From: a virus
Virus record (IMG/VR): IMGVR_UViG_3300033388_000803
Span: 1 to 64,000 of that record
Reading direction: 5' to 3' (one strand)
DNA length: 64,000 nucleotides
Below are positions 1 through 64,000 of the stretch, piece by piece (within the stretch, counting starts at the first letter, position 1; the number at the start of each line of letters is the position of its first letter). Under the pieces are notes generated by a model. The model did no database searches. It saw nothing but the letters and a program-made list of their open reading frames with translations, and was not told where the DNA came from. A program made the position numbers and the translations under genes.

Positions 1-444
1 AGAAGAGACGGTTCTGTAAAAAAAGTTAAAGAGTATAAGGCTGGAAAGAAAAAAGCATACAAAACTACTAAGACTAAAAAAAGCGGTCTTAAAACAACGA
101 GAGAATATAAAAAGGGAGTAAAGGGTGCAACTATAACAAAAGAAAGAATGAAGGATGTGGGCACAACTAGAGTAAAAACAACTACAACAACCACTCGTAA
201 ACAAAGAAATGCAAAAAGAAAAAGAGCTATAGGTAATGCACTTAAAACTGGAGCAAAAGTAGCAGGAGGAGCAATGGCAGTAGCGGCAAATCCAACTCTT
301 GTAGGTGCTGCGGCAAAAGCAGCAGCAGGTGCATTAGCAGGGGGAGTAGCTTCAGGAGTAGTTAGAGGCGTTAAAGAAAAAGTGAAAAAGCTTAGAAACA
401 AAATGAGAAATAGAAAAAAGAATCCTAATAGAAAAAGATTATAA
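1..444 (+). CDS. Lys/Arg-rich small protein, 5'-truncated by window edge
   Basis: The frame is open from the first base with no stop, so the true start lies outside the window; an internal ATG exists at 148. Of 147 visible residues, roughly 1-80 are very rich in Lys, Arg and Thr, 85-120 form an Ala/Gly-rich hydrophobic stretch, and 123-147 are again basic. The layout suggests a nucleic-acid-binding or membrane-touching small phage protein. The stop overlaps the next ATG by one base (TAATG), which supports translation. No family was recognised, so the function is unknown. Confidence 0.7.
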   Translation, partial: RRDGSVKKVKEYKAGKKKAYKTTKTKKSGLKTTREYKKGVKGATITKERMKDVGTTRVKTTTTTTRKQRNAKRKRAIGNALKTGAKVAGGAMAVAANPTLVGAAAKAAAGALAGGVASGVVRGVKEKVKKLRNKMRNRKKNPNRKRL

Positions 445-761
445 TGCCAGATCCTAAAAAGAAAAAAAGTAAAAAAAGCATATACAACGCTATAGGTTTT
501 AGCAATAAAGATATTGATAAAATAAAAGGTGTAGGTAAAAAAATAGGTAACACTAAAATAAAAGACGTACCAAAACACACAAAGCGTATTGTAAAAAATG
601 TTGCTAAAGGAGCTAAAGAACTTTATACTGTTATCAAAGATGAATATAAGTATCAAAAGAAAGAGGCTGCAAGAGATTATGCTAAAAAGGTTGATAAGGT
701 TAGAAGAAAGTATAGGCCAAAAGATTATGATAGTAAAGGAAAATTAAAAAAGAATCACTAA
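444..761 (+). CDS. Small basic protein, unknown function
   Basis: It encodes 105 aa starting at the ATG that overlaps the previous stop by one base. The N-terminus is a Lys cluster (residues 4-12), followed by a mixed helical region and a Lys/Arg/Tyr-rich C-terminus. It belongs to the series of tiny basic proteins that fills both ends of the window. DNA condensation or a minor virion role is possible from charge alone; no family motif was seen. Confidence 0.7.
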   Translation: MPDPKKKKSKKSIYNAIGFSNKDIDKIKGVGKKIGNTKIKDVPKHTKRIVKNVAKGAKELYTVIKDEYKYQKKEAARDYAKKVDKVRRKYRPKDYDSKGKLKKNH

Positions 762-762
762 T

Positions 763-936
763 ATGCCGACAGTAAAATATAAATGCCCAGATACGGGTAA
801 AACGATGAAGAAGCAATTTCCTTATAATGCAGTTGGAAAAGCACAAGCTGGACAATTTGCAAAGGAAAGCGGAGGGAGTAAAAAAGGAAACCCAGGATAT
901 CACAGTGAAGTGAAGATGGGAAGAAAAATGTATTAA
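763..936 (+). CDS. 57-aa basic phage protein, unknown function
   Basis: The ATG lies one base after the previous stop. The N-terminus (MPTVKYKCPDTGK) and a Gly/Lys-rich middle resemble a type of very small protein common in marine phage genomes, from memory. There is one cysteine and no visible domain. Co-directional packing with its neighbours is the main support for expression. Confidence 0.6.
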   Translation: MPTVKYKCPDTGKTMKKQFPYNAVGKAQAGQFAKESGGSKKGNPGYHSEVKMGRKMY

Positions 937-954
937 CTATTAAATTTTATAATT

Positions 955-1149
955 ATGAAACAAGGATATAATTCAAGATTAGACGAGTCATTAGGAGCTC
1001 GTAATGGAAAAAAATCTCAGTCTTATAAAGACAGAAGAGATGAGTCTAAAGCTATGTCAAAAAAAATGTATGATCATTCATATGGTGCTGACAAGTCAAT
1101 GTCATATAGACACACAAACAAGATAGTAAAGCACGATCATTTAAAATAA
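955..1149 (+). CDS. 64-aa charged small phage protein
   Basis: It starts at an ATG preceded by an AT-rich gap and stops in a TAATG overlap with the next gene. The repeated motif DESLGARNGK / RRDESKAMSK shows a short internal duplication around Arg-Asp-Glu-Ser. It is hydrophilic with many Lys, Arg, Asp and His residues. Similar RxDES repeat proteins are known to me from marine phages but have no assigned function. Confidence 0.65.
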   Translation: MKQGYNSRLDESLGARNGKKSQSYKDRRDESKAMSKKMYDHSYGADKSMSYRHTNKIVKHDHLK

Positions 1150-1346
1150 TGGCTGGGCGTACTAAAAAATTTCCTGAAATAAAAAAAGGAAATGAAGGAA
1201 AATTTACGGCATGGGCAAAACGTAATGGCTATAGCGATGCGTGTAGTGCTGCAAATGCTGTAATGAAAAACACAAAAAAACATTCAGAGTCTGTAGTAAA
1301 AATGGCAAACTATGCTAAAAACTTTGGATGCAGTATGAAATCTTAA
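1149..1346 (+). CDS. 65-aa protein starting MAGRTKK, unknown function
   Basis: It starts in a one-base overlap with the upstream stop. The opening MAGRTKK and an internal AWAKR motif are shared with the 53-aa protein at 63381-63542, suggesting two members of one small family. It has two cysteines (around positions 32 and 61), is basic, and shows no hydrophobic segment. Confidence 0.65.
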   Translation: MAGRTKKFPEIKKGNEGKFTAWAKRNGYSDACSAANAVMKNTKKHSESVVKMANYAKNFGCSMKS

Positions 1347-1361
1347 TTAAAATATATTATA

Positions 1362-1580
1362 ATGGCAAAAAAGAAATCAACTAAAAAGAATTTATTAAAG
1401 AAAGAACCCAAGGCTCCTAAAAACATGACGTATGAAGAAAAGGTTGCCTTAAAAACTTCAGGTGTTCCTGGAAAAACAAAAACAGTAGAGCCTCCTAAAG
1501 AGGTAAAACCAGATTCTCATGTGCAATTTATAACTGCTCGTCCTGCGACACCAGTTAACTCAAGAGATCGAAATAGATAA
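1362..1580 (+). CDS. 72-aa Lys/Pro-rich protein, unknown function
   Basis: The N-terminal 20 residues are dominated by Lys, and the rest is Pro/Thr/Val-rich and probably unstructured. It lies in the same plus-strand train of tiny genes. No family was recognised. Confidence 0.6.
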   Translation: MAKKKSTKKNLLKKEPKAPKNMTYEEKVALKTSGVPGKTKTVEPPKEVKPDSHVQFITARPATPVNSRDRNR

Positions 1581-1588
1581 CTAAAAAA

Positions 1589-1708
1589 ATGATTGAAAAA
1601 TTAATATCTTTGTATAGCTATTTAAAATGTAAATGGAATAGTTTAATGAACTTCTTATCTTTTAATGTAGATGAGTGTCCAAATGAAACTTGCTCATGCA
1701 AAATGTAA
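1589..1708 (+). CDS. 39-aa Cys-containing micro-ORF
   Basis: A short frame with a partly hydrophobic N-terminus and a C-terminus with three closely spaced cysteines (CPNETCSCK). It overlaps the next frame by 13 bases. A TATCTTTG sequence at 1605-1612 matches the Bacteroidetes -7 element, so this stretch could instead be promoter DNA for the genes that follow. Assignment as a gene is uncertain. Confidence 0.4.
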   Translation: MIEKLISLYSYLKCKWNSLMNFLSFNVDECPNETCSCKM

Positions 1709-1869
1709 ACAGACCGTCTAGAGGATTAGGCGATACAATAGCGAAAGTAACTAAGGCAACTGGGTTAGACAAGGTGGCTGATAGAATGGCAAAAGCAGCT
1801 GGCAAAGAAGACTGTGGTTGTGGAGAAAGAAGAGATACTTTAAATAGAGTGTTTCCATATAAAAAATAA
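1696..1869 (+). CDS. 57-aa protein with CGCGERR motif, small conserved phage type
   Basis: It reads GLGDTIAKVTKATG near the start, then Asp-Cys-Gly-Cys-Gly-Glu-Arg-Arg at about 39-46 and FPYKK at the end. The CxC pair could bind a metal. I recall this layout from small conserved proteins in Bacteroidetes phages, but no function is established to my knowledge. It precedes the virion-type gene at 1875 by 5 bases. Confidence 0.65.
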   Translation: MQNVNRPSRGLGDTIAKVTKATGLDKVADRMAKAAGKEDCGCGERRDTLNRVFPYKK

Positions 1870-1874
1870 AAAAA

Positions 1875-2657
1875 ATGGCATATCAAAAAATAGTAGTAAA
1901 CACAGGCATGTCCGCAGCAGTTCTTGCTAGTGACACTAACCATATACCTAATCTACCAAATGTATCTATAGTGACAGGTACTGGTGATCCCGTTGACAGT
2001 GGTACAACAACGGCTGCAAACACAAATACTTTAGTAGATACAGGAGCAAACTTTGTAGCAACAACAGCACCATTTCCAGTTGTGGCAGGAGATCTTGTTT
2101 TTAATACAACTAATACTGGAAACTCAACAGCTGTTTCTGCAACAGCAACCTCAGTAGTAATGGGTGCCAACATATTTACTCAAGCAGCTGGTGGTGAAAA
2201 CTATGTAATTTTAAGAGCAAACACTTTAATTGATACAAGTAGAGACTTCCAAGCTTTAGGCGTTCAGGGTGGAGACATAGTTTACAATACAGCAACAAAT
2301 ACTCAAGCGGTAATTCAGTTTGTAAATGGAAGCTTGTTATCTTTAGATACTGATATTTTTGGATCGTTAACATCTTATAATAATGCATATAAAATTTTCG
2401 TTGCAGGAGGTAGTAAAGGTGGTGCAACTGTAATGAAATCTGCTGATTGTTGCTTATTGTATGTAGGCACAGACACAGCTAATGATGCGATGGGTGACGC
2501 TACTCAATATGTAGATGTAAGAGTTTTAACTTGTGCAGACAATGAGGTTATATTTAAAAACTTTAAAGTTGGAGAATATTTACCAGTTCAAATCAAACAA
2601 CTTTTCGAAACAGGAACTTCAGTTTCTGCAAGAGAATCATGTCTAGCTATTTGGTAA
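1875..2657 (+). CDS. Probable virion protein with duplicated beta domain
   Basis: It encodes 260 aa. Two tandem segments share a pattern: Asn-Thr-Leu-(Val/Ile)-Asp-Thr, a Gly-Asp-(Leu/Ile)-Val-(Phe/Tyr)-Asn-Thr turn, and a later Asp/Asn-Ile-Phe (residues about 53-113 and 114-180). It is Thr/Val/Ala-rich with no charge clusters, as expected for a beta-rich virion component. The C-terminal 80 residues form a separate part containing CCLLYVGTD and an EYLPVQIKQ motif. Location just before lysis and tail genes supports a structural role; the exact position in the particle is not determinable. Confidence 0.65.
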   Translation: MAYQKIVVNTGMSAAVLASDTNHIPNLPNVSIVTGTGDPVDSGTTTAANTNTLVDTGANFVATTAPFPVVAGDLVFNTTNTGNSTAVSATATSVVMGANIFTQAAGGENYVILRANTLIDTSRDFQALGVQGGDIVYNTATNTQAVIQFVNGSLLSLDTDIFGSLTSYNNAYKIFVAGGSKGGATVMKSADCCLLYVGTDTANDAMGDATQYVDVRVLTCADNEVIFKNFKVGEYLPVQIKQLFETGTSVSARESCLAIW

Positions 2658-2658
2658 T

Positions 2659-2925
2659 ATGACAGTTATTTCTGAAAACACAAGGTTTAGCTTAAGCCCT
2701 AAAAATTTTCTTACCATTCTTGTGTTAGTAGGAAGTATGGTAGGCATGTATTATTCCTTACAGGCTCAGATTGAAATAGCTAAAGAATTGCCTGAACCAA
2801 GTCAAACTCCTACAGAGCAAATGATAGAAATACAAAAAGAGTTGGTTTTTATTAAAACAGAAATGTTAGAAATGAAAGAAACTCTAAATAGGCTAGACGA
2901 TAGAATTTATCAACTAAGAAAATAA
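2659..2925 (+). CDS. Single-TM coiled-coil protein, possibly lysis-associated
   Basis: It encodes 88 aa with one transmembrane helix at about residues 17-34, followed by a Pro-rich linker and a predicted coiled coil (55-88, heptad-like Ile/Leu spacing). It sits directly upstream of the amidase and holin, so a membrane role in lysis is plausible. It could also be an inner-membrane spanin-like protein, although a better spanin pair lies at 62285-62918. Confidence 0.6.
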   Translation: MTVISENTRFSLSPKNFLTILVLVGSMVGMYYSLQAQIEIAKELPEPSQTPTEQMIEIQKELVFIKTEMLEMKETLNRLDDRIYQLRK

Positions 2926-2928
2926 TGA

Positions 2929-3342
2929 ATGAGAGCAATAAAAAAAATTATTGTTCATTGTTCTGCTACTCCACGAAATAAAGATTTTTCAGCAGAAGAT
3001 ATAAGAGACTGGCATGTTAAAGGAAACGGCTGGGACGATATAGGATATCATTTTGTTGTAAGGCTAAATGGACAAATAGAATATGGCAGAATGGTTGACA
3101 AGTATGGTGCCCATGTTTCGGGACATAACTATGATAGTTTGGGAATATGTTATATCGGTGGTATGGATAAAGAAATGAAGTGTTGGGAAGACACCAGAAC
3201 TGATCAACAAAAAGAATCTTTACTTTTACTTCTTAAAACATTAAAAAAATTTCACCCCGATGCAGTTGTTTATGGTCATAGAGATTTTTCAAGCAAAGAG
3301 TGTCCTAGTTTTGATGCAACAAAAGAATATAATGAATTATGA
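2929..3342 (+). CDS. N-acetylmuramoyl-L-alanine amidase (T7 lysozyme-like endolysin)
   Basis: It encodes 137 aa, close to the usual length of T7-type lysozyme amidases. It would cleave the bond between muramic acid and L-alanine in peptidoglycan. The zinc and catalytic set can be read directly: His10 in IVHCSAT, Tyr40 in GYHFVV, His117 in YGHRD, Lys123 and Cys125 in KECPS, matching the T7 lysozyme pattern. There is no signal peptide, so it needs the adjacent holin for access to the wall. The chosen ATG (2929) follows the previous stop by 3 bases; an ATG at 2925 is out of frame. The stop overlaps the holin start by 4 bases (ATGA), suggesting coupled translation. Confidence 0.93.
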   Translation: MRAIKKIIVHCSATPRNKDFSAEDIRDWHVKGNGWDDIGYHFVVRLNGQIEYGRMVDKYGAHVSGHNYDSLGICYIGGMDKEMKCWEDTRTDQQKESLLLLLKTLKKFHPDAVVYGHRDFSSKECPSFDATKEYNEL

Positions 3343-3743
3343 ATATATGGAGTAAGATATTTGGATCAGCAGGGTTGGAAGTGGCAGACAAGGTTAGTAA
3401 TGTGGTTGATAGGTTTGTTCAAACTCCTGATGAAAAAATAGCGTTTAAAAAAGAAATGTTAGAAATATTTAATAACGCTGCTATTGATGAACAAAAGAAT
3501 GTAACCGAACGCTGGAAAAGCGATATGTCATCAGATAACTATCTGTCTAAAACAGTTAGACCAGCTGTTTTAATATTTTTGATTTTTAGTACAATCTTGC
3601 TTATTTTTATTGATTCAGGATTTATTACCTTTGTAGTTGACGATGAGTGGAAGGATCTTTTAAAAGTTTTGCTAGTTACAGTAGTGGCTGCATACTTTGG
3701 AGGACGCTCATATGAAAAGGGAACTAAAATCAAAAATAAGTAA
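3339..3743 (+). CDS. Holin of the 3-TM gene-transfer-release type
   Basis: It encodes 134 aa with a soluble N-terminal half containing an acidic/basic helix and two clear hydrophobic segments (about residues 72-95 and 107-120). The pattern Asp-Asn-Tyr-Leu-Ser-Lys-x-x-Arg-Pro before the first segment and AAYFGGRSYEKG after the last are typical of the GTA_holin_3TM family (PF11351). It would form membrane lesions that release the amidase encoded immediately upstream (4-base overlap). The stop overlaps the next ATG by one base. Confidence 0.85.
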   Translation: MNIWSKIFGSAGLEVADKVSNVVDRFVQTPDEKIAFKKEMLEIFNNAAIDEQKNVTERWKSDMSSDNYLSKTVRPAVLIFLIFSTILLIFIDSGFITFVVDDEWKDLLKVLLVTVVAAYFGGRSYEKGTKIKNK

Positions 3744-4465
3744 TGGCAAAAATATCATCGTATCCAATACAGTCTGTAATAGTAGGAACTGATAAAGTTA
3801 TAGGTAGTGATGCTATAAACGCCATGGCAACAAAGAATTTTACTTTTGATGATATTGCTATATTTTTAAACACAAACAATAAAATAGAAAGTAACGCTTT
3901 AAGGTATCAATATCAAAACTGGAACACAGGAGATGTAAGAAGATCGGGAACTATATCTTTTGCTAACTCAGGAGCAGGAACACCAGCCTTTTCTTCTTTA
4001 ACAACTTTTATGTTAAGTAAGTTTATGTTAAAATCAAACATAGACATATCTTCTTATTACTCAGTGCCATTAATATCTTCAGTAGTTTTAATTTCACAAA
4101 CAGATAATCCATCAAACTTTGGTGTATATGATTGGAATTCAGCAGTGCAAGATGGGGTAGAGACTGATTTTTTTGACATTGGAGTAACATTTAAAGCGGG
4201 TGCTGGTAACCTACAAAACGATAAAGATTATTTCATATCTTTGCTAACGTATGGCGGAGCAGTTTCTGGAGATAAAAACTATGTGTTTTCTCAGAATGTA
4301 GCTGCTAATCCTTGGGTAATAAATCATGGATTAAATAAGTATCCGTCAGTATCTGTTGTTAACTCAGCGTTAGAAACAGTATACGGAGATGTAGAGTATG
4401 ATAGTTTAAACCAAGTAACAATAACTTTTAACGGCCCACAAACAGGAAAGGCCTTTTTTAACTAA
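3743..4465 (+). CDS. Short tail-fibre-type protein
   Basis: It encodes 240 aa. The N-terminus KISSYP...GTDKVIGSDA...TKNFTFDDIAIFL resembles the virion-anchoring start of many marine phage fibre proteins. The C-terminal 65 residues (WVINHGLNKYPSVSVV ... VTITFNGPQTGKAFFN) match the small beta domain found at the end of phage appendage proteins. The middle lacks repeats. A related anchor motif (IIGTD ... TF.V..I) opens the fibre at 11389. It probably forms a short fibre or an adaptor for the long fibres. Confidence 0.75.
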   Translation: MAKISSYPIQSVIVGTDKVIGSDAINAMATKNFTFDDIAIFLNTNNKIESNALRYQYQNWNTGDVRRSGTISFANSGAGTPAFSSLTTFMLSKFMLKSNIDISSYYSVPLISSVVLISQTDNPSNFGVYDWNSAVQDGVETDFFDIGVTFKAGAGNLQNDKDYFISLLTYGGAVSGDKNYVFSQNVAANPWVINHGLNKYPSVSVVNSALETVYGDVEYDSLNQVTITFNGPQTGKAFFN

Positions 4466-4479
4466 CTAAAAAACAAAAC

Positions 4480-4872
4480 ATGAGAAAAATATTTTTAACA
4501 TCAATATTAAGTTTATTTACAATTTTAGCTTCAGCACAATTTATGGTAACTAGCACGCTTAGTTCACCAGCAGATGGAGAAGAAGTAAGTCTAGATAACT
4601 TAACAGATAACATAGGAGTAATGTATTCTATGGATAAAATAAGTGCAGGAATAATGATGGATGGAGATGATTATAATTTAGTAGCAAGATATACTTTTGG
4701 AGAACACTTGTTTGCATATGGATTAATGACTGAAGAAGAAGAAATTTCTTTAGGAGTGGGGTATGCATTAAATGTGTGGAACGAGTTATATATTGAGCCA
4801 TCTTATCTATTAGATATGGAATCAGAAGATAGTGAAGGAGAACTTAAATTAAGTTTAACTTATAAATTTTAA
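4480..4872 (+). CDS. Exported small outer-membrane beta-barrel-like protein
   Basis: It encodes 130 aa with a classic signal peptide: Met-Arg-Lys, hydrophobic core to about residue 17, then Ala-Ser-Ala before Gln20. The mature part alternates hydrophobic and polar residues in about 6-8 short strands and ends in ...LSLTYKF, a terminal aromatic typical of the outer-membrane insertion (beta) signal. It is very acidic between strands. It is unusual in a tail-fibre cluster, since virion proteins are not secreted. It may alter the host surface, for instance by blocking re-infection, or aid lysis; this is inference. Confidence 0.7.
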   Translation: MRKIFLTSILSLFTILASAQFMVTSTLSSPADGEEVSLDNLTDNIGVMYSMDKISAGIMMDGDDYNLVARYTFGEHLFAYGLMTEEEEISLGVGYALNVWNELYIEPSYLLDMESEDSEGELKLSLTYKF

Positions 4873-4892
4873 CAATATAAAACACAGATAAC

Positions 4893-7532
4893 ATGGCAAT
4901 TAATTTTTTACAAAATGTCTCGCTCAATAATACAGAGCTACAAAACTTTAAAGTACAGAACGTAACTTCTGATCCAACCGTAACTGGAGAGGGTCAGTTA
5001 ATATATAGATCAGACTCTAATGTTCTTAAATTTTATAATGGCTCTAATTGGATTACTTTAGATAGTAACGCAGGTACCGTAACTTCTGTTGGAGTATCTA
5101 GTAATTACTTAACTATTGGTAGTTCACCAATAACAAGTAGCGGAACAATATCAGTTAATATGCCAAACTCTGGCGTTACAGCTGCATCATATACTCACGC
5201 AAGTATTACTGTAAATGCACAGGGTATTGTAACAGCCGCATCAAATGGAACGGCTACATTAGGAGTAACATCATTCACTAATTCTAACGGAACATTTGTT
5301 TCTGCTGGAACTGCAAACTCTAGTGCTACAGGAGCAGTAACTATGGGTACCATAGATTTATCAGCAACTGGTTCTCCAAGTAGTTCTACTTTCTTAAGAG
5401 GTGATAATGTATGGGCAGCGATTCCAGGGGGATATACTTCATGGACACTTCAAGGTGATTCAGGATCAAATTTATCAGTTACAAATGGAGTGACTGTAGA
5501 TATAGCTGGTGGTACTGGAATTTCTACTGCAACAACAGCAACAGGAATGACTTTAACAAACACTGGTGTAACATCAGCTGTAGCAGGGTCAAACATATCT
5601 GTAAGTAGTGCAACAGGAGCGGTAACAATAGCGTATACTGGAGGAACAGGAACAATGAGTTCATGGAATTTGGTTGGGGACACAGGAAGTCAGTCTATAA
5701 CAAATGGAAACAATGCTACTTTTATTGGAGGAACTGGTATTACAACGGCAGCAAGTGCAACTGATGATTTAACAATTACTCTTGATGATACATCGGTTAC
5801 TGCTGGTTCTTATACTTCGGCTAACTTTACGGTTGATGCACAAGGTAGAATAACTGCCGCATCTAATGGTGGTGCAGGAACAATGACATCATGGACTATT
5901 GGATCAACGTCAGGATCAAATCAAACTGTAAGTAATGGCGAGGTTGTAGACATAGTAGGTGGTACATATATAAGTGGAACTATTGGAGGAACAAGAACTG
6001 TTACTCTTTCTCACGACACTACTTCAAGAAGTGATACTACAAGTTCATCTTCACCAGGTTCAGCAGGAACATTTACAGCAGTTGATTCGGTTACTACAAA
6101 TTCTACAGGTCACATTACAGCTCTTAATGTAAAGACTGTTACAATGCCAACATCTCCTACTGTTTATGCAGGGTGGACTTTAGATGGCGATTCAGGATCA
6201 GCACAAACTATAGCATCTGGAAATACAGCAACATTTATTGGAGGGTCAGGTATAACAACTGCTGTTAGTGCGACAGATGATTTAACTATAACTAACTCAG
6301 GAGTTCTAAGTAATGTAGCTGGAACAGGTATTGGAGTAAGTGGGGCAACAGGAAACGTAACAATATCTAACACAGGGGTAACAGCGGTTTCAGCTGGAAC
6401 AGGAATTAGTGTTAGTGGCTCAACAGGATCAGTAACAATAACAAATACAGTTACTAATACAGATGCAAATTATGCATTAAGTGTAGGTGCTGTATCATCA
6501 AATGAATCTACATTATCATTAGTTGGTTCAAGTGGTGGTTCAACAACAACAGCTAAATTCTCAGGAACTACTTCTGAGATAGAAATAACAACTCCATCAA
6601 CTGGTAATGGTGGTGATATTACTATTGGATTACCAAGTAATGTTACTGTAACCACAAGTTTAAATGTAGGGACTGGAGGAATAGAAACAACAGGAGCATT
6701 AAATGTAACAGGAACAGGTCAATCAGCTTTTGCTGGTCAAGTAACTGTACCAACAACACCTTCAGCTTCAACAGATGCAGCTTCGAAAGCTTATGTATTA
6801 GCACAAGTTGGAGGAGTAGGGGCATTTCAGGGAGGATATAATGCAAGTACAAACTCTCCTGCATTATCTGGAGCTGCCAACGTAGCTTTAAATAATGGTG
6901 ACTTCTTTGTAGTTACAGTAGCAGGTTCAGCATTCTTTAGTACGCAATTAGAACCAGGAGATTTATTATTTGCAAATGCAGATATTGCAGCAAGTTCATC
7001 TCCAGCTAAGTCTGACTATACGGTTGTTATAGCTGACGAAAACATTGCAGGTGCTGGAGCAACTGATGGTGCAACAGCAAAAGGGGTTGCAGGATTTGAT
7101 TCAGCAAACTTTGGTGTAACAGCAAATGGATTTGTAACAATAGATAACTCTGGTGTAACAGCAGCATCATATGGTGGTGTAACTAAATCTTTAAATGCAA
7201 CAGTTGACGCTAAAGGATTTGTTACTGCAATGTCTGAAAATACTATTGCAATACCAGCTTCACAAATAACAGACTTTTGTCAAGCAGTTACAACTTGTAT
7301 TGGAAACAATCATAATGCAGTTGCAAATATTGGTAACAACTCAGCAACAACATACACTGTAACTCATAATTTAGGAACAAGAGATGTTATGGTGCAAGTT
7401 TATCGTAACGAATCTCCTTTTGATACTATTTTTGTGGGTGTTGAAAGAACGTCTACATCTGCCGTAACTCTTAGTACAGTAGAAGCTTTAGATACAAATG
7501 AGGCAAGAGTATTGATTACTGAGATACTTTAA
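4893..7532 (+). CDS. Long repeat-built tail fibre 1
   Basis: It encodes 879 aa, low in charge, and very rich in Gly, Thr, Ser and Val. The N-terminal 60 residues (FKVQNVTSDPT...GQLIYRSDSNVLKFYNGSNW split across a linker) match a common phage fibre start. Four copies of a module beginning (Y/M)xxW(T/N)(L/I) and containing (G/S)(D/T)(S/T)G...GG(T/S)x(I/Y)(S/T) follow, interleaved with GTVTSV and SGVTAASY motifs. The C-terminal 75 residues (YTVTHNLGTRDVMVQVYRN...) form the compact end domain known from other phage tail proteins. It is the probable receptor-contacting fibre of the first block. Confidence 0.85.
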   Translation: MAINFLQNVSLNNTELQNFKVQNVTSDPTVTGEGQLIYRSDSNVLKFYNGSNWITLDSNAGTVTSVGVSSNYLTIGSSPITSSGTISVNMPNSGVTAASYTHASITVNAQGIVTAASNGTATLGVTSFTNSNGTFVSAGTANSSATGAVTMGTIDLSATGSPSSSTFLRGDNVWAAIPGGYTSWTLQGDSGSNLSVTNGVTVDIAGGTGISTATTATGMTLTNTGVTSAVAGSNISVSSATGAVTIAYTGGTGTMSSWNLVGDTGSQSITNGNNATFIGGTGITTAASATDDLTITLDDTSVTAGSYTSANFTVDAQGRITAASNGGAGTMTSWTIGSTSGSNQTVSNGEVVDIVGGTYISGTIGGTRTVTLSHDTTSRSDTTSSSSPGSAGTFTAVDSVTTNSTGHITALNVKTVTMPTSPTVYAGWTLDGDSGSAQTIASGNTATFIGGSGITTAVSATDDLTITNSGVLSNVAGTGIGVSGATGNVTISNTGVTAVSAGTGISVSGSTGSVTITNTVTNTDANYALSVGAVSSNESTLSLVGSSGGSTTTAKFSGTTSEIEITTPSTGNGGDITIGLPSNVTVTTSLNVGTGGIETTGALNVTGTGQSAFAGQVTVPTTPSASTDAASKAYVLAQVGGVGAFQGGYNASTNSPALSGAANVALNNGDFFVVTVAGSAFFSTQLEPGDLLFANADIAASSSPAKSDYTVVIADENIAGAGATDGATAKGVAGFDSANFGVTANGFVTIDNSGVTAASYGGVTKSLNATVDAKGFVTAMSENTIAIPASQITDFCQAVTTCIGNNHNAVANIGNNSATTYTVTHNLGTRDVMVQVYRNESPFDTIFVGVERTSTSAVTLSTVEALDTNEARVLITEIL

Positions 7533-7542
7533 TCTAAATCAC

Positions 7543-7591
7543 ATATACGAGTTTAAATATTAGTTAAACACTTTTATTTAAATTCGTATAT
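7543..7591 (+). repeat. 16-bp inverted repeat between fibre genes
   Basis: Bases 7543-7558 can pair with 7576-7591 over 16 positions (one G-U), with a 17-base loop. No T-run follows, so it is not a standard terminator. The 3' arm overlaps the -7 element at 7587-7594, so folding or protein binding here could link the end of fibre 1 to transcription of fibre 2. Confidence 0.6.
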
Positions 7592-7594
7592 TTG
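7587..7594 (+). promoter_or_regulatory. Bacteroidetes-type -7 element before fibre 2
   Basis: TATATTTG matches the TAnnTTTG consensus recognised by the Bacteroidetes primary sigma factor. It lies 20 bases before the start at 7615. No clear upstream TTG box at the expected distance. Confidence 0.6.
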
Positions 7595-7614
7595 TAAAAA
7601 TCTAATTTCTCAAT

Positions 7615-10149
7615 ATGCCTGTATTTTTTCAAGACAATACTTACGATGATAATACCAAAGTAATTTTTGGTCAAACTACTGGTGCTACTACTTTTCCACA
7701 TATAAGATGGTTCAATGACACAAATGCCGATTATTGGCATTTTGATAATTCGTCAAACGGCTGTATTTGGGAAAACGGAAATATGCTTTGGATGCAAAAC
7801 GCAGGCCTTAACTCTGGTTTTGGAATGCAGATAGAATCAGGAATAGTTAAATTATTTAACTCTGAAGGTTTAGGTAATGGGGGTACAATTAGATTAACGA
7901 CAACAACTTCTGGAGTTGATATTAATGGTAAGTTTGTTACATCTGCCGTTTCCGACTGTGCAGGTTTAAATATGACTGATGACTTAGACATGAATGCTAA
8001 TGATTTTATAGATTCAAATAATTCAACAGGATCAGCAAATCAAGTGTTAATATCAAAAGGAACGGGAAATGGAACAGAATGGATAACGCTTCCTGGAAGC
8101 TCAGGAGCTGGAACCGTTACTAGCGTTGCGGCATTAACATTAGGAACTTCAGGAACTGACTTATCTAGTACAGTAACAAACTCAACTACTACTCCTGTAA
8201 TAACCTTAAATGTTCCTACAGCATCAGCAGCTAATAGGGGTGCTTTGTCATCAACAGACTGGGCAACATTTAACGGTAAAATGCAGTCTTTTACTATACA
8301 AGGTGACTCAGGGAGTTCTACAGTTACAGGCTTACAAACAGTAGATATTGCAGGAGGAACTGGTATTACTACAGCGGAAAGCTCAAGAACCGTAACAATC
8401 ACAAATTCTAAGCCTTTTGATGGAATAACTGTTTCAGGAACTACAGGAGGTGGTACAGTAATATCAAATAACGGATTTATAGCAATAGCCGCTGGTTCAG
8501 GTATAACAACAACAAATAGTAACGGAACAATAACAATAGCTGCAACGGGTGGAGGTGGTTCAATGTCAAACTGGATTTTGCAAGGAGATTCTGGAACTAA
8601 TCTAACGGTTACCAATGGTAACACAATAGATATTGCTGGAGGAACAAATATTTCAACTGCCACTACAGCGACTGGAATAACCATAAATAATGGTATAACA
8701 AACAATAATCAATTAACAAACGGAGCAGGGTATACAACAAATACAGGAACAGTTACTGCTGTAAATGGTACTGCACCAGTAGTTTCGTCAGGAGGTACGG
8801 CCCCTACTATTTCTATGGCAGCGGCAACTACTTCGGTTGACGGTTATTTAACAGCAGGAAACTTTACAACTTTCAATAATAAAATGACTAATTTCACTAT
8901 TGAGGCTGACACTGGTGGTGCGGCAACAATAGATAATGGTGATGCTATAGATATAATTGGAGGTACAAATATAACAACACATCGTTCAGGAAATAATATA
9001 ACTATAAATTCAAGTGCATCAGGTACAGTTGTTAGTGTTGGCTTAGCTGTTCCATCGGCCTTTACAGTTACGGGGACACCTATAACAACAACAGGGACAT
9101 TTACAATAGCAGGTGCAGGAACTTCATCTCAATATGTAAGAGGAGACGGAGGTTTAGCTACCTTCCCAACTATACCGCCAGCAGGAGTAACTTCAGTAGC
9201 TACTGGAAGTGGACTAACTGGTGGAACAATAACAAGTACAGGAACTGTATCAGTTGATTATGGTTCATCAGGATTAATTAATGATGCACCAGGAGGTACA
9301 GGGTCAATAAGTGAGAATGATTTTATATTAATAGGTAAAGACGAGTCTGGTTCTGGAGAAACAAGATCTTATGAGGTGCAAGAGCTTAGTTCAGTATTAG
9401 GAGGAGTAACTTCTGTAGGTATTACTGCGGGTACAGGAATTAGTGTTTCTGGCTCACCGATAACTTCTTCAGGAAGTATTACTGTAACAAATACTATTAC
9501 AAACAACAATCAATTAACAAACGGAGCAGGATATACAACTAATACTGGTACTGTAACTACAGTTGGTGCAGCCAACCCAACTTCTGGTGGTGCGGCAGGA
9601 TTTCCACTTTTTATTACCAGTACAGCTTCAACAACACCAGTAGTAAACTTAAACCAAGGACAGATAACAGGAACTAAAGTATCTACAGCCGCAGGTGGAG
9701 GAGTTACAAGTGGAACTTGGAATGCTAATACTCAATTAGATAAAACAGATAATACAGATAATTCGTATCAAGGAGAAATAGTATATTTTGGTACTGCCGC
9801 AAGTTCTCCTTTAGCTCAAGGAAAGCTATATGTTTATACTGCAACGGATGGGGAATGGGCAGCTGCAAAAGCAGATGCTGTAGGAACATCCGCAGGGCTA
9901 TTAGCCATTGCATTAGGAACAACTGTTTCGGCAGGAATGTTTACAAGAGGTATGTATACTAATAGTTACACAACAACAGGAAGTTCTAATGGAAGTATTT
10001 TGTATATTGATAGTGTAAATGCGGGTTCTATGACACATGAACCACCATCAGGCACAGGTAAATTTGTAAGAATTGTAGGTACACAGTTAGACTCATCTAA
10101 TGGTCAAATATTTTTTCATCCAGACAATACATTTATAGAGCTATCATAA
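7615..10149 (+). CDS. Long repeat-built tail fibre 2
   Basis: It encodes 844 aa. An N-terminal ~130-residue domain differs from fibre 1 (DDNTKVIFGQTT...TFPHIRWFNDTNADYW pattern, split). Three copies of the (F/W)(T/I)(I/L)xxD(S/T)G...IxGGTxI(S/T) module follow, and a repeated NNQLTNGAGYTT motif appears twice. Around residues 565-600, ENDFILIGKDESGSG...YEVQELSSVL resembles the anchor motif at the start of other fibre genes, now inside the chain. The C-terminal ~110 residues look like a separate head domain. It begins behind its own promoter and is followed by the lectin gene after one base. Confidence 0.83.
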   Translation: MPVFFQDNTYDDNTKVIFGQTTGATTFPHIRWFNDTNADYWHFDNSSNGCIWENGNMLWMQNAGLNSGFGMQIESGIVKLFNSEGLGNGGTIRLTTTTSGVDINGKFVTSAVSDCAGLNMTDDLDMNANDFIDSNNSTGSANQVLISKGTGNGTEWITLPGSSGAGTVTSVAALTLGTSGTDLSSTVTNSTTTPVITLNVPTASAANRGALSSTDWATFNGKMQSFTIQGDSGSSTVTGLQTVDIAGGTGITTAESSRTVTITNSKPFDGITVSGTTGGGTVISNNGFIAIAAGSGITTTNSNGTITIAATGGGGSMSNWILQGDSGTNLTVTNGNTIDIAGGTNISTATTATGITINNGITNNNQLTNGAGYTTNTGTVTAVNGTAPVVSSGGTAPTISMAAATTSVDGYLTAGNFTTFNNKMTNFTIEADTGGAATIDNGDAIDIIGGTNITTHRSGNNITINSSASGTVVSVGLAVPSAFTVTGTPITTTGTFTIAGAGTSSQYVRGDGGLATFPTIPPAGVTSVATGSGLTGGTITSTGTVSVDYGSSGLINDAPGGTGSISENDFILIGKDESGSGETRSYEVQELSSVLGGVTSVGITAGTGISVSGSPITSSGSITVTNTITNNNQLTNGAGYTTNTGTVTTVGAANPTSGGAAGFPLFITSTASTTPVVNLNQGQITGTKVSTAAGGGVTSGTWNANTQLDKTDNTDNSYQGEIVYFGTAASSPLAQGKLYVYTATDGEWAAAKADAVGTSAGLLAIALGTTVSAGMFTRGMYTNSYTTTGSSNGSILYIDSVNAGSMTHEPPSGTGKFVRIVGTQLDSSNGQIFFHPDNTFIELS

Positions 10150-10150
10150 T

Positions 10151-11041
10151 ATGGCTACTATAGATAAACTAAATACTGTATCGATGACTGGTATTAACAA
10201 AGTTGATACCATTTCGTTATCTACTATAGAAGAAATTAATACTATTGCAGTTCCAGCAGGTTTTACTACAGATTATTCTGTTGAATTAAACGGTACTTCA
10301 CAATATATTAATTTAGGAGATCAAAGAAATACTTCGTTAAATCCATCTCAATCTTCTATTAATAGCACAGGATTTACTTTAACGGCCTGGATATATCTTG
10401 ATGTTCTTGCATCTCCGACAGATTATATTTATGATTTAGGAAATTGTTGTTCTAATAATTACTATGGATTAAAAATGGGGGTTAACGCAAATGGAGCTTT
10501 AATATTTCATGTTATGGGATTAAACTCAGGCTTTGCAGGGGCTGGTAGTAACAACAGAAATACTACAAGAACAGCAAATTCAACTATTTCAGCAGGACAA
10601 TGGTATCATGTAGCTGCTGTTGTACCATCAGGTAGTATGGGTTCTACAATGGATAGAAACGATTGGATATTATATATTAATGGCTCTGCTTATAGTGGTA
10701 CTTATACAAGGTCAGGAAATCAAGGTCTTACATTAACTTACAATGGTAATTCAAGTTTAGGGGTTTGGAGAAGAGTAAGCAATGGAAACTTTTTTGATGG
10801 AGAGTTAAATAATCTTGCTGTATTTAACACAGCGTTAAATGCTACAAATATTTCAGCTATTTATAATTCAGGAACACCTATAGATTTAAGCACAAATTCT
10901 GGTAACTATAATCAGTCGGCTAACTTAACAGCATGGTGGAGATTTAATGAAGGAACTGGCACTTCTTACACTGATAGTTCAGGTAATGGATTTACAGGCT
11001 CTGGAGTTAATACACCTACTTGGAGTACAAATACTCCATAA
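10151..11041 (+). CDS. LamG/concanavalin-like lectin protein of the tail
   Basis: It encodes 296 aa. The first ~35 residues contain repeated INKVDTISL / IEEINTIAV motifs, probably the attachment part. Residues about 40-295 read as a LamG-type jelly roll: VELNGTSQYINLGD, FTLTAWIYL, WYHVAAVV, WILYINGSAY, LGVWRR, FFDGELNNLAVFNTALN, then a C-terminal AWWRFNEGTGTSYTDSSGNG motif with a calcium-site-like Asp/Ser/Gly turn. Such domains bind sugars. Placed between two long fibres, it probably recognises surface polysaccharide of the host. Confidence 0.85.
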   Translation: MATIDKLNTVSMTGINKVDTISLSTIEEINTIAVPAGFTTDYSVELNGTSQYINLGDQRNTSLNPSQSSINSTGFTLTAWIYLDVLASPTDYIYDLGNCCSNNYYGLKMGVNANGALIFHVMGLNSGFAGAGSNNRNTTRTANSTISAGQWYHVAAVVPSGSMGSTMDRNDWILYINGSAYSGTYTRSGNQGLTLTYNGNSSLGVWRRVSNGNFFDGELNNLAVFNTALNATNISAIYNSGTPIDLSTNSGNYNQSANLTAWWRFNEGTGTSYTDSSGNGFTGSGVNTPTWSTNTP

Positions 11042-11063
11042 CAATTACATAAAAAAACTTTTG

Positions 11064-11071
11064 TATCTTTG
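11064..11071 (+). promoter_or_regulatory. Bacteroidetes-type -7 element
   Basis: TATCTTTG fits TAnnTTTG and is directly preceded by TTTTG. It is positioned 33 bases before the ATG at 11104, in a 62-base intergenic gap. Confidence 0.6.
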
Positions 11072-11103
11072 TTACTTTAATAACCCTAAATAAATATAAT
11101 TAA

Positions 11104-11376
11104 ATGGAAGATAATAAGAAAAAACTAACGGAAGAAGAATTAACATTACTTCAAGGATTGCAAGCAGAATTCAACACTATAAAAATGAATTTGGGCGATA
11201 CTATTTTACAACAAAATCAACTTATGGAAAAGGTTGAAGAAGTTAAAGCAAAGTTTCAGAAAGAAGAAGTTTCTTTAATGCAAAAATATGGTGATAACGC
11301 TACAATTAATTTAGAAACTGGAGAGGTTACAGACGCTCCAAAAGAAGAGGCTGCTGACTTGAAGATAGAAAAATAA
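11104..11376 (+). CDS. 90-aa coiled-coil protein, unknown function
   Basis: The first 60 residues are strongly helical with heptad-like spacing (LTEEELTLLQGLQ ... LMEKVEEVKAKFQKEE), followed by an acidic, Pro/Ala-containing tail. Small coiled-coil proteins of this shape commonly lie beside fibre genes in marine phages. It might be a fibre chaperone or trimerisation helper; this is inferred from position only. Confidence 0.65.
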   Translation: MEDNKKKLTEEELTLLQGLQAEFNTIKMNLGDTILQQNQLMEKVEEVKAKFQKEEVSLMQKYGDNATINLETGEVTDAPKEEAADLKIEK

Positions 11377-11388
11377 AAATGCAACCCT

Positions 11389-14300
11389 ATGGCTAAAATA
11401 AAAAATACTACTGCCTACCCAACGGTAGCACCTGCTGCAAATGATTTAATTATTGGAACAGATGTTAGCGATAACAAAAAGACAGTAACATTTCTAGTTA
11501 GCTCAATAGGGGGAGGAGGAGGAGTTCCTCAAGATCTTAATTCTGTATTAGGAGTAGGAAATACTTCTGCTCTTAATATAGAGTTAAATGGAAACGCCTC
11601 TGCATTAGGATCAAGTATATCTGTAATAGATATATTTCCAACAACAATTTCAGCTGGAGGATTAGGTTCTCATGGTACAGCAGGTCAAGTATTAAGTTCT
11701 ACAGGAACTGGATTGGCTTGGATTGCAGCACCAGGAACAACGCAGTCTTGGAATGACACATTAGCGGTAAGCCCAGTAGCTACAGCAAATCCAAACTTAA
11801 CAGGAACATTTACAATTCAAACAGGCGGTGGATTATCTTTATTAGGTAATTCAACTTTATCTGTTAGTGGTACCTCTATATTTTATAGCAATGTAACTTT
11901 AAGTGATGGTGTAAATTTAAAAGTTAGTGATCAGTCACAAATAGGTATAGATGATGGAACAGGAACTTATGTGTATGGTACTCCTGGACAGTTTTTAAGT
12001 GCAACGGCTAATGGTTTGGCTTGGAGTAGTGCAGGAACACTTACAACTCCAACCTTACAACAAGTTGTAACTGCTGGTAATACTTTATTAAATAGCAGTA
12101 TAGTTTTTACAGGAACTGGTGGAATTACATTAAGTGGAACCAACACAATAACAGGACAAGGAGTTATAAATTTTAATGGTAATGGAACTCCAACATCCTC
12201 AGCAACACAAGGAAGATTAATAATAAGTCAAGGGTCAATAACCTTGTCTGGAGCTAATAGTCAAATATTATTGGCAGGTAACCCTGGTGCAGCAGGACAA
12301 GTGTTAACATCAAACGGGCCTTTTATTACTCCAACATGGCAAGCTGGATCTGGTGGTGGAAGCTCTAATTTGCAACAAGTATTAGACAACGGCAATACAG
12401 CAACACAAAACATAAACTTAACAGGAGATATAAATTTAGCTGCTGGAGGATTAAAATTAGCAGCAAATGCATTTATAGAGTTAAATACAGATAGAGGAAC
12501 ATTAGGTCAGGTGTTAATTTCAGGAGGGCCAGCAGGTTTTCCTACATGGGCAAGTGCAGGTACAGGAACCGTAACGGCTGTAAACGCATCTGACACAACA
12601 TATATAGATATGTCTGTAGATGCTACAGCTCCAGCCACACCAATAGTTTCATCTCAATTAATAACAACAGGAACAGTTGTAACAGGCCCAGGAGGATTAA
12701 CACAAGCATTTTATGATGATGATACAACAGGAACAAATTATACTGTTCAGCAGGGTCTAACTACAACAGCAACTATAGGAAGTGGTTCAGGTATTATAGT
12801 GTCCATAAATTCAACATCAGGAGGTAATGTGGTTTTATCTGATTTATCATTTGTTTCTGGTGGATCAGGATATGCATCAGGAGATAAATTTAGAGTAAAT
12901 CAAACAGGGTCAGATAATAATTTAATTATAGAAGTTGATACTATAGCTAGTGGAACATATTATGACCAGACGGGTAAGTTTTCATCACCTTCTGGTAATG
13001 ACTGGGATTTAGCTGTAACTAATGCAGGGAACTTAATAACTGTAACAAATTCAGATGGTGCTCGTTCTAGCTCATTTACCTTACAAGGTTCGGGTGGTGC
13101 TGTGTTTACTAACGCAGGAAGTAATAATATAGAGCTAAACTTTACTGGCTCAGGTACGGGTACAGTACAAAGTATTAGCTTAACAGATTCAACTGGGTCG
13201 GCAGGTACAGCAATTACCTCTTCTGGTACATTTACTTTTGCTGAACAAGCGGCCAATGGTACATATTTAAGAACAACATCTGCGGTAAGTGGAACATCAA
13301 TAACTTTATCAACTGAAACACCAACTATTCAGGTAGTAGCTACAAAAGGCGGTACATTACTTGATACGCCTTTAACTATTCAAAACTCAAACGGAACAAC
13401 AAACAATTCATTTGTATTAGGAACAACAGCTGCACCATCGGTAGCTACAGCAGGACAGGTTCTTGCCTTTAATAGTGCTAATGGTGGTTATATGGAATGG
13501 GTCGCACAAGCAGGAGGAGGTAATATGACTTCTTGGAATATTGATGCAGACACAGGTGGGCCTGGAACAGTTTCTGATGGAGAGACTGTAAACATCGTAG
13601 GAGGAAATGGAATAAGCACAGTAAGCACTCCAGGAACTAGAACAATATCTATTGGCAACACAGGTGTTCTTCAAGTAAATTCATTTGCTGGTAACATTAC
13701 ATTAAATGGTAATGCAAATTCAACAGTTGGTTCAAAAGCAGTATTAACTGCTAATATAACTGCGGCAGGTACAGGATATGTTGCTAATAATTACTATCCA
13801 ACTACTAAAGTTACTTCAAGTATCGGAACAGCTACTGGTGTAATAATAAGAGTTACGAGTGTGGGTGGATCAGGAAATATAACAGGTATACAGGTTTATG
13901 GTGGAGGTAAAGATTGGACTGTAGGTGATACTTTTACAGTTGATTTTGGAACCACTTTAGCTACATTAACTGTTGCTTCAGTCGGAGCAAATGGAACAGT
14001 AACAACTACAACTTGGAGAGGATTGTCGGGAACAGATTCAAATAAACAAACTGGATATATAGCTAATACGGTTTCTAGGTTTGAATCTATACAATCTGCA
14101 TATAGTAGTAAAATAGTAGAATATATTGCTACTGGTACTGAAGCAGATTTTACAGCGGATGGATATTTCTTAGCACTCAATACAACAGTATTCAATCCTC
14201 AAGACGGATATAATTTATATTGTGCAAAAGACATTGGTATTAAAACAACAAAAAATAATGCTAACATAAAGTTTGGTACGTCATCAGGTACATGGGATTA

Positions 14301-15360
14301 TACAAATGCACAAAACACAATAGCAATAGGAGATGATGCAGGAGACGCTATTACAACTGGTGATGATAATATATTTATTGGGCGTCAAGCAGGTGCAGGA
14401 ATAACCACAACTGATGATAATATAGGAATAGGAGCCTTAGCAGGAAATAGAGCTGGTTTGCAACAATATTCAATTTGGATAGGAGATTCGGCAGGTACTT
14501 ATGCACTTACAGGTAATGATATATGTATAGGGAAATCAGCTGGAACATATTTATCTAATGATACAGATGATCCAGCAGTTCAACAATTTACAGGTAGAAT
14601 TGCTATTGGTCAACTTGCTATGGCGGGGCCGTCATCACCAAGACAGTTTAACCCATTCGAGGTTGCTATTGGTGATCAAGCATCTACACTACAAAACACA
14701 ACACTTACAACGTCTTCTGGACAGGGTGTATATATAGGTGCTAATGCAGGTAGAGGCCCATTTTCATCTGGAAAGTCAGCTGTTGAAAGTGGTTTTCATG
14801 TAGCTTTGGGTGCTAGCTCTATGTATTATGGAGGGACTGCTAGGGAAGGTCAGATAGCTATAGGTTATAAAGCGTCTATAGGTCATCAAAGTATAGTTAC
14901 AGAAACCTACAACACATCAATATATGGTATTGCTATTGGTTACGAGTCCGAAGGAATAGCTGCTGTTTATAGTCTAATTACAAGATCTGGTGAAGGAAAC
15001 ATAGCGATAGGTTATCAAGCCGCAGGAACAAATGGTTCTGTAATAGAAGGAGGTACCATTGCAATAGGTACAGCAGCATCAGCACAAGGACAGAACTCGA
15101 TAGCTATTGGTAAAGATTCAGATGCTTCTTCAGGAACAGGAGTTAATAATTCTATAGCTATAGGTTTTGGGGCTCAAGCAACATTTGCAAATTCAGTAGC
15201 AATAGGGCCAAACGCAACAACAGCAGCAGTTAACACTATAGCTTTTGGATCTTCTACAGAGAACTTAGGTGTAGTCACAACCTCTGCATCAACACCATCA
15301 ACACACAAATGGCCAGTTAGAATAAATGGCGTTAACTATAATATATTATTGACAACCTAA
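11389..15360 (+). CDS. Long tail fibre 3 with YadA-like head repeats
   Basis: It encodes 1,323 aa. The N-terminus (AYPTVAPAANDLIIGTDVSDNKK) is a virion-anchor type. A long Gly/Thr/Ser shaft with GQVLSS/GLAW-type repeats and one W(N)IDADTGG module follows. From about residue 977 to 1305 there are many copies of (S/T)IAIG, IGxxAG and VAIGxxA, the left-handed beta-roll repeat of trimeric autotransporter adhesin (YadA) heads. The last ~30 residues are KWPVRINGVNYNILLTT. It probably makes a trimeric fibre with an adhesin-like receptor-binding head. It is the longest fibre in the window. Confidence 0.85.
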   Translation: MAKIKNTTAYPTVAPAANDLIIGTDVSDNKKTVTFLVSSIGGGGGVPQDLNSVLGVGNTSALNIELNGNASALGSSISVIDIFPTTISAGGLGSHGTAGQVLSSTGTGLAWIAAPGTTQSWNDTLAVSPVATANPNLTGTFTIQTGGGLSLLGNSTLSVSGTSIFYSNVTLSDGVNLKVSDQSQIGIDDGTGTYVYGTPGQFLSATANGLAWSSAGTLTTPTLQQVVTAGNTLLNSSIVFTGTGGITLSGTNTITGQGVINFNGNGTPTSSATQGRLIISQGSITLSGANSQILLAGNPGAAGQVLTSNGPFITPTWQAGSGGGSSNLQQVLDNGNTATQNINLTGDINLAAGGLKLAANAFIELNTDRGTLGQVLISGGPAGFPTWASAGTGTVTAVNASDTTYIDMSVDATAPATPIVSSQLITTGTVVTGPGGLTQAFYDDDTTGTNYTVQQGLTTTATIGSGSGIIVSINSTSGGNVVLSDLSFVSGGSGYASGDKFRVNQTGSDNNLIIEVDTIASGTYYDQTGKFSSPSGNDWDLAVTNAGNLITVTNSDGARSSSFTLQGSGGAVFTNAGSNNIELNFTGSGTGTVQSISLTDSTGSAGTAITSSGTFTFAEQAANGTYLRTTSAVSGTSITLSTETPTIQVVATKGGTLLDTPLTIQNSNGTTNNSFVLGTTAAPSVATAGQVLAFNSANGGYMEWVAQAGGGNMTSWNIDADTGGPGTVSDGETVNIVGGNGISTVSTPGTRTISIGNTGVLQVNSFAGNITLNGNANSTVGSKAVLTANITAAGTGYVANNYYPTTKVTSSIGTATGVIIRVTSVGGSGNITGIQVYGGGKDWTVGDTFTVDFGTTLATLTVASVGANGTVTTTTWRGLSGTDSNKQTGYIANTVSRFESIQSAYSSKIVEYIATGTEADFTADGYFLALNTTVFNPQDGYNLYCAKDIGIKTTKNNANIKFGTSSGTWDYTNAQNTIAIGDDAGDAITTGDDNIFIGRQAGAGITTTDDNIGIGALAGNRAGLQQYSIWIGDSAGTYALTGNDICIGKSAGTYLSNDTDDPAVQQFTGRIAIGQLAMAGPSSPRQFNPFEVAIGDQASTLQNTTLTTSSGQGVYIGANAGRGPFSSGKSAVESGFHVALGASSMYYGGTAREGQIAIGYKASIGHQSIVTETYNTSIYGIAIGYESEGIAAVYSLITRSGEGNIAIGYQAAGTNGSVIEGGTIAIGTAASAQGQNSIAIGKDSDASSGTGVNNSIAIGFGAQATFANSVAIGPNATTAAVNTIAFGSSTENLGVVTTSASTPSTHKWPVRINGVNYNILLTT

Positions 15361-15369
15361 TTAAATTAA

Positions 15370-15504
15370 ATGAGAGTAGAATTAAATGAAGAATCTATTA
15401 AACATATAAATCGACTATTACAATCACTTCCAATAAGTACACTACATATTGTTGAAGAAATCACAAAGGAGATTAATAAAGGTTTAGTAGAAGAAAAAAA
15501 ATAA
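15370..15504 (+). CDS. 44-aa small acidic helical protein
   Basis: A short frame starting 9 bases after fibre 3 and ending 6 bases before the next gene. It is amphipathic helical throughout (LNEESIKHINRLLQSLP ... VEEITKEINKGLVEE). Tight spacing in the operon supports expression. Function unknown. Confidence 0.55.
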   Translation: MRVELNEESIKHINRLLQSLPISTLHIVEEITKEINKGLVEEKK

Positions 15505-15510
15505 AATAAA

Positions 15511-15735
15511 ATGGATATTAGAAAAATTTCAGTTGGTTCTGATTATAAATCAGGATCTATGCACTATATAGTAAATCAACCCGTATTAGGTGGAGACTAT
15601 AAAATACATTTAATACAAGCTAACGAAAAGACGCAGTCATATAAACTTTGGGTTATTAAAGATCAAGAAGTTTTAATATGGAAAGAGTTTTTGTATACGC
15701 TTCCAATAACTTTAGAATACAACATAAACTTTTAA
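15511..15735 (+). CDS. 74-aa conserved-type phage protein
   Basis: A small beta-rich protein (MDIRKISVGSDYKSG ... MHYIVNQPVLGG ... YKIHLIQ). It precedes the GroES-like gene with a one-base TAATG overlap. I recall similar proteins in Bacteroidetes phage packaging clusters; no function is known to me. Confidence 0.65.
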   Translation: MDIRKISVGSDYKSGSMHYIVNQPVLGGDYKIHLIQANEKTQSYKLWVIKDQEVLIWKEFLYTLPITLEYNINF

Positions 15736-16304
15736 TGAGGTCGGTGCACTCGTTTATTGTAGAGCCTGTAAACAACAGGAGATATGATAATATAAAAGAA
15801 TTTGGTGACACACAGTTTATAACTAGCGTATCTGAAGAAGATCATAAAGCATCTAATCGATTTGGAATAGTAAAAGAACTGCCTTTAAATTATAAGGGTG
15901 AAGTCCAAAAAGGTGACACTCTTTTAGTTCATCACAATGTATTTAAGTTTTATAATGATATGTATGGTAGACGTAAAAGCGGTAGAAGTTTTTTTAAAGA
16001 TAATTTATTTTTTGTAGAGCACGATCAGTTTTTTTTATTTAAAAATAAAGATGGATGGAAGTCTCATGGTAAGTATTGTTTTATAAAACCTCTGTTAGCA
16101 AAAAAAGCATTTTTAGAAAAGGGTGCTAAATACGAAAGACTACAAGGAACTATAAAATATATCAACGAAGAATTAATATCTTTAGGTTTTTCAGTTGGAG
16201 ATGTTGTTATATATCAACCTGAAAGCGAATATGAATTTACTGTAGATGGTGAATTGCTTTATCGAATGTTTACTAATAATTTAACAACTATACTAAATGA
16301 ATAA
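15735..16304 (+). CDS. GroES-like beta-barrel protein beside terminase
   Basis: The start is placed at the ATG overlapping the previous stop; an in-frame ATG at 15678 would bury the previous gene's end and is less likely. The 189-aa product has GroES-like features: an opening SVHSFIVEPV strand, a flexible stretch, then GEVQKGDTLLVHHN, a QFFLFKNKDG segment resembling the YFLFRDGDI region of human Hsp10, and a second LGFSVGDVVIYQPESEYEF...DGELLYRM half. It could assist capsid folding with a chaperonin. A true groES also lies at 61383. The assignment is from pattern only. Confidence 0.5.
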   Translation: MRSVHSFIVEPVNNRRYDNIKEFGDTQFITSVSEEDHKASNRFGIVKELPLNYKGEVQKGDTLLVHHNVFKFYNDMYGRRKSGRSFFKDNLFFVEHDQFFLFKNKDGWKSHGKYCFIKPLLAKKAFLEKGAKYERLQGTIKYINEELISLGFSVGDVVIYQPESEYEFTVDGELLYRMFTNNLTTILNE

Positions 16305-16572
16305 AGAATTAAAGTTACAAATAATAGAAGCTGGAGAAAAGGCCGTAAAACAATTAGTTAAGGTGGCTAAAGAAGATATTATTAAGTTTGATGCCGAGGA
16401 TGAATTAGCCGCTGATAGATTAAAAAATGCCGCTGCCACTAAAAAACTTTGTATTATGGATGCATTTGAAATAGTAAAAAAAATAGAAGAAGAAAGAAAC
16501 CTACTTGAAGGAATAACAACAGAAACAAAAAACACAACACCTAAAGGATTTGCAGAATCACGATCAAAATAG
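16297..16572 (+). CDS. 91-aa helical protein, possible small terminase subunit
   Basis: An alpha-helical, charged protein (LQIIEAGEKAVKQLVKVAK ... DELAADRLKNAAATKKLC) with 8-base overlap upstream. It lies immediately before the large terminase and overlaps it by 23 bases. Position and helical content fit a small terminase or adaptor, but no HTH motif is clear. The role is inferred from location. Confidence 0.6.
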   Translation: MNKELKLQIIEAGEKAVKQLVKVAKEDIIKFDAEDELAADRLKNAAATKKLCIMDAFEIVKKIEEERNLLEGITTETKNTTPKGFAESRSK

Positions 16573-18796
16573 TATTTACAGGGTATTAAAAAACTACATC
16601 CCTAAAAATGTTATTGCTAATAAAAACAGAGCAAAAACATGGCTGTATGGATATAATGAAAAATACGATGTAATTATTATTTCTAAAGATGGAACTCTTG
16701 GTGAGGTGTATGAAGTTAGTAATATTAAAATAGGATTACCTAAGGCTCCTGTAAAATTTATTAATGATAAAGAAAAAAAAGAAGATCAAACTTGGGAGGT
16801 AACTCTAATACCTAAAATATTAAAAAGAATACAAACTATTTTTCAATGGCATGAAGCACCTCCACACTTTAAATCAGAGTGGGTTGATTATATAGAAAGC
16901 GAATTTGATAAAAGAGAGCAAGGGCATTGGTTTAAAAATAACGGAATTCCTACTTACATTACAGGAACACACTATATGTATTTACAGTGGACTAAGATTG
17001 ATGTTGGAAACCCAGACTTTAGAGAAGCAAACAGAATTTTTTATTTATTCTGGGAAGCCTGTAAGGCAGACAAAAGAAGTTTTGGAATGTGTTATTTGAA
17101 AATAAGACGGTCAGGGTTTTCGTTTATGAGTTCTTCTGAAGGTGTTAATCAGGCGACAATAACAAGAGATGCTCGTATAGGTATACTATCTAAAACAGGA
17201 GCTGATGCTAAAAAAATGTTTACCGATAAAGTAGTTCCAATATCTAACAATTACCCGTTCTTTTTTAAACCCATACAAGATGGTATGGACAAACCAAAAA
17301 CAGAATTGGCTTATAGAGTTCCTGCATCTAAGATAACTAAAAAAAATATGTATGACATTGGTGTTGAGGAGCTTGACGGATTAGACACAACAATAGATTG
17401 GAAGAATACATCAGACAACTCTTATGATGGTGAAAAATTACAATACTTATTACATGATGAAAGTGGTAAGTGGGAAAGGCCTGAAAACATTTTAAACAAC
17501 TGGAGAGTAACTAAGACTTGTTTAAGGCTTGGTAGTAAAGTTATTGGAAAATGTATGATGGGTTCAACATCAAACGCATTGGACAAGGGTGGTGAAAACT
17601 TTAAAAAATTATTTGAAGATTCTGATGGTGGAAAAAGAAATCAGAACGGACAAACTAAGTCAGGATTATATAATTTATTTATTCCAATGGAGTGGAATTT
17701 TGAAGGGTATATAGATAAGTATGGAATGCCTGTTTTACATTCTCCTGACAAACCTGTTCTTGGTATTGACGGAGAATACATTACAACTGGTGCTATTGAT
17801 TATTGGGAAAACGAGGTGTCATCTTTATCAAATGATCCTGATGCATTAAATGAATTTTACAGACAATTTCCACGAACTGAATCTCATGCCTTTAGAGATG
17901 AGTCAAAACAATCACTGTTTAATTTAACAAAAATTTACCAACAAATTGATTATAATGATTCATTAATGTTAGGTCAGCATATTACTCGAGGATCTTTTTC
18001 TTGGCAAGACGGTGTAAAGGATACTAAGGTTATTTTTAGCCCAAACAAAAGTGGTAGATTTTTAGTATCTTGGACTCCAGGAGTCGGTTTACAAAATAGA
18101 GTAATTGTTCGTAATGGTATTAGGTATCCAGCCAACGAGCACCTAGGATCTTTTGGTTGTGACTCTTATGATATTTCTGGAGTAGTTGTTGGTAAAGGTT
18201 CTAATGGAGCTTTGCATGGATTAACAAAGTTTAATATGGATGACGCTCCTTCTAATACATTTTTTTTAGAATACATAGCCAGACCACAAACGGCTGAAAT
18301 ATTTTTTGAAGAAGTTTTAATGGCTTGTGTTTTTTATGGAATGCCTATATTATGTGAAAACAACAAACCAAGATTATTGTATCATTTTAAAAACAGAGGA
18401 TATAGAGGTTATAGTATGAATAGACCAGATAAAAGATTTAACAAATTATCAAAAACAGAAAGAGAGTTAGGCGGCATACCTAACACTTCAGAAGACGTAA
18501 AGCAATCTCATGCAGCTGCAATTGAATCTTATATAGAAAAGTATATAGGTTTTGATTTTGAAGGTCATTACAGAGATTCTGAAACCATAGGAGATATGCC
18601 ATTTCAAAAAACTTTAATAGACTGGGCAAAGTTTGATATTAGTAAAAGAACAAAGTTTGATGCTGCTATTAGTTCTGGTTTAGCTATCATGGCTAATCAG
18701 AAGCACTTATACACACCATCTAAACAAAAATCAAAAATAAGTATTAACTTTGCACGATATAACAACAAGAATTCCTTGAGTCAAATAATAAGATAA
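16550..18796 (+). CDS. terL: Terminase large subunit
   Basis: It encodes 748 aa: the ATPase and nuclease that packages DNA into the procapsid. The ATPase half has an altered Walker A at about residues 184-192 (KIRRSGFSF, lacking the usual GK[ST]) and a Walker B with LLHDE at about 299-303. The RNase-H-like nuclease has acidic residues at Asp538 (GCDSYD), Glu603 (CENNKP) and Asp704 (KFDAAISSG). The most likely start is TTG at 16550; the next in-frame ATG is near residue 143, well inside the conserved part. It overlaps the preceding gene by 23 bases and the portal start by one base. Confidence 0.9.
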   Translation: MQNHDQNSIYRVLKNYIPKNVIANKNRAKTWLYGYNEKYDVIIISKDGTLGEVYEVSNIKIGLPKAPVKFINDKEKKEDQTWEVTLIPKILKRIQTIFQWHEAPPHFKSEWVDYIESEFDKREQGHWFKNNGIPTYITGTHYMYLQWTKIDVGNPDFREANRIFYLFWEACKADKRSFGMCYLKIRRSGFSFMSSSEGVNQATITRDARIGILSKTGADAKKMFTDKVVPISNNYPFFFKPIQDGMDKPKTELAYRVPASKITKKNMYDIGVEELDGLDTTIDWKNTSDNSYDGEKLQYLLHDESGKWERPENILNNWRVTKTCLRLGSKVIGKCMMGSTSNALDKGGENFKKLFEDSDGGKRNQNGQTKSGLYNLFIPMEWNFEGYIDKYGMPVLHSPDKPVLGIDGEYITTGAIDYWENEVSSLSNDPDALNEFYRQFPRTESHAFRDESKQSLFNLTKIYQQIDYNDSLMLGQHITRGSFSWQDGVKDTKVIFSPNKSGRFLVSWTPGVGLQNRVIVRNGIRYPANEHLGSFGCDSYDISGVVVGKGSNGALHGLTKFNMDDAPSNTFFLEYIARPQTAEIFFEEVLMACVFYGMPILCENNKPRLLYHFKNRGYRGYSMNRPDKRFNKLSKTERELGGIPNTSEDVKQSHAAAIESYIEKYIGFDFEGHYRDSETIGDMPFQKTLIDWAKFDISKRTKFDAAISSGLAIMANQKHLYTPSKQKSKISINFARYNNKNSLSQIIR

Positions 18797-21234
18797 TGGA
18801 TAACGTAACTATTGACATAAAATCAGCATCATTTCCCGATCAATTTGCACCTGATTCAGAAAAAAAAACTAAAGAGTTTGGGTTACAAGTAGGTCAGGCT
18901 ATTCAATACGAGTGGTTTAGAAAAGAAGGAGTTAATCAATGTAGGTTTTACAGTCAGTGGTTAGAGTTTAATAGATTAAGATTATATGCTAGAGGAGAAC
19001 AATCAATTGCTAAATATAAAAACGAATTAGCTGTAGATGGAGACTTATCATATTTAAATCTTGATTGGACGCCAGTACCTATTATACCTAAGTTTGTAGA
19101 TATTGTTGTAAACGGTATGAGTGATAGATTATTCACAATAAAGACATATGCACAAGATGCAATGTCATCAGAAAAAAGAGGTAAGTTTCAGCAAATGGTT
19201 GAAACAAATGTTATAGCCAAACCTTTATTCAAACAAATAGAACAAGATTTTGGGATGGATGTGTTTCAGGTTAATCCTGACGAGCTACCAGAAAGTGATT
19301 TAGAGATGGAGCTTTATATGCAAATGAATTACAAGCCAGCTGTAGAGATGGCAAATGAAATTGCTATTAACACAATGTTAGAAGAAAATCATTATGACCA
19401 GATTCGTAAAAGATGTGACATGGACTTAATGACCTTAGGAGTTTCTATGGTAAAACACGAGTTTCAGTTAGGCGATGGTATTAAAGTAAAATATGTAGAC
19501 CCAGCAAATGTTGTTTATAGCTATACTGAAGACCCATACTTTAAAGATTGTTTTTATTGGGGAGAAGTTAAGACAATACCTATAACAGAAGTTTTAAAAA
19601 TAAATCCTGATTTAACTCAGGAGGATATGAAAGAAATATCTAAGTATAGTCAGTCATGGTATGACTATTATAATGTTGCTCAGATGTACGAAAACAGTAT
19701 GTTCTATAGAGATACTTGTACTCTTTTGTACTTTAACTACAAATCAACTGAAAGTTTTGTTTACAAAAAGAAACAAACTTCCGAAGGAAATTATACAACC
19801 GTCCCTAAAGATGATCAATTTAATCCACCAGAAGAAATGATGGAGGAAGGTAAATTTGAAAGAGTAGAAAAAAGAATTGATGTTTGGTATGAGGGTGTTA
19901 TGGTAATGGGAACAAATATTATATTAAAGTGGGAGATGGCTAAAAATATGGTTAGACCGCAATCTGCTAGTCAATATGCAATGCCTAATTATGTAGCAAC
20001 AGCACCAAGAATGTACAAGGGTAACATAGAGTCATTAGTTAGACGGATGATACCTTTTGCTGACCTAATACAGTTAACTCATTTAAAACTACAACAGGTT
20101 ATTTCTAAGGTTGTGCCAGACGGTGTGTTTATAGATGCAGATGGAATGAATGAAGTAGATTTAGGAACTGGAAATGCATATGATCCATCTGACGCTTTAA
20201 GATTATATTTTCAAACTGGTAGCGTTGTTGGTAGAAGTTATACTCAAGATGGAGACTTTAATCAAGCAAGAGTACCTATTACACAGTTAACCTCATCTAG
20301 TGGTTCTCAAAAAATGCAAATGTTAATTGGTAATTATAATCATTATTTAGATATGATTAGGCAGGTTACTGGATTAAATGAAGCAAGAGATGGTTCTACG
20401 CCTGATGCTTACTCTTTAGTAGGTGTGCAAAAATTAGCTGCACTAAATTCAAATACTGCAACAAGACATATTTTAGAAGGTAGTTTGTTTTTAACACAAA
20501 CACTAGCCGAAGCATTATCAATAAGAACGGCTGATGTATTAGAGTATTCAGATTTTGCTGATGAGTTTGCAATGCAAATAGGTAAATATAATATAGGGTT
20601 ATTAGAAGATATTAAAAATTTATACCTATATGACTTTGGTATATTTATTGAAATGTCACCAGATGCAGAAGAAAAAGCAATGTTAGAACAAAACATTCAA
20701 ATGGCTTTATCAAAAGGGGGAATAGACCTTGAGGATGCTATTGATATTAGAGAAATTAAAAATATCAAAATGGCTAACCAGTTATTAAAAGTAAAGCGTA
20801 AGCAAAAACAACAACAAGAACAACAGCAAAAAGCTACTGAGATGCAGATGCAACAACAAAATAATATGCAATCTCAACAAGCTGCTGCTCAAATTCAAAT
20901 GCAAAAAATTCAGATGGAGACTCAATCTAAAATGCAGGTTAAGCAAGCAGAGATAGGTTTTGAAATAGAAAAGCTTAAAAATGAGGCTGCATTGAAAGAA
21001 CAATTAATGTTAACTGAATTCCAATTCCAAATGCAATTAAAAGGAAGAGAGGAACAGGCGATAAACAATAGAGAACAAAATAGAGAGAAGGCTAAAGATA
21101 AAAGAATTACTCAACAGTCTACTCAGCAGTCTCAAATGATTACTCAGAGAAAAAACAATTTACCTCCTATAACTTTCGAATCTAATGAAGATAGTTTAGA
21201 TGGTTTTGATATGGCTGAGTTTGATCCAAGATAA
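18796..21234 (+). CDS. Portal protein
   Basis: It encodes 812 aa, directly after terL with a one-base overlap. The N-terminal half contains WLEFNRLRLYARGEQS and a WTPVPIIPKFVDIVVNGM segment, followed by a long acidic/aromatic region and LTHLKLQQVISKVVPDGVFID, typical of the portal clip and stem region in this phage type. Residues about 640-790 form a Gln/Lys-rich coiled coil. It forms the dodecameric DNA channel at the capsid vertex. Length and gene order (terminase, portal, scaffold, capsid) support the call. Confidence 0.85.
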   Translation: MDNVTIDIKSASFPDQFAPDSEKKTKEFGLQVGQAIQYEWFRKEGVNQCRFYSQWLEFNRLRLYARGEQSIAKYKNELAVDGDLSYLNLDWTPVPIIPKFVDIVVNGMSDRLFTIKTYAQDAMSSEKRGKFQQMVETNVIAKPLFKQIEQDFGMDVFQVNPDELPESDLEMELYMQMNYKPAVEMANEIAINTMLEENHYDQIRKRCDMDLMTLGVSMVKHEFQLGDGIKVKYVDPANVVYSYTEDPYFKDCFYWGEVKTIPITEVLKINPDLTQEDMKEISKYSQSWYDYYNVAQMYENSMFYRDTCTLLYFNYKSTESFVYKKKQTSEGNYTTVPKDDQFNPPEEMMEEGKFERVEKRIDVWYEGVMVMGTNIILKWEMAKNMVRPQSASQYAMPNYVATAPRMYKGNIESLVRRMIPFADLIQLTHLKLQQVISKVVPDGVFIDADGMNEVDLGTGNAYDPSDALRLYFQTGSVVGRSYTQDGDFNQARVPITQLTSSSGSQKMQMLIGNYNHYLDMIRQVTGLNEARDGSTPDAYSLVGVQKLAALNSNTATRHILEGSLFLTQTLAEALSIRTADVLEYSDFADEFAMQIGKYNIGLLEDIKNLYLYDFGIFIEMSPDAEEKAMLEQNIQMALSKGGIDLEDAIDIREIKNIKMANQLLKVKRKQKQQQEQQQKATEMQMQQQNNMQSQQAAAQIQMQKIQMETQSKMQVKQAEIGFEIEKLKNEAALKEQLMLTEFQFQMQLKGREEQAINNREQNREKAKDKRITQQSTQQSQMITQRKNNLPPITFESNEDSLDGFDMAEFDPR

Positions 21235-21260
21235 CCTTAAAAAAGGTGTATTATAATTAT

Positions 21261-21268
21261 TAACTTTG
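21261..21268 (+). promoter_or_regulatory. Bacteroidetes-type -7 element before scaffold/capsid
   Basis: TAACTTTG fits TAnnTTTG, 20 bases before the start at 21289. It would drive the scaffold and major capsid genes, ending at the strong terminator after 23908. Confidence 0.55.
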
Positions 21269-21288
21269 TATAAATTAAATTAAATAAA

Positions 21289-22422
21289 ATGGAAATTAAA
21301 GTAAAAGAAGTTTCAAAAGAAGAAAAGTCAACACAACAAATTGAAAAAGAACTTTTAGAAAAGCATGAAGAAAAGTTTGAAAATGTTGAAAAAGTTGATG
21401 AAACAGAAAAAATAAATGTTCCTGTTAATCAGGAAACACCAGCAACTGAAGAGAAAGTTGCTGAACCAGAAACAACTCCATCGTTAGAGTTAAATGACGA
21501 AGACGTTCTTAAATATATTAAAAACAGGTATGATAAAGAAATATCGTCTGTTGATGAATTGTTTGCACAAAAAGAAGCAAACATAGAATTACCAGAAGAT
21601 GTTTCTGCATATATGGAGTATAAAAAAGAAACAGGGCGTGGTATTGAAGACTTTTATAAATTACAAAAAGACTTTGGTGCTATGGACTCTGATCAACTAT
21701 TAGCTGAATATTATAATGCAACTGAAGAAGGTTTAGATGCTGTTGATATTCAAGATTTAATTGATGATAACTTTGGTTATGATGAAGAGATAGATGAACC
21801 AAAAACTATTAAGAAATTAAATTTAGCTAAAAAAAGAGAACTTGCGAAAGCAAAAAAATATTTCAATGAACAGAAAGATAAATATAAAATTCCTCTTGAG
21901 TCAAGTGGGAGTGGATTATCTGACGCAGACAAAGAAAGTTTAAATGCTTATAAAAGTTACATCGAGGAATCTAATACTGCAAAAGAGGCTAATGCAAAAA
22001 GATACAATTATTTTCTCAAGAAAACTGATGAGGTTTTCAGCAATGAGTTCAAAGGTTTTGAGTTCAATGTAGGGGAAAAGAGTTTTACTTTTAAGCCTGG
22101 AGATTCGGCTGAATTAAAAAACAAGCAATCTGATGTCAATACATTTTTAAATAAATTTATGGATAAAGATGGTTTAATGATAGATGCAGCTGGTTACCAT
22201 AAAGCAATATCTATGGCAATGAATCCAGAAAAGTATGCAAAGTTTTTTTACGACCAAGGTGTTTCTGATACTGTAGACAATGTTTCAAAAAAATCAAAAA
22301 ACATTAATATGGATATTAGACAAGCACAACAAAGCGTAACAAAAGATGGTAGAACCATACGAGCAGTAAAATCTAATGATAGTGGAAGAGGACTCAAAAT
22401 TAGAAGTATAAAACGAGTATAA
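21289..22422 (+). CDS. Scaffolding-type protein
   Basis: It encodes 377 aa, placed between portal and major capsid genes. The first 60 residues are extremely Glu/Lys-rich and helical, followed by acidic segments (LELNDEDVLKYIKNRYDKE, LDAVDIQDLIDDNFG) and a basic C-terminus (GRTIRAVKSN...KIRSIKRV). An acidic, elongated body with a basic C-terminal helix that contacts the capsid is typical of scaffolds. No protease motif was seen. Confidence 0.75.
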   Translation: MEIKVKEVSKEEKSTQQIEKELLEKHEEKFENVEKVDETEKINVPVNQETPATEEKVAEPETTPSLELNDEDVLKYIKNRYDKEISSVDELFAQKEANIELPEDVSAYMEYKKETGRGIEDFYKLQKDFGAMDSDQLLAEYYNATEEGLDAVDIQDLIDDNFGYDEEIDEPKTIKKLNLAKKRELAKAKKYFNEQKDKYKIPLESSGSGLSDADKESLNAYKSYIEESNTAKEANAKRYNYFLKKTDEVFSNEFKGFEFNVGEKSFTFKPGDSAELKNKQSDVNTFLNKFMDKDGLMIDAAGYHKAISMAMNPEKYAKFFYDQGVSDTVDNVSKKSKNINMDIRQAQQSVTKDGRTIRAVKSNDSGRGLKIRSIKRV

Positions 22423-22441
22423 ATTTTAAAAAAAATTAATT

Positions 22442-23908
22442 ATGTCAGTACAAGCAGTCCCTGGCTTTGACTTGCAGCCAAGTGCTCAGCAAGTAGCCAC
22501 AAGAACAAACTACATAACAAACTTTGACTTTCTAAGTCAGTATCTACCAGATACTTATGAGAAAGAATTTGAGCGTTATGGAAATAGATCAGTTGCATCA
22601 TTCTTAAGAATGGTAGGAGCTGAGATGCCAACTAACTCAGATTTGATAAAGTGGGCAGAACAAGGAAGATTACATAGTAAGTATACAGCAATGACAACTC
22701 CAGCAGCAGCAGGAGCTAACACAGCAGTATGGACTATTCCTTTAGCACAAGTAAATCCACCGTCACCACCTGCATCTTCTGCACCAGCTAATGGTTTTGC
22801 AGCAATAAGAGTTGGTCAGACAGTTATGATTTCACTTGAAACAAATGGAACGACTTTATATAACAAAGCTATCGTAACAGCAGCACCTACAGCAGCAGCA
22901 CCAAACGTATTCACAGTTGGATACTATGAGGCTACTGGACAGGCGTGGGCAGGAGCAGGAACAACAGCTTCTATGTTTATATACGGTTCTGAATTTGCAA
23001 AAGGAACACCTGGAATGGCTGGTTCTAACGAATCTCAAGATTTCATTTTTGATAACAAGCCTATTATTATTAAAGATCAGTATACAGTAAATGGTTCTGA
23101 TATGGCTCAAATCGGTTGGATTGAAGTTACAACTGAAAATGGAGCAAATGGATACCTATGGTATTTAAAATCAGAGCATGAAACTAGAATGCGTTTCGAA
23201 GATTACTTAGAAACTGCAATGGTAGAAACTGTACCAGCAGATGCACTTTCTGGAGCTGGAGATTTTATTCAGAACGCACCTGGAGCATCGGTAGCAAACC
23301 AATCTGGATCTGATGGTATTTTCTGGGCAGTTGAAAACAGAGGAAACGTATGGAGTGGTGGTAACCCAGTTACTCTAGCAGGTTTTGATTCTGTAATTCA
23401 GAGATTAGACAGACAAGGTTCTATCGAAGAAAATGTTCTTTTTGTAAATAGAAATTTCTCATTTGACATTGATGATATGTTAGCAGCACAAAACTCTTAC
23501 GGAGCTGGTGGTACTTCATATGGTCTTTTTGATAATGATAAAGAAATGGCTTTAAATTTAGGTTTCACAGGATTCCGTAGAGGATATGACTTCTACAAGT
23601 CTGACTGGAAATACCTAAACGATCCTACAATGAGAGGTGATATTGAAGGAGGACGAGTTAATGGACTTATGGTTCCAGCTGGTTCAACTACTGTATATGA
23701 CCAAATCTTAGGAAAGAATGCAAAGAGACCATTCCTTCATGTAAGATATAGAGCTTCAGAAACAGAAGACAGACGTTATAAAACTTGGATTACTGGTTCT
23801 GCTGGTGGTGCAAGAACAAACACGACTGATAGTATGACTGTAAACTTCTTATCTGAAAGAGCTGTATGTACTTTAGGAGCGAATAACTTCTTTATATTCC
23901 AGCAATAA
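22442..23908 (+). CDS. Major capsid protein
   Basis: It encodes 488 aa and lies directly after the scaffold gene, before a strong terminator, as expected for the most highly expressed virion gene. The sequence has HK97-like features: an N-terminal arm, a long helix-like region (FLSQYLPDTYEKEFERYG), an Ala/Pro/Thr-rich insertion (residues about 80-190) and a GFRRGYDFYKSDWKYLNDP region with the C-terminal VNFLSERAVCTLGANNFFIFQQ. The fold assignment is inference. Confidence 0.85.
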   Translation: MSVQAVPGFDLQPSAQQVATRTNYITNFDFLSQYLPDTYEKEFERYGNRSVASFLRMVGAEMPTNSDLIKWAEQGRLHSKYTAMTTPAAAGANTAVWTIPLAQVNPPSPPASSAPANGFAAIRVGQTVMISLETNGTTLYNKAIVTAAPTAAAPNVFTVGYYEATGQAWAGAGTTASMFIYGSEFAKGTPGMAGSNESQDFIFDNKPIIIKDQYTVNGSDMAQIGWIEVTTENGANGYLWYLKSEHETRMRFEDYLETAMVETVPADALSGAGDFIQNAPGASVANQSGSDGIFWAVENRGNVWSGGNPVTLAGFDSVIQRLDRQGSIEENVLFVNRNFSFDIDDMLAAQNSYGAGGTSYGLFDNDKEMALNLGFTGFRRGYDFYKSDWKYLNDPTMRGDIEGGRVNGLMVPAGSTTVYDQILGKNAKRPFLHVRYRASETEDRRYKTWITGSAGGARTNTTDSMTVNFLSERAVCTLGANNFFIFQQ

Positions 23909-23932
23909 GCAGGTAGTATAATTACTTAGAAT

Positions 23933-23960
23933 AGGGGGGATAAACTCCCCCCTTTCTTTT
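23933..23960 (+). terminator. Intrinsic terminator after major capsid gene
   Basis: A 7-bp stem (A plus six G pairing with six C plus T) with a 7-base loop, followed by TTTCTTTT. This is the most GC-rich hairpin in the late region. Confidence 0.88.
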
Positions 23961-23989
23961 AACTTAAATTAAAATTAAAATTAAATAAA

Positions 23990-24739
23990 ATGAAACCAAT
24001 ATTTGAAAATAAAGCCTATAGGCTTGTGAGTAACAAAAGACCTTTAGCTTTTATGTTAGCCTCACGCCACAACAAAAGATCCCCATTATTACACTTTGAT
24101 GAAGAAACAGGAGTTAACAGACCTCTTCGTTATGCAAGAAATCAAAAAAGCCCATTTGAAGATGAGCAAGATGGAAATGCAATATTAGAGCCTATAGTAT
24201 TTGAGGATGGAATGCTAGTCGTTCAAAAACAAAATCAAGTTCTACAAAAATTTTTACATCTACACCCAGGTAATGGGACTATCTTTTACGAAATAAATGA
24301 AAAACAAGATGCTGTTAATCAATTAGAATATGTTGAAGCAGAATTAGATGCACAAATTTTAGCCAGAGAATTAGAAACCGAAAAACTTATTACTGTATGT
24401 AGAGTATTTTTAGGTGCAGCTGTAGATAAAATGTCTATACCTGAGCTTAAAAGAGATGTATTAATGTATGCTAAAAATCAACCTTTTGAGTTTTTAGAAA
24501 TATTAGATGATCCTATGTTAGAAGTGCAGGATCATGTAGCTCAATTCTTTGCTCAATCTTTATTAATTTACAAAAACAATAATAAAGATGTATACTTTAA
24601 TTTACCTAAAAACAAAAGTAAAATGTTGACAGTTCCTTTTGGTGAAGAAGGAGTTTATATTGTTGCATCTTATATGCAGTCTGATGATGGTATTGAAACA
24701 TACAAGCTATTGAAAAAAGCCTTAAAGAAAGACAAATAG
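23990..24739 (+). CDS. Conserved-type head/connector region protein, unknown function
   Basis: It encodes 249 aa, after the capsid terminator. It opens with MKPIFENKAYRLVSNKRPLAFML, then an acidic middle with heptad-like Glu/Leu spacing (VEAELDAQILARELE) and a C-terminal half containing IPELKRDVLMYAKNQPFEF. I recall similar genes following the capsid gene in Bacteroidetes phages. Its role in the particle is not determinable. Confidence 0.65.
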   Translation: MKPIFENKAYRLVSNKRPLAFMLASRHNKRSPLLHFDEETGVNRPLRYARNQKSPFEDEQDGNAILEPIVFEDGMLVVQKQNQVLQKFLHLHPGNGTIFYEINEKQDAVNQLEYVEAELDAQILARELETEKLITVCRVFLGAAVDKMSIPELKRDVLMYAKNQPFEFLEILDDPMLEVQDHVAQFFAQSLLIYKNNNKDVYFNLPKNKSKMLTVPFGEEGVYIVASYMQSDDGIETYKLLKKALKKDK

Positions 24740-24745
24740 ATTAAG

Positions 24746-24753
24746 TATATTTG
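24746..24753 (+). promoter_or_regulatory. Bacteroidetes-type -7 element
   Basis: TATATTTG, 41 bases before the ATG at 24795, directly after the stop of the preceding gene. Together with the terminator at 25138-25170 it makes the next gene a single-gene transcription unit. Confidence 0.6.
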
Positions 24754-24794
24754 CACTACAAGTAATATTTTTTTTTAACTTAAAATTTTTTAAA

Positions 24795-25115
24795 ATGGTA
24801 AAATATCTAGAAATCCCAATGTCAGGTACAGGGGAAACTTTTCAATTAGTAGGAATTAACGGAGTAATTGCTGTTGAACAAGCAAGTACAACTACAGTAA
24901 CATTAGCTTATAATGCAGCAGGGCCAGTCGTTGCAACACTAACTTTAGGAGCAGCTATGGCTGCAAATGATAATACGGTTAGAGATGCTGTGCAAGACGC
25001 TATGATTACGGCTTTACAAACAGGATGGACTTCTCCGAAGTTTAGACTAAGTTTAGCAGGTCTTGAAGATGCAGCAGGTGCTGCTGTAACAGTTACAGGA
25101 ATAGCAGTTGCGTAA
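24795..25115 (+). CDS. 106-aa small beta-rich protein, possible capsid decoration
   Basis: The product is hydrophobic/Thr-rich and beta-like (VKYLEIPMSGTGETFQLV ... TTVTLAYNAAGPVVATLTLG), without cysteines. It has its own promoter and strong terminator, a pattern seen for highly expressed virion components. A decoration or head-completion role is therefore suggested, but no family match was recognised. Confidence 0.6.
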   Translation: MVKYLEIPMSGTGETFQLVGINGVIAVEQASTTTVTLAYNAAGPVVATLTLGAAMAANDNTVRDAVQDAMITALQTGWTSPKFRLSLAGLEDAAGAAVTVTGIAVA

Positions 25116-25137
25116 CAATTATTCTTAAGTATTTAAG

Positions 25138-25170
25138 AGAGGTCACAAAAAAAGTGACCTCTTTTTTTTT
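25138..25170 (+). terminator. Strong intrinsic terminator
   Basis: A perfect 9-bp stem (AGAGGTCAC paired with GTGACCTCT) with a loop of seven A, followed by an eight-base T run. Confidence 0.93.
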
Positions 25171-25172
25171 GC

Positions 25173-25180
25173 TATATTTG
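25173..25180 (+). promoter_or_regulatory. Bacteroidetes-type -7 element
   Basis: TATATTTG directly behind the terminator and 23 bases before the ATG at 25204. It opens the connector/nozzle/ejection gene block. Confidence 0.65.
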
Positions 25181-25203
25181 TAAATATTTAAAATGTATTT
25201 TCT

Positions 25204-26187
25204 ATGGCTATGATCAATAACGTAAGGAATACAGTATTGGCAATTATAAATAAAAATAATTACGGATACTTATCTCCTCAAGACTTCAATCTGTATGCTC
25301 AACAGGCACAGATGGATTTATTTGAAGATTATTTTTATCAATACAATCAATATATAAATAGAGAAAACTTAAGGCAGTCAGGAACTGGGTATGCAGATAT
25401 AGTAAAAGGATTAGAAGAAGTAATAGATTCTTTTTCAGTACAAACATTTTTAACATCGGGAGGTGCAAATACATGGACACTACCATCGGACTATTATTTA
25501 GTAAACAAAATATTTCACTACCCTAGACTATTAACTTCTGGAACTACTACGTCAACTAACCCAAATCAGCTTATAAATGCGGCTTTAATAGGACAGACAT
25601 CCCCACCTCGTTTTGATACAGGTGTAACAGGATTTACAATTTTTCCCGCAACAGGTAGCTTGGTGGTAAACACAGATACATTAAAACAATCTTTTGTAAA
25701 TAATGTTGTAAGTTCTACTACATTAAACTTAGCAACAGATATTTTTCAATCAGCTGTTATACCACCAAATGAAAACTACAGTATATTTGATGCTAACACA
25801 ATAGTAGAGGTAGAAAGAGTAAGTCAAAATAAGTTGTTTTATTTAACAAGCTCTACACTAACAGCACCAACCTCATTATTTCCTGCTTATGTATTAGATG
25901 GAAATACTATAACAGTATATCCAAGCAGTATACAGGCAACTGGTGCAATTAAAACACAATACGTTAGATATCCTAAGCCACCAAAATGGACTTTTGCAAC
26001 TATTACTTTAGGAGAACCTTTGTTTGATGCAACCGCAGCTGACTTTCAAGATTTTGAATTACCTCTTTCTGATGAGCCAGGATTAATTGCAAAGATATGT
26101 CAGTATGTAGGGGTTGAAATAAGAGAGGCTGACGTTTATAATTTTGGATCTACAGAAGAGGTTCAAGAAAACCAAATACAAGTATAA
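25204..26187 (+). CDS. Probable head-tail connector / adaptor protein A
   Basis: It encodes 327 aa. The N-terminus is helical (VRNTVLAIINKNNYGYLSP, then FNLYAQQAQMDLFEDYFYQYN), followed by a beta-rich body with IVEVERVSQNKLFYLTSS and YVRYPKPPKWTF motifs. The shape and location after the capsid and before the large nozzle-like gene are as expected for an adaptor/tubular-A type protein of short-tailed phages. The family assignment is inferred from position. Confidence 0.6.
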   Translation: MAMINNVRNTVLAIINKNNYGYLSPQDFNLYAQQAQMDLFEDYFYQYNQYINRENLRQSGTGYADIVKGLEEVIDSFSVQTFLTSGGANTWTLPSDYYLVNKIFHYPRLLTSGTTTSTNPNQLINAALIGQTSPPRFDTGVTGFTIFPATGSLVVNTDTLKQSFVNNVVSSTTLNLATDIFQSAVIPPNENYSIFDANTIVEVERVSQNKLFYLTSSTLTAPTSLFPAYVLDGNTITVYPSSIQATGAIKTQYVRYPKPPKWTFATITLGEPLFDATAADFQDFELPLSDEPGLIAKICQYVGVEIREADVYNFGSTEEVQENQIQV

Positions 26188-26190
26188 CAC

Positions 26191-27111
26191 ATGGCATATA
26201 TTACTGACTATCAATATTATGAAAACAACGGAGTATCTCCTTTAGAAAAAAACTGGGGGTCATATCAGTATGTAAGTTTAGAAGATATAGTTCAAAACTT
26301 TATGCTAATATATAATGGAAATAACGAAATACTAAACAACGTAGAAAGATACCAAGTTTTGTTTCATGCCAAAAGAGGAATACAAGAATTAAACTATGAT
26401 GCAATGAAGGAGATTAAAATCCTTCAGTTAACTGTAGATTCTCAAATAAGATTTGTATTGCCACAAGACTATGTTAATTATGTAAGAATATCTTATTATA
26501 GAGATGGGGTTCTTTATCCTATGACTGAAAACATTCAGACTATGTGGAGTGGAGCATACTTGCAAGATAATGACGCTAAAATATTATTTGATATTAATGG
26601 TAACGTACTAAAGCCTGAAAACTCACAGGTTGATTTGTCTAGACAAGGAGGTGGTATGACGCAAATGTATTTAGGTGGCGGCCCTTATCATGGTCAAATG
26701 GGATATTGTTGTGACGGAGAGTGGTATTTTGATTACGCAATAGGCACAAGGTATGGTTTAAACACAGAGACAGCTAATGCAAATCCATTGTTTACAATCA
26801 ACAAACAAGAAGGTGCTATATATTTTAGTTCAGATATGAGTGGCAAATCAGTTGTTTTAGAGTATGTTTCTGACGGAATGAAAAATGGTAATGATTCTGA
26901 AATAAATGTAAATAAATTATTTGAAGAGTTTATATATGCATACATAAGATACTCTTTATTAAACAGTAAGTTTGGCGTACAAGAATACATAGTTAATAGA
27001 GCAAGAAAAGAAAAGTCAGCACTATTAAGAAATGCTAAGTTAAGATTAAGTAATATGCATCCAGGCAGATTGCTAATGAACATGAGAGGTCAGGATAAAT
27101 GGATAAAATAG
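26191..27111 (+). CDS. Probable adaptor / tail-tubular type protein B
   Basis: It encodes 306 aa. Recognisable segments are a helical VERYQVLFHAKRGIQELNYD region, a LPQDYVNYVRISYYRDGVLYPM strand-turn, and a C-terminal FEEFIYAYIRYSLLNSKFGVQEY helix followed by a basic KLRLSNMHPGRLLM tail. This helix-beta-helix plan resembles tubular-A/adaptor proteins of podoviruses. It follows the preceding gene by 3 bases and precedes the nozzle gene by 1. Confidence 0.6.
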   Translation: MAYITDYQYYENNGVSPLEKNWGSYQYVSLEDIVQNFMLIYNGNNEILNNVERYQVLFHAKRGIQELNYDAMKEIKILQLTVDSQIRFVLPQDYVNYVRISYYRDGVLYPMTENIQTMWSGAYLQDNDAKILFDINGNVLKPENSQVDLSRQGGGMTQMYLGGGPYHGQMGYCCDGEWYFDYAIGTRYGLNTETANANPLFTINKQEGAIYFSSDMSGKSVVLEYVSDGMKNGNDSEINVNKLFEEFIYAYIRYSLLNSKFGVQEYIVNRARKEKSALLRNAKLRLSNMHPGRLLMNMRGQDKWIK

Positions 27112-27112
27112 T

Positions 27113-30100
27113 ATGGATATTAACACTAATTTTATAGCAGGTAAAATGAATAAAAGCGTTGATGAACGCTTAATACCTAAAGGACAATACATAGACGCAC
27201 TTAATGTTAGACTAGGATCAACAGAAACAACCGAAATAGGTGCAGTTGAAAATTCAAAAGGAAATACTATATTAACTGACATTGGGTATCAGGGAGTAAC
27301 TCTTTCAAGCAATGCAACCTGTATAGGTGCTTTTGAAGATGGGGTTAATGAAAATATATATTGGTTTGTTCACGACCCTACTTCGGCCTTATCAGCTTCT
27401 GGTAAGATAGACATGATATTGTCTTATAATGTTTCTGGCCAATCTACAACATATCATGTTGTTAGTGAAACTGTTTTAAATTTTAATCCTCTTTATTTAA
27501 TTACTGGTATTGATTTAATTGAAGATTTATTGTTTTTTACAGACGATATAAATCCACCTAGAAAAATAAATATTAATAGAAATTATCCTGAGCCAAATGT
27601 TTCAGGAGATCAAATAACTGAAGAAGAGTTAAATGTAATTGTGAAACCACCAGGGTTTAGTTCATACACAAATAGTTTAGGAGTTGTAGAAGAAGAATTA
27701 CCTGCACCAACACTTGTTTTATCTAATGTCGTTGGTGATGAAAATTATATAAAAGATAAATTTATATGTTTTGCATATAGATATCAATATAGAGAAAATG
27801 AATATAGTGCTACTTCTTTGTTTACCACACCATCTTTTGAGCCAGGTCTATTTAAATACGATAAGGCAAATCAAAATAATGCTGGAATGGAAAACGTTTA
27901 TAATAGCGTTGACATTACTTTTAATACAGGTGGCTCACTTGTTATAGCTATAGAGTTGCTATTTAAAGAATCGGCTACCAACACTATAAATGTAATTGAA
28001 AGGTTTGATAAGTCTGATTTAGGCTGGTCTGACAACGACCAACAAACATTTCGTTTTACAAATTCTAAAATATATACTGTTTTAGGAAGCGATGAGTTAT
28101 TGAGACTGTATGATAATGTTCCTAGATTTGCTAAGTCTCAAACTATAATGGGCAACAGATTAATTTATGGACACTATATAGATCAATACGATATAGAAAC
28201 AGCAGACGGACAACAAATACCTATAGACTTTAGAACAACGGGTTCTTCTGTAGGAATTGAAAGTGAAGTAGTATCTTTTGATTTATTAGGAATAGGTGAT
28301 GCTAATCAAATAGACCCCGCAGTGGGAACATCTTTTTTTGTACCGTTTTCTTATGGTAGATGGAATTTACCTAGCTCTAACATACCATTACCTATACTAA
28401 AAAATGCTGAGTTTAATGTAAAGGTAAAGATAACATCAACGGCTGCATATGCTCCTGGAGCACCTGGATATTTAGATTTAGGAGGAGATACAGCAGATCC
28501 TTTATTTCCTACTGGATTTAAAACTAACACTTTATCTAGTCAACCCGAAATTTCTGTACGAATAATTGCTAGAAATAACTACGCTACATATATAGACTTT
28601 ACTAATTCATTAGAGTTTCAAGAGGCTTTTGGAGTTGGAGTGCCTGGAACACCTGGTTCAACTATAACTCCCATTACCCCTGGAGCATCTTATGGGTTTT
28701 CTTTGTCTGATCAATTTTATGCATTAATACAACCCCCTACAACTCCAACTTATGCTGTGGATTATGTTTTTAAAACAGCTGGTAAATGGGATCCAGGATC
28801 AGGAGCTCCTATACCAGCTCAAGAAGGGTATAAAATGGAATCGTTTTCTACAGGAGTAAGATTACAACAACCGTCAGTTCAATATCAGTATGATGACGGG
28901 GTGGGTAATATAGTTAATGTTTACGAATATTTTGCTTTTTCTGTTACATCAATTACTGTTGCTGGGCCTCCTGCTATTGGAACGTCTACCGACTGTACTA
29001 TTTCTTTTTCAAATATATCTAACTCTGCCAGTTTACATAGTAATAGAAATTTTGAAACAGGAATTATGTATATGGATGATTATGGAAGATCTACTACCGT
29101 TCTTGTTTCTCCTAATAATACTGTGTTTTTTCCAGCAGCCGACTCTGTAAGTATAAATACTATTATTGCTACTGTAAATAATAAGCCTCCTTTTTGGGCT
29201 AGTCGTTATAAATTTTTTGTGAAACCATCTTTAGGTGCTTATAATATAATTTATAGTGACGCAATATTTACCGATCAATTTGATCAAGGATTAGCATGGG
29301 TAAGGCTTGAAGGAGATGCTACCTCTATAGTTAATAAGAACGATATATTAACTGTAAAAATACAGTCAGATGGACAAGTAGTTCCTAGGCTTGTTACTAC
29401 TACAGTATTAGAAGTTGAAGCAAAAAATAGAGGAGGTACAGGTACAGGACAAGATAACAATTTACCTGCTGGAGCACCTGCTGGTTTATATATGTTAATA
29501 CGCCCACAAGGATTTCGTGCATCAACCTCCGCTAATGCACTTATAGATAACGGATATAAAAGTGTAGACGCAACTTCAGGTTTTGGAACTGTAGAGTATC
29601 CATGTTTTACTACAGATAGTGCAGGTAATCCATTAGTATACAATTTACCACAGGGGTCTGAGGTATCACTGACTTTTAGAACATGGAGAGGATATGCGTG
29701 GTTTGCTAAATGCGATATGAATTATGAAACAGTTCCGTTTAAGTTTGAAGTAACTGCCTCTAGCACTGCACAAAATCTTAAAGACTTTTTTGATCAAGAA
29801 GGAATAAACCCTAACAACTTTATGCAAAACACAGAGTGTGTTGACGATATGAAGGCAGTTTATTATCCAACACAATATGCTATTGGACAAGGGCCATCAG
29901 ACAGCTCTAGCCTTATACCAGAATTACAGTTTTGGTTTACTTCTGACAATTATTCTTCATCTTCAAGTGAATTATTTTTAAACGTAAGATCAATATTTCC
30001 AGTGGCTACTGGTTTTCTTAGAACCGACATAAGACCTGTAAATACAGAAGTTCAAATTGAAGTAAATAGAAATAATAATTTTATGGCTTTTGAAACTAAA

Positions 30101-32065
30101 GCTGCTGTGTCTGATGCAGATTTATTTTTTGAGTCTTCTGAATCTTACTCTATAAAACCAGATATTAATGGAGACTTAGCTCACTTTTCTAATAATAAAA
30201 CAGGAGCACAAAATCAGGTTATTTCAACCAACACTCCAGCTATTATTGAATTACCATTTTCTGATTGTTATAGTTTTGGTAATGGTATTGAAAGTTTCAG
30301 ATATAAAGATCTTTCTACTTCTAACTTTTTTGTTATAGGAGAAAGGGTTTCTGCTGTTAGTAACACTTTGTTTGAGGAAGCAGATAGATTTGCTGGACTA
30401 ACGTATAGTGGTGTTTTTAGCGGCCCATCTAATGTAAATAATTTAAACGAATTTAATTTAGGGCTAGTAAACTTTAAAGACTGTGAATTAGTATATGGGC
30501 CTATAATGAAATTACACGCAAGACAAACAGATATATTAGTTTTACAAGAAGATAGAATATCATATGTTTTAGCTAACAAAAACTTAATAAGCGACTCTAC
30601 TGGTGGGGGAGCTATAGTTTCTGTTCCAGAAATATTAGGGCAACAAATAGCAAGAATAGAGGAGTATGGTATAAGCTTTAACCCAGAAAGTTTTACAAGC
30701 TGGGGGAGAGATATGTACTTTAGTGACACAAAAAGAGGAGCGGTAATAAAGTTGACTGGTGCTGGATTGGAAAGCGATACACTTGAGGTTGTGTCAGCTT
30801 TAGGAATGAGGTCTTATTTTAGAAATAAATTTGCGGATCAATTAAACACACAAAAGCTTGGAGGCTATGACCCTTATATGGATGAATATGTTTTTTCCAC
30901 AAACAATAAATTAGTTCCATTCCCTGTGCCAAATATAGAGTGTGGTACTCAAATTCAAAAAACCAACACCTCTTCACCATTAAGTTTTGTCGTAGATGTA
31001 ACGGTAGCGACAGGAACTTTTGATATTGTTATTAATCCTGTAGGGTCTATGGATGTAAATGTTGTAGTTGTATACAATAATATTACCACAACAAATAATA
31101 ATTTAACAGGGCCTACTACTATTTCTATAACTAAAGCCCAACAATATCCAACTACCGCAACAGTAACGGTTACACCTAACGAGGAATCATCATTTAGGTT
31201 GTTTCCAAATTGCGTAGCTACACAAACATTAAATGTAGTGTCGGTTGTTTTAGGGTCGCCAATAAGTGGATTAATAGGAACTGGTGCTCAAACTATACAT
31301 TATGAGTATAGTTGGACAAATGGTTCTTTTACAAGCCCGTTAGAGTCAAATCAAGTAACATTTAGCGGAACAGAAAATGTAAGCGAGTATATTATAAATA
31401 CAGGACAAACCTCAATAGGCATGTATCCAGGTACTGGATCTACAGTTACAATGAGAAGTAATAAAATTAATCCAGACACTTTTGTTTTTACAGACACAGA
31501 AAACAGGTTCTATGCAATAACAAGTAATTCGTTACCAGCAACATCTGGAGCTACATTTGATTTAACATTATTAACCAATCCATTAGCACCAATAGTAGGC
31601 TCTAATCCTGACCCTGTAACTAATGTAGATAATATTTATACAGCTATATCCCCAGCTCTTAATATAACATCAAGTACACAAACACTTTATTTAGTTTGGG
31701 ACTTTAGAGATAGAAGAAATGAAGATTTTTGTTACTCAACAATAGATGCAACTGACGCTTGTATAGGATGTACACCAGTATCAGGTTGTACAGAGTTTTC
31801 ATCATCCGATGTGCAAGGGTCGTTTCCACAAGCTTGTAATGGTGGGGCTGGTATACCTATGAGATCAACTAATTTTTTCCATGACGGTACGGGAACTTTC
31901 CCACAAGTAGGAGATAAGGTTTACAAAACTCCAGGGCCTAACCCAACAATACCTTGTAATCAAGGAGTTATAGCAGACCCTGGATATTATTATTTACAAA
32001 ATGGAGATATTATGTTTATACAATCTATAACCTCTAATGTGACAAGCATTTTACCTTGTCCTTAA
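27113..32065 (+). CDS. Large tail nozzle / DNA-stabilisation-type virion protein
   Basis: It encodes 1,650 aa. The N-terminus (FIAGKMNKSVDERLIPKG, then ALNVRLGSTETTEIGAVENSKGN) matches the start pattern I know from nozzle or packaged-DNA stabilisation proteins of podovirus-like phages, where the body is a beta-propeller. Blade-like motifs recur, e.g. LVLQEDRISYVL and GISFNPESFTSWGRDMYFSD near residues 1140-1205. The C-terminal quarter has Thr-rich beta modules and a Cys-rich end (DACIGCTPVSGC). It probably forms the tail tip or gate. Confidence 0.7.
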   Translation: MDINTNFIAGKMNKSVDERLIPKGQYIDALNVRLGSTETTEIGAVENSKGNTILTDIGYQGVTLSSNATCIGAFEDGVNENIYWFVHDPTSALSASGKIDMILSYNVSGQSTTYHVVSETVLNFNPLYLITGIDLIEDLLFFTDDINPPRKININRNYPEPNVSGDQITEEELNVIVKPPGFSSYTNSLGVVEEELPAPTLVLSNVVGDENYIKDKFICFAYRYQYRENEYSATSLFTTPSFEPGLFKYDKANQNNAGMENVYNSVDITFNTGGSLVIAIELLFKESATNTINVIERFDKSDLGWSDNDQQTFRFTNSKIYTVLGSDELLRLYDNVPRFAKSQTIMGNRLIYGHYIDQYDIETADGQQIPIDFRTTGSSVGIESEVVSFDLLGIGDANQIDPAVGTSFFVPFSYGRWNLPSSNIPLPILKNAEFNVKVKITSTAAYAPGAPGYLDLGGDTADPLFPTGFKTNTLSSQPEISVRIIARNNYATYIDFTNSLEFQEAFGVGVPGTPGSTITPITPGASYGFSLSDQFYALIQPPTTPTYAVDYVFKTAGKWDPGSGAPIPAQEGYKMESFSTGVRLQQPSVQYQYDDGVGNIVNVYEYFAFSVTSITVAGPPAIGTSTDCTISFSNISNSASLHSNRNFETGIMYMDDYGRSTTVLVSPNNTVFFPAADSVSINTIIATVNNKPPFWASRYKFFVKPSLGAYNIIYSDAIFTDQFDQGLAWVRLEGDATSIVNKNDILTVKIQSDGQVVPRLVTTTVLEVEAKNRGGTGTGQDNNLPAGAPAGLYMLIRPQGFRASTSANALIDNGYKSVDATSGFGTVEYPCFTTDSAGNPLVYNLPQGSEVSLTFRTWRGYAWFAKCDMNYETVPFKFEVTASSTAQNLKDFFDQEGINPNNFMQNTECVDDMKAVYYPTQYAIGQGPSDSSSLIPELQFWFTSDNYSSSSSELFLNVRSIFPVATGFLRTDIRPVNTEVQIEVNRNNNFMAFETKAAVSDADLFFESSESYSIKPDINGDLAHFSNNKTGAQNQVISTNTPAIIELPFSDCYSFGNGIESFRYKDLSTSNFFVIGERVSAVSNTLFEEADRFAGLTYSGVFSGPSNVNNLNEFNLGLVNFKDCELVYGPIMKLHARQTDILVLQEDRISYVLANKNLISDSTGGGAIVSVPEILGQQIARIEEYGISFNPESFTSWGRDMYFSDTKRGAVIKLTGAGLESDTLEVVSALGMRSYFRNKFADQLNTQKLGGYDPYMDEYVFSTNNKLVPFPVPNIECGTQIQKTNTSSPLSFVVDVTVATGTFDIVINPVGSMDVNVVVVYNNITTTNNNLTGPTTISITKAQQYPTTATVTVTPNEESSFRLFPNCVATQTLNVVSVVLGSPISGLIGTGAQTIHYEYSWTNGSFTSPLESNQVTFSGTENVSEYIINTGQTSIGMYPGTGSTVTMRSNKINPDTFVFTDTENRFYAITSNSLPATSGATFDLTLLTNPLAPIVGSNPDPVTNVDNIYTAISPALNITSSTQTLYLVWDFRDRRNEDFCYSTIDATDACIGCTPVSGCTEFSSSDVQGSFPQACNGGAGIPMRSTNFFHDGTGTFPQVGDKVYKTPGPNPTIPCNQGVIADPGYYYLQNGDIMFIQSITSNVTSILPCP

Positions 32066-32077
32066 AAAAACAAAACT

Positions 32078-32245
32078 ATGGCAACAACAGTAACTAAATG
32101 GCATGATGGAAGCAACTTTGTTTTTGCATATGCCGTATATGATGATCAAGCTCTAACAGTCCCAGCAGCTGATGGGTTTTATCAGTTTGGTGGATATGTA
32201 AGACAACAATTAAATGGAAAACTAGAACCTTATACACAATGTTAA
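32078..32245 (+). CDS. 55-aa small protein between tail genes
   Basis: It starts at an ATG 12 bases after the nozzle gene and ends one base before the next ATG. The sequence is beta-like (TKWHDGSNFVFAYAVYDD...GFYQFGGYVRQQL) without charge clusters. Tight spacing supports reality; function unknown. Confidence 0.6.
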   Translation: MATTVTKWHDGSNFVFAYAVYDDQALTVPAADGFYQFGGYVRQQLNGKLEPYTQC

Positions 32246-32246
32246 A

Positions 32247-32999
32247 ATGGCAATAAAAGAAACTTTATCATATAGCGATGGAGTAAAAGGATGGCCATCT
32301 TTTTATTCTTTTTTACCCGATTATTTAATTGGAATGAATAGCTTTTTCTATTCGTTTCATCAAGGCCAACTTTATAGACACAATACTAATGAGCTTAGAA
32401 ATAATTACTATGGTGTTCAGTATAACTCCAATATAACAGGAGTATTTAATGTTCAGCCACAGACTATTAAATTATTTAAAACAATATCTTTAGAAAGTGA
32501 CGCTGCCTGGGGTGTGGAAACTTTAGAAACAGATTTAGGAAATGGAGATATGTTAAGCACTTATTTTGAGCAAAAAGAAGGTGAGTGGTTTTCTTTTATT
32601 AGAAACAAAAGTACAACAGTCAACTTTAAACTAAGATCGGCTAACGGAATAGGGCAGATTGCAGCTGTTAACGTAGCTTTTGTAGGTATTGATGTAGTGT
32701 TTAATGTAAGCCTGGGAAGTATAATTAGTATTGGAGACACATTATATCATCAGGTAACCCCAACATCTTCTCGACCTACAGGAATAATTACAGCTATTAA
32801 TCAAGCAACAAACACAGTAACTATTGCAGTAGTATTAAATATGCCCTTAGCAAATCAGTTTGCCTTTTATTATAAAGACCCTGTTGCTGAATCGCATGGA
32901 GCTCGTGGATATTTTATGAGATTTAAGTTAGAAAACACAGACACGACTCCAGTTGAACTGTTTTCTGTAGGTAGTAGTGTGATGAAAAGTTATCCATAG
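32247..32999 (+). CDS. Tail-associated structural protein
   Basis: It encodes 250 aa. The N-terminal ETLSYSDGVKGWPSFYSFLPDYLIG and the FHQGQLYRHN motif correspond to a protein type I recall from tail regions of Bacteroidetes phages. A beta-rich C-terminal domain follows (VTPTSSRPTGIITAIN ... YFMRFKLENTDTTPVEL). It lies behind the nozzle gene in the same operon; its particle position is unknown. Confidence 0.65.
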   Translation: MAIKETLSYSDGVKGWPSFYSFLPDYLIGMNSFFYSFHQGQLYRHNTNELRNNYYGVQYNSNITGVFNVQPQTIKLFKTISLESDAAWGVETLETDLGNGDMLSTYFEQKEGEWFSFIRNKSTTVNFKLRSANGIGQIAAVNVAFVGIDVVFNVSLGSIISIGDTLYHQVTPTSSRPTGIITAINQATNTVTIAVVLNMPLANQFAFYYKDPVAESHGARGYFMRFKLENTDTTPVELFSVGSSVMKSYP

Positions 33000-33006
33000 A
33001 TTTTAC

Positions 33007-33014
33007 TATCTTTG
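33007..33014 (+). promoter_or_regulatory. Bacteroidetes-type -7 element 5 bases before a start codon
   Basis: TATCTTTG. The downstream ATG is at 33020, so a transcript from this element would be nearly leaderless. Confidence 0.45.
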
Positions 33015-33019
33015 CATGG

Positions 33020-33421
33020 ATGGCTTTAAATATTAAACCACTAAGTGATAACGATTATGATGATATATTATGTGGTTGGTGGAAAGAATGGAAATGGACA
33101 GCCCCTAAAAAAGATTTTTTACCAGACATGGGGTACATGGTTTATTATAATGACGAACCAATTTGTGCTGGGTATATGTATATAACTAACTCTAATGTAG
33201 TTTTATTAGAGTGGATTATATCTAGCTTTAAATTTAAAGACAGAAAGATTAGAAAAGAAGCACTATTAATGTTAGTGCAGACGATAACAAGTCTAGCAAC
33301 AACATTAGAAAAAAAATATGTATATTCACTTTTAAAAAGTAAATCTTTAATTGAGATATACCAAGAGTTAGGCTACAAGAAGGGTGATAGTAACACGCAA
33401 GAAATGATTAAAATATTATAA
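33020..33421 (+). CDS. GNAT-family N-acetyltransferase-like protein
   Basis: It encodes 133 aa, a compact GNAT-like size. Pattern: IKPLSDNDYDDILCGWWKEW, then PICAGYMYITNSNVVLLEWI corresponding to the central strands, a helix with RKEALLMLVQTI in the acyl-CoA-binding position, and a C-terminal LIEIYQELGYKKGD typical of GNAT ends. The canonical Q/RxxGxG/A loop is weak. It may acetylate a host or virion component; the substrate is unknown. Another ATG at 33016 is out of frame. Confidence 0.7.
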   Translation: MALNIKPLSDNDYDDILCGWWKEWKWTAPKKDFLPDMGYMVYYNDEPICAGYMYITNSNVVLLEWIISSFKFKDRKIRKEALLMLVQTITSLATTLEKKYVYSLLKSKSLIEIYQELGYKKGDSNTQEMIKIL

Positions 33422-34252
33422 ATGGCATTAACAACAGCAACAATAATAGCACTTGGGGGAGCAGCCGTAGGTGGTGGAATGAATTTAATTCAAGCTGGAA
33501 AAGCAAGAGATGCACAAAAGGATGCAGATAGAGCTGCGGCAAGACTAATGAATGATGCTAAGGCTAAATTACAAAAAAACTTTTACGAGGGACTAAGGAT
33601 TCCTACTGAAGCATACGATCAAGCCTACGAAGCAAACGCACAGGCACAAAGAGAAAGTGTTGAGGCATTGCAACAAGCAGATGCAAGAACTTTAGCAGCT
33701 GGTGTAGGTAGAGTTGGAGCCTTGTCAAATCAAAATACACAACAAATAAGAGCCCAACAAGCACAAGAAATGTTTGAATTAGATAAGTTTAAGCGTGGAG
33801 CTCAAGAGGATATGACACAACAGTTAGCACAATTGGATGTTGCTCAGGCTCAAGATCAAGCTGCAAGAGCTGCACAAGCTGATGAGCAAGTGGGTATGTT
33901 ACAGGCTGGAGCAGCGAATGCTTTTATTGGTGGTATTACTTCTGCGGCACAAGCACAAGAATTAAACACAATGAGTAAGGAAGATAAATTATTATCTAAA
34001 AATTATGCTGATAACGAAGCTTTATTTAAAGCTCAAGGCATAGATAGAAATGTGTATTTACAAAATCCAGGTAATTATAAAATAGAAAATGGAAAGCTAA
34101 CTATTATTAAACCTCCTGTTGTAACAAATAAGAAGGCTAATAACAATGTTGTAGTAGAAGATGATACAGAGGTAATGGATTATTTCGAACCAAGTGTTGA
34201 TTTTGCATTTAATTTTCAAGATAGAATGAACTCATTAAGACCAAATGGCTAG
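33422..34252 (+). CDS. Internal virion (ejection) protein, gp14-like
   Basis: It encodes 276 aa. A hydrophobic Gly-rich N-terminus (IIALGGAAVGGGMNLIQAG) is followed by a long Ala/Gln-rich helical region. This matches the usual form of small internal ejection proteins in T7-type phages, which leave the head first and enter the outer membrane. Order before two larger helical proteins also resembles the T7 gp14-gp15-gp16 series. It overlaps the next gene by 8 bases. Confidence 0.7.
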   Translation: MALTTATIIALGGAAVGGGMNLIQAGKARDAQKDADRAAARLMNDAKAKLQKNFYEGLRIPTEAYDQAYEANAQAQRESVEALQQADARTLAAGVGRVGALSNQNTQQIRAQQAQEMFELDKFKRGAQEDMTQQLAQLDVAQAQDQAARAAQADEQVGMLQAGAANAFIGGITSAAQAQELNTMSKEDKLLSKNYADNEALFKAQGIDRNVYLQNPGNYKIENGKLTIIKPPVVTNKKANNNVVVEDDTEVMDYFEPSVDFAFNFQDRMNSLRPNG

Positions 34253-36104
34253 AAAAAATATAAACTTTAACACATACGTTGAAAGAGATTTACAAAAAAC
34301 TACAGTAGATTGGGGAACTGTAGCTAATAAATTAACTGGAGATCTATTAAAAATACGAGAAGATAGAGCGGCTGAAAGAGATAAGATAGCCCAAGACACC
34401 ATTGACGCTACCGACAAGGTAAACGAAATGGAAGAGTATACAAGTCAGACCTTACAAAATTTAGCATTAGGAATGTCAGGAGATTCAGCAGAATTTTTAA
34501 GAGTACAGCAAGATTTATTTAACAGGGGTCTTATTTCGCAAACTGAATTAGCACAAAACAAACAGAGAGTTTTGGGTGACTGGCAACAGTTTGGAAACAT
34601 AAGTAAAAGATGGGAGTCAGATTATGTAGACATGGTTAAGAGAGCTGATGATGGAGACGCATCTACTTTTGAGGTTTGGTTTAATAAACAAAATGCTGAG
34701 TTTGGTAACTTAAAAGGTGTAACTGGTTTTGTAAATCCCCAAACAGGAACGCTTTCTTTGCTTAGAAGAGATGGTAATGGAAATGTTTCAGACGATCCTT
34801 CACGCCATGTAAGCTTGAACCAGTTACAAAATAGATTTAACACACAAATACAAAACGTATCTAAAGATAATGCTATTGATAAAGACCTTAAAGAGTCAGT
34901 TAATCAGTTAGGAAAATTAGTTGTTGCAACTTTAACTACTACAGGTGAGGGAGATGATAAAAGACCAGATGGTGGAGTGTTGACTGTTGAAGGACAAAAA
35001 CAGGCAATGGAGACAGATGAAATTAAAAAATACATTCAAGGTACAGTAAATGGATTTTTGTCTAATGACTATAAAATATTTAGTGTACTAGGAGACATTG
35101 TAGGTAAAGATAAAAATGGTAATAAGTATGAGCCAACAACCAGTCTTACTGAAGCAAAAAACGATCCTTCTAAAGTTCTTGTAAGATATGATGAGAGTAC
35201 AGGAATGCCAGTTCCAGTTGAGGACGCACCAAACTGGGCGGATCAAAAAGATGTTGCTGAAAAGGCTGTTAAAAACAGAATGCTTGTAATGCTAGATGAC
35301 GTAGAGGCAATCAAGCCAGGTGAAACTCTTACTGATTATCAAAAACAATTACTTGAATTAAAAAGAAGACAGTTAGATCAAGATGATGAAAATATAAATA
35401 ATGCTATAGACGAGGAGTATGATATGATTAAATACTCACCAGCTGTATATGGTAGAGATAAATCTAAGAATCAAGTAATGAACGGTATGAGTGCAGCTGA
35501 TTATATTGATGATAAGCTAGATGAAAACATTACTAAGACTGTATTTTTTGATCCAGACAAACAGGTTAAAAAAGTATTTACCAATGTTATTCAAGGAGTG
35601 CTAGATCCAAATATGTTTACTGATTTAGAAAGAGGTGAGTATCCAGGACAAAAACCTTTCAATCTCCAGTATCGAGATGATGGATCAGACAGATTAGTGG
35701 TTGAGTTTGGAGATAGAACTATAACTTATCCACCATTGAAAGGAGATGATATGTTAAAAGAAAGACCTTTTGATAGAAGTACAGGACAGTATGCTAAAAA
35801 CATACAGTTGGTGGGTGCTAATGAAGATGATATGAAAACTGCTAATAGTGGCAAAATACCAGCAGGTTTTTACGGAGTTGACACTACTGGAGATGGTAAA
35901 ATAGATACGTTTAAGCCAGGGCTTGATAACTACAATACTGGAGGTAAAGGTGCTAATCAAGATATGTATGACAAAACAAGTGAAATGTTTGATTATGTAA
36001 GAAGAAACTTAATCGACCCTGTAGATCAAAACTTAAGAAAATTACAGAAAGAAAAGTATGACGAAAAGTCTAAAAAAAGAAAAAGAAAATTACCAGGAAT
36101 ATAG
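34245..36104 (+). CDS. Internal virion (ejection) protein, gp15-like
   Basis: It encodes 619 aa, mainly helical and charged (ERDLQKTTVDWGTVANKL; KIREDRAAERDKIAQDTI), with a basic C-terminus (KSKKRKRKLPGI). There is a Ca-loop-like DTTGDGKIDTF at about 545-555. Position between the gp14-like gene and a giant ejected protein gives the call; no sequence family was recognised. Confidence 0.6.
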   Translation: MARKNINFNTYVERDLQKTTVDWGTVANKLTGDLLKIREDRAAERDKIAQDTIDATDKVNEMEEYTSQTLQNLALGMSGDSAEFLRVQQDLFNRGLISQTELAQNKQRVLGDWQQFGNISKRWESDYVDMVKRADDGDASTFEVWFNKQNAEFGNLKGVTGFVNPQTGTLSLLRRDGNGNVSDDPSRHVSLNQLQNRFNTQIQNVSKDNAIDKDLKESVNQLGKLVVATLTTTGEGDDKRPDGGVLTVEGQKQAMETDEIKKYIQGTVNGFLSNDYKIFSVLGDIVGKDKNGNKYEPTTSLTEAKNDPSKVLVRYDESTGMPVPVEDAPNWADQKDVAEKAVKNRMLVMLDDVEAIKPGETLTDYQKQLLELKRRQLDQDDENINNAIDEEYDMIKYSPAVYGRDKSKNQVMNGMSAADYIDDKLDENITKTVFFDPDKQVKKVFTNVIQGVLDPNMFTDLERGEYPGQKPFNLQYRDDGSDRLVVEFGDRTITYPPLKGDDMLKERPFDRSTGQYAKNIQLVGANEDDMKTANSGKIPAGFYGVDTTGDGKIDTFKPGLDNYNTGGKGANQDMYDKTSEMFDYVRRNLIDPVDQNLRKLQKEKYDEKSKKRKRKLPGI

Positions 36105-36107
36105 GAA

Positions 36108-39100
36108 ATGAACAACGAAGCTATTAAAAAATTATACGAAGCTTTAGCTGCTGATTATGAATTAGGCAGTATAGAGGAATTTACCGCTTATCTTCAAGAT
36201 GATAATAAGCGTAAGTTGTTTTACGAGCAAGTTATTGAACCAAATTTTGAGATTGAAAGTTATGAAGTTTTTGAACAAGCCTATGGCTTAAAAAAAAAAG
36301 ACGTATCCGAACCTACTGGGGATCAGGAGCCTATGGAATCTCCTTCACAACCAAATCAAGATCCTTTTTCTTCGGACTCTTCAAACGAACCAACAGCCCC
36401 AATAGATCCAACAACGGGACTTCCATTTAAGGATGATGATACTCAGGTAATAGAAGAAGATATTAGTATCGATGATATTGAAGGGGGTGATACTGGAATT
36501 ACCAGTATAAATCCCGTAGAAAGAGATCAAACTACAGAGCTATACAACAGAGGAGAATTTTTTATAGAAGGTTCTCAAGAAAAAGATACATACCTAGAAC
36601 AGTTAGTAGGTAAAAATTCCGTAACCGATCTTATTGGAGATATATATCGTGCTGGTAAACAAGGACTTATGCAGGGTAACACAGCTGATGAGGCAGCTTC
36701 TTTAATGATTAGTGGTAGTGATGCTACTGATGAGCAGGTAGAAGCGTTTTTGCAATCTCAAGAAGCATTACAAAATCAAGGAACTACAGATGAGATGATG
36801 AATTTTAACAGAATTTATGATCAAGCTGATAATAAGTTTGCTGGTTTTTTAGAAGCTTTAGCAAAAAACCCGTCAGCTATTTTACAGATAGGTGCACAAA
36901 CAATTACTCAGTTAATGAACCCTGCATCCTTAGCTGCTGGTGGGGCCACTATAGCAGCTGGGGCTGCATATGGTGCTGGTACAGGAGCGTTTGCTGGAGG
37001 AGTAGGAGCAGCCCCTGGAGCATTAATAGGAGCATTTAATCCAGGAACATTAAGAACAGCATTTGCTATGGCTTCAGGAGCACTAGAATCTAGCTTGTCA
37101 TTTGCTGAATTTATAAAAGAAGAGATAGACAAAAGAGATGACTTAGAGTTTAATGAAGATGGTATAAAGGCTATTTTAAGAAACGAAGATGCCTTTAATA
37201 GAATATGGAGAAAGTCTGTAGGTAGAGGAGCTGCAATAGGTATTATAGACAGATTGTCATTAGGAGTAGGGGGCCGAATTATAAAAGCAAAAAAATTAAC
37301 TGGCAAGGCTGCTGTTGGTACAACATTAGCAACCGAAATGATTGGAGGTGGTGTAGGTGAATCGGCAGCTAGGGCGTTGGTAGGACAAGAACAAGATGTA
37401 AGAGAGATAGGTTTTGAAACTATTGGAGGTGCTGGTAAGGCACCAATAAGTTATGCTATTAATAAAGTATCAGACCCAGTTACAACTCCAATTAAAAAGG
37501 CAATGTTAAACAAAGCAGAAAGCTTTTTATTTCCACCAACTTATAAGTTAATTGACGCACAAGGTGAAAGTGTTGCTCAAACCAAAGAGGATGTTATTGA
37601 AACGATTGACAATACAGACGATGTAACATTTATGGGATTAAATTATAAAATCTCTAATGATCCTGAATTGAAAAAAAGATACGATGATAGAAAGATGCGT
37701 ATTATTACAGGGGAAAATATAAGACAAAAAATAGAAGCTGCTGGTATAACTAATCAAGCAAATATTGATAAGATAGTTGATTTAGAAATAGAAAAAAACA
37801 ATTTTATAGGTAACGACACTGAGGCTGGCAAAAAAAGATTAAAAGAAATAAAAGAAGAGATATCAAAGTTAAGTGGTATAACTGATGACGAAACTGTTAC
37901 TGATGAGGTTGAGGCCCCAGTAATTGATGGTCTTGGAGGAGACGGAAGAAGAGCTGGAAGTAATACGGTAGTTTTAAATGATGATGGTACTATAATTTTA
38001 AATACATTTGATAGAGATGGAACGAATACTACTAGAAATAAAAAATTACCACAAAGAGTTATAGACAAACAAAATTCAGAACGTAAAGGAAAAAAATCTT
38101 TAAAAGGAGTTCAAAGCAAAGTAAGCGACAGAGTATATATTGTAGAAGACCAAGAGAGTAAAGGGAGACCTGATGAGGCTTATTCCGAAAAATATGCTGA
38201 GGGGTATAGTGCACGAACAAAAGATAAAGACGGTAATCTTAATAACAAAGAGGCTAATGAAAAAGTATTAATTACAAGAGCTGAAAATGCTGCTAAGGCA
38301 ATGGCTAAACTTTTACCAGGAACCAATATCGTACTGCACAAAACACAAAAGAGTTATCAAAGAGGTTATGGGTTTGGAAGTAACCCATCTTCAAGGGGTC
38401 ACTACAGTTCGTCTTCAAATGACATTCATATTAATATGCCATATGCAACTGAACAGACTATTGCACACGAAGTTTTTCATGCCTTATTAGCAAACCAGTT
38501 TGCCAAGCTAACTAATGTTACTAAAAATATGGCGGAGACTTTAAAAAGACAAATTAAAGATCCAAAACTTAGTAAGGAAATAGATACATTCATAAAAATG
38601 TATAAACCAAAACAGCGTAATGAAGAAGTTCTTACAAAGTTTATAGGTAAAATGGCACAAAATTTTGACACCTTAAAGGCACCTGAGAAAAAAACAGTTA
38701 AGACATGGGTAGAAAAAGTAGTAGACTTTTTTGCTCCGTCTACTCCTGAAATAAAAGAAGTAACAAGAGATTTTGTAGCTACTGATGAAAATTTAAAAGA
38801 ACTTTTAACGTCTCTAGCTGAAGACATAACACAAGGTACTGAAGTTGAAAGTGTTGACTTTAGTGCATTTGATGTTGCAGATATGGGTAGACCAGTTGAG
38901 GGAGCTGACGGGCCGATACCGAGTAATATAAATAATGAGGGGCCACCTATAGAAGTTAATGCAGAGCAAATAGATAGAGGAGGTATTGATGTAAACACCA
39001 TCAAGAGAGGTGATATAAATGAACTAGAAGGAGCAAATGCTTTTGTTTTTGCAGCAGACCAAGCAACATACGGTATGATTGAAAGTCCATCAGGAACTAG

Positions 39101-42100
39101 ATTTATGTTTAATGGTGGGTTTATGTATCCATACGGTTCACAGTCACAGGGTGGTAATTCAGCATGGGTTTTTTCTAACGAGACAGCTGCAAAAAAAGTT
39201 TTACAAAAAATAACATCAAGTGACGGTGTTGGTTTGGTTATGTCACAAGCACCAGCAGGAGTATCAGGCAACCTACAGTTTTATGATTTCTTAAATGCAG
39301 AGATAGCAAACGCAATAGAAAAAGGAGCTTCACCTAAAGAAATGGTTGACTTTATAAATCAGAAACTAAAGCTGACAAAAGTTGCACAAGGGCTACAAAA
39401 GAAAGGTTTGCCAACACAAATTAAAGACTATCAAGAACTGCAAGATTTATTTAAAACAACAAATTTTGAAGTAAGAGGCGAGTTTGCAAGAACATTTATG
39501 AGTAAAGAATCTTTTGAAAAATTTGGAATATATCCATTTTCTCCTCTTAAAACTATTGATGGTAATATAGAAAGTATTGTTAATGACCCAGCATTAAAAA
39601 ACATAAACTACGGTGATGTAGTGTCAGCCATTCAGTTTGATAAAGATGGCGAGGTGGTAAGATTAAATGAAGATGATCCTGGATATCACCCAGCTTATCC
39701 TTTTTCTTTACCAGGGAAACCTATTATGGTATTTAACAATGGTATAGACGTAAGAAATATTTATCCTAAAGCAAAACCAGCTAACCCTAAAATGAATCAA
39801 ACACCTTTAGGAGAAAGAGGTAAAAGTGTTGCGGCTCGATCAGCTATGGGTGGTCAATACATATCTAATGTTCCAAAAGATGTACAATCAGAAGATGCGT
39901 CTATAGATATATCACAAGAAAAAATAGATAAGAAAAAAATAATAGGTAAGAAAAAAACTACAGAAGAAACTCAAACAAAAGATGAAAACCAAACTTACTT
40001 ATTTATATCTCAAGACCCCCAGTTAGTTGCAGAAGTAGAGACAAATATTTTAAAAGGATTAAATCAAGGATTCAAAAAAGGTTTAGGAACAATAAGAGAA
40101 TATTTAAAAACTTTAAAAAACGATGGTAGGCTTGGCAATAAAGAAGTAGGTAAAATATTAGAGCTTGTTGTTGAGGAAGATGCTTTTGCAAATAAAGAGG
40201 CAAGAAATGAAACGGTAGATAAAATTAAAAAAATACTTACTAATGCCGACAAACAAGCTGAATTTAGTAAGTTAAGAACTAAAGCAAAAAGAGCTGCTAA
40301 AAATTTAAAAAGAAGTATTGGTAGAATTATTTCAGACGCTATTAGTGGTAAAGACGTAACTCTAGAAAGTTTACTTAGAGATGTGGTTACTATAGACCCG
40401 TCAGTAGTACCAGAAGAAGTGTATCAAGATTATAAAGATATAATAGAAGGTTTAGGCGATAGACTTGTAATGTTAGACAATGCCGAGGACGCTGGTTTGG
40501 TTGCTGTAAAATCTCGTAGGGTATTAGAAGCCATGAATAATGTATACTCTAGAATACCTCAGCTGATAGCTTTATTCTTAGACAATGTAATTATAAGTCC
40601 AAAGGGAACTGTGGCTTATAAAAAAACTATAGACTTTTTATTAGAGAATGATTTAATAACAGAAAGTGATGTTTCTATTATGAGAGTATATAGAGACACA
40701 ATAAACCCTAGAGTAAAGACTGTAAAGACTGATAAACAAAAAGCAGCTGAAAGAAAAAAACTTATTGAAGGAATTAAAAAAATTAAAATAAAGAAAGAAA
40801 GAATAGATTCGGGATTAACATCATTTCCTTTTAGAAAAACAAGAGAGGATATCAGAGAGTTTATAAAGTTAATTAAAGATCAAAAGGCTTTGGAAGGGTT
40901 ACCTAATGAAGACTTAAATAATATAATTAGACTTGCCAACACTATTAATAATGGTTATGCCCCAGGTATAATGTCTAGATTAATATCTAAAATAAAAGCT
41001 CAAAGAGATGCAGCTCCAATTATTAGTGATATAAAAAGTAAAAAACTAAAGCTACCAACTGTAGAGGGTATATATTCTAAGCTTAAAACCTTTAATCCTT
41101 TTAATAAGCAATCTAAATTTTATAACGCATTAGAAAGAGGACAGCTTTTTAACATAGACAGATTGTTTGGAAATTTTGACACAAAGAAAATGTTTAATGC
41201 TTTCTTTAATGACATGGCTGTTAACCAACAGCAAATGGAAGTTAGTAATAAAAAAGAAAGTAAATTAAGAGATAATGCTAGAAAACTGTTAGAAAAAGCA
41301 TACACTAAGTTAGGAGTTGTTTCACAAAACAAGGTTGCTGAAGCTGATGCAAGACTAATGTTTTATAGAATACAACTCGAGTATGATACAAATAGACTTA
41401 CAGATAAAAAAGTAAAACCAGCAATAGAATGGTTAGATGCCACTATTCAATACTTAGAGGCCAACCAACTATACGATCCTCAAAGCAAAAGAGAGGTTGA
41501 AGTATTAAAAAAGATTAGAAAAGACTATGATAAAAAAGATGTTAGTGTAAGTAGTATATATAACAAGTTTAATAAAGAAGAAAAAGAGGCTTTAAAAATA
41601 TTACAACAAATTGATATTGATAACACAGCAAAGGCAGTATACGCTGCTCAACAAAGAGACGCTGCATTTATAGCACGACAAAACTATACACACATATCTG
41701 TAAGGCCAAAGAGTAGAGAGAGAGTCGATATAAATAAAGATGTAATAAATGACTTTATAAATAGCACAGACGCAAACAGAAGACCATCTACAAAATCTAA
41801 GTCAGGAATTGAAAGAACAGGATTAGTAAGTCCGATTTATACCAGTGCAATAAACGCATCAGAGAGAGGATCTAAGTTTACAAATTTAGATTACTACATG
41901 ACTACACCAGTTAGAAAAGCTAAACAAACATTTAAAGCGTTGAAAGATAAGCTTATAGAAGACTATAAAGGAAGTCCACCAGCAGAAGTTCAAATGTTTT
42001 TAGACTCTTTGGATAAAGGAATTAGTCAGTCAGTTCAAAATGTTTTAGGAAGTAATTTTGTAGAAAATAGTTTTATGCAAATGGTTTCATCGTCACTACA

Positions 42101-43634
42101 AAAACTAGGATATAGAACAATGCTAGTTAGTGCACCTAGAGCTGCGGTAGAGTATTTATCAAACATGATGTTTGCTGCCGTCCACCCAAAGACTTTTGCT
42201 TCAGGAGTGTCAAAAAAGAATAATCTATCTAGAGAAGAATTAGTAAATGTTTTAACTAATTTGGGTAGTAAAGTTATTACCAGGGTTACTGGAAACAATT
42301 TAATGTCTTCTAAGGTTGACTTGGAATTGCTTAATAAAAAATCATATAAAGGAGAAAGATTTGTAAGTGCAGCTAAAGAAAAAGTAATGGGTGTGTGGGA
42401 TGCTACAGGTAAAAAAATACAAAACTTTACAGCTCTTATAGCCGATACTTTGATAAGTAGTCCTGATAAGATGGTAATGAAACCTTTTTTATTAGGTAAG
42501 CTGTCTGATACCTTTAAAGAAATAACTGGAAAGGATATAGACTATAATAAAATTGCCGCTAATGATGAGGCTTATATAACAGAAAACAAAGAAGCTTTAG
42601 ATACTGCTATGAAAGAAGCTGATGAGTTTGTTACTTTAATTGGAGCAACAGATAATCCATTTATGTCAAGGCTACAAGGAAAAGACGCAAAAGGAGTAGA
42701 AGAGATTTGGGTAAACTTTAATAATTTTATGACTACATTTTTAAAGCAGGAGTACGATACATCAGTAGTTGGCTTAGCTGGAGTTATGCAAAATACCTTT
42801 ACTTATGGTGACAGTAGTATATCAAGAGCTGAGGGAGCTAAATTATTAGCTGCGGTAACAATGAGAATGACTGCTTATTCATTAGGAATTAAAGTAGCAG
42901 GAGAGTTACTGTTAGAGGCATTTGGAGTAGAAAGTGAAGACGAAGAAAAAGATCTTGAATTACAAGTTGGGCAAGCATTGGCAACAACCTTTACCTCTTT
43001 AATAGTCGGAAGAAACTTTGGTAATGCTTTTAAAACAATACAAAATTATAATATAGAATTGTTAAATGCAGAGTTTGGGGACGCACTTCGTGATGGTGAG
43101 TACGATCAGTATAGAGATGCAATACAGTATAACATCATTCCATTAGTTAGAACAGGACAAGATTATAAGTCAGGAAGAGGTATGGATGCTGGTAAAATAG
43201 TACCAAACTTTTTAGGCCCTTACTCTCCTCCAGTAAAATCAGCTGCTTTTGCTTTAAGAAAACTTACTGAGCCTGATAGAAAAACTTCAGAGGCTAGAAG
43301 AAGACAGATAAGGGAAAGAGAAGAAAGAATACCTGTAGAACTTTTAGGCAACACAGGGTTTATACCTTTATACAGAGATGTTAGAAAAGTTTTGTTAGCT
43401 GACATATATAAAGACTTAAGAAAGAAAAAAGAAAAAACATATAACAGAGAAGAATTAGAAGAGCTTAAAAAAACAAACCCAAGAGAATATCGAAAAGTTG
43501 TTTTTGATAAAAAGATGTTAAGATATGAAAAGGCTTTAGAAAAATATAAGACATATCTTCGTGACAAGAGAGGATGGAGAGATGCAAATCCTGGTAAAAG
43601 AAAACCAACTAAACCTAAAAGACCTAGAAAATGA
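36108..43634 (+). CDS. Giant polyvalent ejection protein with HEVFH metallopeptidase motif
   Basis: It encodes 2,508 aa, the largest gene in the window and last major gene of the late operon. An acidic, Pro/Gln-rich N-terminus is followed by a Gly/Ala hydrophobic stretch (about 254-308) that could insert in membrane. TIAHEVFHALLANQF at 784-798 contains HExxH (His787, Glu788, His791), a zinc metallopeptidase signature. A GANAFVFAADQATYGMI-type domain follows near 970. Long helical regions (1300-2000) and a C-terminal domain (from about 2000: VSAPRAAVEYLSN, ISSPDKMVMKPFLLG) resemble the large polyvalent proteins known to be ejected with phage DNA. It corresponds in position to T7 gp16. Confidence 0.75.
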   Translation: MNNEAIKKLYEALAADYELGSIEEFTAYLQDDNKRKLFYEQVIEPNFEIESYEVFEQAYGLKKKDVSEPTGDQEPMESPSQPNQDPFSSDSSNEPTAPIDPTTGLPFKDDDTQVIEEDISIDDIEGGDTGITSINPVERDQTTELYNRGEFFIEGSQEKDTYLEQLVGKNSVTDLIGDIYRAGKQGLMQGNTADEAASLMISGSDATDEQVEAFLQSQEALQNQGTTDEMMNFNRIYDQADNKFAGFLEALAKNPSAILQIGAQTITQLMNPASLAAGGATIAAGAAYGAGTGAFAGGVGAAPGALIGAFNPGTLRTAFAMASGALESSLSFAEFIKEEIDKRDDLEFNEDGIKAILRNEDAFNRIWRKSVGRGAAIGIIDRLSLGVGGRIIKAKKLTGKAAVGTTLATEMIGGGVGESAARALVGQEQDVREIGFETIGGAGKAPISYAINKVSDPVTTPIKKAMLNKAESFLFPPTYKLIDAQGESVAQTKEDVIETIDNTDDVTFMGLNYKISNDPELKKRYDDRKMRIITGENIRQKIEAAGITNQANIDKIVDLEIEKNNFIGNDTEAGKKRLKEIKEEISKLSGITDDETVTDEVEAPVIDGLGGDGRRAGSNTVVLNDDGTIILNTFDRDGTNTTRNKKLPQRVIDKQNSERKGKKSLKGVQSKVSDRVYIVEDQESKGRPDEAYSEKYAEGYSARTKDKDGNLNNKEANEKVLITRAENAAKAMAKLLPGTNIVLHKTQKSYQRGYGFGSNPSSRGHYSSSSNDIHINMPYATEQTIAHEVFHALLANQFAKLTNVTKNMAETLKRQIKDPKLSKEIDTFIKMYKPKQRNEEVLTKFIGKMAQNFDTLKAPEKKTVKTWVEKVVDFFAPSTPEIKEVTRDFVATDENLKELLTSLAEDITQGTEVESVDFSAFDVADMGRPVEGADGPIPSNINNEGPPIEVNAEQIDRGGIDVNTIKRGDINELEGANAFVFAADQATYGMIESPSGTRFMFNGGFMYPYGSQSQGGNSAWVFSNETAAKKVLQKITSSDGVGLVMSQAPAGVSGNLQFYDFLNAEIANAIEKGASPKEMVDFINQKLKLTKVAQGLQKKGLPTQIKDYQELQDLFKTTNFEVRGEFARTFMSKESFEKFGIYPFSPLKTIDGNIESIVNDPALKNINYGDVVSAIQFDKDGEVVRLNEDDPGYHPAYPFSLPGKPIMVFNNGIDVRNIYPKAKPANPKMNQTPLGERGKSVAARSAMGGQYISNVPKDVQSEDASIDISQEKIDKKKIIGKKKTTEETQTKDENQTYLFISQDPQLVAEVETNILKGLNQGFKKGLGTIREYLKTLKNDGRLGNKEVGKILELVVEEDAFANKEARNETVDKIKKILTNADKQAEFSKLRTKAKRAAKNLKRSIGRIISDAISGKDVTLESLLRDVVTIDPSVVPEEVYQDYKDIIEGLGDRLVMLDNAEDAGLVAVKSRRVLEAMNNVYSRIPQLIALFLDNVIISPKGTVAYKKTIDFLLENDLITESDVSIMRVYRDTINPRVKTVKTDKQKAAERKKLIEGIKKIKIKKERIDSGLTSFPFRKTREDIREFIKLIKDQKALEGLPNEDLNNIIRLANTINNGYAPGIMSRLISKIKAQRDAAPIISDIKSKKLKLPTVEGIYSKLKTFNPFNKQSKFYNALERGQLFNIDRLFGNFDTKKMFNAFFNDMAVNQQQMEVSNKKESKLRDNARKLLEKAYTKLGVVSQNKVAEADARLMFYRIQLEYDTNRLTDKKVKPAIEWLDATIQYLEANQLYDPQSKREVEVLKKIRKDYDKKDVSVSSIYNKFNKEEKEALKILQQIDIDNTAKAVYAAQQRDAAFIARQNYTHISVRPKSRERVDINKDVINDFINSTDANRRPSTKSKSGIERTGLVSPIYTSAINASERGSKFTNLDYYMTTPVRKAKQTFKALKDKLIEDYKGSPPAEVQMFLDSLDKGISQSVQNVLGSNFVENSFMQMVSSSLQKLGYRTMLVSAPRAAVEYLSNMMFAAVHPKTFASGVSKKNNLSREELVNVLTNLGSKVITRVTGNNLMSSKVDLELLNKKSYKGERFVSAAKEKVMGVWDATGKKIQNFTALIADTLISSPDKMVMKPFLLGKLSDTFKEITGKDIDYNKIAANDEAYITENKEALDTAMKEADEFVTLIGATDNPFMSRLQGKDAKGVEEIWVNFNNFMTTFLKQEYDTSVVGLAGVMQNTFTYGDSSISRAEGAKLLAAVTMRMTAYSLGIKVAGELLLEAFGVESEDEEKDLELQVGQALATTFTSLIVGRNFGNAFKTIQNYNIELLNAEFGDALRDGEYDQYRDAIQYNIIPLVRTGQDYKSGRGMDAGKIVPNFLGPYSPPVKSAAFALRKLTEPDRKTSEARRRQIREREERIPVELLGNTGFIPLYRDVRKVLLADIYKDLRKKKEKTYNREELEELKKTNPREYRKVVFDKKMLRYEKALEKYKTYLRDKRGWRDANPGKRKPTKPKRPRK

Positions 43635-43879
43635 CATTTGACGAGGACAAATGTATGAATAACTCTTACCTATTGGTAACTGGAAAGAAAAAGTTAGAAG
43701 ATTTTTTTAAGACAGATGATGATGTTTACTTTGTACACAATCCTGACGAGCCTATATTAAGCTCAGATCATCCAGTATATGAAATCTTAATGGATCATTT
43801 TATATACACAGAAGAATATGAAAAATGTCAGGTACTTTATGAAATGAAAAAACAGTCTCAGGGTTTATTTTGGAATTAA
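43631..43879 (+). CDS. 82-aa acidic protein at the end of the late operon
   Basis: It overlaps the stop of the giant gene by 4 bases. The product is acidic and aromatic (FFKTDDDVYFVHNPDEP, then MDHFIYTEEYEKCQVLYEM). It converges with a small minus-strand gene, overlapping it by 15 bases. No family recognised. Confidence 0.65.
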   Translation: MTFDEDKCMNNSYLLVTGKKKLEDFFKTDDDVYFVHNPDEPILSSDHPVYEILMDHFIYTEEYEKCQVLYEMKKQSQGLFWN

Positions 43880-44014
43880 ACGAATGAGATCCCAACTTTC
43901 AAGGTCTCTATTTCTTTCATATTGAAACAAAGAATTGAATAGATCGTTAGTTTCTATTGTTATACTTTCTTGCTTACCACTTCTTAAAGTGTATAATATA
44001 AAATAAGTTTTCAT
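43865..44014 (-). CDS. 49-aa small protein at the end of the replication operon
   Basis: It starts at 44014, 23 bases after the phosphoesterase stop. The sequence has a beta-hairpin-like start (MKTYFILYTLRSGKQESITI) and a helix plus SWDLIRLIP end. Composition and position suggest a genuine small gene; function unknown. Confidence 0.55.
   Translation of the reverse strand: MKTYFILYTLRSGKQESITIETNDLFNSLFQYERNRDLESWDLIRLIPK
43886..43917 (+). terminator. Weak terminator candidate at the late/early convergence
   Basis: A 6-bp stem (GAGATC with GGTCTC, one U-G) and an 11-base loop, followed by TATTTCTTTC. It is the only terminator-like structure after the late operon and lies inside the convergent minus-strand frame. 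Confidence 0.35.
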
Positions 44015-44037
44015 TTAACTAGGCCAGATTATTATCA

Positions 44038-45141
44038 TTAAAAATAATGTGTTAAGCGAGCAACTTGCCCTGTTAATCTACTATGAATAAATCCTTCACA
44101 GGCCAAAGGTGCTCCAGTAAAACCTTTTCGAGAATGCCAGCTATCAGATGATGATGGACTTCTCATGTACTCTACAGTTACACCAATATAATCTTTTGCG
44201 TCTAACCACTTATGCTTTACTTTATGGTGTATATGGTGTAAGTAAAAATATCTATGTGTAGTTTTCGACCATAGTAAAGGCTGCTCTTGTGCCATCAACA
44301 AGGGTAAGTTTACCATCTTAGCACCATCCCCATGCTCCAAGCCAATTAAATTGCTACCATACTGATAGTATTTACGATGTGCAACACTAATATCAAAAGT
44401 GACATCAGTAGCTTTTCTAAACCAACTTCTTAATGTATGAGCTAAATGATAGCCAGACTGATAGTCATGATTACTCATGCTGTGAAGGACATCTACTGGA
44501 GCAATCTTTCTAAGCATCTCAACACATTTAACATATAGCATTAAGGCTATCTCATAGTGCTCCCACCACTTACCATCTGTATCCTGATAAGTTCCCTTCG
44601 TGGTGGTTGAATATACATTGTCGATATGGAGTACATCATTACCAATACAAAACAATACTCTATCTATATCAAACCCTTTAGCTTTGTCAATAAGTCCTTT
44701 AACGCCCTCTATTACCCTTGAAACAGCAATATCATTATTATATTCTTGATTTGTTTCCTTCTCATGAGCATACTTTCCTATGTGTATATCAGAAGGATTT
44801 ACAACCAGCAAGTGACCACCCTTACGCTCTCTGTAATTTTTAAGAGGAATATAATCTGGTGAGTAGTTAGAAATAAAATCATTTACCTTGCTAAACAATT
44901 GCTCTTCATCTAATCCTAAATTTTCTTTAGTTACAATAGAAAACCTGTATTCACCGCTACCACTTTGCCAGTGCTTAACACTAACTATGTCTTTCTTATC
45001 TATACCACGCTCTTCACAATGAACATCTAAAGCTGTGTTATTATTTATATTGTCCAGATTAGTAGCTCTCTTTTGTAATATATAGTCAACTTCTTCAGGA
45101 GAAAGCCTTAGTCTTTTGCCGTACTCTTTGTTAGATTTCAT
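44038..45141 (-). CDS. Calcineurin-like metallophosphoesterase
   Basis: It encodes 367 aa. Metal-ligand motifs appear in order: Asp118-x-His120 (PSDIHIG), Gly-Asn-Asp at 167-169 (IGNDVLH), Asn224-His225-Asp (SNHD), His270 (LEHGDGAK), and a His-rich HHIHH at 302-306 replacing GHxH. The N-terminal ~100 residues are a separate region. Such phage proteins may act as DNA exonucleases or phosphodiesterases; this one is last in an operon with nuclease and helicase genes, which favours a DNA-processing role. It overlaps the upstream gene by 11 bases. Confidence 0.85.
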   Translation of the reverse strand: MKSNKEYGKRLRLSPEEVDYILQKRATNLDNINNNTALDVHCEERGIDKKDIVSVKHWQSGSGEYRFSIVTKENLGLDEEQLFSKVNDFISNYSPDYIPLKNYRERKGGHLLVVNPSDIHIGKYAHEKETNQEYNNDIAVSRVIEGVKGLIDKAKGFDIDRVLFCIGNDVLHIDNVYSTTTKGTYQDTDGKWWEHYEIALMLYVKCVEMLRKIAPVDVLHSMSNHDYQSGYHLAHTLRSWFRKATDVTFDISVAHRKYYQYGSNLIGLEHGDGAKMVNLPLLMAQEQPLLWSKTTHRYFYLHHIHHKVKHKWLDAKDYIGVTVEYMRSPSSSDSWHSRKGFTGAPLACEGFIHSRLTGQVARLTHYF

Positions 45142-45322
45142 CGGATAGGGATTGAATTAGATCAGCCAATAATTTTATTAGCTCTTGAGCATTTTTTTTT
45201 GCCTCTTCATGATCTCTCTCCATTAAATCCTCGTATAGATTGTCTCCAAAGTTATGAATACTTTCACTTACATACTTAATATGTGTAATGGTTGATATGT
45301 CTTCTGGAGCTACTCGTGGCAT
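45131..45322 (-). CDS. 63-aa acidic helical protein
   Basis: It starts behind a promoter at 45339-45346. The sequence is Glu/Asp/Leu-rich and helical (YEDLMERDHEEAKKNAQELIKLLADLIQ, shortened). It forms a small operon with the phosphoesterase. Function unknown. Confidence 0.6.
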   Translation of the reverse strand: MPRVAPEDISTITHIKYVSESIHNFGDNLYEDLMERDHEEAKKNAQELIKLLADLIQSLSDEI

Positions 45323-45338
45323 TTATACTTGATTTAAT

Positions 45339-45346
45339 CAAATATA
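45339..45346 (-). promoter_or_regulatory. Bacteroidetes-type -7 element
   Basis: TATATTTG on the minus strand, 16 bases before the ATG at 45322, in the 38-base gap between two genes. It gives the terminal three genes their own start. Confidence 0.6.
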
Positions 45347-45360
45347 AATAAAAAAATGAA

Positions 45361-45705
45361 TTATCCTAATTTTTCTAGAGGTTTTATATAACAATCTAAT
45401 AACATCAAATCTAAATACTCATCCATGTCTATTAATTTAACATCAGTCAAGGTAGTATAGTAGTTTTGTTTGCGTACCATTTCTATTACAAAAGTTATAG
45501 GTTCCCCAATACTATGAACAATACAGCCTCCTAAAACAACAGAGCGTAGCTTTGTAACTTTAATGCTTTGTAAATTTTTTTCTATAAAGGTTGCAATTTT
45601 TAATGCAGTATATAAATTCATTTCAGAAAGATTATCCATAAAATAATCTTCTACGTCATAACCTTTAGCCTCTATAAATTTCTGTCTGTATTCCGTATTC
45701 TTCAA
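45361..45705 (-). CDS. 114-aa protein, unknown function
   Basis: It overlaps the VRR-NUC gene by 41 bases. There is an N-terminal helical half (YDVEDYFMDNLSEMNLYTALK) and a beta-like C-terminal half (VVLGGCIVHSIGEPITFVIE). No family was recognised; it lies within the replication/repair operon. Confidence 0.6.
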   Translation of the reverse strand: MKNTEYRQKFIEAKGYDVEDYFMDNLSEMNLYTALKIATFIEKNLQSIKVTKLRSVVLGGCIVHSIGEPITFVIEMVRKQNYYTTLTDVKLIDMDEYLDLMLLDCYIKPLEKLG

Positions 45706-45904
45706 GTTCTTTTATTCTAAATTTTTGTAACTCTGATAACTTACCCTTTGGTTTTTTAATTTCTGAAAACAAAACATTTGATCCTTTTGGGATTGCTATA
45801 AGATCAGGGATGCCGTTTTTGTTTGTGACTGTTAGTTTGATAACGTAATAACCCTCGCTTTCTAATTGAGCTATTCGTTTTTTTTGTATCTGCTGCTCAG
45901 TCAT
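45665..45904 (-). CDS. VRR-NUC domain nuclease
   Basis: It encodes 79 aa, the size of a minimal single-domain phage VRR-NUC. The PD-(D/E)xK core reads Gly-Ile-Pro-Asp34 and FSEIK with Glu48 and Lys50, followed by KPKGKLSELQKFRIKELEEYG, a typical end of the domain. Family members cut branched or structured DNA, and this one probably resolves replication or recombination intermediates. Its start is one base from the stop of the adjacent helicase gene. Confidence 0.88.
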   Translation of the reverse strand: MTEQQIQKKRIAQLESEGYYVIKLTVTNKNGIPDLIAIPKGSNVLFSEIKKPKGKLSELQKFRIKELEEYGIQTEIYRG

Positions 45905-45905
45905 A

Positions 45906-47138
45906 TTACAAATCTAATAAATCTCTTTTAAAATGAGAAAGGGTGTAGTCCTTCTTTTTAACAACAGCTTTGTATATATCGTTTTCAATCCCATCCTTAC
46001 TAAATATCCAAAAAATATTATTATGCGTTCTGTTTTTTGTTGTCATTCTATCTCTGCTTTGCCAATAAGATGTAGCACTAAAATCAATATTGTAGTAAAC
46101 CAAACACGATGCCTCTTTTAAACTTATGCCCTCTCTTCCAGAAACAATTTGTAAAGCAATACATTTGTCTGTAGTTTTAAATTCTTCTAAGTCATTAGTA
46201 ATCTTGTCTTTATATATTTCTTTTAAAGCTTTGTACTCTTGAGTAAACTTATAAAATATTGCTATCTTTTTATCTTTAAAATATTTGTGTATAAATTTTG
46301 CCTTAGTAAAATCTATTGTCATAGCGTTGCCACTTTCAAACTTCACAGTACCTGAGCAAAGCTGATGTACTTTAGTCATTAACTTTGCAGGAGTATCTGC
46401 CAGTAAAAGCTCCCCATCTCCCTCTATAACTCTATCTTTTTTTAAGCGAGTTATTAACCCTTGAGTAATTCTATTTAAATTAACATAAAGTATCTTTTCA
46501 TTGGTTTCTGTTTTAAATCCTGCCGATTTTTTCGTGTAACTTATTTTAAATCTAGAAATATCGTCTAGTATAGACCTTAAACCTTTAGAGTAGTCATTAA
46601 TAAACATACCGTTAATTTTTCTTTGTTTAACCAAAACATACTGTTTTGAGAATGCATAAAAATTTTTAAATCTTTTAAAGGGACTATTAGTTATACCATA
46701 CAGCTGATGATACATTTGACTGTAAGATTCTGGTGTTGGTGTTCCACTAAGCAGTATAACATAAGGATTAGATCTACTCAATATTTCCTTAACTTGCTTA
46801 GCTCTTTTGTTTGGCTTTGGAAAAGCTCCCAGAGTATGAGCCTCATCACAAACTACTAAATCCCAGCCTGTTTGTTTTACTTTATGTAGCGACTCATAAT
46901 TAATAACTACAATATTAAACTTAGCTTTTAATAATTTATAATCATTTTCAATGCTTGATATTGCTTTCTTCTTTGTTATAAACAAAACTTCTTTACAATC
47001 TATAAGACTGGCAATCCCTAAACTTGTTAAAGTCTTGCCAGTTCTTACTTCCATAGCTAAATATAAAAATTTATAAACGGATATAATCTCTACACCCTTA
47101 TTTATAATGTCCGCTTGATAGTCTCTAAAATTAAACAT
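45906..47138 (-). CDS. SNF2/DEAD-like superfamily 2 helicase
   Basis: The start is set at the ATG 47138 (MFNFRDYQ), which overlaps the primase stop by 8 bases; a longer in-frame start at 47168 would run deeper into that gene. Of 410 aa, motif I is Arg-Thr-Gly-Lys35-Thr, motif II Asp98-Glu-Ala-His, motif III SGTPT (131-135). Late motifs include SGREGISLKEAS and YWQSRDRMTTK (motif VI type). Helicases like this, adjacent to VRR-NUC genes, occur often in phages and remodel replication or recombination forks. Confidence 0.87.
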   Translation of the reverse strand: MFNFRDYQADIINKGVEIISVYKFLYLAMEVRTGKTLTSLGIASLIDCKEVLFITKKKAISSIENDYKLLKAKFNIVVINYESLHKVKQTGWDLVVCDEAHTLGAFPKPNKRAKQVKEILSRSNPYVILLSGTPTPESYSQMYHQLYGITNSPFKRFKNFYAFSKQYVLVKQRKINGMFINDYSKGLRSILDDISRFKISYTKKSAGFKTETNEKILYVNLNRITQGLITRLKKDRVIEGDGELLLADTPAKLMTKVHQLCSGTVKFESGNAMTIDFTKAKFIHKYFKDKKIAIFYKFTQEYKALKEIYKDKITNDLEEFKTTDKCIALQIVSGREGISLKEASCLVYYNIDFSATSYWQSRDRMTTKNRTHNNIFWIFSKDGIENDIYKAVVKKKDYTLSHFKRDLLDL

Positions 47139-49515
47139 CAATAGTTTTAAAATAAAAATATCTACCACCTAAATCTTTACCCTCTTCAGCCTCTACTTTA
47201 TAATAATATAAGCAGAATTTTTTAACCCATTGATAAAACTTAATTCTTGAAACAGTATCTTTTGATCTAGGTGCAAAGTCTGGATTCTCTTCTATAAAAT
47301 CTTTATAGAGGTCAGGCTTGTATATTCTGCTATCAGGTTTTAGCTTGTCATTAAATTTGCCACCACCAATTAATCCGCACCATTCAATAAACACATGGTC
47401 GGTACTTCTTATTAAATTTTTCATCTTTAAATTAACAAACTCGCTTTTTAACATACCATGCTCTAAATACATTTGTAAATTTTTTATCATGTAATTATCA
47501 AACTGACACCACTCGTTGTCATCCCACTCTCCAAACATAAGTCTACCAAACTCTACAAGAGGTGTAAAGTCTTTAGTGTAATGTTGAGCCAACTCTAACT
47601 CCCACTTTCTTCTTTCAAAAGAAGAGCCTTCTCCTTTGATAGCATAGTTTGTAGTCAGAGCAACTTTTGGAGATTTAGAAAAAGGAATTTTAATTGCATC
47701 CTTATTTTTCTTTTCTAATGTTAGTCCCTCAGTAATAACACTAAACAATCTTTCAAAGTCAAATGATTTTTTTACATCATCAAAACAAAGTATTTGTGTG
47801 TCGGCAGAAACTAACTGATAAGCAAAAGACCTTTCAAAAGTAAAACTCTTTCCATCTATAGTTACATTCTTTTTCATTTTAGATAATCCATTCATAAACA
47901 GCCCTTTACCCGTTCCACCTTCAGGGTTTGCAGATATAACTTCATCGTTTAATATTACTGCTGGACAATAAGATAAGTTTTTCCAACCATGTAATAAGTA
48001 TCCGATAGTAGACTCCATTGAATTTATTCTGTTTTTATCATCCGCACAAATATTTGATATAAAAGTTTTATAATCACATTCCCCAACCTTACAAAGTGTA
48101 AATGACCTATCAATGACATGATCTCTCCAAACATAACCACCTAAATCTAAGTAATCTATAAGCACAATGTCATCTTTTGTAATTTTAACAGCACAATTCA
48201 TGTAATACAAATAAGCTGTATCTTTAGTGTCTGCAATAAAAAAAACATTTATAGAAGATAATAATGTAAGAAATTCTTCCCTAAAGTATCTAGTGTGTTC
48301 CGCAAAGTAATTGTATACAGACAAATCATCAACAGATAAAAGATATGTTAAAACAAAATCTTTAATTTCTTTTTCAGATGTATGGTCTATAAGATTATTA
48401 GTAACTCTTACAAAAACATAACTTTTACTTCCCTCAGGATTAAATTTGTAAAAACCATTATCTTCTAAAAAGTTCTTAAAAAGTATGTGAACTATTTTTA
48501 TTACTCCCTTTTCGTTTTTTGTCCAAAACTTATAATTAGACTGCTCTTCTTCAAGACGAACTATTACGTTATCTATATCTCCGACATCAATTTTTTCGTC
48601 TTCTAATTGACATCGGATTTCTTTTTTTGATACCCCTCGTCTTAATTGTTGTTTGACTTTGTTTACTTTGTCTTCGTCTTCGTAGTATTTAGTTCCAAAG
48701 TTTTGCACTTGTGCGTAAGCTGAGTCTATTGTTCTTTTAATTTCATGATGTTTAAAATCACTACTACTAAAATTACCCATAACATATTCAGCTAAATTTT
48801 TTGGCACTCCAAAATCATTAAAGGCAGCTGCCAGTATATAAACATTATTGTTTCTCTCTCCACTAACCAACCCATACTTGTTCTCCCACCATTTCAGTAA
48901 AATTTCTACAATTTTATTTTCATCTGTGACTGGTATGGTTGGTTTGTCTTTGTACTTGTTAAACTCTACAAACTCTGGAGCATCTATTTTGTCCCAAACA
49001 CTAGATGTTAAGTTTATAAAAATTAAGGGATCATAACTTTCATAACATACTCTTGATATGTTTTTAGATGTAGTGTCAAAGTATGGTGAGTTAAAGTGTT
49101 TGTTTAAAGAATTAAAATAGTTTTTGTGGTTGTCTACTTCTTTAGGTATTTTCACTAATGCCTTTAAACCTTTTCCGCTTGGAGAAATAAAAACTGCAAA
49201 TATAAATTTGTTTTTAGCTAACTTCTCTTTTTCTTCTAGTAAATCTTTATCAGTTTTGTACCCATCAAAATCTAAACAAATTAATCCACTATGTTGTGTT
49301 AAGGATGTGTCATTACGTTTTGTAAACTTACCACTAAAACAAATTGCTGGTAAAAGTTTTTTTAATTCGTTTCTTTTTTCTTTATCTTTTTCTGCTCTAA
49401 TCTTTTTTACTATGTCTTTTGAATTTCCCTGCTCTATTCTGTTTAGAACTAATTCTACATTTCTGTAAAAAGGTTGAGATGTATTTTTTATGTCTTTGAA
49501 TATTGTTATCTCCAT
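47131..49515 (-). CDS. Primase-helicase (BT4734/VirE_N-type N-terminus plus SF3/D5 helicase)
   Basis: It encodes 794 aa. Residues about 1-190 carry SGLICLDFDGYK, AVFISPSGKGLKALVKIP and ISRVCYES, the pattern of the Bacteroidetes BT4734/VirE_N domain linked to archaeo-eukaryotic-type primases. A middle linker is followed by an SF3-like helicase: Walker A NPEGGTGKG near 530, Walker B ILCFDDVKK near 577, and VALTTNYAIKGEGSSFERRKWE near 612-635. It is the probable replicative primase-helicase; no DNA polymerase is present in the window. An intrinsic terminator sits just before its start. Confidence 0.87.
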   Translation of the reverse strand: MEITIFKDIKNTSQPFYRNVELVLNRIEQGNSKDIVKKIRAEKDKEKRNELKKLLPAICFSGKFTKRNDTSLTQHSGLICLDFDGYKTDKDLLEEKEKLAKNKFIFAVFISPSGKGLKALVKIPKEVDNHKNYFNSLNKHFNSPYFDTTSKNISRVCYESYDPLIFINLTSSVWDKIDAPEFVEFNKYKDKPTIPVTDENKIVEILLKWWENKYGLVSGERNNNVYILAAAFNDFGVPKNLAEYVMGNFSSSDFKHHEIKRTIDSAYAQVQNFGTKYYEDEDKVNKVKQQLRRGVSKKEIRCQLEDEKIDVGDIDNVIVRLEEEQSNYKFWTKNEKGVIKIVHILFKNFLEDNGFYKFNPEGSKSYVFVRVTNNLIDHTSEKEIKDFVLTYLLSVDDLSVYNYFAEHTRYFREEFLTLLSSINVFFIADTKDTAYLYYMNCAVKITKDDIVLIDYLDLGGYVWRDHVIDRSFTLCKVGECDYKTFISNICADDKNRINSMESTIGYLLHGWKNLSYCPAVILNDEVISANPEGGTGKGLFMNGLSKMKKNVTIDGKSFTFERSFAYQLVSADTQILCFDDVKKSFDFERLFSVITEGLTLEKKNKDAIKIPFSKSPKVALTTNYAIKGEGSSFERRKWELELAQHYTKDFTPLVEFGRLMFGEWDDNEWCQFDNYMIKNLQMYLEHGMLKSEFVNLKMKNLIRSTDHVFIEWCGLIGGGKFNDKLKPDSRIYKPDLYKDFIEENPDFAPRSKDTVSRIKFYQWVKKFCLYYYKVEAEEGKDLGGRYFYFKTIDV

Positions 49516-49526
49516 TATATTTTATT

Positions 49527-49553
49527 AAAAAAAAAGGAGGTCTTTCGACCTCC
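49527..49553 (-). terminator. Intrinsic terminator between the SSB-like gene and primase-helicase
   Basis: Minus-strand stem GGAGGTC / GACCTCC (7 bp) with a GAAA tetraloop, followed by nine T. The primase-helicase ATG lies only 11 bases beyond the T-run and no promoter is visible between, so partial read-through or attenuation is implied. Confidence 0.9.
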
Positions 49554-49565
49554 TCTTCACAATTA

Positions 49566-49817
49566 TTAGAAAGGCAAGTCTTTTTCTTCTTGTACTTCAT
49601 CTTTCTTGGGTTCGGGTTTCCAAGTGTCAACAGCAACATAATGAGTCTTGCCATACTCATCAGCTTGCTTTTTCTTTTGCACATTAAGTTTAATATACTT
49701 CTTTCCGCTATATTCAAAAATATGCTCAGAAGGAAGGTCACTTAAACATAAACTGCAAGAAACTAGGTTGCCGTCAAACTTTTCAGTTCCGCTACCTACA
49801 TAAATTTTATCTTCCAT
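49566..49817 (-). CDS. 83-aa protein with SSB-like acidic C-terminal tip
   Basis: The small protein begins KIYVGSGTEKFDGNLV, continues with beta-like YSGKKYIKLNVQKKK and THYVAVDTWKPEPKK, and ends EVQEEKDLPF. An acidic tail ending in Asp-Leu-Pro-Phe resembles the SSB C-terminal peptide that binds repair and replication proteins. It lies between recombination genes and the primase-helicase. A single-strand DNA-binding role is plausible but the OB fold is not proven by reading alone. Two cysteines (CSLCLS) are near residue 22. Confidence 0.7.
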   Translation of the reverse strand: MEDKIYVGSGTEKFDGNLVSCSLCLSDLPSEHIFEYSGKKYIKLNVQKKKQADEYGKTHYVAVDTWKPEPKKDEVQEEKDLPF

Positions 49818-50030
49818 TTATTTTAATTTAATTTGTTGCTCCAAAATTTCTAAAACCTCAGCCATTAACTTTTGTTTTTGCTGCTCGTTTTCCATAGTAG
49901 TTGGAACTTCTACTATAAATATTTCTCTTTTCCAAGATAGCCTTGAAAGATAATATTTTATTACCTTATAAACTATTTTTAAAACAAAAAATATTTTTCG
50001 ATGAATCAATATGTTTCTAAAGTGTTTCAT
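49818..50030 (-). CDS. 70-aa basic/hydrophobic small protein, uncertain
   Basis: The ATG at 50030 overlaps the end of the exonuclease gene by 14 bases, and the stop abuts the next gene's start. The N-terminal 40 residues are basic and hydrophobic (FFVLKIVYKVIKYYL); the last 25 are a Gln/Glu-rich helix (MENEQQKQKLMAEVLEILEQQ, shortened), which could alone be the product from an ATG at 49895. It may be a weakly constrained gene. Confidence 0.45.
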   Translation of the reverse strand: MKHFRNILIHRKIFFVLKIVYKVIKYYLSRLSWKREIFIVEVPTTMENEQQKQKLMAEVLEILEQQIKLK

Positions 50031-50781
50031 GTAAAACAAATTGATTTATATTTTCTTCTGAATCTTTACTAAAGTATGTATTGTAGATAAAGACTGCGTT
50101 TTCAACTTTCTCCTTGCCTTTTTGAATAAATTCTTCAGAAGGTTTAAAAATAGCTAACTGATATGTTGACTTGTCTATTACATAGAATTCCAGAGGCAAA
50201 CCAAACAACTCTTGATATATATATGCCTGACTATCATAATTATAACGATATGCACTTGATCTAAACTTGTTTATATCAGATGTCGTTTTTAAATCAATTA
50301 GCTTATCATAACAAACTATGTCAGCCTTGCCTTTCCAATTCAATCCCATAATCATTTTTACCATTGGAACTTCATATTTATTTCCTACCTTGTAAATCTC
50401 ATCGTACATTTCTAAATTGCATAACATTGCATCGACTAAATCTTTTAATGCTTCAACTTCATGATAAAGAAGAGACATTTTGTTGTCATTGTATGCTATA
50501 TGTTCTTTGTATGCTTTTGTGTTTCGACTAGACACATCTACAATATCAAAATCTTTTAGTTTATCTTTTTCTAAAATAGCAGTATGAAAATACCTTCCCT
50601 CTAACATTGCTTTTGTTTCAGCCTGAGGCTTTCCAAACATTCTTGGATTGTCTAGTAAGTTTTTTATATCTGAATTTGACAACCATTGCTTTCCGTACTC
50701 TCCATAATATGATGAGTCATCTTTTAGTTTCTCTGCAATTTTAGAGACAACTTTGTCGGTGTAATTAATAGGAACTATCAT
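50017..50781 (-). CDS. RecE-like (Exo VIII/DUF3799-type) PDDEXK exonuclease
   Basis: It encodes 254 aa. Motifs of the RecB-type nuclease fold are visible: GRYFHTAILE with His66, GKADIV with Asp154, IDLKTT with Asp163 and Lys165, and a YDSQAYIYQ motif with Gln185. It would digest one strand of duplex ends to make 3' single strands for annealing. The upstream gene (one-base overlap) encodes the matching annealing protein, forming a RecET-type recombination pair. Confidence 0.88.
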   Translation of the reverse strand: MIVPINYTDKVVSKIAEKLKDDSSYYGEYGKQWLSNSDIKNLLDNPRMFGKPQAETKAMLEGRYFHTAILEKDKLKDFDIVDVSSRNTKAYKEHIAYNDNKMSLLYHEVEALKDLVDAMLCNLEMYDEIYKVGNKYEVPMVKMIMGLNWKGKADIVCYDKLIDLKTTSDINKFRSSAYRYNYDSQAYIYQELFGLPLEFYVIDKSTYQLAIFKPSEEFIQKGKEKVENAVFIYNTYFSKDSEENINQFVLHETL

Positions 50782-51317
50782 TATTTAATGTGTTTTGAAA
50801 GTTCTTTCTTTACTGATGTCTTAATTGAATACTTTTGTTCTAAGTTGTTGACAAGCTTGTCCAAGCCTAATGCTTTGTTTTGAGCCATGTACTTTAAAAC
50901 CTTATCCCAATTATCATCATCAACAACCAATTTTAATTTAGTTGTTTTTGCTGGTGCCTTTGCTTTAGTTGTTTGATTCTTAATTGCATTGGCAACTTCA
51001 TCATAAGATGCTACTGAGGTGTCTAAGCCTATTCCGAAATTACCTAATGCTCTACCCCATGCAGATGTTTCACAGTTCTCTACATAAGAATTTTTATTAA
51101 TAAAGTTAGATCCACTTCTTTCTTTTGCCGTTCCTGATGCAATTAAACGTCCCTCTTCATTTAATATGAAAGCTTTAAATGTAATAGAGTCTTCTGTAAT
51201 TTGTATTACTTCTGTATCTAATGTGTACTGAGGATATACCTCTCTAAAATATTGAAGCCTTGTGTTAACTTCAACATAGTCTTTACCTTGTATGTTTACT
51301 GTTTTTAATTTTTTCAT
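50781..51317 (-). CDS. Single-strand annealing protein (Sak/Erf-like)
   Basis: It encodes 178 aa. Residues 18-100 carry VNTRLQYFREVYPQY, IASGTAKERSGS and ENCETSAWGRALGNFGIG, the ETSAxGRAL signature of phage annealing proteins related to Rad52/Erf/Sak families. A Lys/Ala/Thr-rich linker (115-128) leads to a small C-terminal helical domain. With the adjacent exonuclease it should promote homologous annealing during replication and end repair. Confidence 0.85.
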   Translation of the reverse strand: MKKLKTVNIQGKDYVEVNTRLQYFREVYPQYTLDTEVIQITEDSITFKAFILNEEGRLIASGTAKERSGSNFINKNSYVENCETSAWGRALGNFGIGLDTSVASYDEVANAIKNQTTKAKAPAKTTKLKLVVDDDNWDKVLKYMAQNKALGLDKLVNNLEQKYSIKTSVKKELSKHIK

Positions 51318-51711
51318 TTTGATTTAGTTTAATTAGTTTTTGACTATAATAAGAATATTTATTCATAACAAACTCCCGTTTTGTTTTTAAATTTTTAATA
51401 AACTTATCGTTTTTTCTTTGATTTACTTCTTCTTGCATTTTAACCTTAATCATATTTAACTTTCTTACGCAGTTAGATATGGCTAATATAATGCAGCCTA
51501 CATACCATCCATGAGTATAAAACATATTATATTCTTTAGATGTTATTTCTTGAAAGTAGTCTCCGTTTTTAGAACAATTTAAAATTTCTGTTTTGCTAGG
51601 ATACTTACTTATTTTAACTCCAACATTAATAAAGCTAACATTAGAATTTCTTTCAATTCTCATTGATTCATCATTTGATGCTTGTGTATATATGTCGTCA
51701 ATGTTATACAT
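51283..51711 (-). CDS. 142-aa protein, unknown function
   Basis: It overlaps the annealing-protein gene by 35 bases and the upstream gene by 8. The N-terminal half is polar; about residues 62-85 (MFYTHGWYVGCIILAISNCV, shortened) are aromatic and hydrophobic; the C-terminal half is a Lys/Asn-rich helix. It may be membrane-associated or a helical packing segment. No family recognised. Confidence 0.6.
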   Translation of the reverse strand: MYNIDDIYTQASNDESMRIERNSNVSFINVGVKISKYPSKTEILNCSKNGDYFQEITSKEYNMFYTHGWYVGCIILAISNCVRKLNMIKVKMQEEVNQRKNDKFIKNLKTKREFVMNKYSYYSQKLIKLNQNEKIKNSKHTR

Positions 51712-51997
51712 TCTTAAGTTGGCTAACTACTTCAGCATAGTCACTGTCATTATCAACATGATCCTTTGCTATATTGTAACCATGAATTATTGTAGAGTGT
51801 GAAACTGTGTGTCCGTTCTCTTCCATAAACTTTTGTATATATGATATTCTAATAGGACGTTCTCTTGATAAAAAGTATAGCATTTGTCTTGCGTCAACTA
51901 TCTCTCTCTTCTTACTCTTAGTAAACATTTCATCCAGTGTTAAGTGAAACCTATCTGCTATTGCAGTAGCATACTTGTCAAATATTTCTCTTTTCAT
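51704..51997 (-). CDS. Stand-alone DnaA domain-IV-like DNA-binding protein
   Basis: It encodes 97 aa with no ATPase domain. DARQMLYFLSRE (35-46) and VSHSTIIHGYNIAK (65-78) align with the two signature helices of DnaA domain IV, which reads DnaA boxes through an HTH. In the phage it could bind an origin or compete with host DnaA. Repeat arrays near 59.05 kb are candidate targets. It overlaps the next gene by 4 bases. Confidence 0.82.
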   Translation of the reverse strand: MKREIFDKYATAIADRFHLTLDEMFTKSKKREIVDARQMLYFLSRERPIRISYIQKFMEENGHTVSHSTIIHGYNIAKDHVDNDSDYAEVVSQLKNV

Positions 51998-52239
51998 TTT
52001 ATTTTATTTTCTTTTTTTAAATTTTTTATTTCATACTGAAGATGGTGTATTGCTTTTTCTAAATCTTCTATATGTTTCTGTACAATACTCATTCCCTCTT
52101 CTCTCTTCTTTCCAGCCCTTAAAAGATAGGTAACTGCATTACCTACATTATATGAACAAGAGAATCCGTAAACTACTTGTTCTGCTTCATAACCATTTTT
52201 ACCTATATAATAATTAGGCTTATTTCTTATTTCTTTCAT
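51994..52239 (-). CDS. DUF3310-like small protein
   Basis: It encodes 81 aa. The signature KPNYYIG...EAEQVVYGFSCSYNVGNAVTYLLRAGKK (split here) and a helical end with EDLEKAIHHLQYEI match DUF3310, a family frequent in phage replication regions and sometimes described as nucleotide-kinase-like. The biochemical role is not established. Confidence 0.8.
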   Translation of the reverse strand: MKEIRNKPNYYIGKNGYEAEQVVYGFSCSYNVGNAVTYLLRAGKKREEGMSIVQKHIEDLEKAIHHLQYEIKNLKKENKIK

Positions 52240-52492
52240 ATCTATTTATAAATTCTTCTGTTAGTGTTTTATTTAATTTATACTTACTCATATCGTTTTT
52301 GACAATAACTCTTTCAGGTATGGGCATAGGATATTTACAAGCAGATACAAATCTACCTTTTATTTCTATTTTATCTGTTTCTTTAAAGAAATTATTTAGA
52401 TCAATAAAATTTCTTCTATTATATATATTGTCTAATTTTATTTGTCTTTCCTTAACTAGAGACTCTACAAGATATGATGCTGATTCGTTCAT
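52220..52492 (-). CDS. 90-aa protein, unknown function
   Basis: It overlaps the DUF3310-like gene by 20 bases and starts after an AATTAAATTAAATTAAATG-type leader. The sequence is basic and helical at both ends with a PMPIPERVIVKND middle. It is the first gene after the structured region 52516-52640. Confidence 0.6.
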   Translation of the reverse strand: MNESASYLVESLVKERQIKLDNIYNRRNFIDLNNFFKETDKIEIKGRFVSACKYPMPIPERVIVKNDMSKYKLNKTLTEEFINRYERNKK

Positions 52493-52515
52493 TTAATTTA
52501 ATTTAATTTTTATAA

Positions 52516-52640
52516 GGAGGTAGCTAACAGTATTAACGTATTGTTGGCTTATGCCTTTTTAACTACCCCCCTATAACATAAAGAGTAAACATTTAATATT
52601 AAGGTATCTTACACCTATAAAATTATTGGGATTATTCCCA
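52516..52640 (-). ncRNA. Candidate structured leader RNA before the recombination/replication operon
   Basis: On the minus strand, bases 52570-52560 can pair with 52526-52516 over 11 bp including two G-U pairs; on the plus strand those become A-C mismatches, so the structure fits minus-strand RNA. Inside are a GGC-AUAA-GCC hairpin (52546-52555) and a second small hairpin (52526-52545). Upstream is GGGA-AUAA-UCCC (52628-52639). The 3' arm ends in ACCTCCTTA, like the anti-Shine-Dalgarno end of 16S rRNA. No T-run follows, so it is not a terminator. Confidence 0.5.
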
Positions 52641-52644
52641 CTCC

Positions 52645-52779
52645 TTATTTTGTTTTGTAATTGTTGATGATGATTTGCTTAAGAATTTGTTCGTTAAGCT
52701 TTTGTAACCACTGAATATATATTTTATTTGGTTTGTCCTTCAACTTCTCTCTTAAAATTAATTCATGTACTTCCTTCAT
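52645..52779 (-). CDS. 44-aa small helical protein
   Basis: The ATG at 52779 overlaps the stop of the upstream gene by one base, the standard coupling in this genome. The sequence (MKEVHELILREKLKD ... IYIQWLQKLNEQILK) is helical and basic. Function unknown. Confidence 0.6.
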   Translation of the reverse strand: MKEVHELILREKLKDKPNKIYIQWLQKLNEQILKQIIINNYKTK

Positions 52780-52955
52780 TACCAATTAAAATTTAATGGT
52801 GTGTCTTTAAGCTGCTCTCTTTCTTTCTTCTGTCTTGTCTTAAGATTTTTCTCTCTCATCTTTTTGTACTCGCTTTTAACATACTCGCTCCAAGAATTGT
52901 AGTCTAATACTCTGTACTTGTAATTACTTAAAAATTTTCTATAATCTTTATCCAT
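52779..52955 (-). CDS. 58-aa Lys/Arg/Tyr-rich protein
   Basis: The start is set at 52955, where an A-rich leader precedes ATG (MDKDYRKFLSNYKYRVLDYN). A longer in-frame start at 53039 would add a hydrophobic Cys/Phe-rich segment unlike its neighbours and is considered upstream sequence. The C-terminus is highly charged (REKNLKTRQKKEREQLKD). Possibly nucleic-acid binding. Confidence 0.6.
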   Translation of the reverse strand: MDKDYRKFLSNYKYRVLDYNSWSEYVKSEYKKMREKNLKTRQKKEREQLKDTPLNFNW

Positions 52956-53258
52956 TTTTTTTTGTTTAAGTTTAAAAAAAACGAGGAAGAAACACGCCAT
53001 ACAGTTTCTAATTACATTGTTGATTTCGCCTAACATCAACTCGTATCTAAATAAATAAGTTGGCTTTGTTTATCCTTGTATCTACAAGTGTCTCATCCGT
53101 ACATCACTATTTCAGACTGTGAATGTTCTTAGCTTGTAGAGTAGTTCAGGTATAACTTAGTTTATGTACCTGATTTAATCATAAATACCTACCTATATTA
53201 TATTTAGTTCAATTAGTGTGTAATATTACAACAAATTTTGATTAATACCTAATGTTTT
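52956..53258 (-). promoter_or_regulatory. 303-base non-coding region with inverted repeats
   Basis: No convincing gene. It holds a 6-bp inverted repeat with a 2-base centre (53075-53088, CTTGTA/TACAAG), a 7-bp inverted repeat with a 14-base loop (53146-53173, TCAGGTA/TACCTGA), and a 6-bp hairpin (53019-53040, GTTGAT/ATCAAC). No TAnnTTTG was found in it. These may be operator sites or leader structures for the genes below 52956. Confidence 0.45.
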
Positions 53259-54128
53259 CTAAAAAAGTTTTGTCAAATCGTCTTCACTTCTAAGAATTGT
53301 CACTAATAATGCGTCTTCTTTGTGTTTTTCTTCAGCATAATCTTTGTTTGTGTACTCAATAACTTCTCCTGAATTCATATCGTAATCATTGTAGTCTAGC
53401 TTTTCTTTAGGAAAGTAATAGCTTACTGGACACAAGAATTCGTTAAACTCTTGTAGTTTTCTTGTATATCTATTGTATCGTTCTGTCTTTATCTTACTAG
53501 CTAATCTAAAATTCTTTATCTCTCCCCTTGTAGTTTGATTAAACACATAAAAATTATCTACATGCTGACATTCTCTTTCGTAATGATATCTCCAAAGGTT
53601 TGTGTAATGATCTTTTTTTTCCTCTTCGGTATAATAATACTTATCAATTACTTGCTCTTCGTACAACTGTGTGACAAGCCATAAGTTATCTAATAACTTC
53701 ATTGATACTTCTTTGTTTAAGATGTGTACGTCATTTGAATTAAGAGCAGAAACTAATACACAGTCTTTACTTTTTAGTTCTGCAATTTTAACGCACAGTC
53801 TATATATTTCCCCATGCTCTTCATACCATGCTACAGAGCAGTTTTTATAATGAATTAAATATCCATTATGTTCAGTTCTTACTCTTGAAAATAGATGCCT
53901 AATATACTCTTCAGATTCAATCCAATCTATTGGCTTTACTTCTACCAATGTATTAGTGTTTATACTAACTATTGGAAACACATAATCATTTATATATTCT
54001 TGGGTATTTAAAACAAAATCAGCTAGAGAGATGTTACTGTCTACTACTTGTACACAGTTTTTCTCTAAGCTGATGTCGTTTGAAAAATTTTTGCTACTTA
54101 CTTCAGAAGATATAACAAATTGTTTCAT
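53259..54128 (-). CDS. 289-aa protein, unknown function
   Basis: It starts 11 bases after a -7 element (54140-54147). It is an acidic, aromatic protein with LVEVKPIDWIESEEYI (about 61-76), a WYEEHGEIYRLCVKIAELK middle and a Tyr/His/Arg-rich HYTNLWRYHYERECQHVDNF segment near 170-190. No catalytic motif was recognised. It lies in the early operon among proteins of unknown role. Confidence 0.65.
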   Translation of the reverse strand: MKQFVISSEVSSKNFSNDISLEKNCVQVVDSNISLADFVLNTQEYINDYVFPIVSINTNTLVEVKPIDWIESEEYIRHLFSRVRTEHNGYLIHYKNCSVAWYEEHGEIYRLCVKIAELKSKDCVLVSALNSNDVHILNKEVSMKLLDNLWLVTQLYEEQVIDKYYYTEEEKKDHYTNLWRYHYERECQHVDNFYVFNQTTRGEIKNFRLASKIKTERYNRYTRKLQEFNEFLCPVSYYFPKEKLDYNDYDMNSGEVIEYTNKDYAEEKHKEDALLVTILRSEDDLTKLF

Positions 54129-54139
54129 AAGTTTTTTTA

Positions 54140-54147
54140 CAAAGTTA
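54140..54147 (-). promoter_or_regulatory. Bacteroidetes-type -7 element
   Basis: TAACTTTG on the minus strand, overlapping the last codon of the upstream gene and ending 11 bases before ATG 54128. Confidence 0.55.
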
Positions 54148-54540
54148 ACTTATTATTTCTTTTATTTTTTGAATTGCTACCCATGAATCTTCGTTACCAT
54201 ATTCAACATTATCAATTACTTTGTTAATGTCTCTAATAGTATAGTATCCATCATCTATTCTTACGTCAATATCCTCTTCTATATTAGCTTCAAGAACACT
54301 AACAATCCACTTTCCCTTATCTACTGCATTACATAGTTGTTGAATTTGGTCGCAATCGTCTGATGCCTCCCAACTATCTTCTTTTCCATTTCCAAGTACC
54401 CAATTTGCTAGTTCTTCTAATCCGTTTTTACTTACGAATCCGTATGTACTCATGTATCTGTCTTCAGTAATATCTATTAATTCTTCCTGAATTATTTTGT
54501 TTATTGCAAGATCTTTTTTATTCATTTTTTCTGTTTTCAT
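54145..54540 (-). CDS. 131-aa acidic protein, unknown function
   Basis: Two possible starts (residue 1 or Met6). The sequence has IIQEELIDITEDRYMSTYGF, a WVLGNGKEDSWEASDDCDQ region and repeated Glu-Asp-Ser-Trp motifs (about 52-57 and 117-121). It is strongly acidic, as are several early neighbours. Confidence 0.65.
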   Translation of the reverse strand: MKTEKMNKKDLAINKIIQEELIDITEDRYMSTYGFVSKNGLEELANWVLGNGKEDSWEASDDCDQIQQLCNAVDKGKWIVSVLEANIEEDIDVRIDDGYYTIRDINKVIDNVEYGNEDSWVAIQKIKEIIS

Positions 54541-54554
54541 TTTATTATTTTTAA

Positions 54555-54779
54555 TTAATTACTAATTGAGAATCTAATTGTTCCGTCCTTTACACTACGG
54601 TATCCAGCATAGACGGTTTCTTCTGTTATTTGCTCCACTTCTTTTATTATTTCATGACTACCAAAACCTAATCCTCTTGGAATAGAGTAGTGAAAATGTT
54701 CTATTCCGTTTGTAGCTTTTTGCTTTGCTATTTCAATAATAGTCCAAACTGTTTTTCTAAATTTTTTGCTGATTTTTAT
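54555..54779 (-). CDS. 74-codon frame with apparent AUA start in an ATAA overlap
   Basis: An uninterrupted 75-codon frame (including stop) fills the gap between two genes. There is no ATG, GTG or TTG near its beginning: the first codon after an in-frame TAA is ATA at 54779-54777, which overlaps the upstream stop as ATAA, mimicking the common ATGA coupling. The product looks protein-like (FRKTVWTIIEIAKQK, IPRGLGFGSHEIIKEVEQI, TVYAGYRSVKDGTIRF). It could start at AUA or AUU by re-initiation, or be a decaying gene. Confidence 0.55.
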   Translation of the reverse strand: MKISKKFRKTVWTIIEIAKQKATNGIEHFHYSIPRGLGFGSHEIIKEVEQITEETVYAGYRSVKDGTIRFSISN

Positions 54780-55111
54780 TTACTTTTATTTTCATTTAAT
54801 TGTTTTTTATATTCATAATCATTTATCAATTCTTCTAAACTTCCCTCAGACAATTCTTCATAGTCTTTTGGATTAAAGGATTCGTCTCTTAAATCAAAGT
54901 TGAGATAGGTTTGTCCCCCATGCCCATCATTCCAAATAGATACACCTTTAAAATTTGTTTTGCATTCGTATCCTAATCCTCTTCGTGTTTCGAAATAACG
55001 CACACCTTTTACTTTTAATTCAGGAGATAAGCATTCATGTTCCATAACCTCTCCCTCACTATCTAAAATATCGTAGCAACATTTGTCGCAAGTTATATAC
55101 TCTTTTTTCAT
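54776..55111 (-). CDS. 111-aa Cys-containing acidic protein
   Basis: The start is at 55111, one base after the upstream stop; a start at 55141 would overlap that gene by 29 bases. CDKCC (about 8-12) and EHEC (about 24-27) could form a zinc site. A RRGLGYECKTNFKGVSIW segment and an acidic DLRDESFNPKDYEELSEG end follow. Function unknown. Confidence 0.65.
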   Translation of the reverse strand: MKKEYITCDKCCYDILDSEGEVMEHECLSPELKVKGVRYFETRRGLGYECKTNFKGVSIWNDGHGGQTYLNFDLRDESFNPKDYEELSEGSLEELINDYEYKKQLNENKSK

Positions 55112-55112
55112 A

Positions 55113-55616
55113 TTAATCAATATTAAATTCAACACTATCATACTCTAGTCTTCCGTCATCTATTATCGCTTGTTCGATATCCTTATTCTCAGGAAACTCT
55201 TTTTCAATCATTTGAATGCTTATTGATTCAATCTCTAACTCATGCCCTGAATCTAAAACTTCAAACAATCTACAGATGTATGAGTGTTTGTGAGTATAGT
55301 ATCTTTTTAGTAAAGTCTTTAACAACTTGTAGTCTTCATGTTGTTGACAATCAAAGTTTTTCATCCTCAATGTAAATGAATGATAATCCCCTTGACAATA
55401 TCCTGATGCAAATACACTATCAACACAATTATACTCTTCTTTGTCCCATCCTAAATAACACGCATAACTTCTTTTTGGAAGAATATGTTTATGTCTGCTG
55501 ACGTCTTGCTCTATTAGTATTGGCAAGTCTTCTGTAATGTTTTGAATTAGTTCGGCATACAACTCCCAAACCATTGTATTATCATAATCGTTTTCTACTC
55601 TTATTACTTTTTTCAT
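55113..55616 (-). CDS. 167-aa acidic protein, unknown function
   Basis: It starts downstream of a well-formed promoter (55645-55675). An N-terminal helix (YDNTMVWELYAELIQNI), a Cys/Tyr-rich middle (YACYLGWDKEEYNCVDS), and an acidic C-terminus (EFPENKDIEQAIIDDG). No known domain was recognised. First gene of its transcript. Confidence 0.65.
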   Translation of the reverse strand: MKKVIRVENDYDNTMVWELYAELIQNITEDLPILIEQDVSRHKHILPKRSYACYLGWDKEEYNCVDSVFASGYCQGDYHSFTLRMKNFDCQQHEDYKLLKTLLKRYYTHKHSYICRLFEVLDSGHELEIESISIQMIEKEFPENKDIEQAIIDDGRLEYDSVEFNID

Positions 55617-55644
55617 ATTATATTATATTAATTAATAACTTCGG

Positions 55645-55675
55645 TAAATATACATTTAAATATTTAATAAACAAA
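55645..55675 (-). promoter_or_regulatory. Bacteroidetes-type promoter, TTTG-N19-TATATTTA
   Basis: On the minus strand TTTG (55675-55672) is followed by exactly 19 bases and TATATTTA (55652-55645), one mismatch from the -7 consensus. It lies 29 bases before the ATG at 55616 in a 106-base gap and has the best two-box spacing in the window. Confidence 0.7.
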
Positions 55676-55722
55676 ATTTAAACATGTTACCTTCCTTTCG
55701 TAAAATGGGAATACTTAATACC

Positions 55723-56226
55723 TTATAAGTCTGTATATATTTTGTGTGCGTCTTTGAAGACGTATGCAGTCTTCTCTCTTCTGTATTTAAAGTCTACTGT
55801 CTCAATATGCATTATTAACATTTTTTCTTCAGGAGGATATCCTATTTCTTCTGCTGCTCTTTCAACTACAAGTCTTCCCATATCATTATCCCCATCATCT
55901 CCTTTCCACTCTAATTCTCCCTCAGCATATATGTCTTTAGTTTTACTCCACTTAATTAGTTTTTTCAAGAAGAATATTGTCCATTCTTTACCTTGATATG
56001 TTTTTTCATATCCCATACATCTGAATACTCCATAAGTTCCTGAATCATCATTATAGTTTTTAATCTCGAATCCACACCATATTGATGGAAACTCTCTTCT
56101 TTGGTCTCCGAATTCAAATTCACTGTCATGTCTCTCATCTGTTATTCCTTCCCATTCTTTTAATTCTTGTGTGGTAAACGGTCTGTTTGTTCTTAACTGT
56201 CCGTTCCAATCTGTATTGTATCCCAT
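55723..56226 (-). CDS. 167-aa acidic Trp-rich protein, unknown function
   Basis: The frame is open back to 56316, but the start is set at Met 56226 because the upstream part coincides with a structured leader found in two other places. The product begins MGYNTDWNGQLRTNRP, has a GDQRREFPSIWCGFEIKNY region, a WTIFFLKKLIKW helix, and an acidic GELEWKGDDGDNDMG stretch. No catalytic family recognised. Confidence 0.65.
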   Translation of the reverse strand: MGYNTDWNGQLRTNRPFTTQELKEWEGITDERHDSEFEFGDQRREFPSIWCGFEIKNYNDDSGTYGVFRCMGYEKTYQGKEWTIFFLKKLIKWSKTKDIYAEGELEWKGDDGDNDMGRLVVERAAEEIGYPPEEKMLIMHIETVDFKYRREKTAYVFKDAHKIYTDL

Positions 56227-56244
56227 TTGTTTAGTTTTAATTAT

Positions 56245-56302
56245 GACACTATTGTCTTCTACTACGAAATCCCCACTACTTTCATAGTGAGGCATCTCGC
56301 AG
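56245..56302 (-). ncRNA. Structured leader RNA, copy C
   Basis: Minus-strand RNA: outer 6-bp stem (56302-56297 with 56267-56262), inner 8-bp stem (56292-56285 with 56278-56271) containing a U-G at the third pair, then a second hairpin GACA-AUAG-UGUC (56256-56245), 18 bases before ATG 56226. The sequence from the second hairpin to the start is almost identical to copy A. Outer and inner stems differ in sequence from copies A and B but keep pairing. Confidence 0.65.
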
Positions 56303-56317
56303 AACAAACAACACAAA

Positions 56318-56524
56318 TTAACGATGTAAATCTTTTATATCTGTAATATCTATAGTTCCGTATTTCTTCTTAACTCTTTTTAATTGAGACATTGCATTTG
56401 TATACTCTTTGTACTCATCTTGAGTGCAACTTTTAAACATGCTCCTCGAGATCTTTTTGTGTATGGTTTGGTATGTGTAGTACCAATGCTGTATATTCTT
56501 TTCTAACTCTTCAAATTCTGTCAT
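56318..56524 (-). CDS. 68-aa helical protein
   Basis: A small, charged, helical protein (FEELEKNIQHWYYTYQTIHKK, shortened; LKRVKKKYGTIDITDIKDL). It lies between the 163-aa gene (5-base gap) and leader C. Function unknown. Confidence 0.6.
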   Translation of the reverse strand: MTEFEELEKNIQHWYYTYQTIHKKISRSMFKSCTQDEYKEYTNAMSQLKRVKKKYGTIDITDIKDLHR

Positions 56525-56529
56525 TTTAT

Positions 56530-57021
56530 TTATTTTAAATTAGTAATTAGTCTAAATTGATAATCGTAATCATCTACAAGAGAACAATAATATTTATCTC
56601 CATTCTCTTCTGTATCAGAATACTCTTCTAAATCTTCTCCGTACTCTTTGTCTAGCCATTCTATTTGCTCTTCATATTGTTTCTTTGTGAGCATTGCACA
56701 ATCATTTACATTGCATAGAATCATAAACGCATAAGCATCTTTTATTTCCCATACTTGATAGCTACCACAATTATCGTCATAGGCATCCCAAAAGTATCCG
56801 TCTCCATCTACTCCCTTGTCTATTTGTGCATACTCATCAGAGTATCTTGTTACATCTTTTGCGTCTCCATTAGCATTGCTCAATGCTCTTTTATATGCCC
56901 ATTTGAATGCTGATTTTTTGTATGCAAATTGTTTTGTATCTATTCCATTTTCTGAAGAATATCCATCTCCGTTCCATGTATCGATAACTATATATTTTTT
57001 AATGTTGTTTTTTAGTCTCAT
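56530..57021 (-). CDS. 163-aa acidic protein, unknown function
   Basis: Its ATG overlaps the preceding stop by one base. It begins KKYIVIDTWNGDGYSSENG, contains FKWAYKRALSNANGDAKDV, and an acidic EYGEDLEEYSDTEENGDKYY region. The repeated Gly-Asp-Gly-Tyr motifs are notable. Acidic early proteins such as this may mimic DNA or bind host proteins, but nothing specific supports that here. Confidence 0.65.
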   Translation of the reverse strand: MRLKNNIKKYIVIDTWNGDGYSSENGIDTKQFAYKKSAFKWAYKRALSNANGDAKDVTRYSDEYAQIDKGVDGDGYFWDAYDDNCGSYQVWEIKDAYAFMILCNVNDCAMLTKKQYEEQIEWLDKEYGEDLEEYSDTEENGDKYYCSLVDDYDYQFRLITNLK

Positions 57022-57260
57022 TATTGTAATTGGTTTTCGTTAATATAATCTACTATATCATCCCATATTCCCTCTAACTTCTCTGTCACATCGTCATTGT
57101 TTAGCATCAGTTTTGCTATCTCAATGTTGTGGTATCTAGGTGTACTTCTGTCCTCTGCTTCAGGGCAATCTGTCTCCCAATAAGTCACTCCAAGAACATT
57201 GTTCTTGCTTAACTCATAACAAGTATATTTAGTTTGTGTGTAGCTGTTTGTTGTAATCAT
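57021..57260 (-). CDS. 79-aa acidic protein, unknown function
   Basis: The start is set at 57260, after an AATTAAATTAAAT leader and two hairpins; a frame-compatible start at 57359 would overlap the upstream gene by 20 bases and translate the hairpins. The sequence has TKYTCYELSKNNVLGVTYW and an acidic C-terminus. Function unknown. Confidence 0.6.
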   Translation of the reverse strand: MITTNSYTQTKYTCYELSKNNVLGVTYWETDCPEAEDRSTPRYHNIEIAKLMLNNDDVTEKLEGIWDDIVDYINENQLQ

Positions 57261-57277
57261 GTTATTTAATTTAATTG

Positions 57278-57327
57278 GTATCTTATGATACTGACGAGCA
57301 TTTCTGCTCGTTTCGGACATTGAGTCC
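57278..57327 (-). ncRNA. Tandem-hairpin leader, copy D (related layout)
   Basis: Three successive minus-strand hairpins: GGAC/GTCC (57327-57315), ACGAGCA-GAAA-TGCTCGT (57311-57294, 7 bp with a GNRA-type tetraloop), and GTATC-ATAA-GATAC (57291-57278). The last has the same AUAR loop and the same distance (17 bases) to the ATG as the second hairpins of copies A-C. The first hairpins do not match the A-C stem sequences. Confidence 0.5.
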
Positions 57328-57339
57328 TCATCAGAGTAT

Positions 57340-57609
57340 CTAGCTATTGTAATCCTCAAGCTGAGTCTTGAATCCCTCTAAGCATTCTAATAGTCCATGC
57401 TTGTCGTACCCCATTTTCTCTAGCCCAAAGTATGCTTTAACACCTTTGAGAGTGTAATGTCTGTGTGGCTTTAATCCCCTTATAAACATCTTTAGTTCTG
57501 CGATAGATAATACTAGATTGTACCATCCTTTATTACCATCTCTACCATTGATGTTCATCGGCTTGTCAAAGTCCTTACCGAATTGTGTATCTCTTACTGT
57601 GTATTCCAT
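57340..57609 (-). CDS. 89-aa protein, unknown function
   Basis: It follows leader copy A. The sequence (RDTQFGKDFDKPMNINGRDGNKGWYNLVLSIAELKMF, split; then KPHRHYTLKGVKAYFGLEKMG) looks like a compact alpha/beta protein. The start context after AACAAATGGAATAC is nearly the same as that of the gene at 56226 (AACAAATGGGATAC). Confidence 0.65.
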   Translation of the reverse strand: MEYTVRDTQFGKDFDKPMNINGRDGNKGWYNLVLSIAELKMFIRGLKPHRHYTLKGVKAYFGLEKMGYDKHGLLECLEGFKTQLEDYNS

Positions 57610-57627
57610 TTGTTATTGTTTAATTAT

Positions 57628-57683
57628 GACACTATTGTCGTCTACCTAGAAAACCCCAATGCGATGAGCATTGAGGCACTAGG
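57628..57683 (-). ncRNA. Structured leader RNA, copy A
   Basis: Minus-strand RNA: outer stem CCUAG/CUAGG (57683-57679 with 57649-57645), inner 10-bp stem (57677-57668 with 57662-57653) with a U-G pair, loop UCAUC, then second hairpin GACA-AUAG-UGUC (57639-57628), 18 bases before ATG 57609. Core length 39 bases, equal to copy B. Confidence 0.7.
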
Positions 57684-57695
57684 AGTGAGACTAGA

Positions 57696-57998
57696 TTAAG
57701 CTAGAGTGATAGCTAGATTAACTGTTCTTGATGGGGTACCGTTAATCTTTGTTGCTAGGTGTAGGTAACCACTATTACCAACAATCCATTTAGGAGAATC
57801 AGCATCTTCCTCATCGATATTGAATACCTTGTTAAGTTTAAAAACTAAATCAGATGTGTAGTCTGCTTGTATTCTTAATGCTGCTCTGTCTCCATCCCTA
57901 CTACAATCGTAATCCGTTATTGATATTGAGTAAAACTTATCTAGTGTTTCAGTTGATAATACCTTGTCTAAGGTTTGGATAATTTCTATTTTTGTCAT
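57696..57998 (-). CDS. 100-aa protein, unknown function
   Basis: It lies between leaders B and A. It begins TKIEIIQTLDKVLSTETLDKF, then GDRAALRIQADYTSDLVFKL and a beta-like C-terminus (YLHLATKINGTPSRTVNLAITLA split). A mixed alpha/beta small protein without recognised motifs; an early gene by position. Confidence 0.65.
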   Translation of the reverse strand: MTKIEIIQTLDKVLSTETLDKFYSISITDYDCSRDGDRAALRIQADYTSDLVFKLNKVFNIDEEDADSPKWIVGNSGYLHLATKINGTPSRTVNLAITLA

Positions 57999-58019
57999 CG
58001 TTTGTTTGTTTAATTTGTG

Positions 58020-58074
58020 GAGGATTATTCCTCTACCTAGAAAAGCCCATAGCGATTAACTATGAGCTACTAGG
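58020..58074 (-). ncRNA. Structured leader RNA, copy B
   Basis: Minus-strand RNA: outer stem CCUAG/CUAGG (58074-58070 with 58040-58036), inner 9-bp stem AGCUCAUAG/CUAUGGGCU (58068-58060 with 58052-58044) with one U-G, then a second hairpin GAGGA-AUAA-UCCUC (58033-58020), 21 bases before ATG 57998. Both hairpins differ in sequence from copy A but conserve pairing and the AUAR loop. Confidence 0.7.
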
Positions 58075-58086
58075 AGTAAGGTAAGG

Positions 58087-58275
58087 TTAGATGTTATCGT
58101 AAACCATGTCTTCATGCATCAAGACTATCTTGGTTTGTAGTCCTCTCATTGCCTGAAATTCAGGAGTATTGTAGTGAATATTATCATCTCTCATATCTCT
58201 GATTCTATCTGCGATAGTCATTCTTAGTGTTTCTATCTCGTTTAACGTCCATTCGGTAGTGATTTCTCTAGTCAT
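58087..58275 (-). CDS. 62-aa helical protein, first gene of the early operon
   Basis: The start is set at 58275 because an upstream in-frame ATG (58308) would overlap the promoter itself. It is helical (WTLNEIETLRMTIADRIRDMRD, shortened; FQAMRGLQTKIVLMHEDMV). Proteins of this shape are common first genes in phage early operons; role unknown. Confidence 0.65.
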   Translation of the reverse strand: MTREITTEWTLNEIETLRMTIADRIRDMRDDNIHYNTPEFQAMRGLQTKIVLMHEDMVYDNI

Positions 58276-58305
58276 AATTTGTTTAATTTTTGTTTGATTT
58301 ATGTG

Positions 58306-58338
58306 CAAATATATATAAATTAATTATTATAAAACAAA
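58306..58338 (-). promoter_or_regulatory. Early operon promoter (Bacteroidetes type)
   Basis: Minus-strand TTTG (58338-58335) and TATATTTG (58313-58306), separated by 21 bases. It precedes the first gene of the leftward operon and follows the dyad-rich hub. Confidence 0.72.
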
Positions 58339-58462
58339 TAAATAGACATCTAATTTTTAATGTATTGATTGTCAGTCAGTTACACAGGTGTGTTTCACTG
58401 CTTTTTGTTTGCTATTTGCACACTTCGATGGGGTATAAAGACGCAGTTCTTTGTCCCTTAAA

Positions 58463-58476
58463 ACAATGATCATTGT
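58463..58476. promoter_or_regulatory. 14-bp perfect palindrome, candidate operator
   Basis: ACAATGATCATTGT is perfectly self-complementary, as expected for a site bound by a dimeric HTH protein. It lies about 125 bases upstream of the leftward promoter. Confidence 0.55.
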
Positions 58477-58569
58477 ATTTTATGCTCTCATATCTAGTGG
58501 AATGTGGGGTAATGTAGGGGAAAATCCCCCTGAATCTGCACAACTATGCAGTTTGAAATGGGAACGATG

Positions 58570-58604
58570 CTGGACGCAGCCAGTACGACACTGGACGCAG
58601 CCAG
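58570..58604. repeat. Tandem 14-mer CTGGACGCAGCCAG, 21-bp period
   Basis: Two identical copies (58570-58583 and 58591-58604). Each is a dyad (CTGG/CCAG around ACGCAG). The 21-bp period puts both on the same face of DNA, two helical turns apart, typical of cooperative operator sites; as RNA they would be two identical 6-base-loop hairpins. Confidence 0.7.
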
Positions 58605-58728
58605 ATGAAAACAAAAAGCCAAAAAAATCCGAGTGCGTCAGCCATATCTAGTACCCCCCCTAGTGAAAAAAATCGGTTTTAATTTTAAAAAAAATGCTGT
58701 GTAGTGTAGTATTATCCTCAACCTCTAA

Positions 58729-58983
58729 ATGTCTAACAAAAATTTATTATCTTTACAAAAAAAAGTCATGGAATACAACAGTAACACTTCAGATTATGTA
58801 AATGGCCTATACGTTAAGGACGGTAGGTTAATCAATGGACGCCCAGATGGTGTGTCAGGTATTGAGGAAGCATCGATGTATAGAAAACAAATGAAGAAGC
58901 AATACAAAATAGATTGTATAGCTGATGGTATTGAGAGAGCTAAGATGCGAATGAATAATGACAGAGATATATACGAGTATTAA
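58729..58983 (+). CDS. 84-aa charged protein, unknown function
   Basis: A small hydrophilic protein (VMEYNSNTSDYVNGLYVKDGR; then YRKQMKKQYKIDCIADGIERAK). An alternative ATG at 58768 follows a TATCTTTA box that resembles a -7 element, so the real product may be shorter by 13 residues. It ends before a clear terminator. Confidence 0.6.
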   Translation: MSNKNLLSLQKKVMEYNSNTSDYVNGLYVKDGRLINGRPDGVSGIEEASMYRKQMKKQYKIDCIADGIERAKMRMNNDRDIYEY

Positions 58984-59012
58984 AGAGATCCCGTTTAGTT
59001 TGATTAGTAGTG

Positions 59013-59047
59013 AAAGAGAGAAGACATAAAGTTTTCTCTTTTTTTTT
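59013..59047 (+). terminator. Intrinsic terminator before the repeat array
   Basis: Stem AGAGAAGA with TTTTCTCT (8 bp including G-U) and a seven-base loop, followed by eight T. It isolates the small gene 58729-58983 from groEL. Confidence 0.8.
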
Positions 59048-59180
59048 GTAAAAGACAGGTAAAAGACAACAAATGGCAGACTTATGGCAGACTTTTGGCA
59101 GACCTTATTGTTTAGATAACTTACTTTAACTTATTGATTCTCAGTTATTTATATTTATATTATTTATTTATGGCAGACTT
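59048..59180. repeat. 11-bp iteron-like array, candidate replication origin
   Basis: Two copies of GTAAAAGACA spaced 11 bp (59048, 59059), then three copies of (A/T)TGGCAGAC(T/C)T at exact 11-bp spacing (59073-59105), and a fourth at 59170-59180. The terminator-to-groEL gap (59048-59315) holds no gene. A phage-encoded DnaA domain-IV protein gives a candidate binder, although the repeats are not standard DnaA boxes. Confidence 0.6.
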
Positions 59181-59207
59181 TTAGTAGTCAAAATAGAATA
59201 TAATAAA

Positions 59208-59235
59208 AAAAATATATATAGAAAAATATATATAG
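59208..59235. repeat. Tandem AT-rich 14-mers (DNA-unwinding-like)
   Basis: AAAAATATATATAG occurs twice back to back (59208-59221, 59222-59235) just right of the 11-bp array. AT-rich direct repeats next to iterons are the typical layout of unwinding elements. Confidence 0.6.
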
Positions 59236-59260
59236 CTATAAAAACAAAAAAATTCCTGTC

Positions 59261-59290
59261 CTTGTCATATAATAAATTTTGTTATATTTG
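59261..59290 (+). promoter_or_regulatory. groEL promoter (Bacteroidetes type)
   Basis: CTTG (59261-59264) and TATATTTG (59283-59290) with 18 bases between, 25 bases before the ATG of groEL. Confidence 0.72.
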
Positions 59291-59315
59291 TGTCTAATTT
59301 AATTAAATATACTTT

Positions 59316-60932
59316 ATGAAATCTCAGGGATACATACCAAAGGACTTGTCGTTTGACGATGAAGCTCGCCACAAATTAATTCAAGGAATAACTAAAATTT
59401 CAAAAGCCGTAAAGAGCACATTAGGGCCTTTAGGTAAGACTGTGCTTATAGAATCTGCCGATCATTTAAAAGGGATTACTATAACTAAAGACGGAGTTAC
59501 TGTAGCACAGTCAGTATTCTTAGATGATCCAATAGAAAACCTTGCAATACAAATGATGAAGGATGCAGCTAGTCGAACGGCTAATACAGCTGGTGACGGA
59601 ACAACTACAGCTATTGTATTGACAGAAGCTATTGTAATGGCAGGACAAAAGTATTTAGAAAAAGGATGCAACATAACTGAAGTTATAAAATACATTAATG
59701 ACTATACTAAAGAAATTGTAAAAAGTTTAACTAAGAACTCAAAGAAAGTAACTCCAGCAAGACTATTAGACGTAGCTTGTATATCAGCTAATAATGACAA
59801 GGCGATTGGTAAGATAATTGCTGACGCTTATAATAAGGTGGGTGTAAACGGTATTGTTACTGTGGAGAACTCAATGACATCAGAAACATATGCTGAGGTT
59901 ACAAACGGTATAAAGATTGCCAGAGGATACACATCTAATATGTTTATCAATAATCAAAAGAAAGATGAGTGTGTATTAGAGGGGGTTAAGATATTAGTTT
60001 GTGATGCTGAGATAAGTAGTGTGTTACAAATTGAGAATATACTAAAACCTATTATACAAAACCAAGACAAGCTTTTAATTATAGGCCCATGTCATGGTAA
60101 TGTTATTAATACCTTAGCAGCTAATGTTGTTCGTAATGGACTAAAGTTCTGTAATATTATACCACCAAACTTTGGATATAAGTCAACTGAGCTAATGAGT
60201 GATATTGCTTTTGCTGTTAATGCAAAGTTCTTTAGCGAGAAGACTGGTGATGATTTAAGTTTAATCAGAATGGAGGACTTAGGTTATGCTGATAAAATAG
60301 TATCTAGTCTAGAGACCACTATTATATTTAAGGAAGATGAGAAACCCGAAGAAACTAACAAACGTATATTTCAACTAAAGGTACAGCAAGAAAACACCAC
60401 GATAAAGCATGAGCGTGAGTTTATTAATGAGCGTATAGCTAGTTTAGCTGGAGCAATAGGATGTATATTTGTAGGAGGTAACTCTGATGTAGAGCAAAAA
60501 GAATTGTATGACAGGGTTGATGACTCAGTGTGTGCAGTAAGATCAGCTTTAGATGAAGGTATAATTGCTGGTGGAGGACTAGCACTACTAAGAGAGTCGA
60601 TTAGTTTATTAAATAAATCTAAAGTAGACAGTAAGGAAAATGAAAACTTAGCCAGGCTAATACTGTCAACTGCCTTACAAGCTCCAATAAATCAAATATG
60701 CAATAATGCTGAGATAGAAATTGAATGGATTATGGAGCACATATATAATAATAAACATAACTTTGGGTTTGATGTAAAGAACGAAGAGTATGGTGATATG
60801 TTTAAGATGGGAATTATAGATCCTTTAAAGGTAACCAAGAATGCCTTGCTAAATGCAGTAAGTGTAGCTACAACTATATTAAGTACCAATGCTATTATAA
60901 CCCATAAAAGACAAAGTCAAAGTGATGATTAA
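59316..60932 (+). CDS. groEL: Phage-encoded GroEL-type chaperonin
   Basis: It encodes 538 aa, near full length (E. coli 548). Nucleotide-binding motifs are intact: TLGPLGKTV (35-43), TKDG with Asp59, AGDGTTTA (92-99), and the catalytic aspartate in RVDDS (Asp403), followed by EGIIAGGGLALL. The Gly-Gly-Met tail is absent; it ends THKRQSQSDD. The predicted product should form a folding chamber for phage proteins such as capsid or long fibres. It heads its own operon, with groES 3 genes downstream, the reverse of the usual host order. Confidence 0.95.
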   Translation: MKSQGYIPKDLSFDDEARHKLIQGITKISKAVKSTLGPLGKTVLIESADHLKGITITKDGVTVAQSVFLDDPIENLAIQMMKDAASRTANTAGDGTTTAIVLTEAIVMAGQKYLEKGCNITEVIKYINDYTKEIVKSLTKNSKKVTPARLLDVACISANNDKAIGKIIADAYNKVGVNGIVTVENSMTSETYAEVTNGIKIARGYTSNMFINNQKKDECVLEGVKILVCDAEISSVLQIENILKPIIQNQDKLLIIGPCHGNVINTLAANVVRNGLKFCNIIPPNFGYKSTELMSDIAFAVNAKFFSEKTGDDLSLIRMEDLGYADKIVSSLETTIIFKEDEKPEETNKRIFQLKVQQENTTIKHEREFINERIASLAGAIGCIFVGGNSDVEQKELYDRVDDSVCAVRSALDEGIIAGGGLALLRESISLLNKSKVDSKENENLARLILSTALQAPINQICNNAEIEIEWIMEHIYNNKHNFGFDVKNEEYGDMFKMGIIDPLKVTKNALLNAVSVATTILSTNAIITHKRQSQSDD

Positions 60933-61023
60933 GTTTATTTTAATTCTTTTAGGAATAAAAACAGAAAATAATAATTTAATAGATAACATGAAGAAATATG
61001 AAGAAAAGAAAACTAGGGTCTAA
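60925..61023 (+). CDS. 32-aa micro-ORF with hydrophobic N-terminus
   Basis: It overlaps the end of groEL by 8 bases and the next small frame by 26. The N-terminus (MIKFILILLGIK) is hydrophobic, the rest charged. Very short and overlapping, so possibly non-functional. Confidence 0.3.
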   Translation: MIKFILILLGIKTENNNLIDNMKKYEEKKTRV

Positions 61024-61129
61024 AAATCCGAAACTCCAACCTGCGGTTGTCGTTTCAAAAGAAAAAGTTGAAAAAAAATTAATTAATAATAAAGACGGTG
61101 TAAAAATTTATGCTATATTTAAACACTAA
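60998..61129 (+). CDS. 43-aa basic protein
   Basis: It is Lys-rich (MKKRKLGSKNPKLQP ... SKEKVEKKLINNKDG) and ends with a one-base TAATG overlap to the next gene, which supports translation. Function unknown. Confidence 0.55.
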   Translation: MKKRKLGSKNPKLQPAVVVSKEKVEKKLINNKDGVKIYAIFKH

Positions 61130-61383
61130 TGTATTTAGATAAAGAAATTTTAATGGAAGAGCTAGAAAACAATGGATGTTTATTAGCTGATGGGTATGAA
61201 AGTGCACTGATAGGTATATCTGAGGGCCCTAATCCTGTAGCTGTATACGACACTGAGCTATGCATTAAAAGCTTAATGGATAATGACAAGATGAGTCAAG
61301 AGGATGCCGTAGAGTATTTTTACTATAATACCGTAGGATGTTTTATTGGAGACAAGACTCCTTTATTTATAAAAACAGTATAA
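61129..61383 (+). CDS. 84-aa conserved-type phage protein
   Basis: The pattern LADGYESALIGISEG, then AVEYFYYNTVGCFIGDKTPLFI, is one I recall from many marine phages where it has no assigned function. One-base overlaps on both sides place it in the groEL-groES operon. Confidence 0.75.
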   Translation: MYLDKEILMEELENNGCLLADGYESALIGISEGPNPVAVYDTELCIKSLMDNDKMSQEDAVEYFYYNTVGCFIGDKTPLFIKTV

Positions 61384-61640
61384 TGAAACCAATAGGAAAG
61401 TATATTATTATACAAACAATAGAAGAACAGTTAAAAACAAAATCTGGACTACTGTTAACAGCAACAGATGCTAATGAGTTTAGGTATAAAAAAGGAAAGG
61501 TAATTAAGCCTGGAACAAATGTAAATGAGATCTCAGAACAAGACACTGTATATTATGATAAGTCTGCTGGCTTTAGCCTGCTTCTCAATGATATTACTTA
61601 TACTGTTATTACTGAGAGAGATGTCGTTGTTGTTTTATAA
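61383..61640 (+). CDS. groES: GroES-type co-chaperonin
   Basis: It encodes 85 aa; the start is the ATG overlapping the previous stop (TAATG); an in-frame upstream ATG at 61338 would overlap that gene by 46 bases. KPIGKYIIIQ opens the fold, the mobile loop with the GroEL-binding hydrophobic stretch is KTKSGLLLTA (18-27), followed by KKGKVIKPG, TVYYDKSAGF and a terminal ITERDVVVVL. It probably caps the phage GroEL and may also work with host GroEL. Its end overlaps the convergent regulator gene by 32 bases. Confidence 0.9.
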   Translation: MKPIGKYIIIQTIEEQLKTKSGLLLTATDANEFRYKKGKVIKPGTNVNEISEQDTVYYDKSAGFSLLLNDITYTVITERDVVVVL

Positions 61641-62049
61641 ATTCATTCATTTTTTTTATAGAGTTACGATAAATTTTTTGCATATATGTGGCGTCAAACC
61701 TAAATAAAGGATTGACATTTGCTGACTCAGCGATCTCTTCACCACTTAATTTTTTGTAAATTGTTGCCACGACTCGCTTCCCTTTATAGGAAAGCTCGTA
61801 TAGTGTAGCGTGTTTACCAGATTTTTTTCTCCACACTTTTATCCAGCCATCTTTTAATAAAGAACTAAACCTATTTACATCCCAAGACATTAGCTCTTCA
61901 AACTCACGAAACTTTGTTTTATTGAAATACTCTTCGCTGTATAGAAAAAGCATCATTTCTAGCTCAGGTGTACTAAGATTGTGCTTAGCTTTTACCCAAA
62001 ACCTTACTACTCTCCAGTATTTAAGGTAGTTATTATCTGTATTAAGCAT
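61609..62049 (-). CDS. Winged-helix (MarR-like) regulator candidate
   Basis: It encodes 146 aa and is the only minus-strand gene between 58.3 and 64 kb. LSTPELEMMLFLYSEEYF, FREFEELMSWDVNRFSSLLKDGWIKVWRKKSGK and ATLYELSYKGKRVVATIY give the order helix, recognition-helix region, beta wing and dimer helix of MarR-type proteins. It is divergent from the gene at 62085, with an inverted repeat in the shared 35-base gap, as in autoregulated pairs. Confidence 0.65.
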   Translation of the reverse strand: MLNTDNNYLKYWRVVRFWVKAKHNLSTPELEMMLFLYSEEYFNKTKFREFEELMSWDVNRFSSLLKDGWIKVWRKKSGKHATLYELSYKGKRVVATIYKKLSGEEIAESANVNPLFRFDATYMQKIYRNSIKKMNEFIKQQRHLSQ

Positions 62050-62062
62050 TTAATTAAATTTA

Positions 62063-62082
62063 TATCTTTGTAAAAATACAAA
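62063..62082 (+). promoter_or_regulatory. -7 element overlapped by an inverted repeat
   Basis: TATCTTTG (62063-62070) overlaps a 6-bp perfect inverted repeat TTTGTA-AAAA-TACAAA (62067-62082) that ends 2 bases before the ATG at 62085. It is well placed as an operator for the adjacent divergent winged-helix regulator. Confidence 0.6.
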
Positions 62083-62084
62083 AA

Positions 62085-62288
62085 ATGAACATAATAAAAG
62101 GCTCTAAAGAGTATTACGAGTATGTACAAAGGTATATGATACCTAATGGTGAAGAACTTTATGAAATATTTACACTTGATGATGATTTATTTGTAGACAT
62201 GGTAGATACAGACACATCTTATACGTTTACAGACGAACAAGTTGCAGAAAGCATGCAAGAAAACGGTGATACTTTAATAATAGAATGA
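62085..62288 (+). CDS. 67-aa acidic protein
   Basis: First gene behind the operator-like site. It is strongly acidic (TLDDDLFVDMVDTDTSYTFTDEQVAESM, split). It ends in an ATGA overlap with the next gene. Function unknown. Confidence 0.65.
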   Translation: MNIIKGSKEYYEYVQRYMIPNGEELYEIFTLDDDLFVDMVDTDTSYTFTDEQVAESMQENGDTLIIE

Positions 62289-62500
62289 AATCACCTATAG
62301 ATTTTAAAGACTTTGCTGCTAATCCAGTAACAGGCCTGTTGTTTTTTTGTTTAATAGCCATAGGTTACCTATATATTGACAATAAAACTACCCTTACCAA
62401 CCAAATTAAAGCTTTACAGGAAGAGGTTATAATATTACGAAGTGATTACAAGAAACTTAACGATAAATTTATAGAAACCCTACAAGAGATCAATGAATAG
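62285..62500 (+). CDS. Inner-membrane spanin (i-spanin)-like protein
   Basis: It encodes 71 aa: one TM helix at about residues 15-32 (TGLLFFCLIAIGYLYI), then a coiled-coil tail (LTNQIKALQEEVIILRSDYKKLND, shortened). This is the i-spanin plan. The next gene, overlapping by 8 bases, encodes a lipoprotein with coiled-coil segments. Spanins connect both membranes and finish lysis in Gram-negative hosts. Confidence 0.62.
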   Translation: MKSPIDFKDFAANPVTGLLFFCLIAIGYLYIDNKTTLTNQIKALQEEVIILRSDYKKLNDKFIETLQEINE

Positions 62501-62918
62501 GCTTTTTATTATATTATTAGTTGGACTTATGTCGTGTACGGAACCAGATAAACTAATTATAGAGGTAGAAGAGTCTACTATTAATATAGATAGTTTAGCT
62601 GACGCCACCATACAACAAGTAAACAAACAGAAGAAACAAAAAGTTTTACTTGAACAAGATCTTTGGCGTAAAAAAAGAGATATAAAAGAAATAGAAAAAA
62701 AATTTAACGAAAGTGTCTATGAGTTAAACAACTTAAAACTTATAAGTGAAGACAGCTTAGTGTTTGATTATAAGATAGTTGTAAAAGAAATAGTAGACAG
62801 CGTTAGGATTACTGTTAGCGACTCTCTGTGTGTAAACTGTAGAGCAATACAAAAGAAAAAAGAAAACACTCTTGTTAGTAAAGCATTTAAGTGGCTGCAA
62901 AAAAATATAAAATTATAA
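62493..62918 (+). CDS. Lipoprotein, outer-membrane spanin (o-spanin)-like
   Basis: It encodes 141 aa. MNRLFIILLVGLMSC is a lipoprotein signal with lipobox and Cys15. The mature part is charged with helical/coiled-coil segments (QVNKQKKQKVLLEQDLWRKKRDIKEIEKKF, split). In a spanin pair this component would anchor in the outer membrane and contact the i-spanin. It is larger than typical o-spanins, so another envelope role is possible. Confidence 0.6.
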   Translation: MNRLFIILLVGLMSCTEPDKLIIEVEESTINIDSLADATIQQVNKQKKQKVLLEQDLWRKKRDIKEIEKKFNESVYELNNLKLISEDSLVFDYKIVVKEIVDSVRITVSDSLCVNCRAIQKKKENTLVSKAFKWLQKNIKL

Positions 62919-62919
62919 T

Positions 62920-62927
62920 TATCTTTG
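62920..62927 (+). promoter_or_regulatory. Bacteroidetes-type -7 element
   Basis: TATCTTTG immediately after the lipoprotein stop, 19 bases before the ATG at 62947. It would start the basic-small-protein operon that runs off the window. Confidence 0.6.
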
Positions 62928-62946
62928 TTTAAATAAAAAAAACATC

Positions 62947-63381
62947 ATGCCTAAAAAAACTTCAGCAGAAAAATTAAAAAAACTTGTTACGAAAAGAAAT
63001 AAGACTGTACAAAGAATTAAAAAACTTAAAACAAAAAAGACAGTTCCTTTAAGAAAAGTAAGAACTAAGATTCAAGAGGCTAAGTATAAAAAAACTCAAA
63101 AGAAAATCAACGCTAATCCAACAGCACAGGCAAATCGTAAATCTAAAGCAGCAGAGGCAGCAAATCGTTTGGCAAAAAAAAGACGGTCAGAAAAAATGAG
63201 TAAGATTGAAAAAGATTTTATATCTAAAAGATATAAAAATAAAAAAACAACAAGGGAAGAAGAGATTAAGAGACAAAGAATGAATCAAAGAAATATGATG
63301 TTGAAAAAATTAAACGAGAAAAATAAGCCAACAAAACCAAGATTAAAGCAGGTAAAAAGAACTGTAAGAAGAACAAGGTAA
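62947..63381 (+). CDS. 144-aa histone-H1-like Lys/Arg-rich protein
   Basis: About 40 percent of residues are Lys or Arg, with Ala, Thr and few hydrophobics, and KxxKK-type patterns (LKKLVTKRNKTVQRIKKLKTKK, shortened). It resembles basic histone-tail-like DNA-binding proteins and could compact DNA. It heads a train of very small genes with one-base overlaps. Confidence 0.7.
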   Translation: MPKKTSAEKLKKLVTKRNKTVQRIKKLKTKKTVPLRKVRTKIQEAKYKKTQKKINANPTAQANRKSKAAEAANRLAKKRRSEKMSKIEKDFISKRYKNKKTTREEEIKRQRMNQRNMMLKKLNEKNKPTKPRLKQVKRTVRRTR

Positions 63382-63542
63382 TGGCGGGAAGAACAAAAAA
63401 GAAAGGTAATAAAATTTGTGCAGCGGGTATTGCTTGGGCTAAAAGAACATTTGACACTTATCCAAGTGCTTATGCAAACATGGCTGCTAGTAAGTATTGT
63501 AAAGACCCTAACTATGGGAAGGGCTCTAAAAAGAAAAAGTAA
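63381..63542 (+). CDS. 53-aa basic protein with MAGRTKK start
   Basis: It shares MAGRTKK and an AWAKR motif with the 65-aa protein at 1149. Two cysteines (about 13 and 40) and a SYxxMAASKYC-type middle; Lys-rich end. One-base overlaps on both sides. Function unknown. Confidence 0.65.
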   Translation: MAGRTKKKGNKICAAGIAWAKRTFDTYPSAYANMAASKYCKDPNYGKGSKKKK

Positions 63543-63781
63543 TGGGAGCATTAAAGAATTGGGTTAAACAAGACTGGGTTCGTATTGGTTCTGATGGTAA
63601 GATCAAAGGAAAGTGTGGAACGTCTAAGGATAAGAAAAATCCAGACAGATGTTTACCTAGGTCAAAAGCTGAGAGTTTGTCCAGAAGGCAATTAGCGTCT
63701 ACAGCACGAAAAAAGAAAAAGGCAGGAGCAAAAGGAAAAACGGTAGTTAGTAATACTAAAGCAGCAAAAGTAAGGTCATAA
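63542..63781 (+). CDS. DUF5872-type small phage protein
   Basis: It encodes 79 aa. LKNWVKQDWVRIGSDGKIKGKCGTSKDKK (split) followed by CLPRSKAESLSR and an Ala/Lys-rich end (TARKKKKAGAKGKTVV) matches my memory of a family (DUF5872) widely present in marine phages. Function is not established. The conserved Cys residues (KCGTSK, RCLP) may bind metal. Confidence 0.7.
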   Translation: MGALKNWVKQDWVRIGSDGKIKGKCGTSKDKKNPDRCLPRSKAESLSRRQLASTARKKKKAGAKGKTVVSNTKAAKVRS

Positions 63782-63918
63782 TGGGAAAACATATATTATT
63801 GGTTTTTTATATTCTAATATTTTTTACTGGATGTATGGTAATAAAAGATAGTAAAAAAAAAGATGACAGACCTCCATTAAATAAAGTAGAAACAGAAAAT
63901 AAATGTTGTAAAAAATAA
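63781..63918 (+). CDS. 45-aa small lipoprotein
   Basis: The N-terminus MGKHILLVFYILIFFTGC is a signal with lipobox and Cys18; the remaining 27 residues are charged and end CCKK. One-base overlaps on both sides. It is a small envelope lipoprotein; role unknown (exclusion or lysis are possible). Confidence 0.6.
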   Translation: MGKHILLVFYILIFFTGCMVIKDSKKKDDRPPLNKVETENKCCKK

Positions 63919-64000
63919 TGGCAACACCAAGAAAAGGAAAAGCAAAAGTAAAAATCACTGCAAGTGGTAAAAAGGTTAGCTATGGTCAAGCTGGTAAGGC
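63918..64000 (+). CDS. Small basic protein, 3'-truncated by window edge
   Basis: It begins MATPRKGKAKVKITASGKK and continues past the last base. The start is of a type known in marine phage small basic proteins. It starts in the usual one-base overlap, so the same operon continues beyond the window. Confidence 0.6.
   Translation, partial: MATPRKGKAKVKITASGKKVSYGQAGK

Follow-up and report, generated by a model that had tools for sequence, protein, structure and literature searches.

Hairpins that act in cis on early phage transcripts include the HK022 put RNAs and lambda nut/boxB, which lie near operon starts. RNAs of the put type stand near the early-operon promoter, before the terminators that are overridden, and HK022 put is a two-stem RNA that alters RNA polymerase. 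RNase III sites in phage early RNA and hammerhead ribozymes in phage operons are both already known. In the early region of T7, RNase III sites are where the polycistronic transcript is cut into mono- and dicistronic mRNAs; the cut at R1.1 breaks a single bond to give products of 47 and 13 nt, and most of the hairpin is thereby left on one side of the cut (PMC4858673). For hammerheads clustered in phages and prophages, the proposed role is to divide long transcripts into mRNAs of gene length (Perreault et al. 2011, PMC3088659). The purpose of phage hammerheads has stayed unproven since their discovery.

The window (the whole stretch of DNA analysed, 64,000 nucleotides) comes from an IMG/VR virus record of 64.3 kb. 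Its portal protein has at least 600 relatives in IMG/VR, and named relatives infect Flavobacterium, Cellulophaga, Maribacter, and Tenacibaculum. The phage group carrying the element described below consists of abundant, mostly uncultured, aquatic phages of Bacteroidota. On the minus strand, a promoter-like sequence (~58306-58338) is followed by a run of small genes, which we refer to as the early operon from its position (Table 1). The promoter-like pattern is not rarer than chance genome-wide and is weak taken alone. No Pfam or PHROG family was found for the early gene products tested, which therefore give no hint of function.

Table 1 Features of the early operon in the window.
Feature	Position	Strand	Remarks
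Bacteroidota-type promoter-like sequence TTTG-N-TATATTTG	58306-58338	minus	Pattern; just 5' of the operon's first gene
Operon's first gene	58087-58275	minus	Stop codon just upstream of element B
Element B	58020-58077	minus	R2 covariance model match, 54.1 bits
Element B, outer stem	58070-58074/58036-58040	minus	
Element B, inner stem	58059-58068/58044-58053	minus	
Element B, 3' UUU	58041-58043	minus	
Element B, AUAA hairpin	58020-58033	minus	
Gene B	57696-57998	minus	100 aa; without Pfam/PHROG family
Element A	57628-57686	minus	R2 covariance model match, 56.2 bits
Element A, outer stem	57679-57683/57645-57649	minus	
Element A, inner stem	57668-57677/57653-57662	minus	
Element A, 3' UUU	57650-57652	minus	
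Element A, AUAG hairpin	57628-57639	minus	
Gene A	57340-57609	minus	89 aa; without Pfam/PHROG family
Type-I hammerhead ribozyme motif	57287-57340	minus	Complete core; between gene A and the next gene
Hammerhead, stem I	57335-57340/57287-57292	minus	6 bp
Hammerhead, CUGAUGA	57328-57334	minus	
Hammerhead, stem II	57315-57327	minus	4 bp
Hammerhead, GAAA	57311-57314	minus	
Hammerhead, stem III	57295-57310	minus	6 bp
Hammerhead, U-C	57293-57294	minus	Predicted cut between 57293 and 57292
GUAUC-AUAA-GAUAC hairpin	57278-57291	minus	Possible 5'-terminal hairpin of the downstream product once the predicted cleavage has occurred
Gene behind the hammerhead	57021-57260	minus	79 aa; homologue in L145, 75% identical, behind a hairpin element
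Element C	56245-56302	minus	R2 covariance model match, 53.3 bits
Element C, outer stem	56297-56302/56262-56267	minus	
Element C, inner stem	56284-56292/56271-56279	minus	GAAA loop
Element C, AUAG hairpin	56245-56256	minus	
Gene C	55723-56226	minus	167 aa; homologue in L219 (50% identical, 158 aa) behind a hammerhead

The original prediction described structured leader RNAs before genes A, B, and C on the minus strand. All three lie where it placed them, and they fold far more stably than dinucleotide shuffles (z of -4.8, -5.4, and -5.8 for A, B, and C); for each of them, none of 200 shuffles reached the stability of the native fold. The parts of the fold were recovered as well. The outer stem is CCUAG/CUAGG in both A and B, and C has CUGCGA/UCGUAG; the inner stems, of 9-10 bp, have a different sequence in each copy, and a U.G pair occupies the same place near the internal loop in all three. 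Second hairpins, GACA-AUAG-UGUC in A and C and GAGGA-AUAA-UCCUC in B, end 18-21 nt before the ATG. In C, the minimum-energy fold instead pairs the AUAR segment with upstream sequence, a structure that competes with the second hairpin. The "leaders" are intercistronic units without promoters of their own, a Bacteroidota -7-like TAnnTTTG motif being found upstream of 5 of 51 elements, which is about background.

Related phages were collected for the covariance-model search that the original prediction had proposed. An initial pattern scan gave two relatives with A and B copies, and a protein search with gene A returned distant genes only, without the element. When a small conserved protein encoded next to the start of the operon served as the anchor, 53 loci were obtained from IMG/VR (loci are denoted here by L numbers). 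A structure descriptor was applied before a covariance model, R2, for which 31 aligned cores served as the seed; an earlier model, R1, which spanned 128 positions and took in AT-rich flanks, was dropped for the core-only R2 because it was too sequence-driven. R2 had 63 matches in 658 kb, of which 45 were distinct, and adding a second, sequence-based scan brought the number of distinct members to 60. The E-values from R2 are approximate, and its seed members necessarily match it. All R2 matches in the protein-anchored loci were on the operon strand.

Many further members thus exist in related phages, and their stem changes are compensated. The claim of a cis-acting RNA family that covaries and is read from the minus strand therefore withstood the refuting conditions set by the original prediction. 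The inner stem was 96% paired in the R2 set, with double changes at six of its nine pairs and a covariation score of 0.511, compared with 0.211 ± 0.014 for shuffled and 0.05-0.15 for slid controls. In the second set, which was found by a DNA-pattern scan with no protein anchors, it was 97.8% paired, a less independent value since many members had some of their hairpin letters set by the pattern itself. The predicted outer stem is real and looser than the inner stem. In a fixed register it is paired in just 54-64% of cells, with the register shifting between members, but the permutation tests support it: matched halves formed 4.79 bp compared with 3.73 ± 0.21 bp when permuted, and a second test gave 5.15 bp compared with 4.24 ± 0.14 (maximum 4.83 in 3000). 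Its length is 4-7 bp, and it is absent or imperfect in L234, L251, and two members in L096.

The near-invariant letters are a UUU in the 3' strand of the asymmetric internal loop and, after it, an SGUGGUAG-like segment into which the outer stem runs; the loop's 5' side varies from 0 to 4 nt. In most members a U.G takes up one of two adjacent positions in the inner stem, and apical loops are of the GNRA or UMAUC type (GAAA, GAGA, GCGA or UAAUC, UCAUC, UAGUC). The element lies in most cases 9-22 nt past the previous stop codon, and the distance from it to the ATG is mostly 29-38 nt with a second hairpin and 24-27 nt without; the start region after it is A-rich and unstructured. Genomes carry several copies, before unrelated small genes. 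Neither the window nor its relatives gave an Rfam gathering match for the element, and no convincing element was found in the named isolates (Flavobacterium elemo, Cellulophaga, Tenacibaculum, and Maribacter phages). A 19-bit match in Maribacter phage Panino was rejected as it lies inside an annotated coding sequence. The sole hairpin from Genome_contigs, on the Leptospiraceae MAG contig L269 (4168-4203, minus strand), shares this inner hairpin and has a run of seven U's after it; it looks like an ordinary terminator and was set aside.

The AUAR-type hairpin was proposed as a shared part of the leaders. It is a separate covarying module present in about two thirds of them: of 40 distinct element leaders, 27 have a second hairpin and the rest have none, compared with an expectation of 1.5 from shuffling (6 at most). 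Its stems are of many different complementary sequences, with loops that are mostly AUAR or CUAW. In two diverged phages, a third conserved segment, GGAGGUAC...CUUAGAACG...AUCUAU, replaces the AUAR hairpin between element and ATG (L136 3190-3300 and L144 1560-1670, both minus; L261 from 422, plus). This segment had no credible Rfam match.

The interval covered by the original prediction (56227-58086) also holds a hammerhead ribozyme motif that was absent from its list. With a CUGANGA ... GAAA ... UH core and three stems, of which stem I is open, the motif is by sequence a type-I hammerhead, and self-cleavage is predicted. The GUAUC-AUAA-GAUAC hairpin uses the 3' strand of stem I and is mutually exclusive with the uncut ribozyme; its loop is of the same type as those of the second hairpins of A, B, and C. 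The loci contained 35 distinct hammerheads, window copy included, compared with 0 in reversed sequence (985 kb), almost all of them just 5' of a start codon. This count comes from a descriptor without over-extension of stem II; an over-extending version lost true cases and gave 24. Two more hammerheads were found in the second set. Across the 37, the core is constant and all three stems vary, a given pair being formed by as many as four Watson-Crick combinations; the descriptor demands pairing, and only the stem diversity and the reversed control carry weight.

The window copy was unmatched by Rfam RF00163, and relatives G011, G055, and G057 scored 25-31 bits (E 1e-5 to 2e-7), below the gathering score of 34, which is a curator's threshold and not a defining property. 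Because neither element nor hammerhead gave Rfam gathering matches, function cannot be assigned by family. Like the hammerheads of Perreault et al. 2011 (PMC3088659), those found here have cores between phage genes, some of them very near start codons, with several per operon. Two core-pattern matches in Flavobacterium phage elemoA 7-9A (L222, MT497017.1; 17318-17341 and 19089-19112, minus strand) were left out of the count, the one examined having an imperfect stem III. The hammerhead-bearing contig L088 also carries a Flavo-1 RNA (RF01705) above gathering score at 4128-4199 on the minus strand.

Element and hammerhead replace each other before homologous genes. When downstream proteins were clustered, 6 of 18 gene families contained both kinds of member, one phage having its gene behind the element and another behind a hammerhead. 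Gene C, behind an element in the window, is 50% identical over 158 aa (E 2e-49) to a gene behind a hammerhead in L219, and the window gene behind the hammerhead is 75% identical over 76 aa (E 1e-36) to one behind an element in L145. Likewise, an element-preceded gene in L122 shares 66-68% identity over 57-58 aa with hammerhead-preceded genes in L121 and L181. The parts further downstream are also shared. A module (GGCA-AUAG-UGCC-UUAAUUAA; GGCAAUAGUGCCUUAAUUAA) lies 3' of elements in L132 and L144 and 3' of a hammerhead in L146. AUAR loops and an A-rich start region can follow either RNA, and spacing to the ATG is alike for both. In L003 (1300-1440), gene A is missing and element A is fused directly, at a shared TAGA, to a hammerhead with a much enlarged stem III. 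Another hammerhead with an enlarged stem III occurs in L170.

This alternation suggests that element and hammerhead both serve to separate genes on one long transcript, and on account of it a processing site is now better supported among the functions originally proposed. The hammerheads here differ from those of Perreault et al. 2011 (PMC3088659) in sharing slots and a downstream hairpin with a second RNA family, and conserved contexts can therefore be compared gene by gene. A natural swap of hammerhead and element before homologous genes turns the question of the purpose of phage hammerheads into a direct experiment.

The working model that comes closest for the element is the processing of T7 early RNA. 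Like the T7 R sites, the elements are hairpins between genes of an early polycistronic transcript. They differ from these sites in having a shorter and sometimes missing lower stem, conserved UUU/GUGGUAG letters, a pairing with the AUAR hairpin, and an alternation with hammerheads, and cleavage by RNase III is only putative. The structured RNA family, its intercistronic placement, and its sharing of slots with hammerhead motifs are established. Cleavage of the element, its place, and its agent are what we infer: we give about an even chance to the reading that A, B, and C are intercistronic cut sites for an endonuclease that do the hammerhead's job. The early polycistronic transcript would be cut between cistrons at the element hairpin by host RNase III or a similar enzyme, probably on the U-rich 3' side of the hairpin. 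The geometry is in keeping with such a cut: the upstream mRNA would keep a protective 3' hairpin just past its stop codon, and the downstream mRNA would begin with a hairpin and have its start site open. The element would then be a trans-processed functional equivalent of the hammerhead in the same kind of slot.

It should be noted that a shared slot with a ribozyme does not prove a shared function. Set against the geometry of RNase III sites, with roughly two helical turns in stems on both sides of an internal loop, the elements have an upper stem of 9-10 bp and a lower stem of 4-7 bp that is sometimes missing. Total helix length is marginal for a classical site because the outer stem is short, sometimes absent or imperfect, and this short stem is the main structural weakness of the RNase III-type reading. 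The 3' tail UUUUSGUGGUAG is conserved beyond the needs of outer-stem pairing and could instead be a single-strand protein site. The near-invariant UUU/GUGGUAG, the conserved U.G, and the GNRA or UMAUC-type loops do resemble specific recognition, and copies recur before unrelated small genes of one genome, as would suit a cis-acting site with a bound phage or host protein, the original prediction's main idea, that would coordinate the translation or the stability of early mRNAs and involve no cleavage. We consider such a site possible though rather unlikely, since it leaves unexplained a self-cleaving motif in the same slot, before homologous genes and with the same downstream hairpin. The conservation of UUU and GUGGUAG, together with the fixed position of the U.G, exceeds the needs of a generic hairpin. 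This makes it very unlikely that the element is a passive structural insulator, acting with no partner and no cut to keep the start region open and to block exonucleases or read-through ribosomes, even though the constant stop-element and element-ATG spacing and the A-rich, unstructured start region would suit that role.

Elements resemble put and nut RNAs as hairpins on early phage transcripts, and intrinsic terminators as GC-rich hairpins followed by U's just past a stop codon. A terminator-like or antiterminator-like RNA that sets the passage of RNA polymerase into the next gene would be in line with these features, with the two-stem precedent of HK022 put, and with the terminator-like hairpin and seven U's of L269. 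We regard it as quite unlikely. The U-tract of 3-4 nt, which is followed by the conserved SGUGGUAG, contrasts with the 8-9 U's of these phages' own terminator-like hairpins, and identity with an intrinsic terminator was rejected on this point; moreover, unlike in a terminator, the outer stem encloses the U's and the start of the next gene comes after a G-rich segment. No promoter separates the element from the next ATG, which follows after only about 30 nt, and the lack of upstream promoter enrichment weakens a promoter reading as well. Put sites stand at operon starts, whereas the elements are intercistronic with several per operon, and a put-type identity was rejected by location. The occupation of hammerhead slots and the internal loop with its invariant letters would also fit an undescribed self-cleaving ribozyme as an alternative to the hammerhead. 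This is highly improbable, given the few conserved unpaired letters, the variable 5' side of the loop, and the lack of any Rfam ribozyme match; known small ribozymes have larger conserved cores. The broader proposal of either a new self-cleaving ribozyme class or a dedicated phage nuclease site, freely replaced by hammerheads, strikes us as distinctly doubtful. If true, it would mean an early-transcript cutting system of interchangeable catalytic and non-catalytic RNA modules.

No paper on the element family or its alternation with hammerheads was found in the open-access literature, and both the family and the interchangeability appear new. With the element comes an RNA family so far uncatalogued, whose members are spread across these abundant aquatic phages of Bacteroidota. 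Beside the early operon, the plus strand of the window encodes a GroEL-like and probably a GroES-like phage protein (59316-60932 and 61338-61640). A long non-coding stretch 5' of the operon (58380-58720), which contains repeated GGCTGCGTCCAG and a GGGGGGG run and has counterparts in L003 and L004, is possibly an origin or regulatory region.
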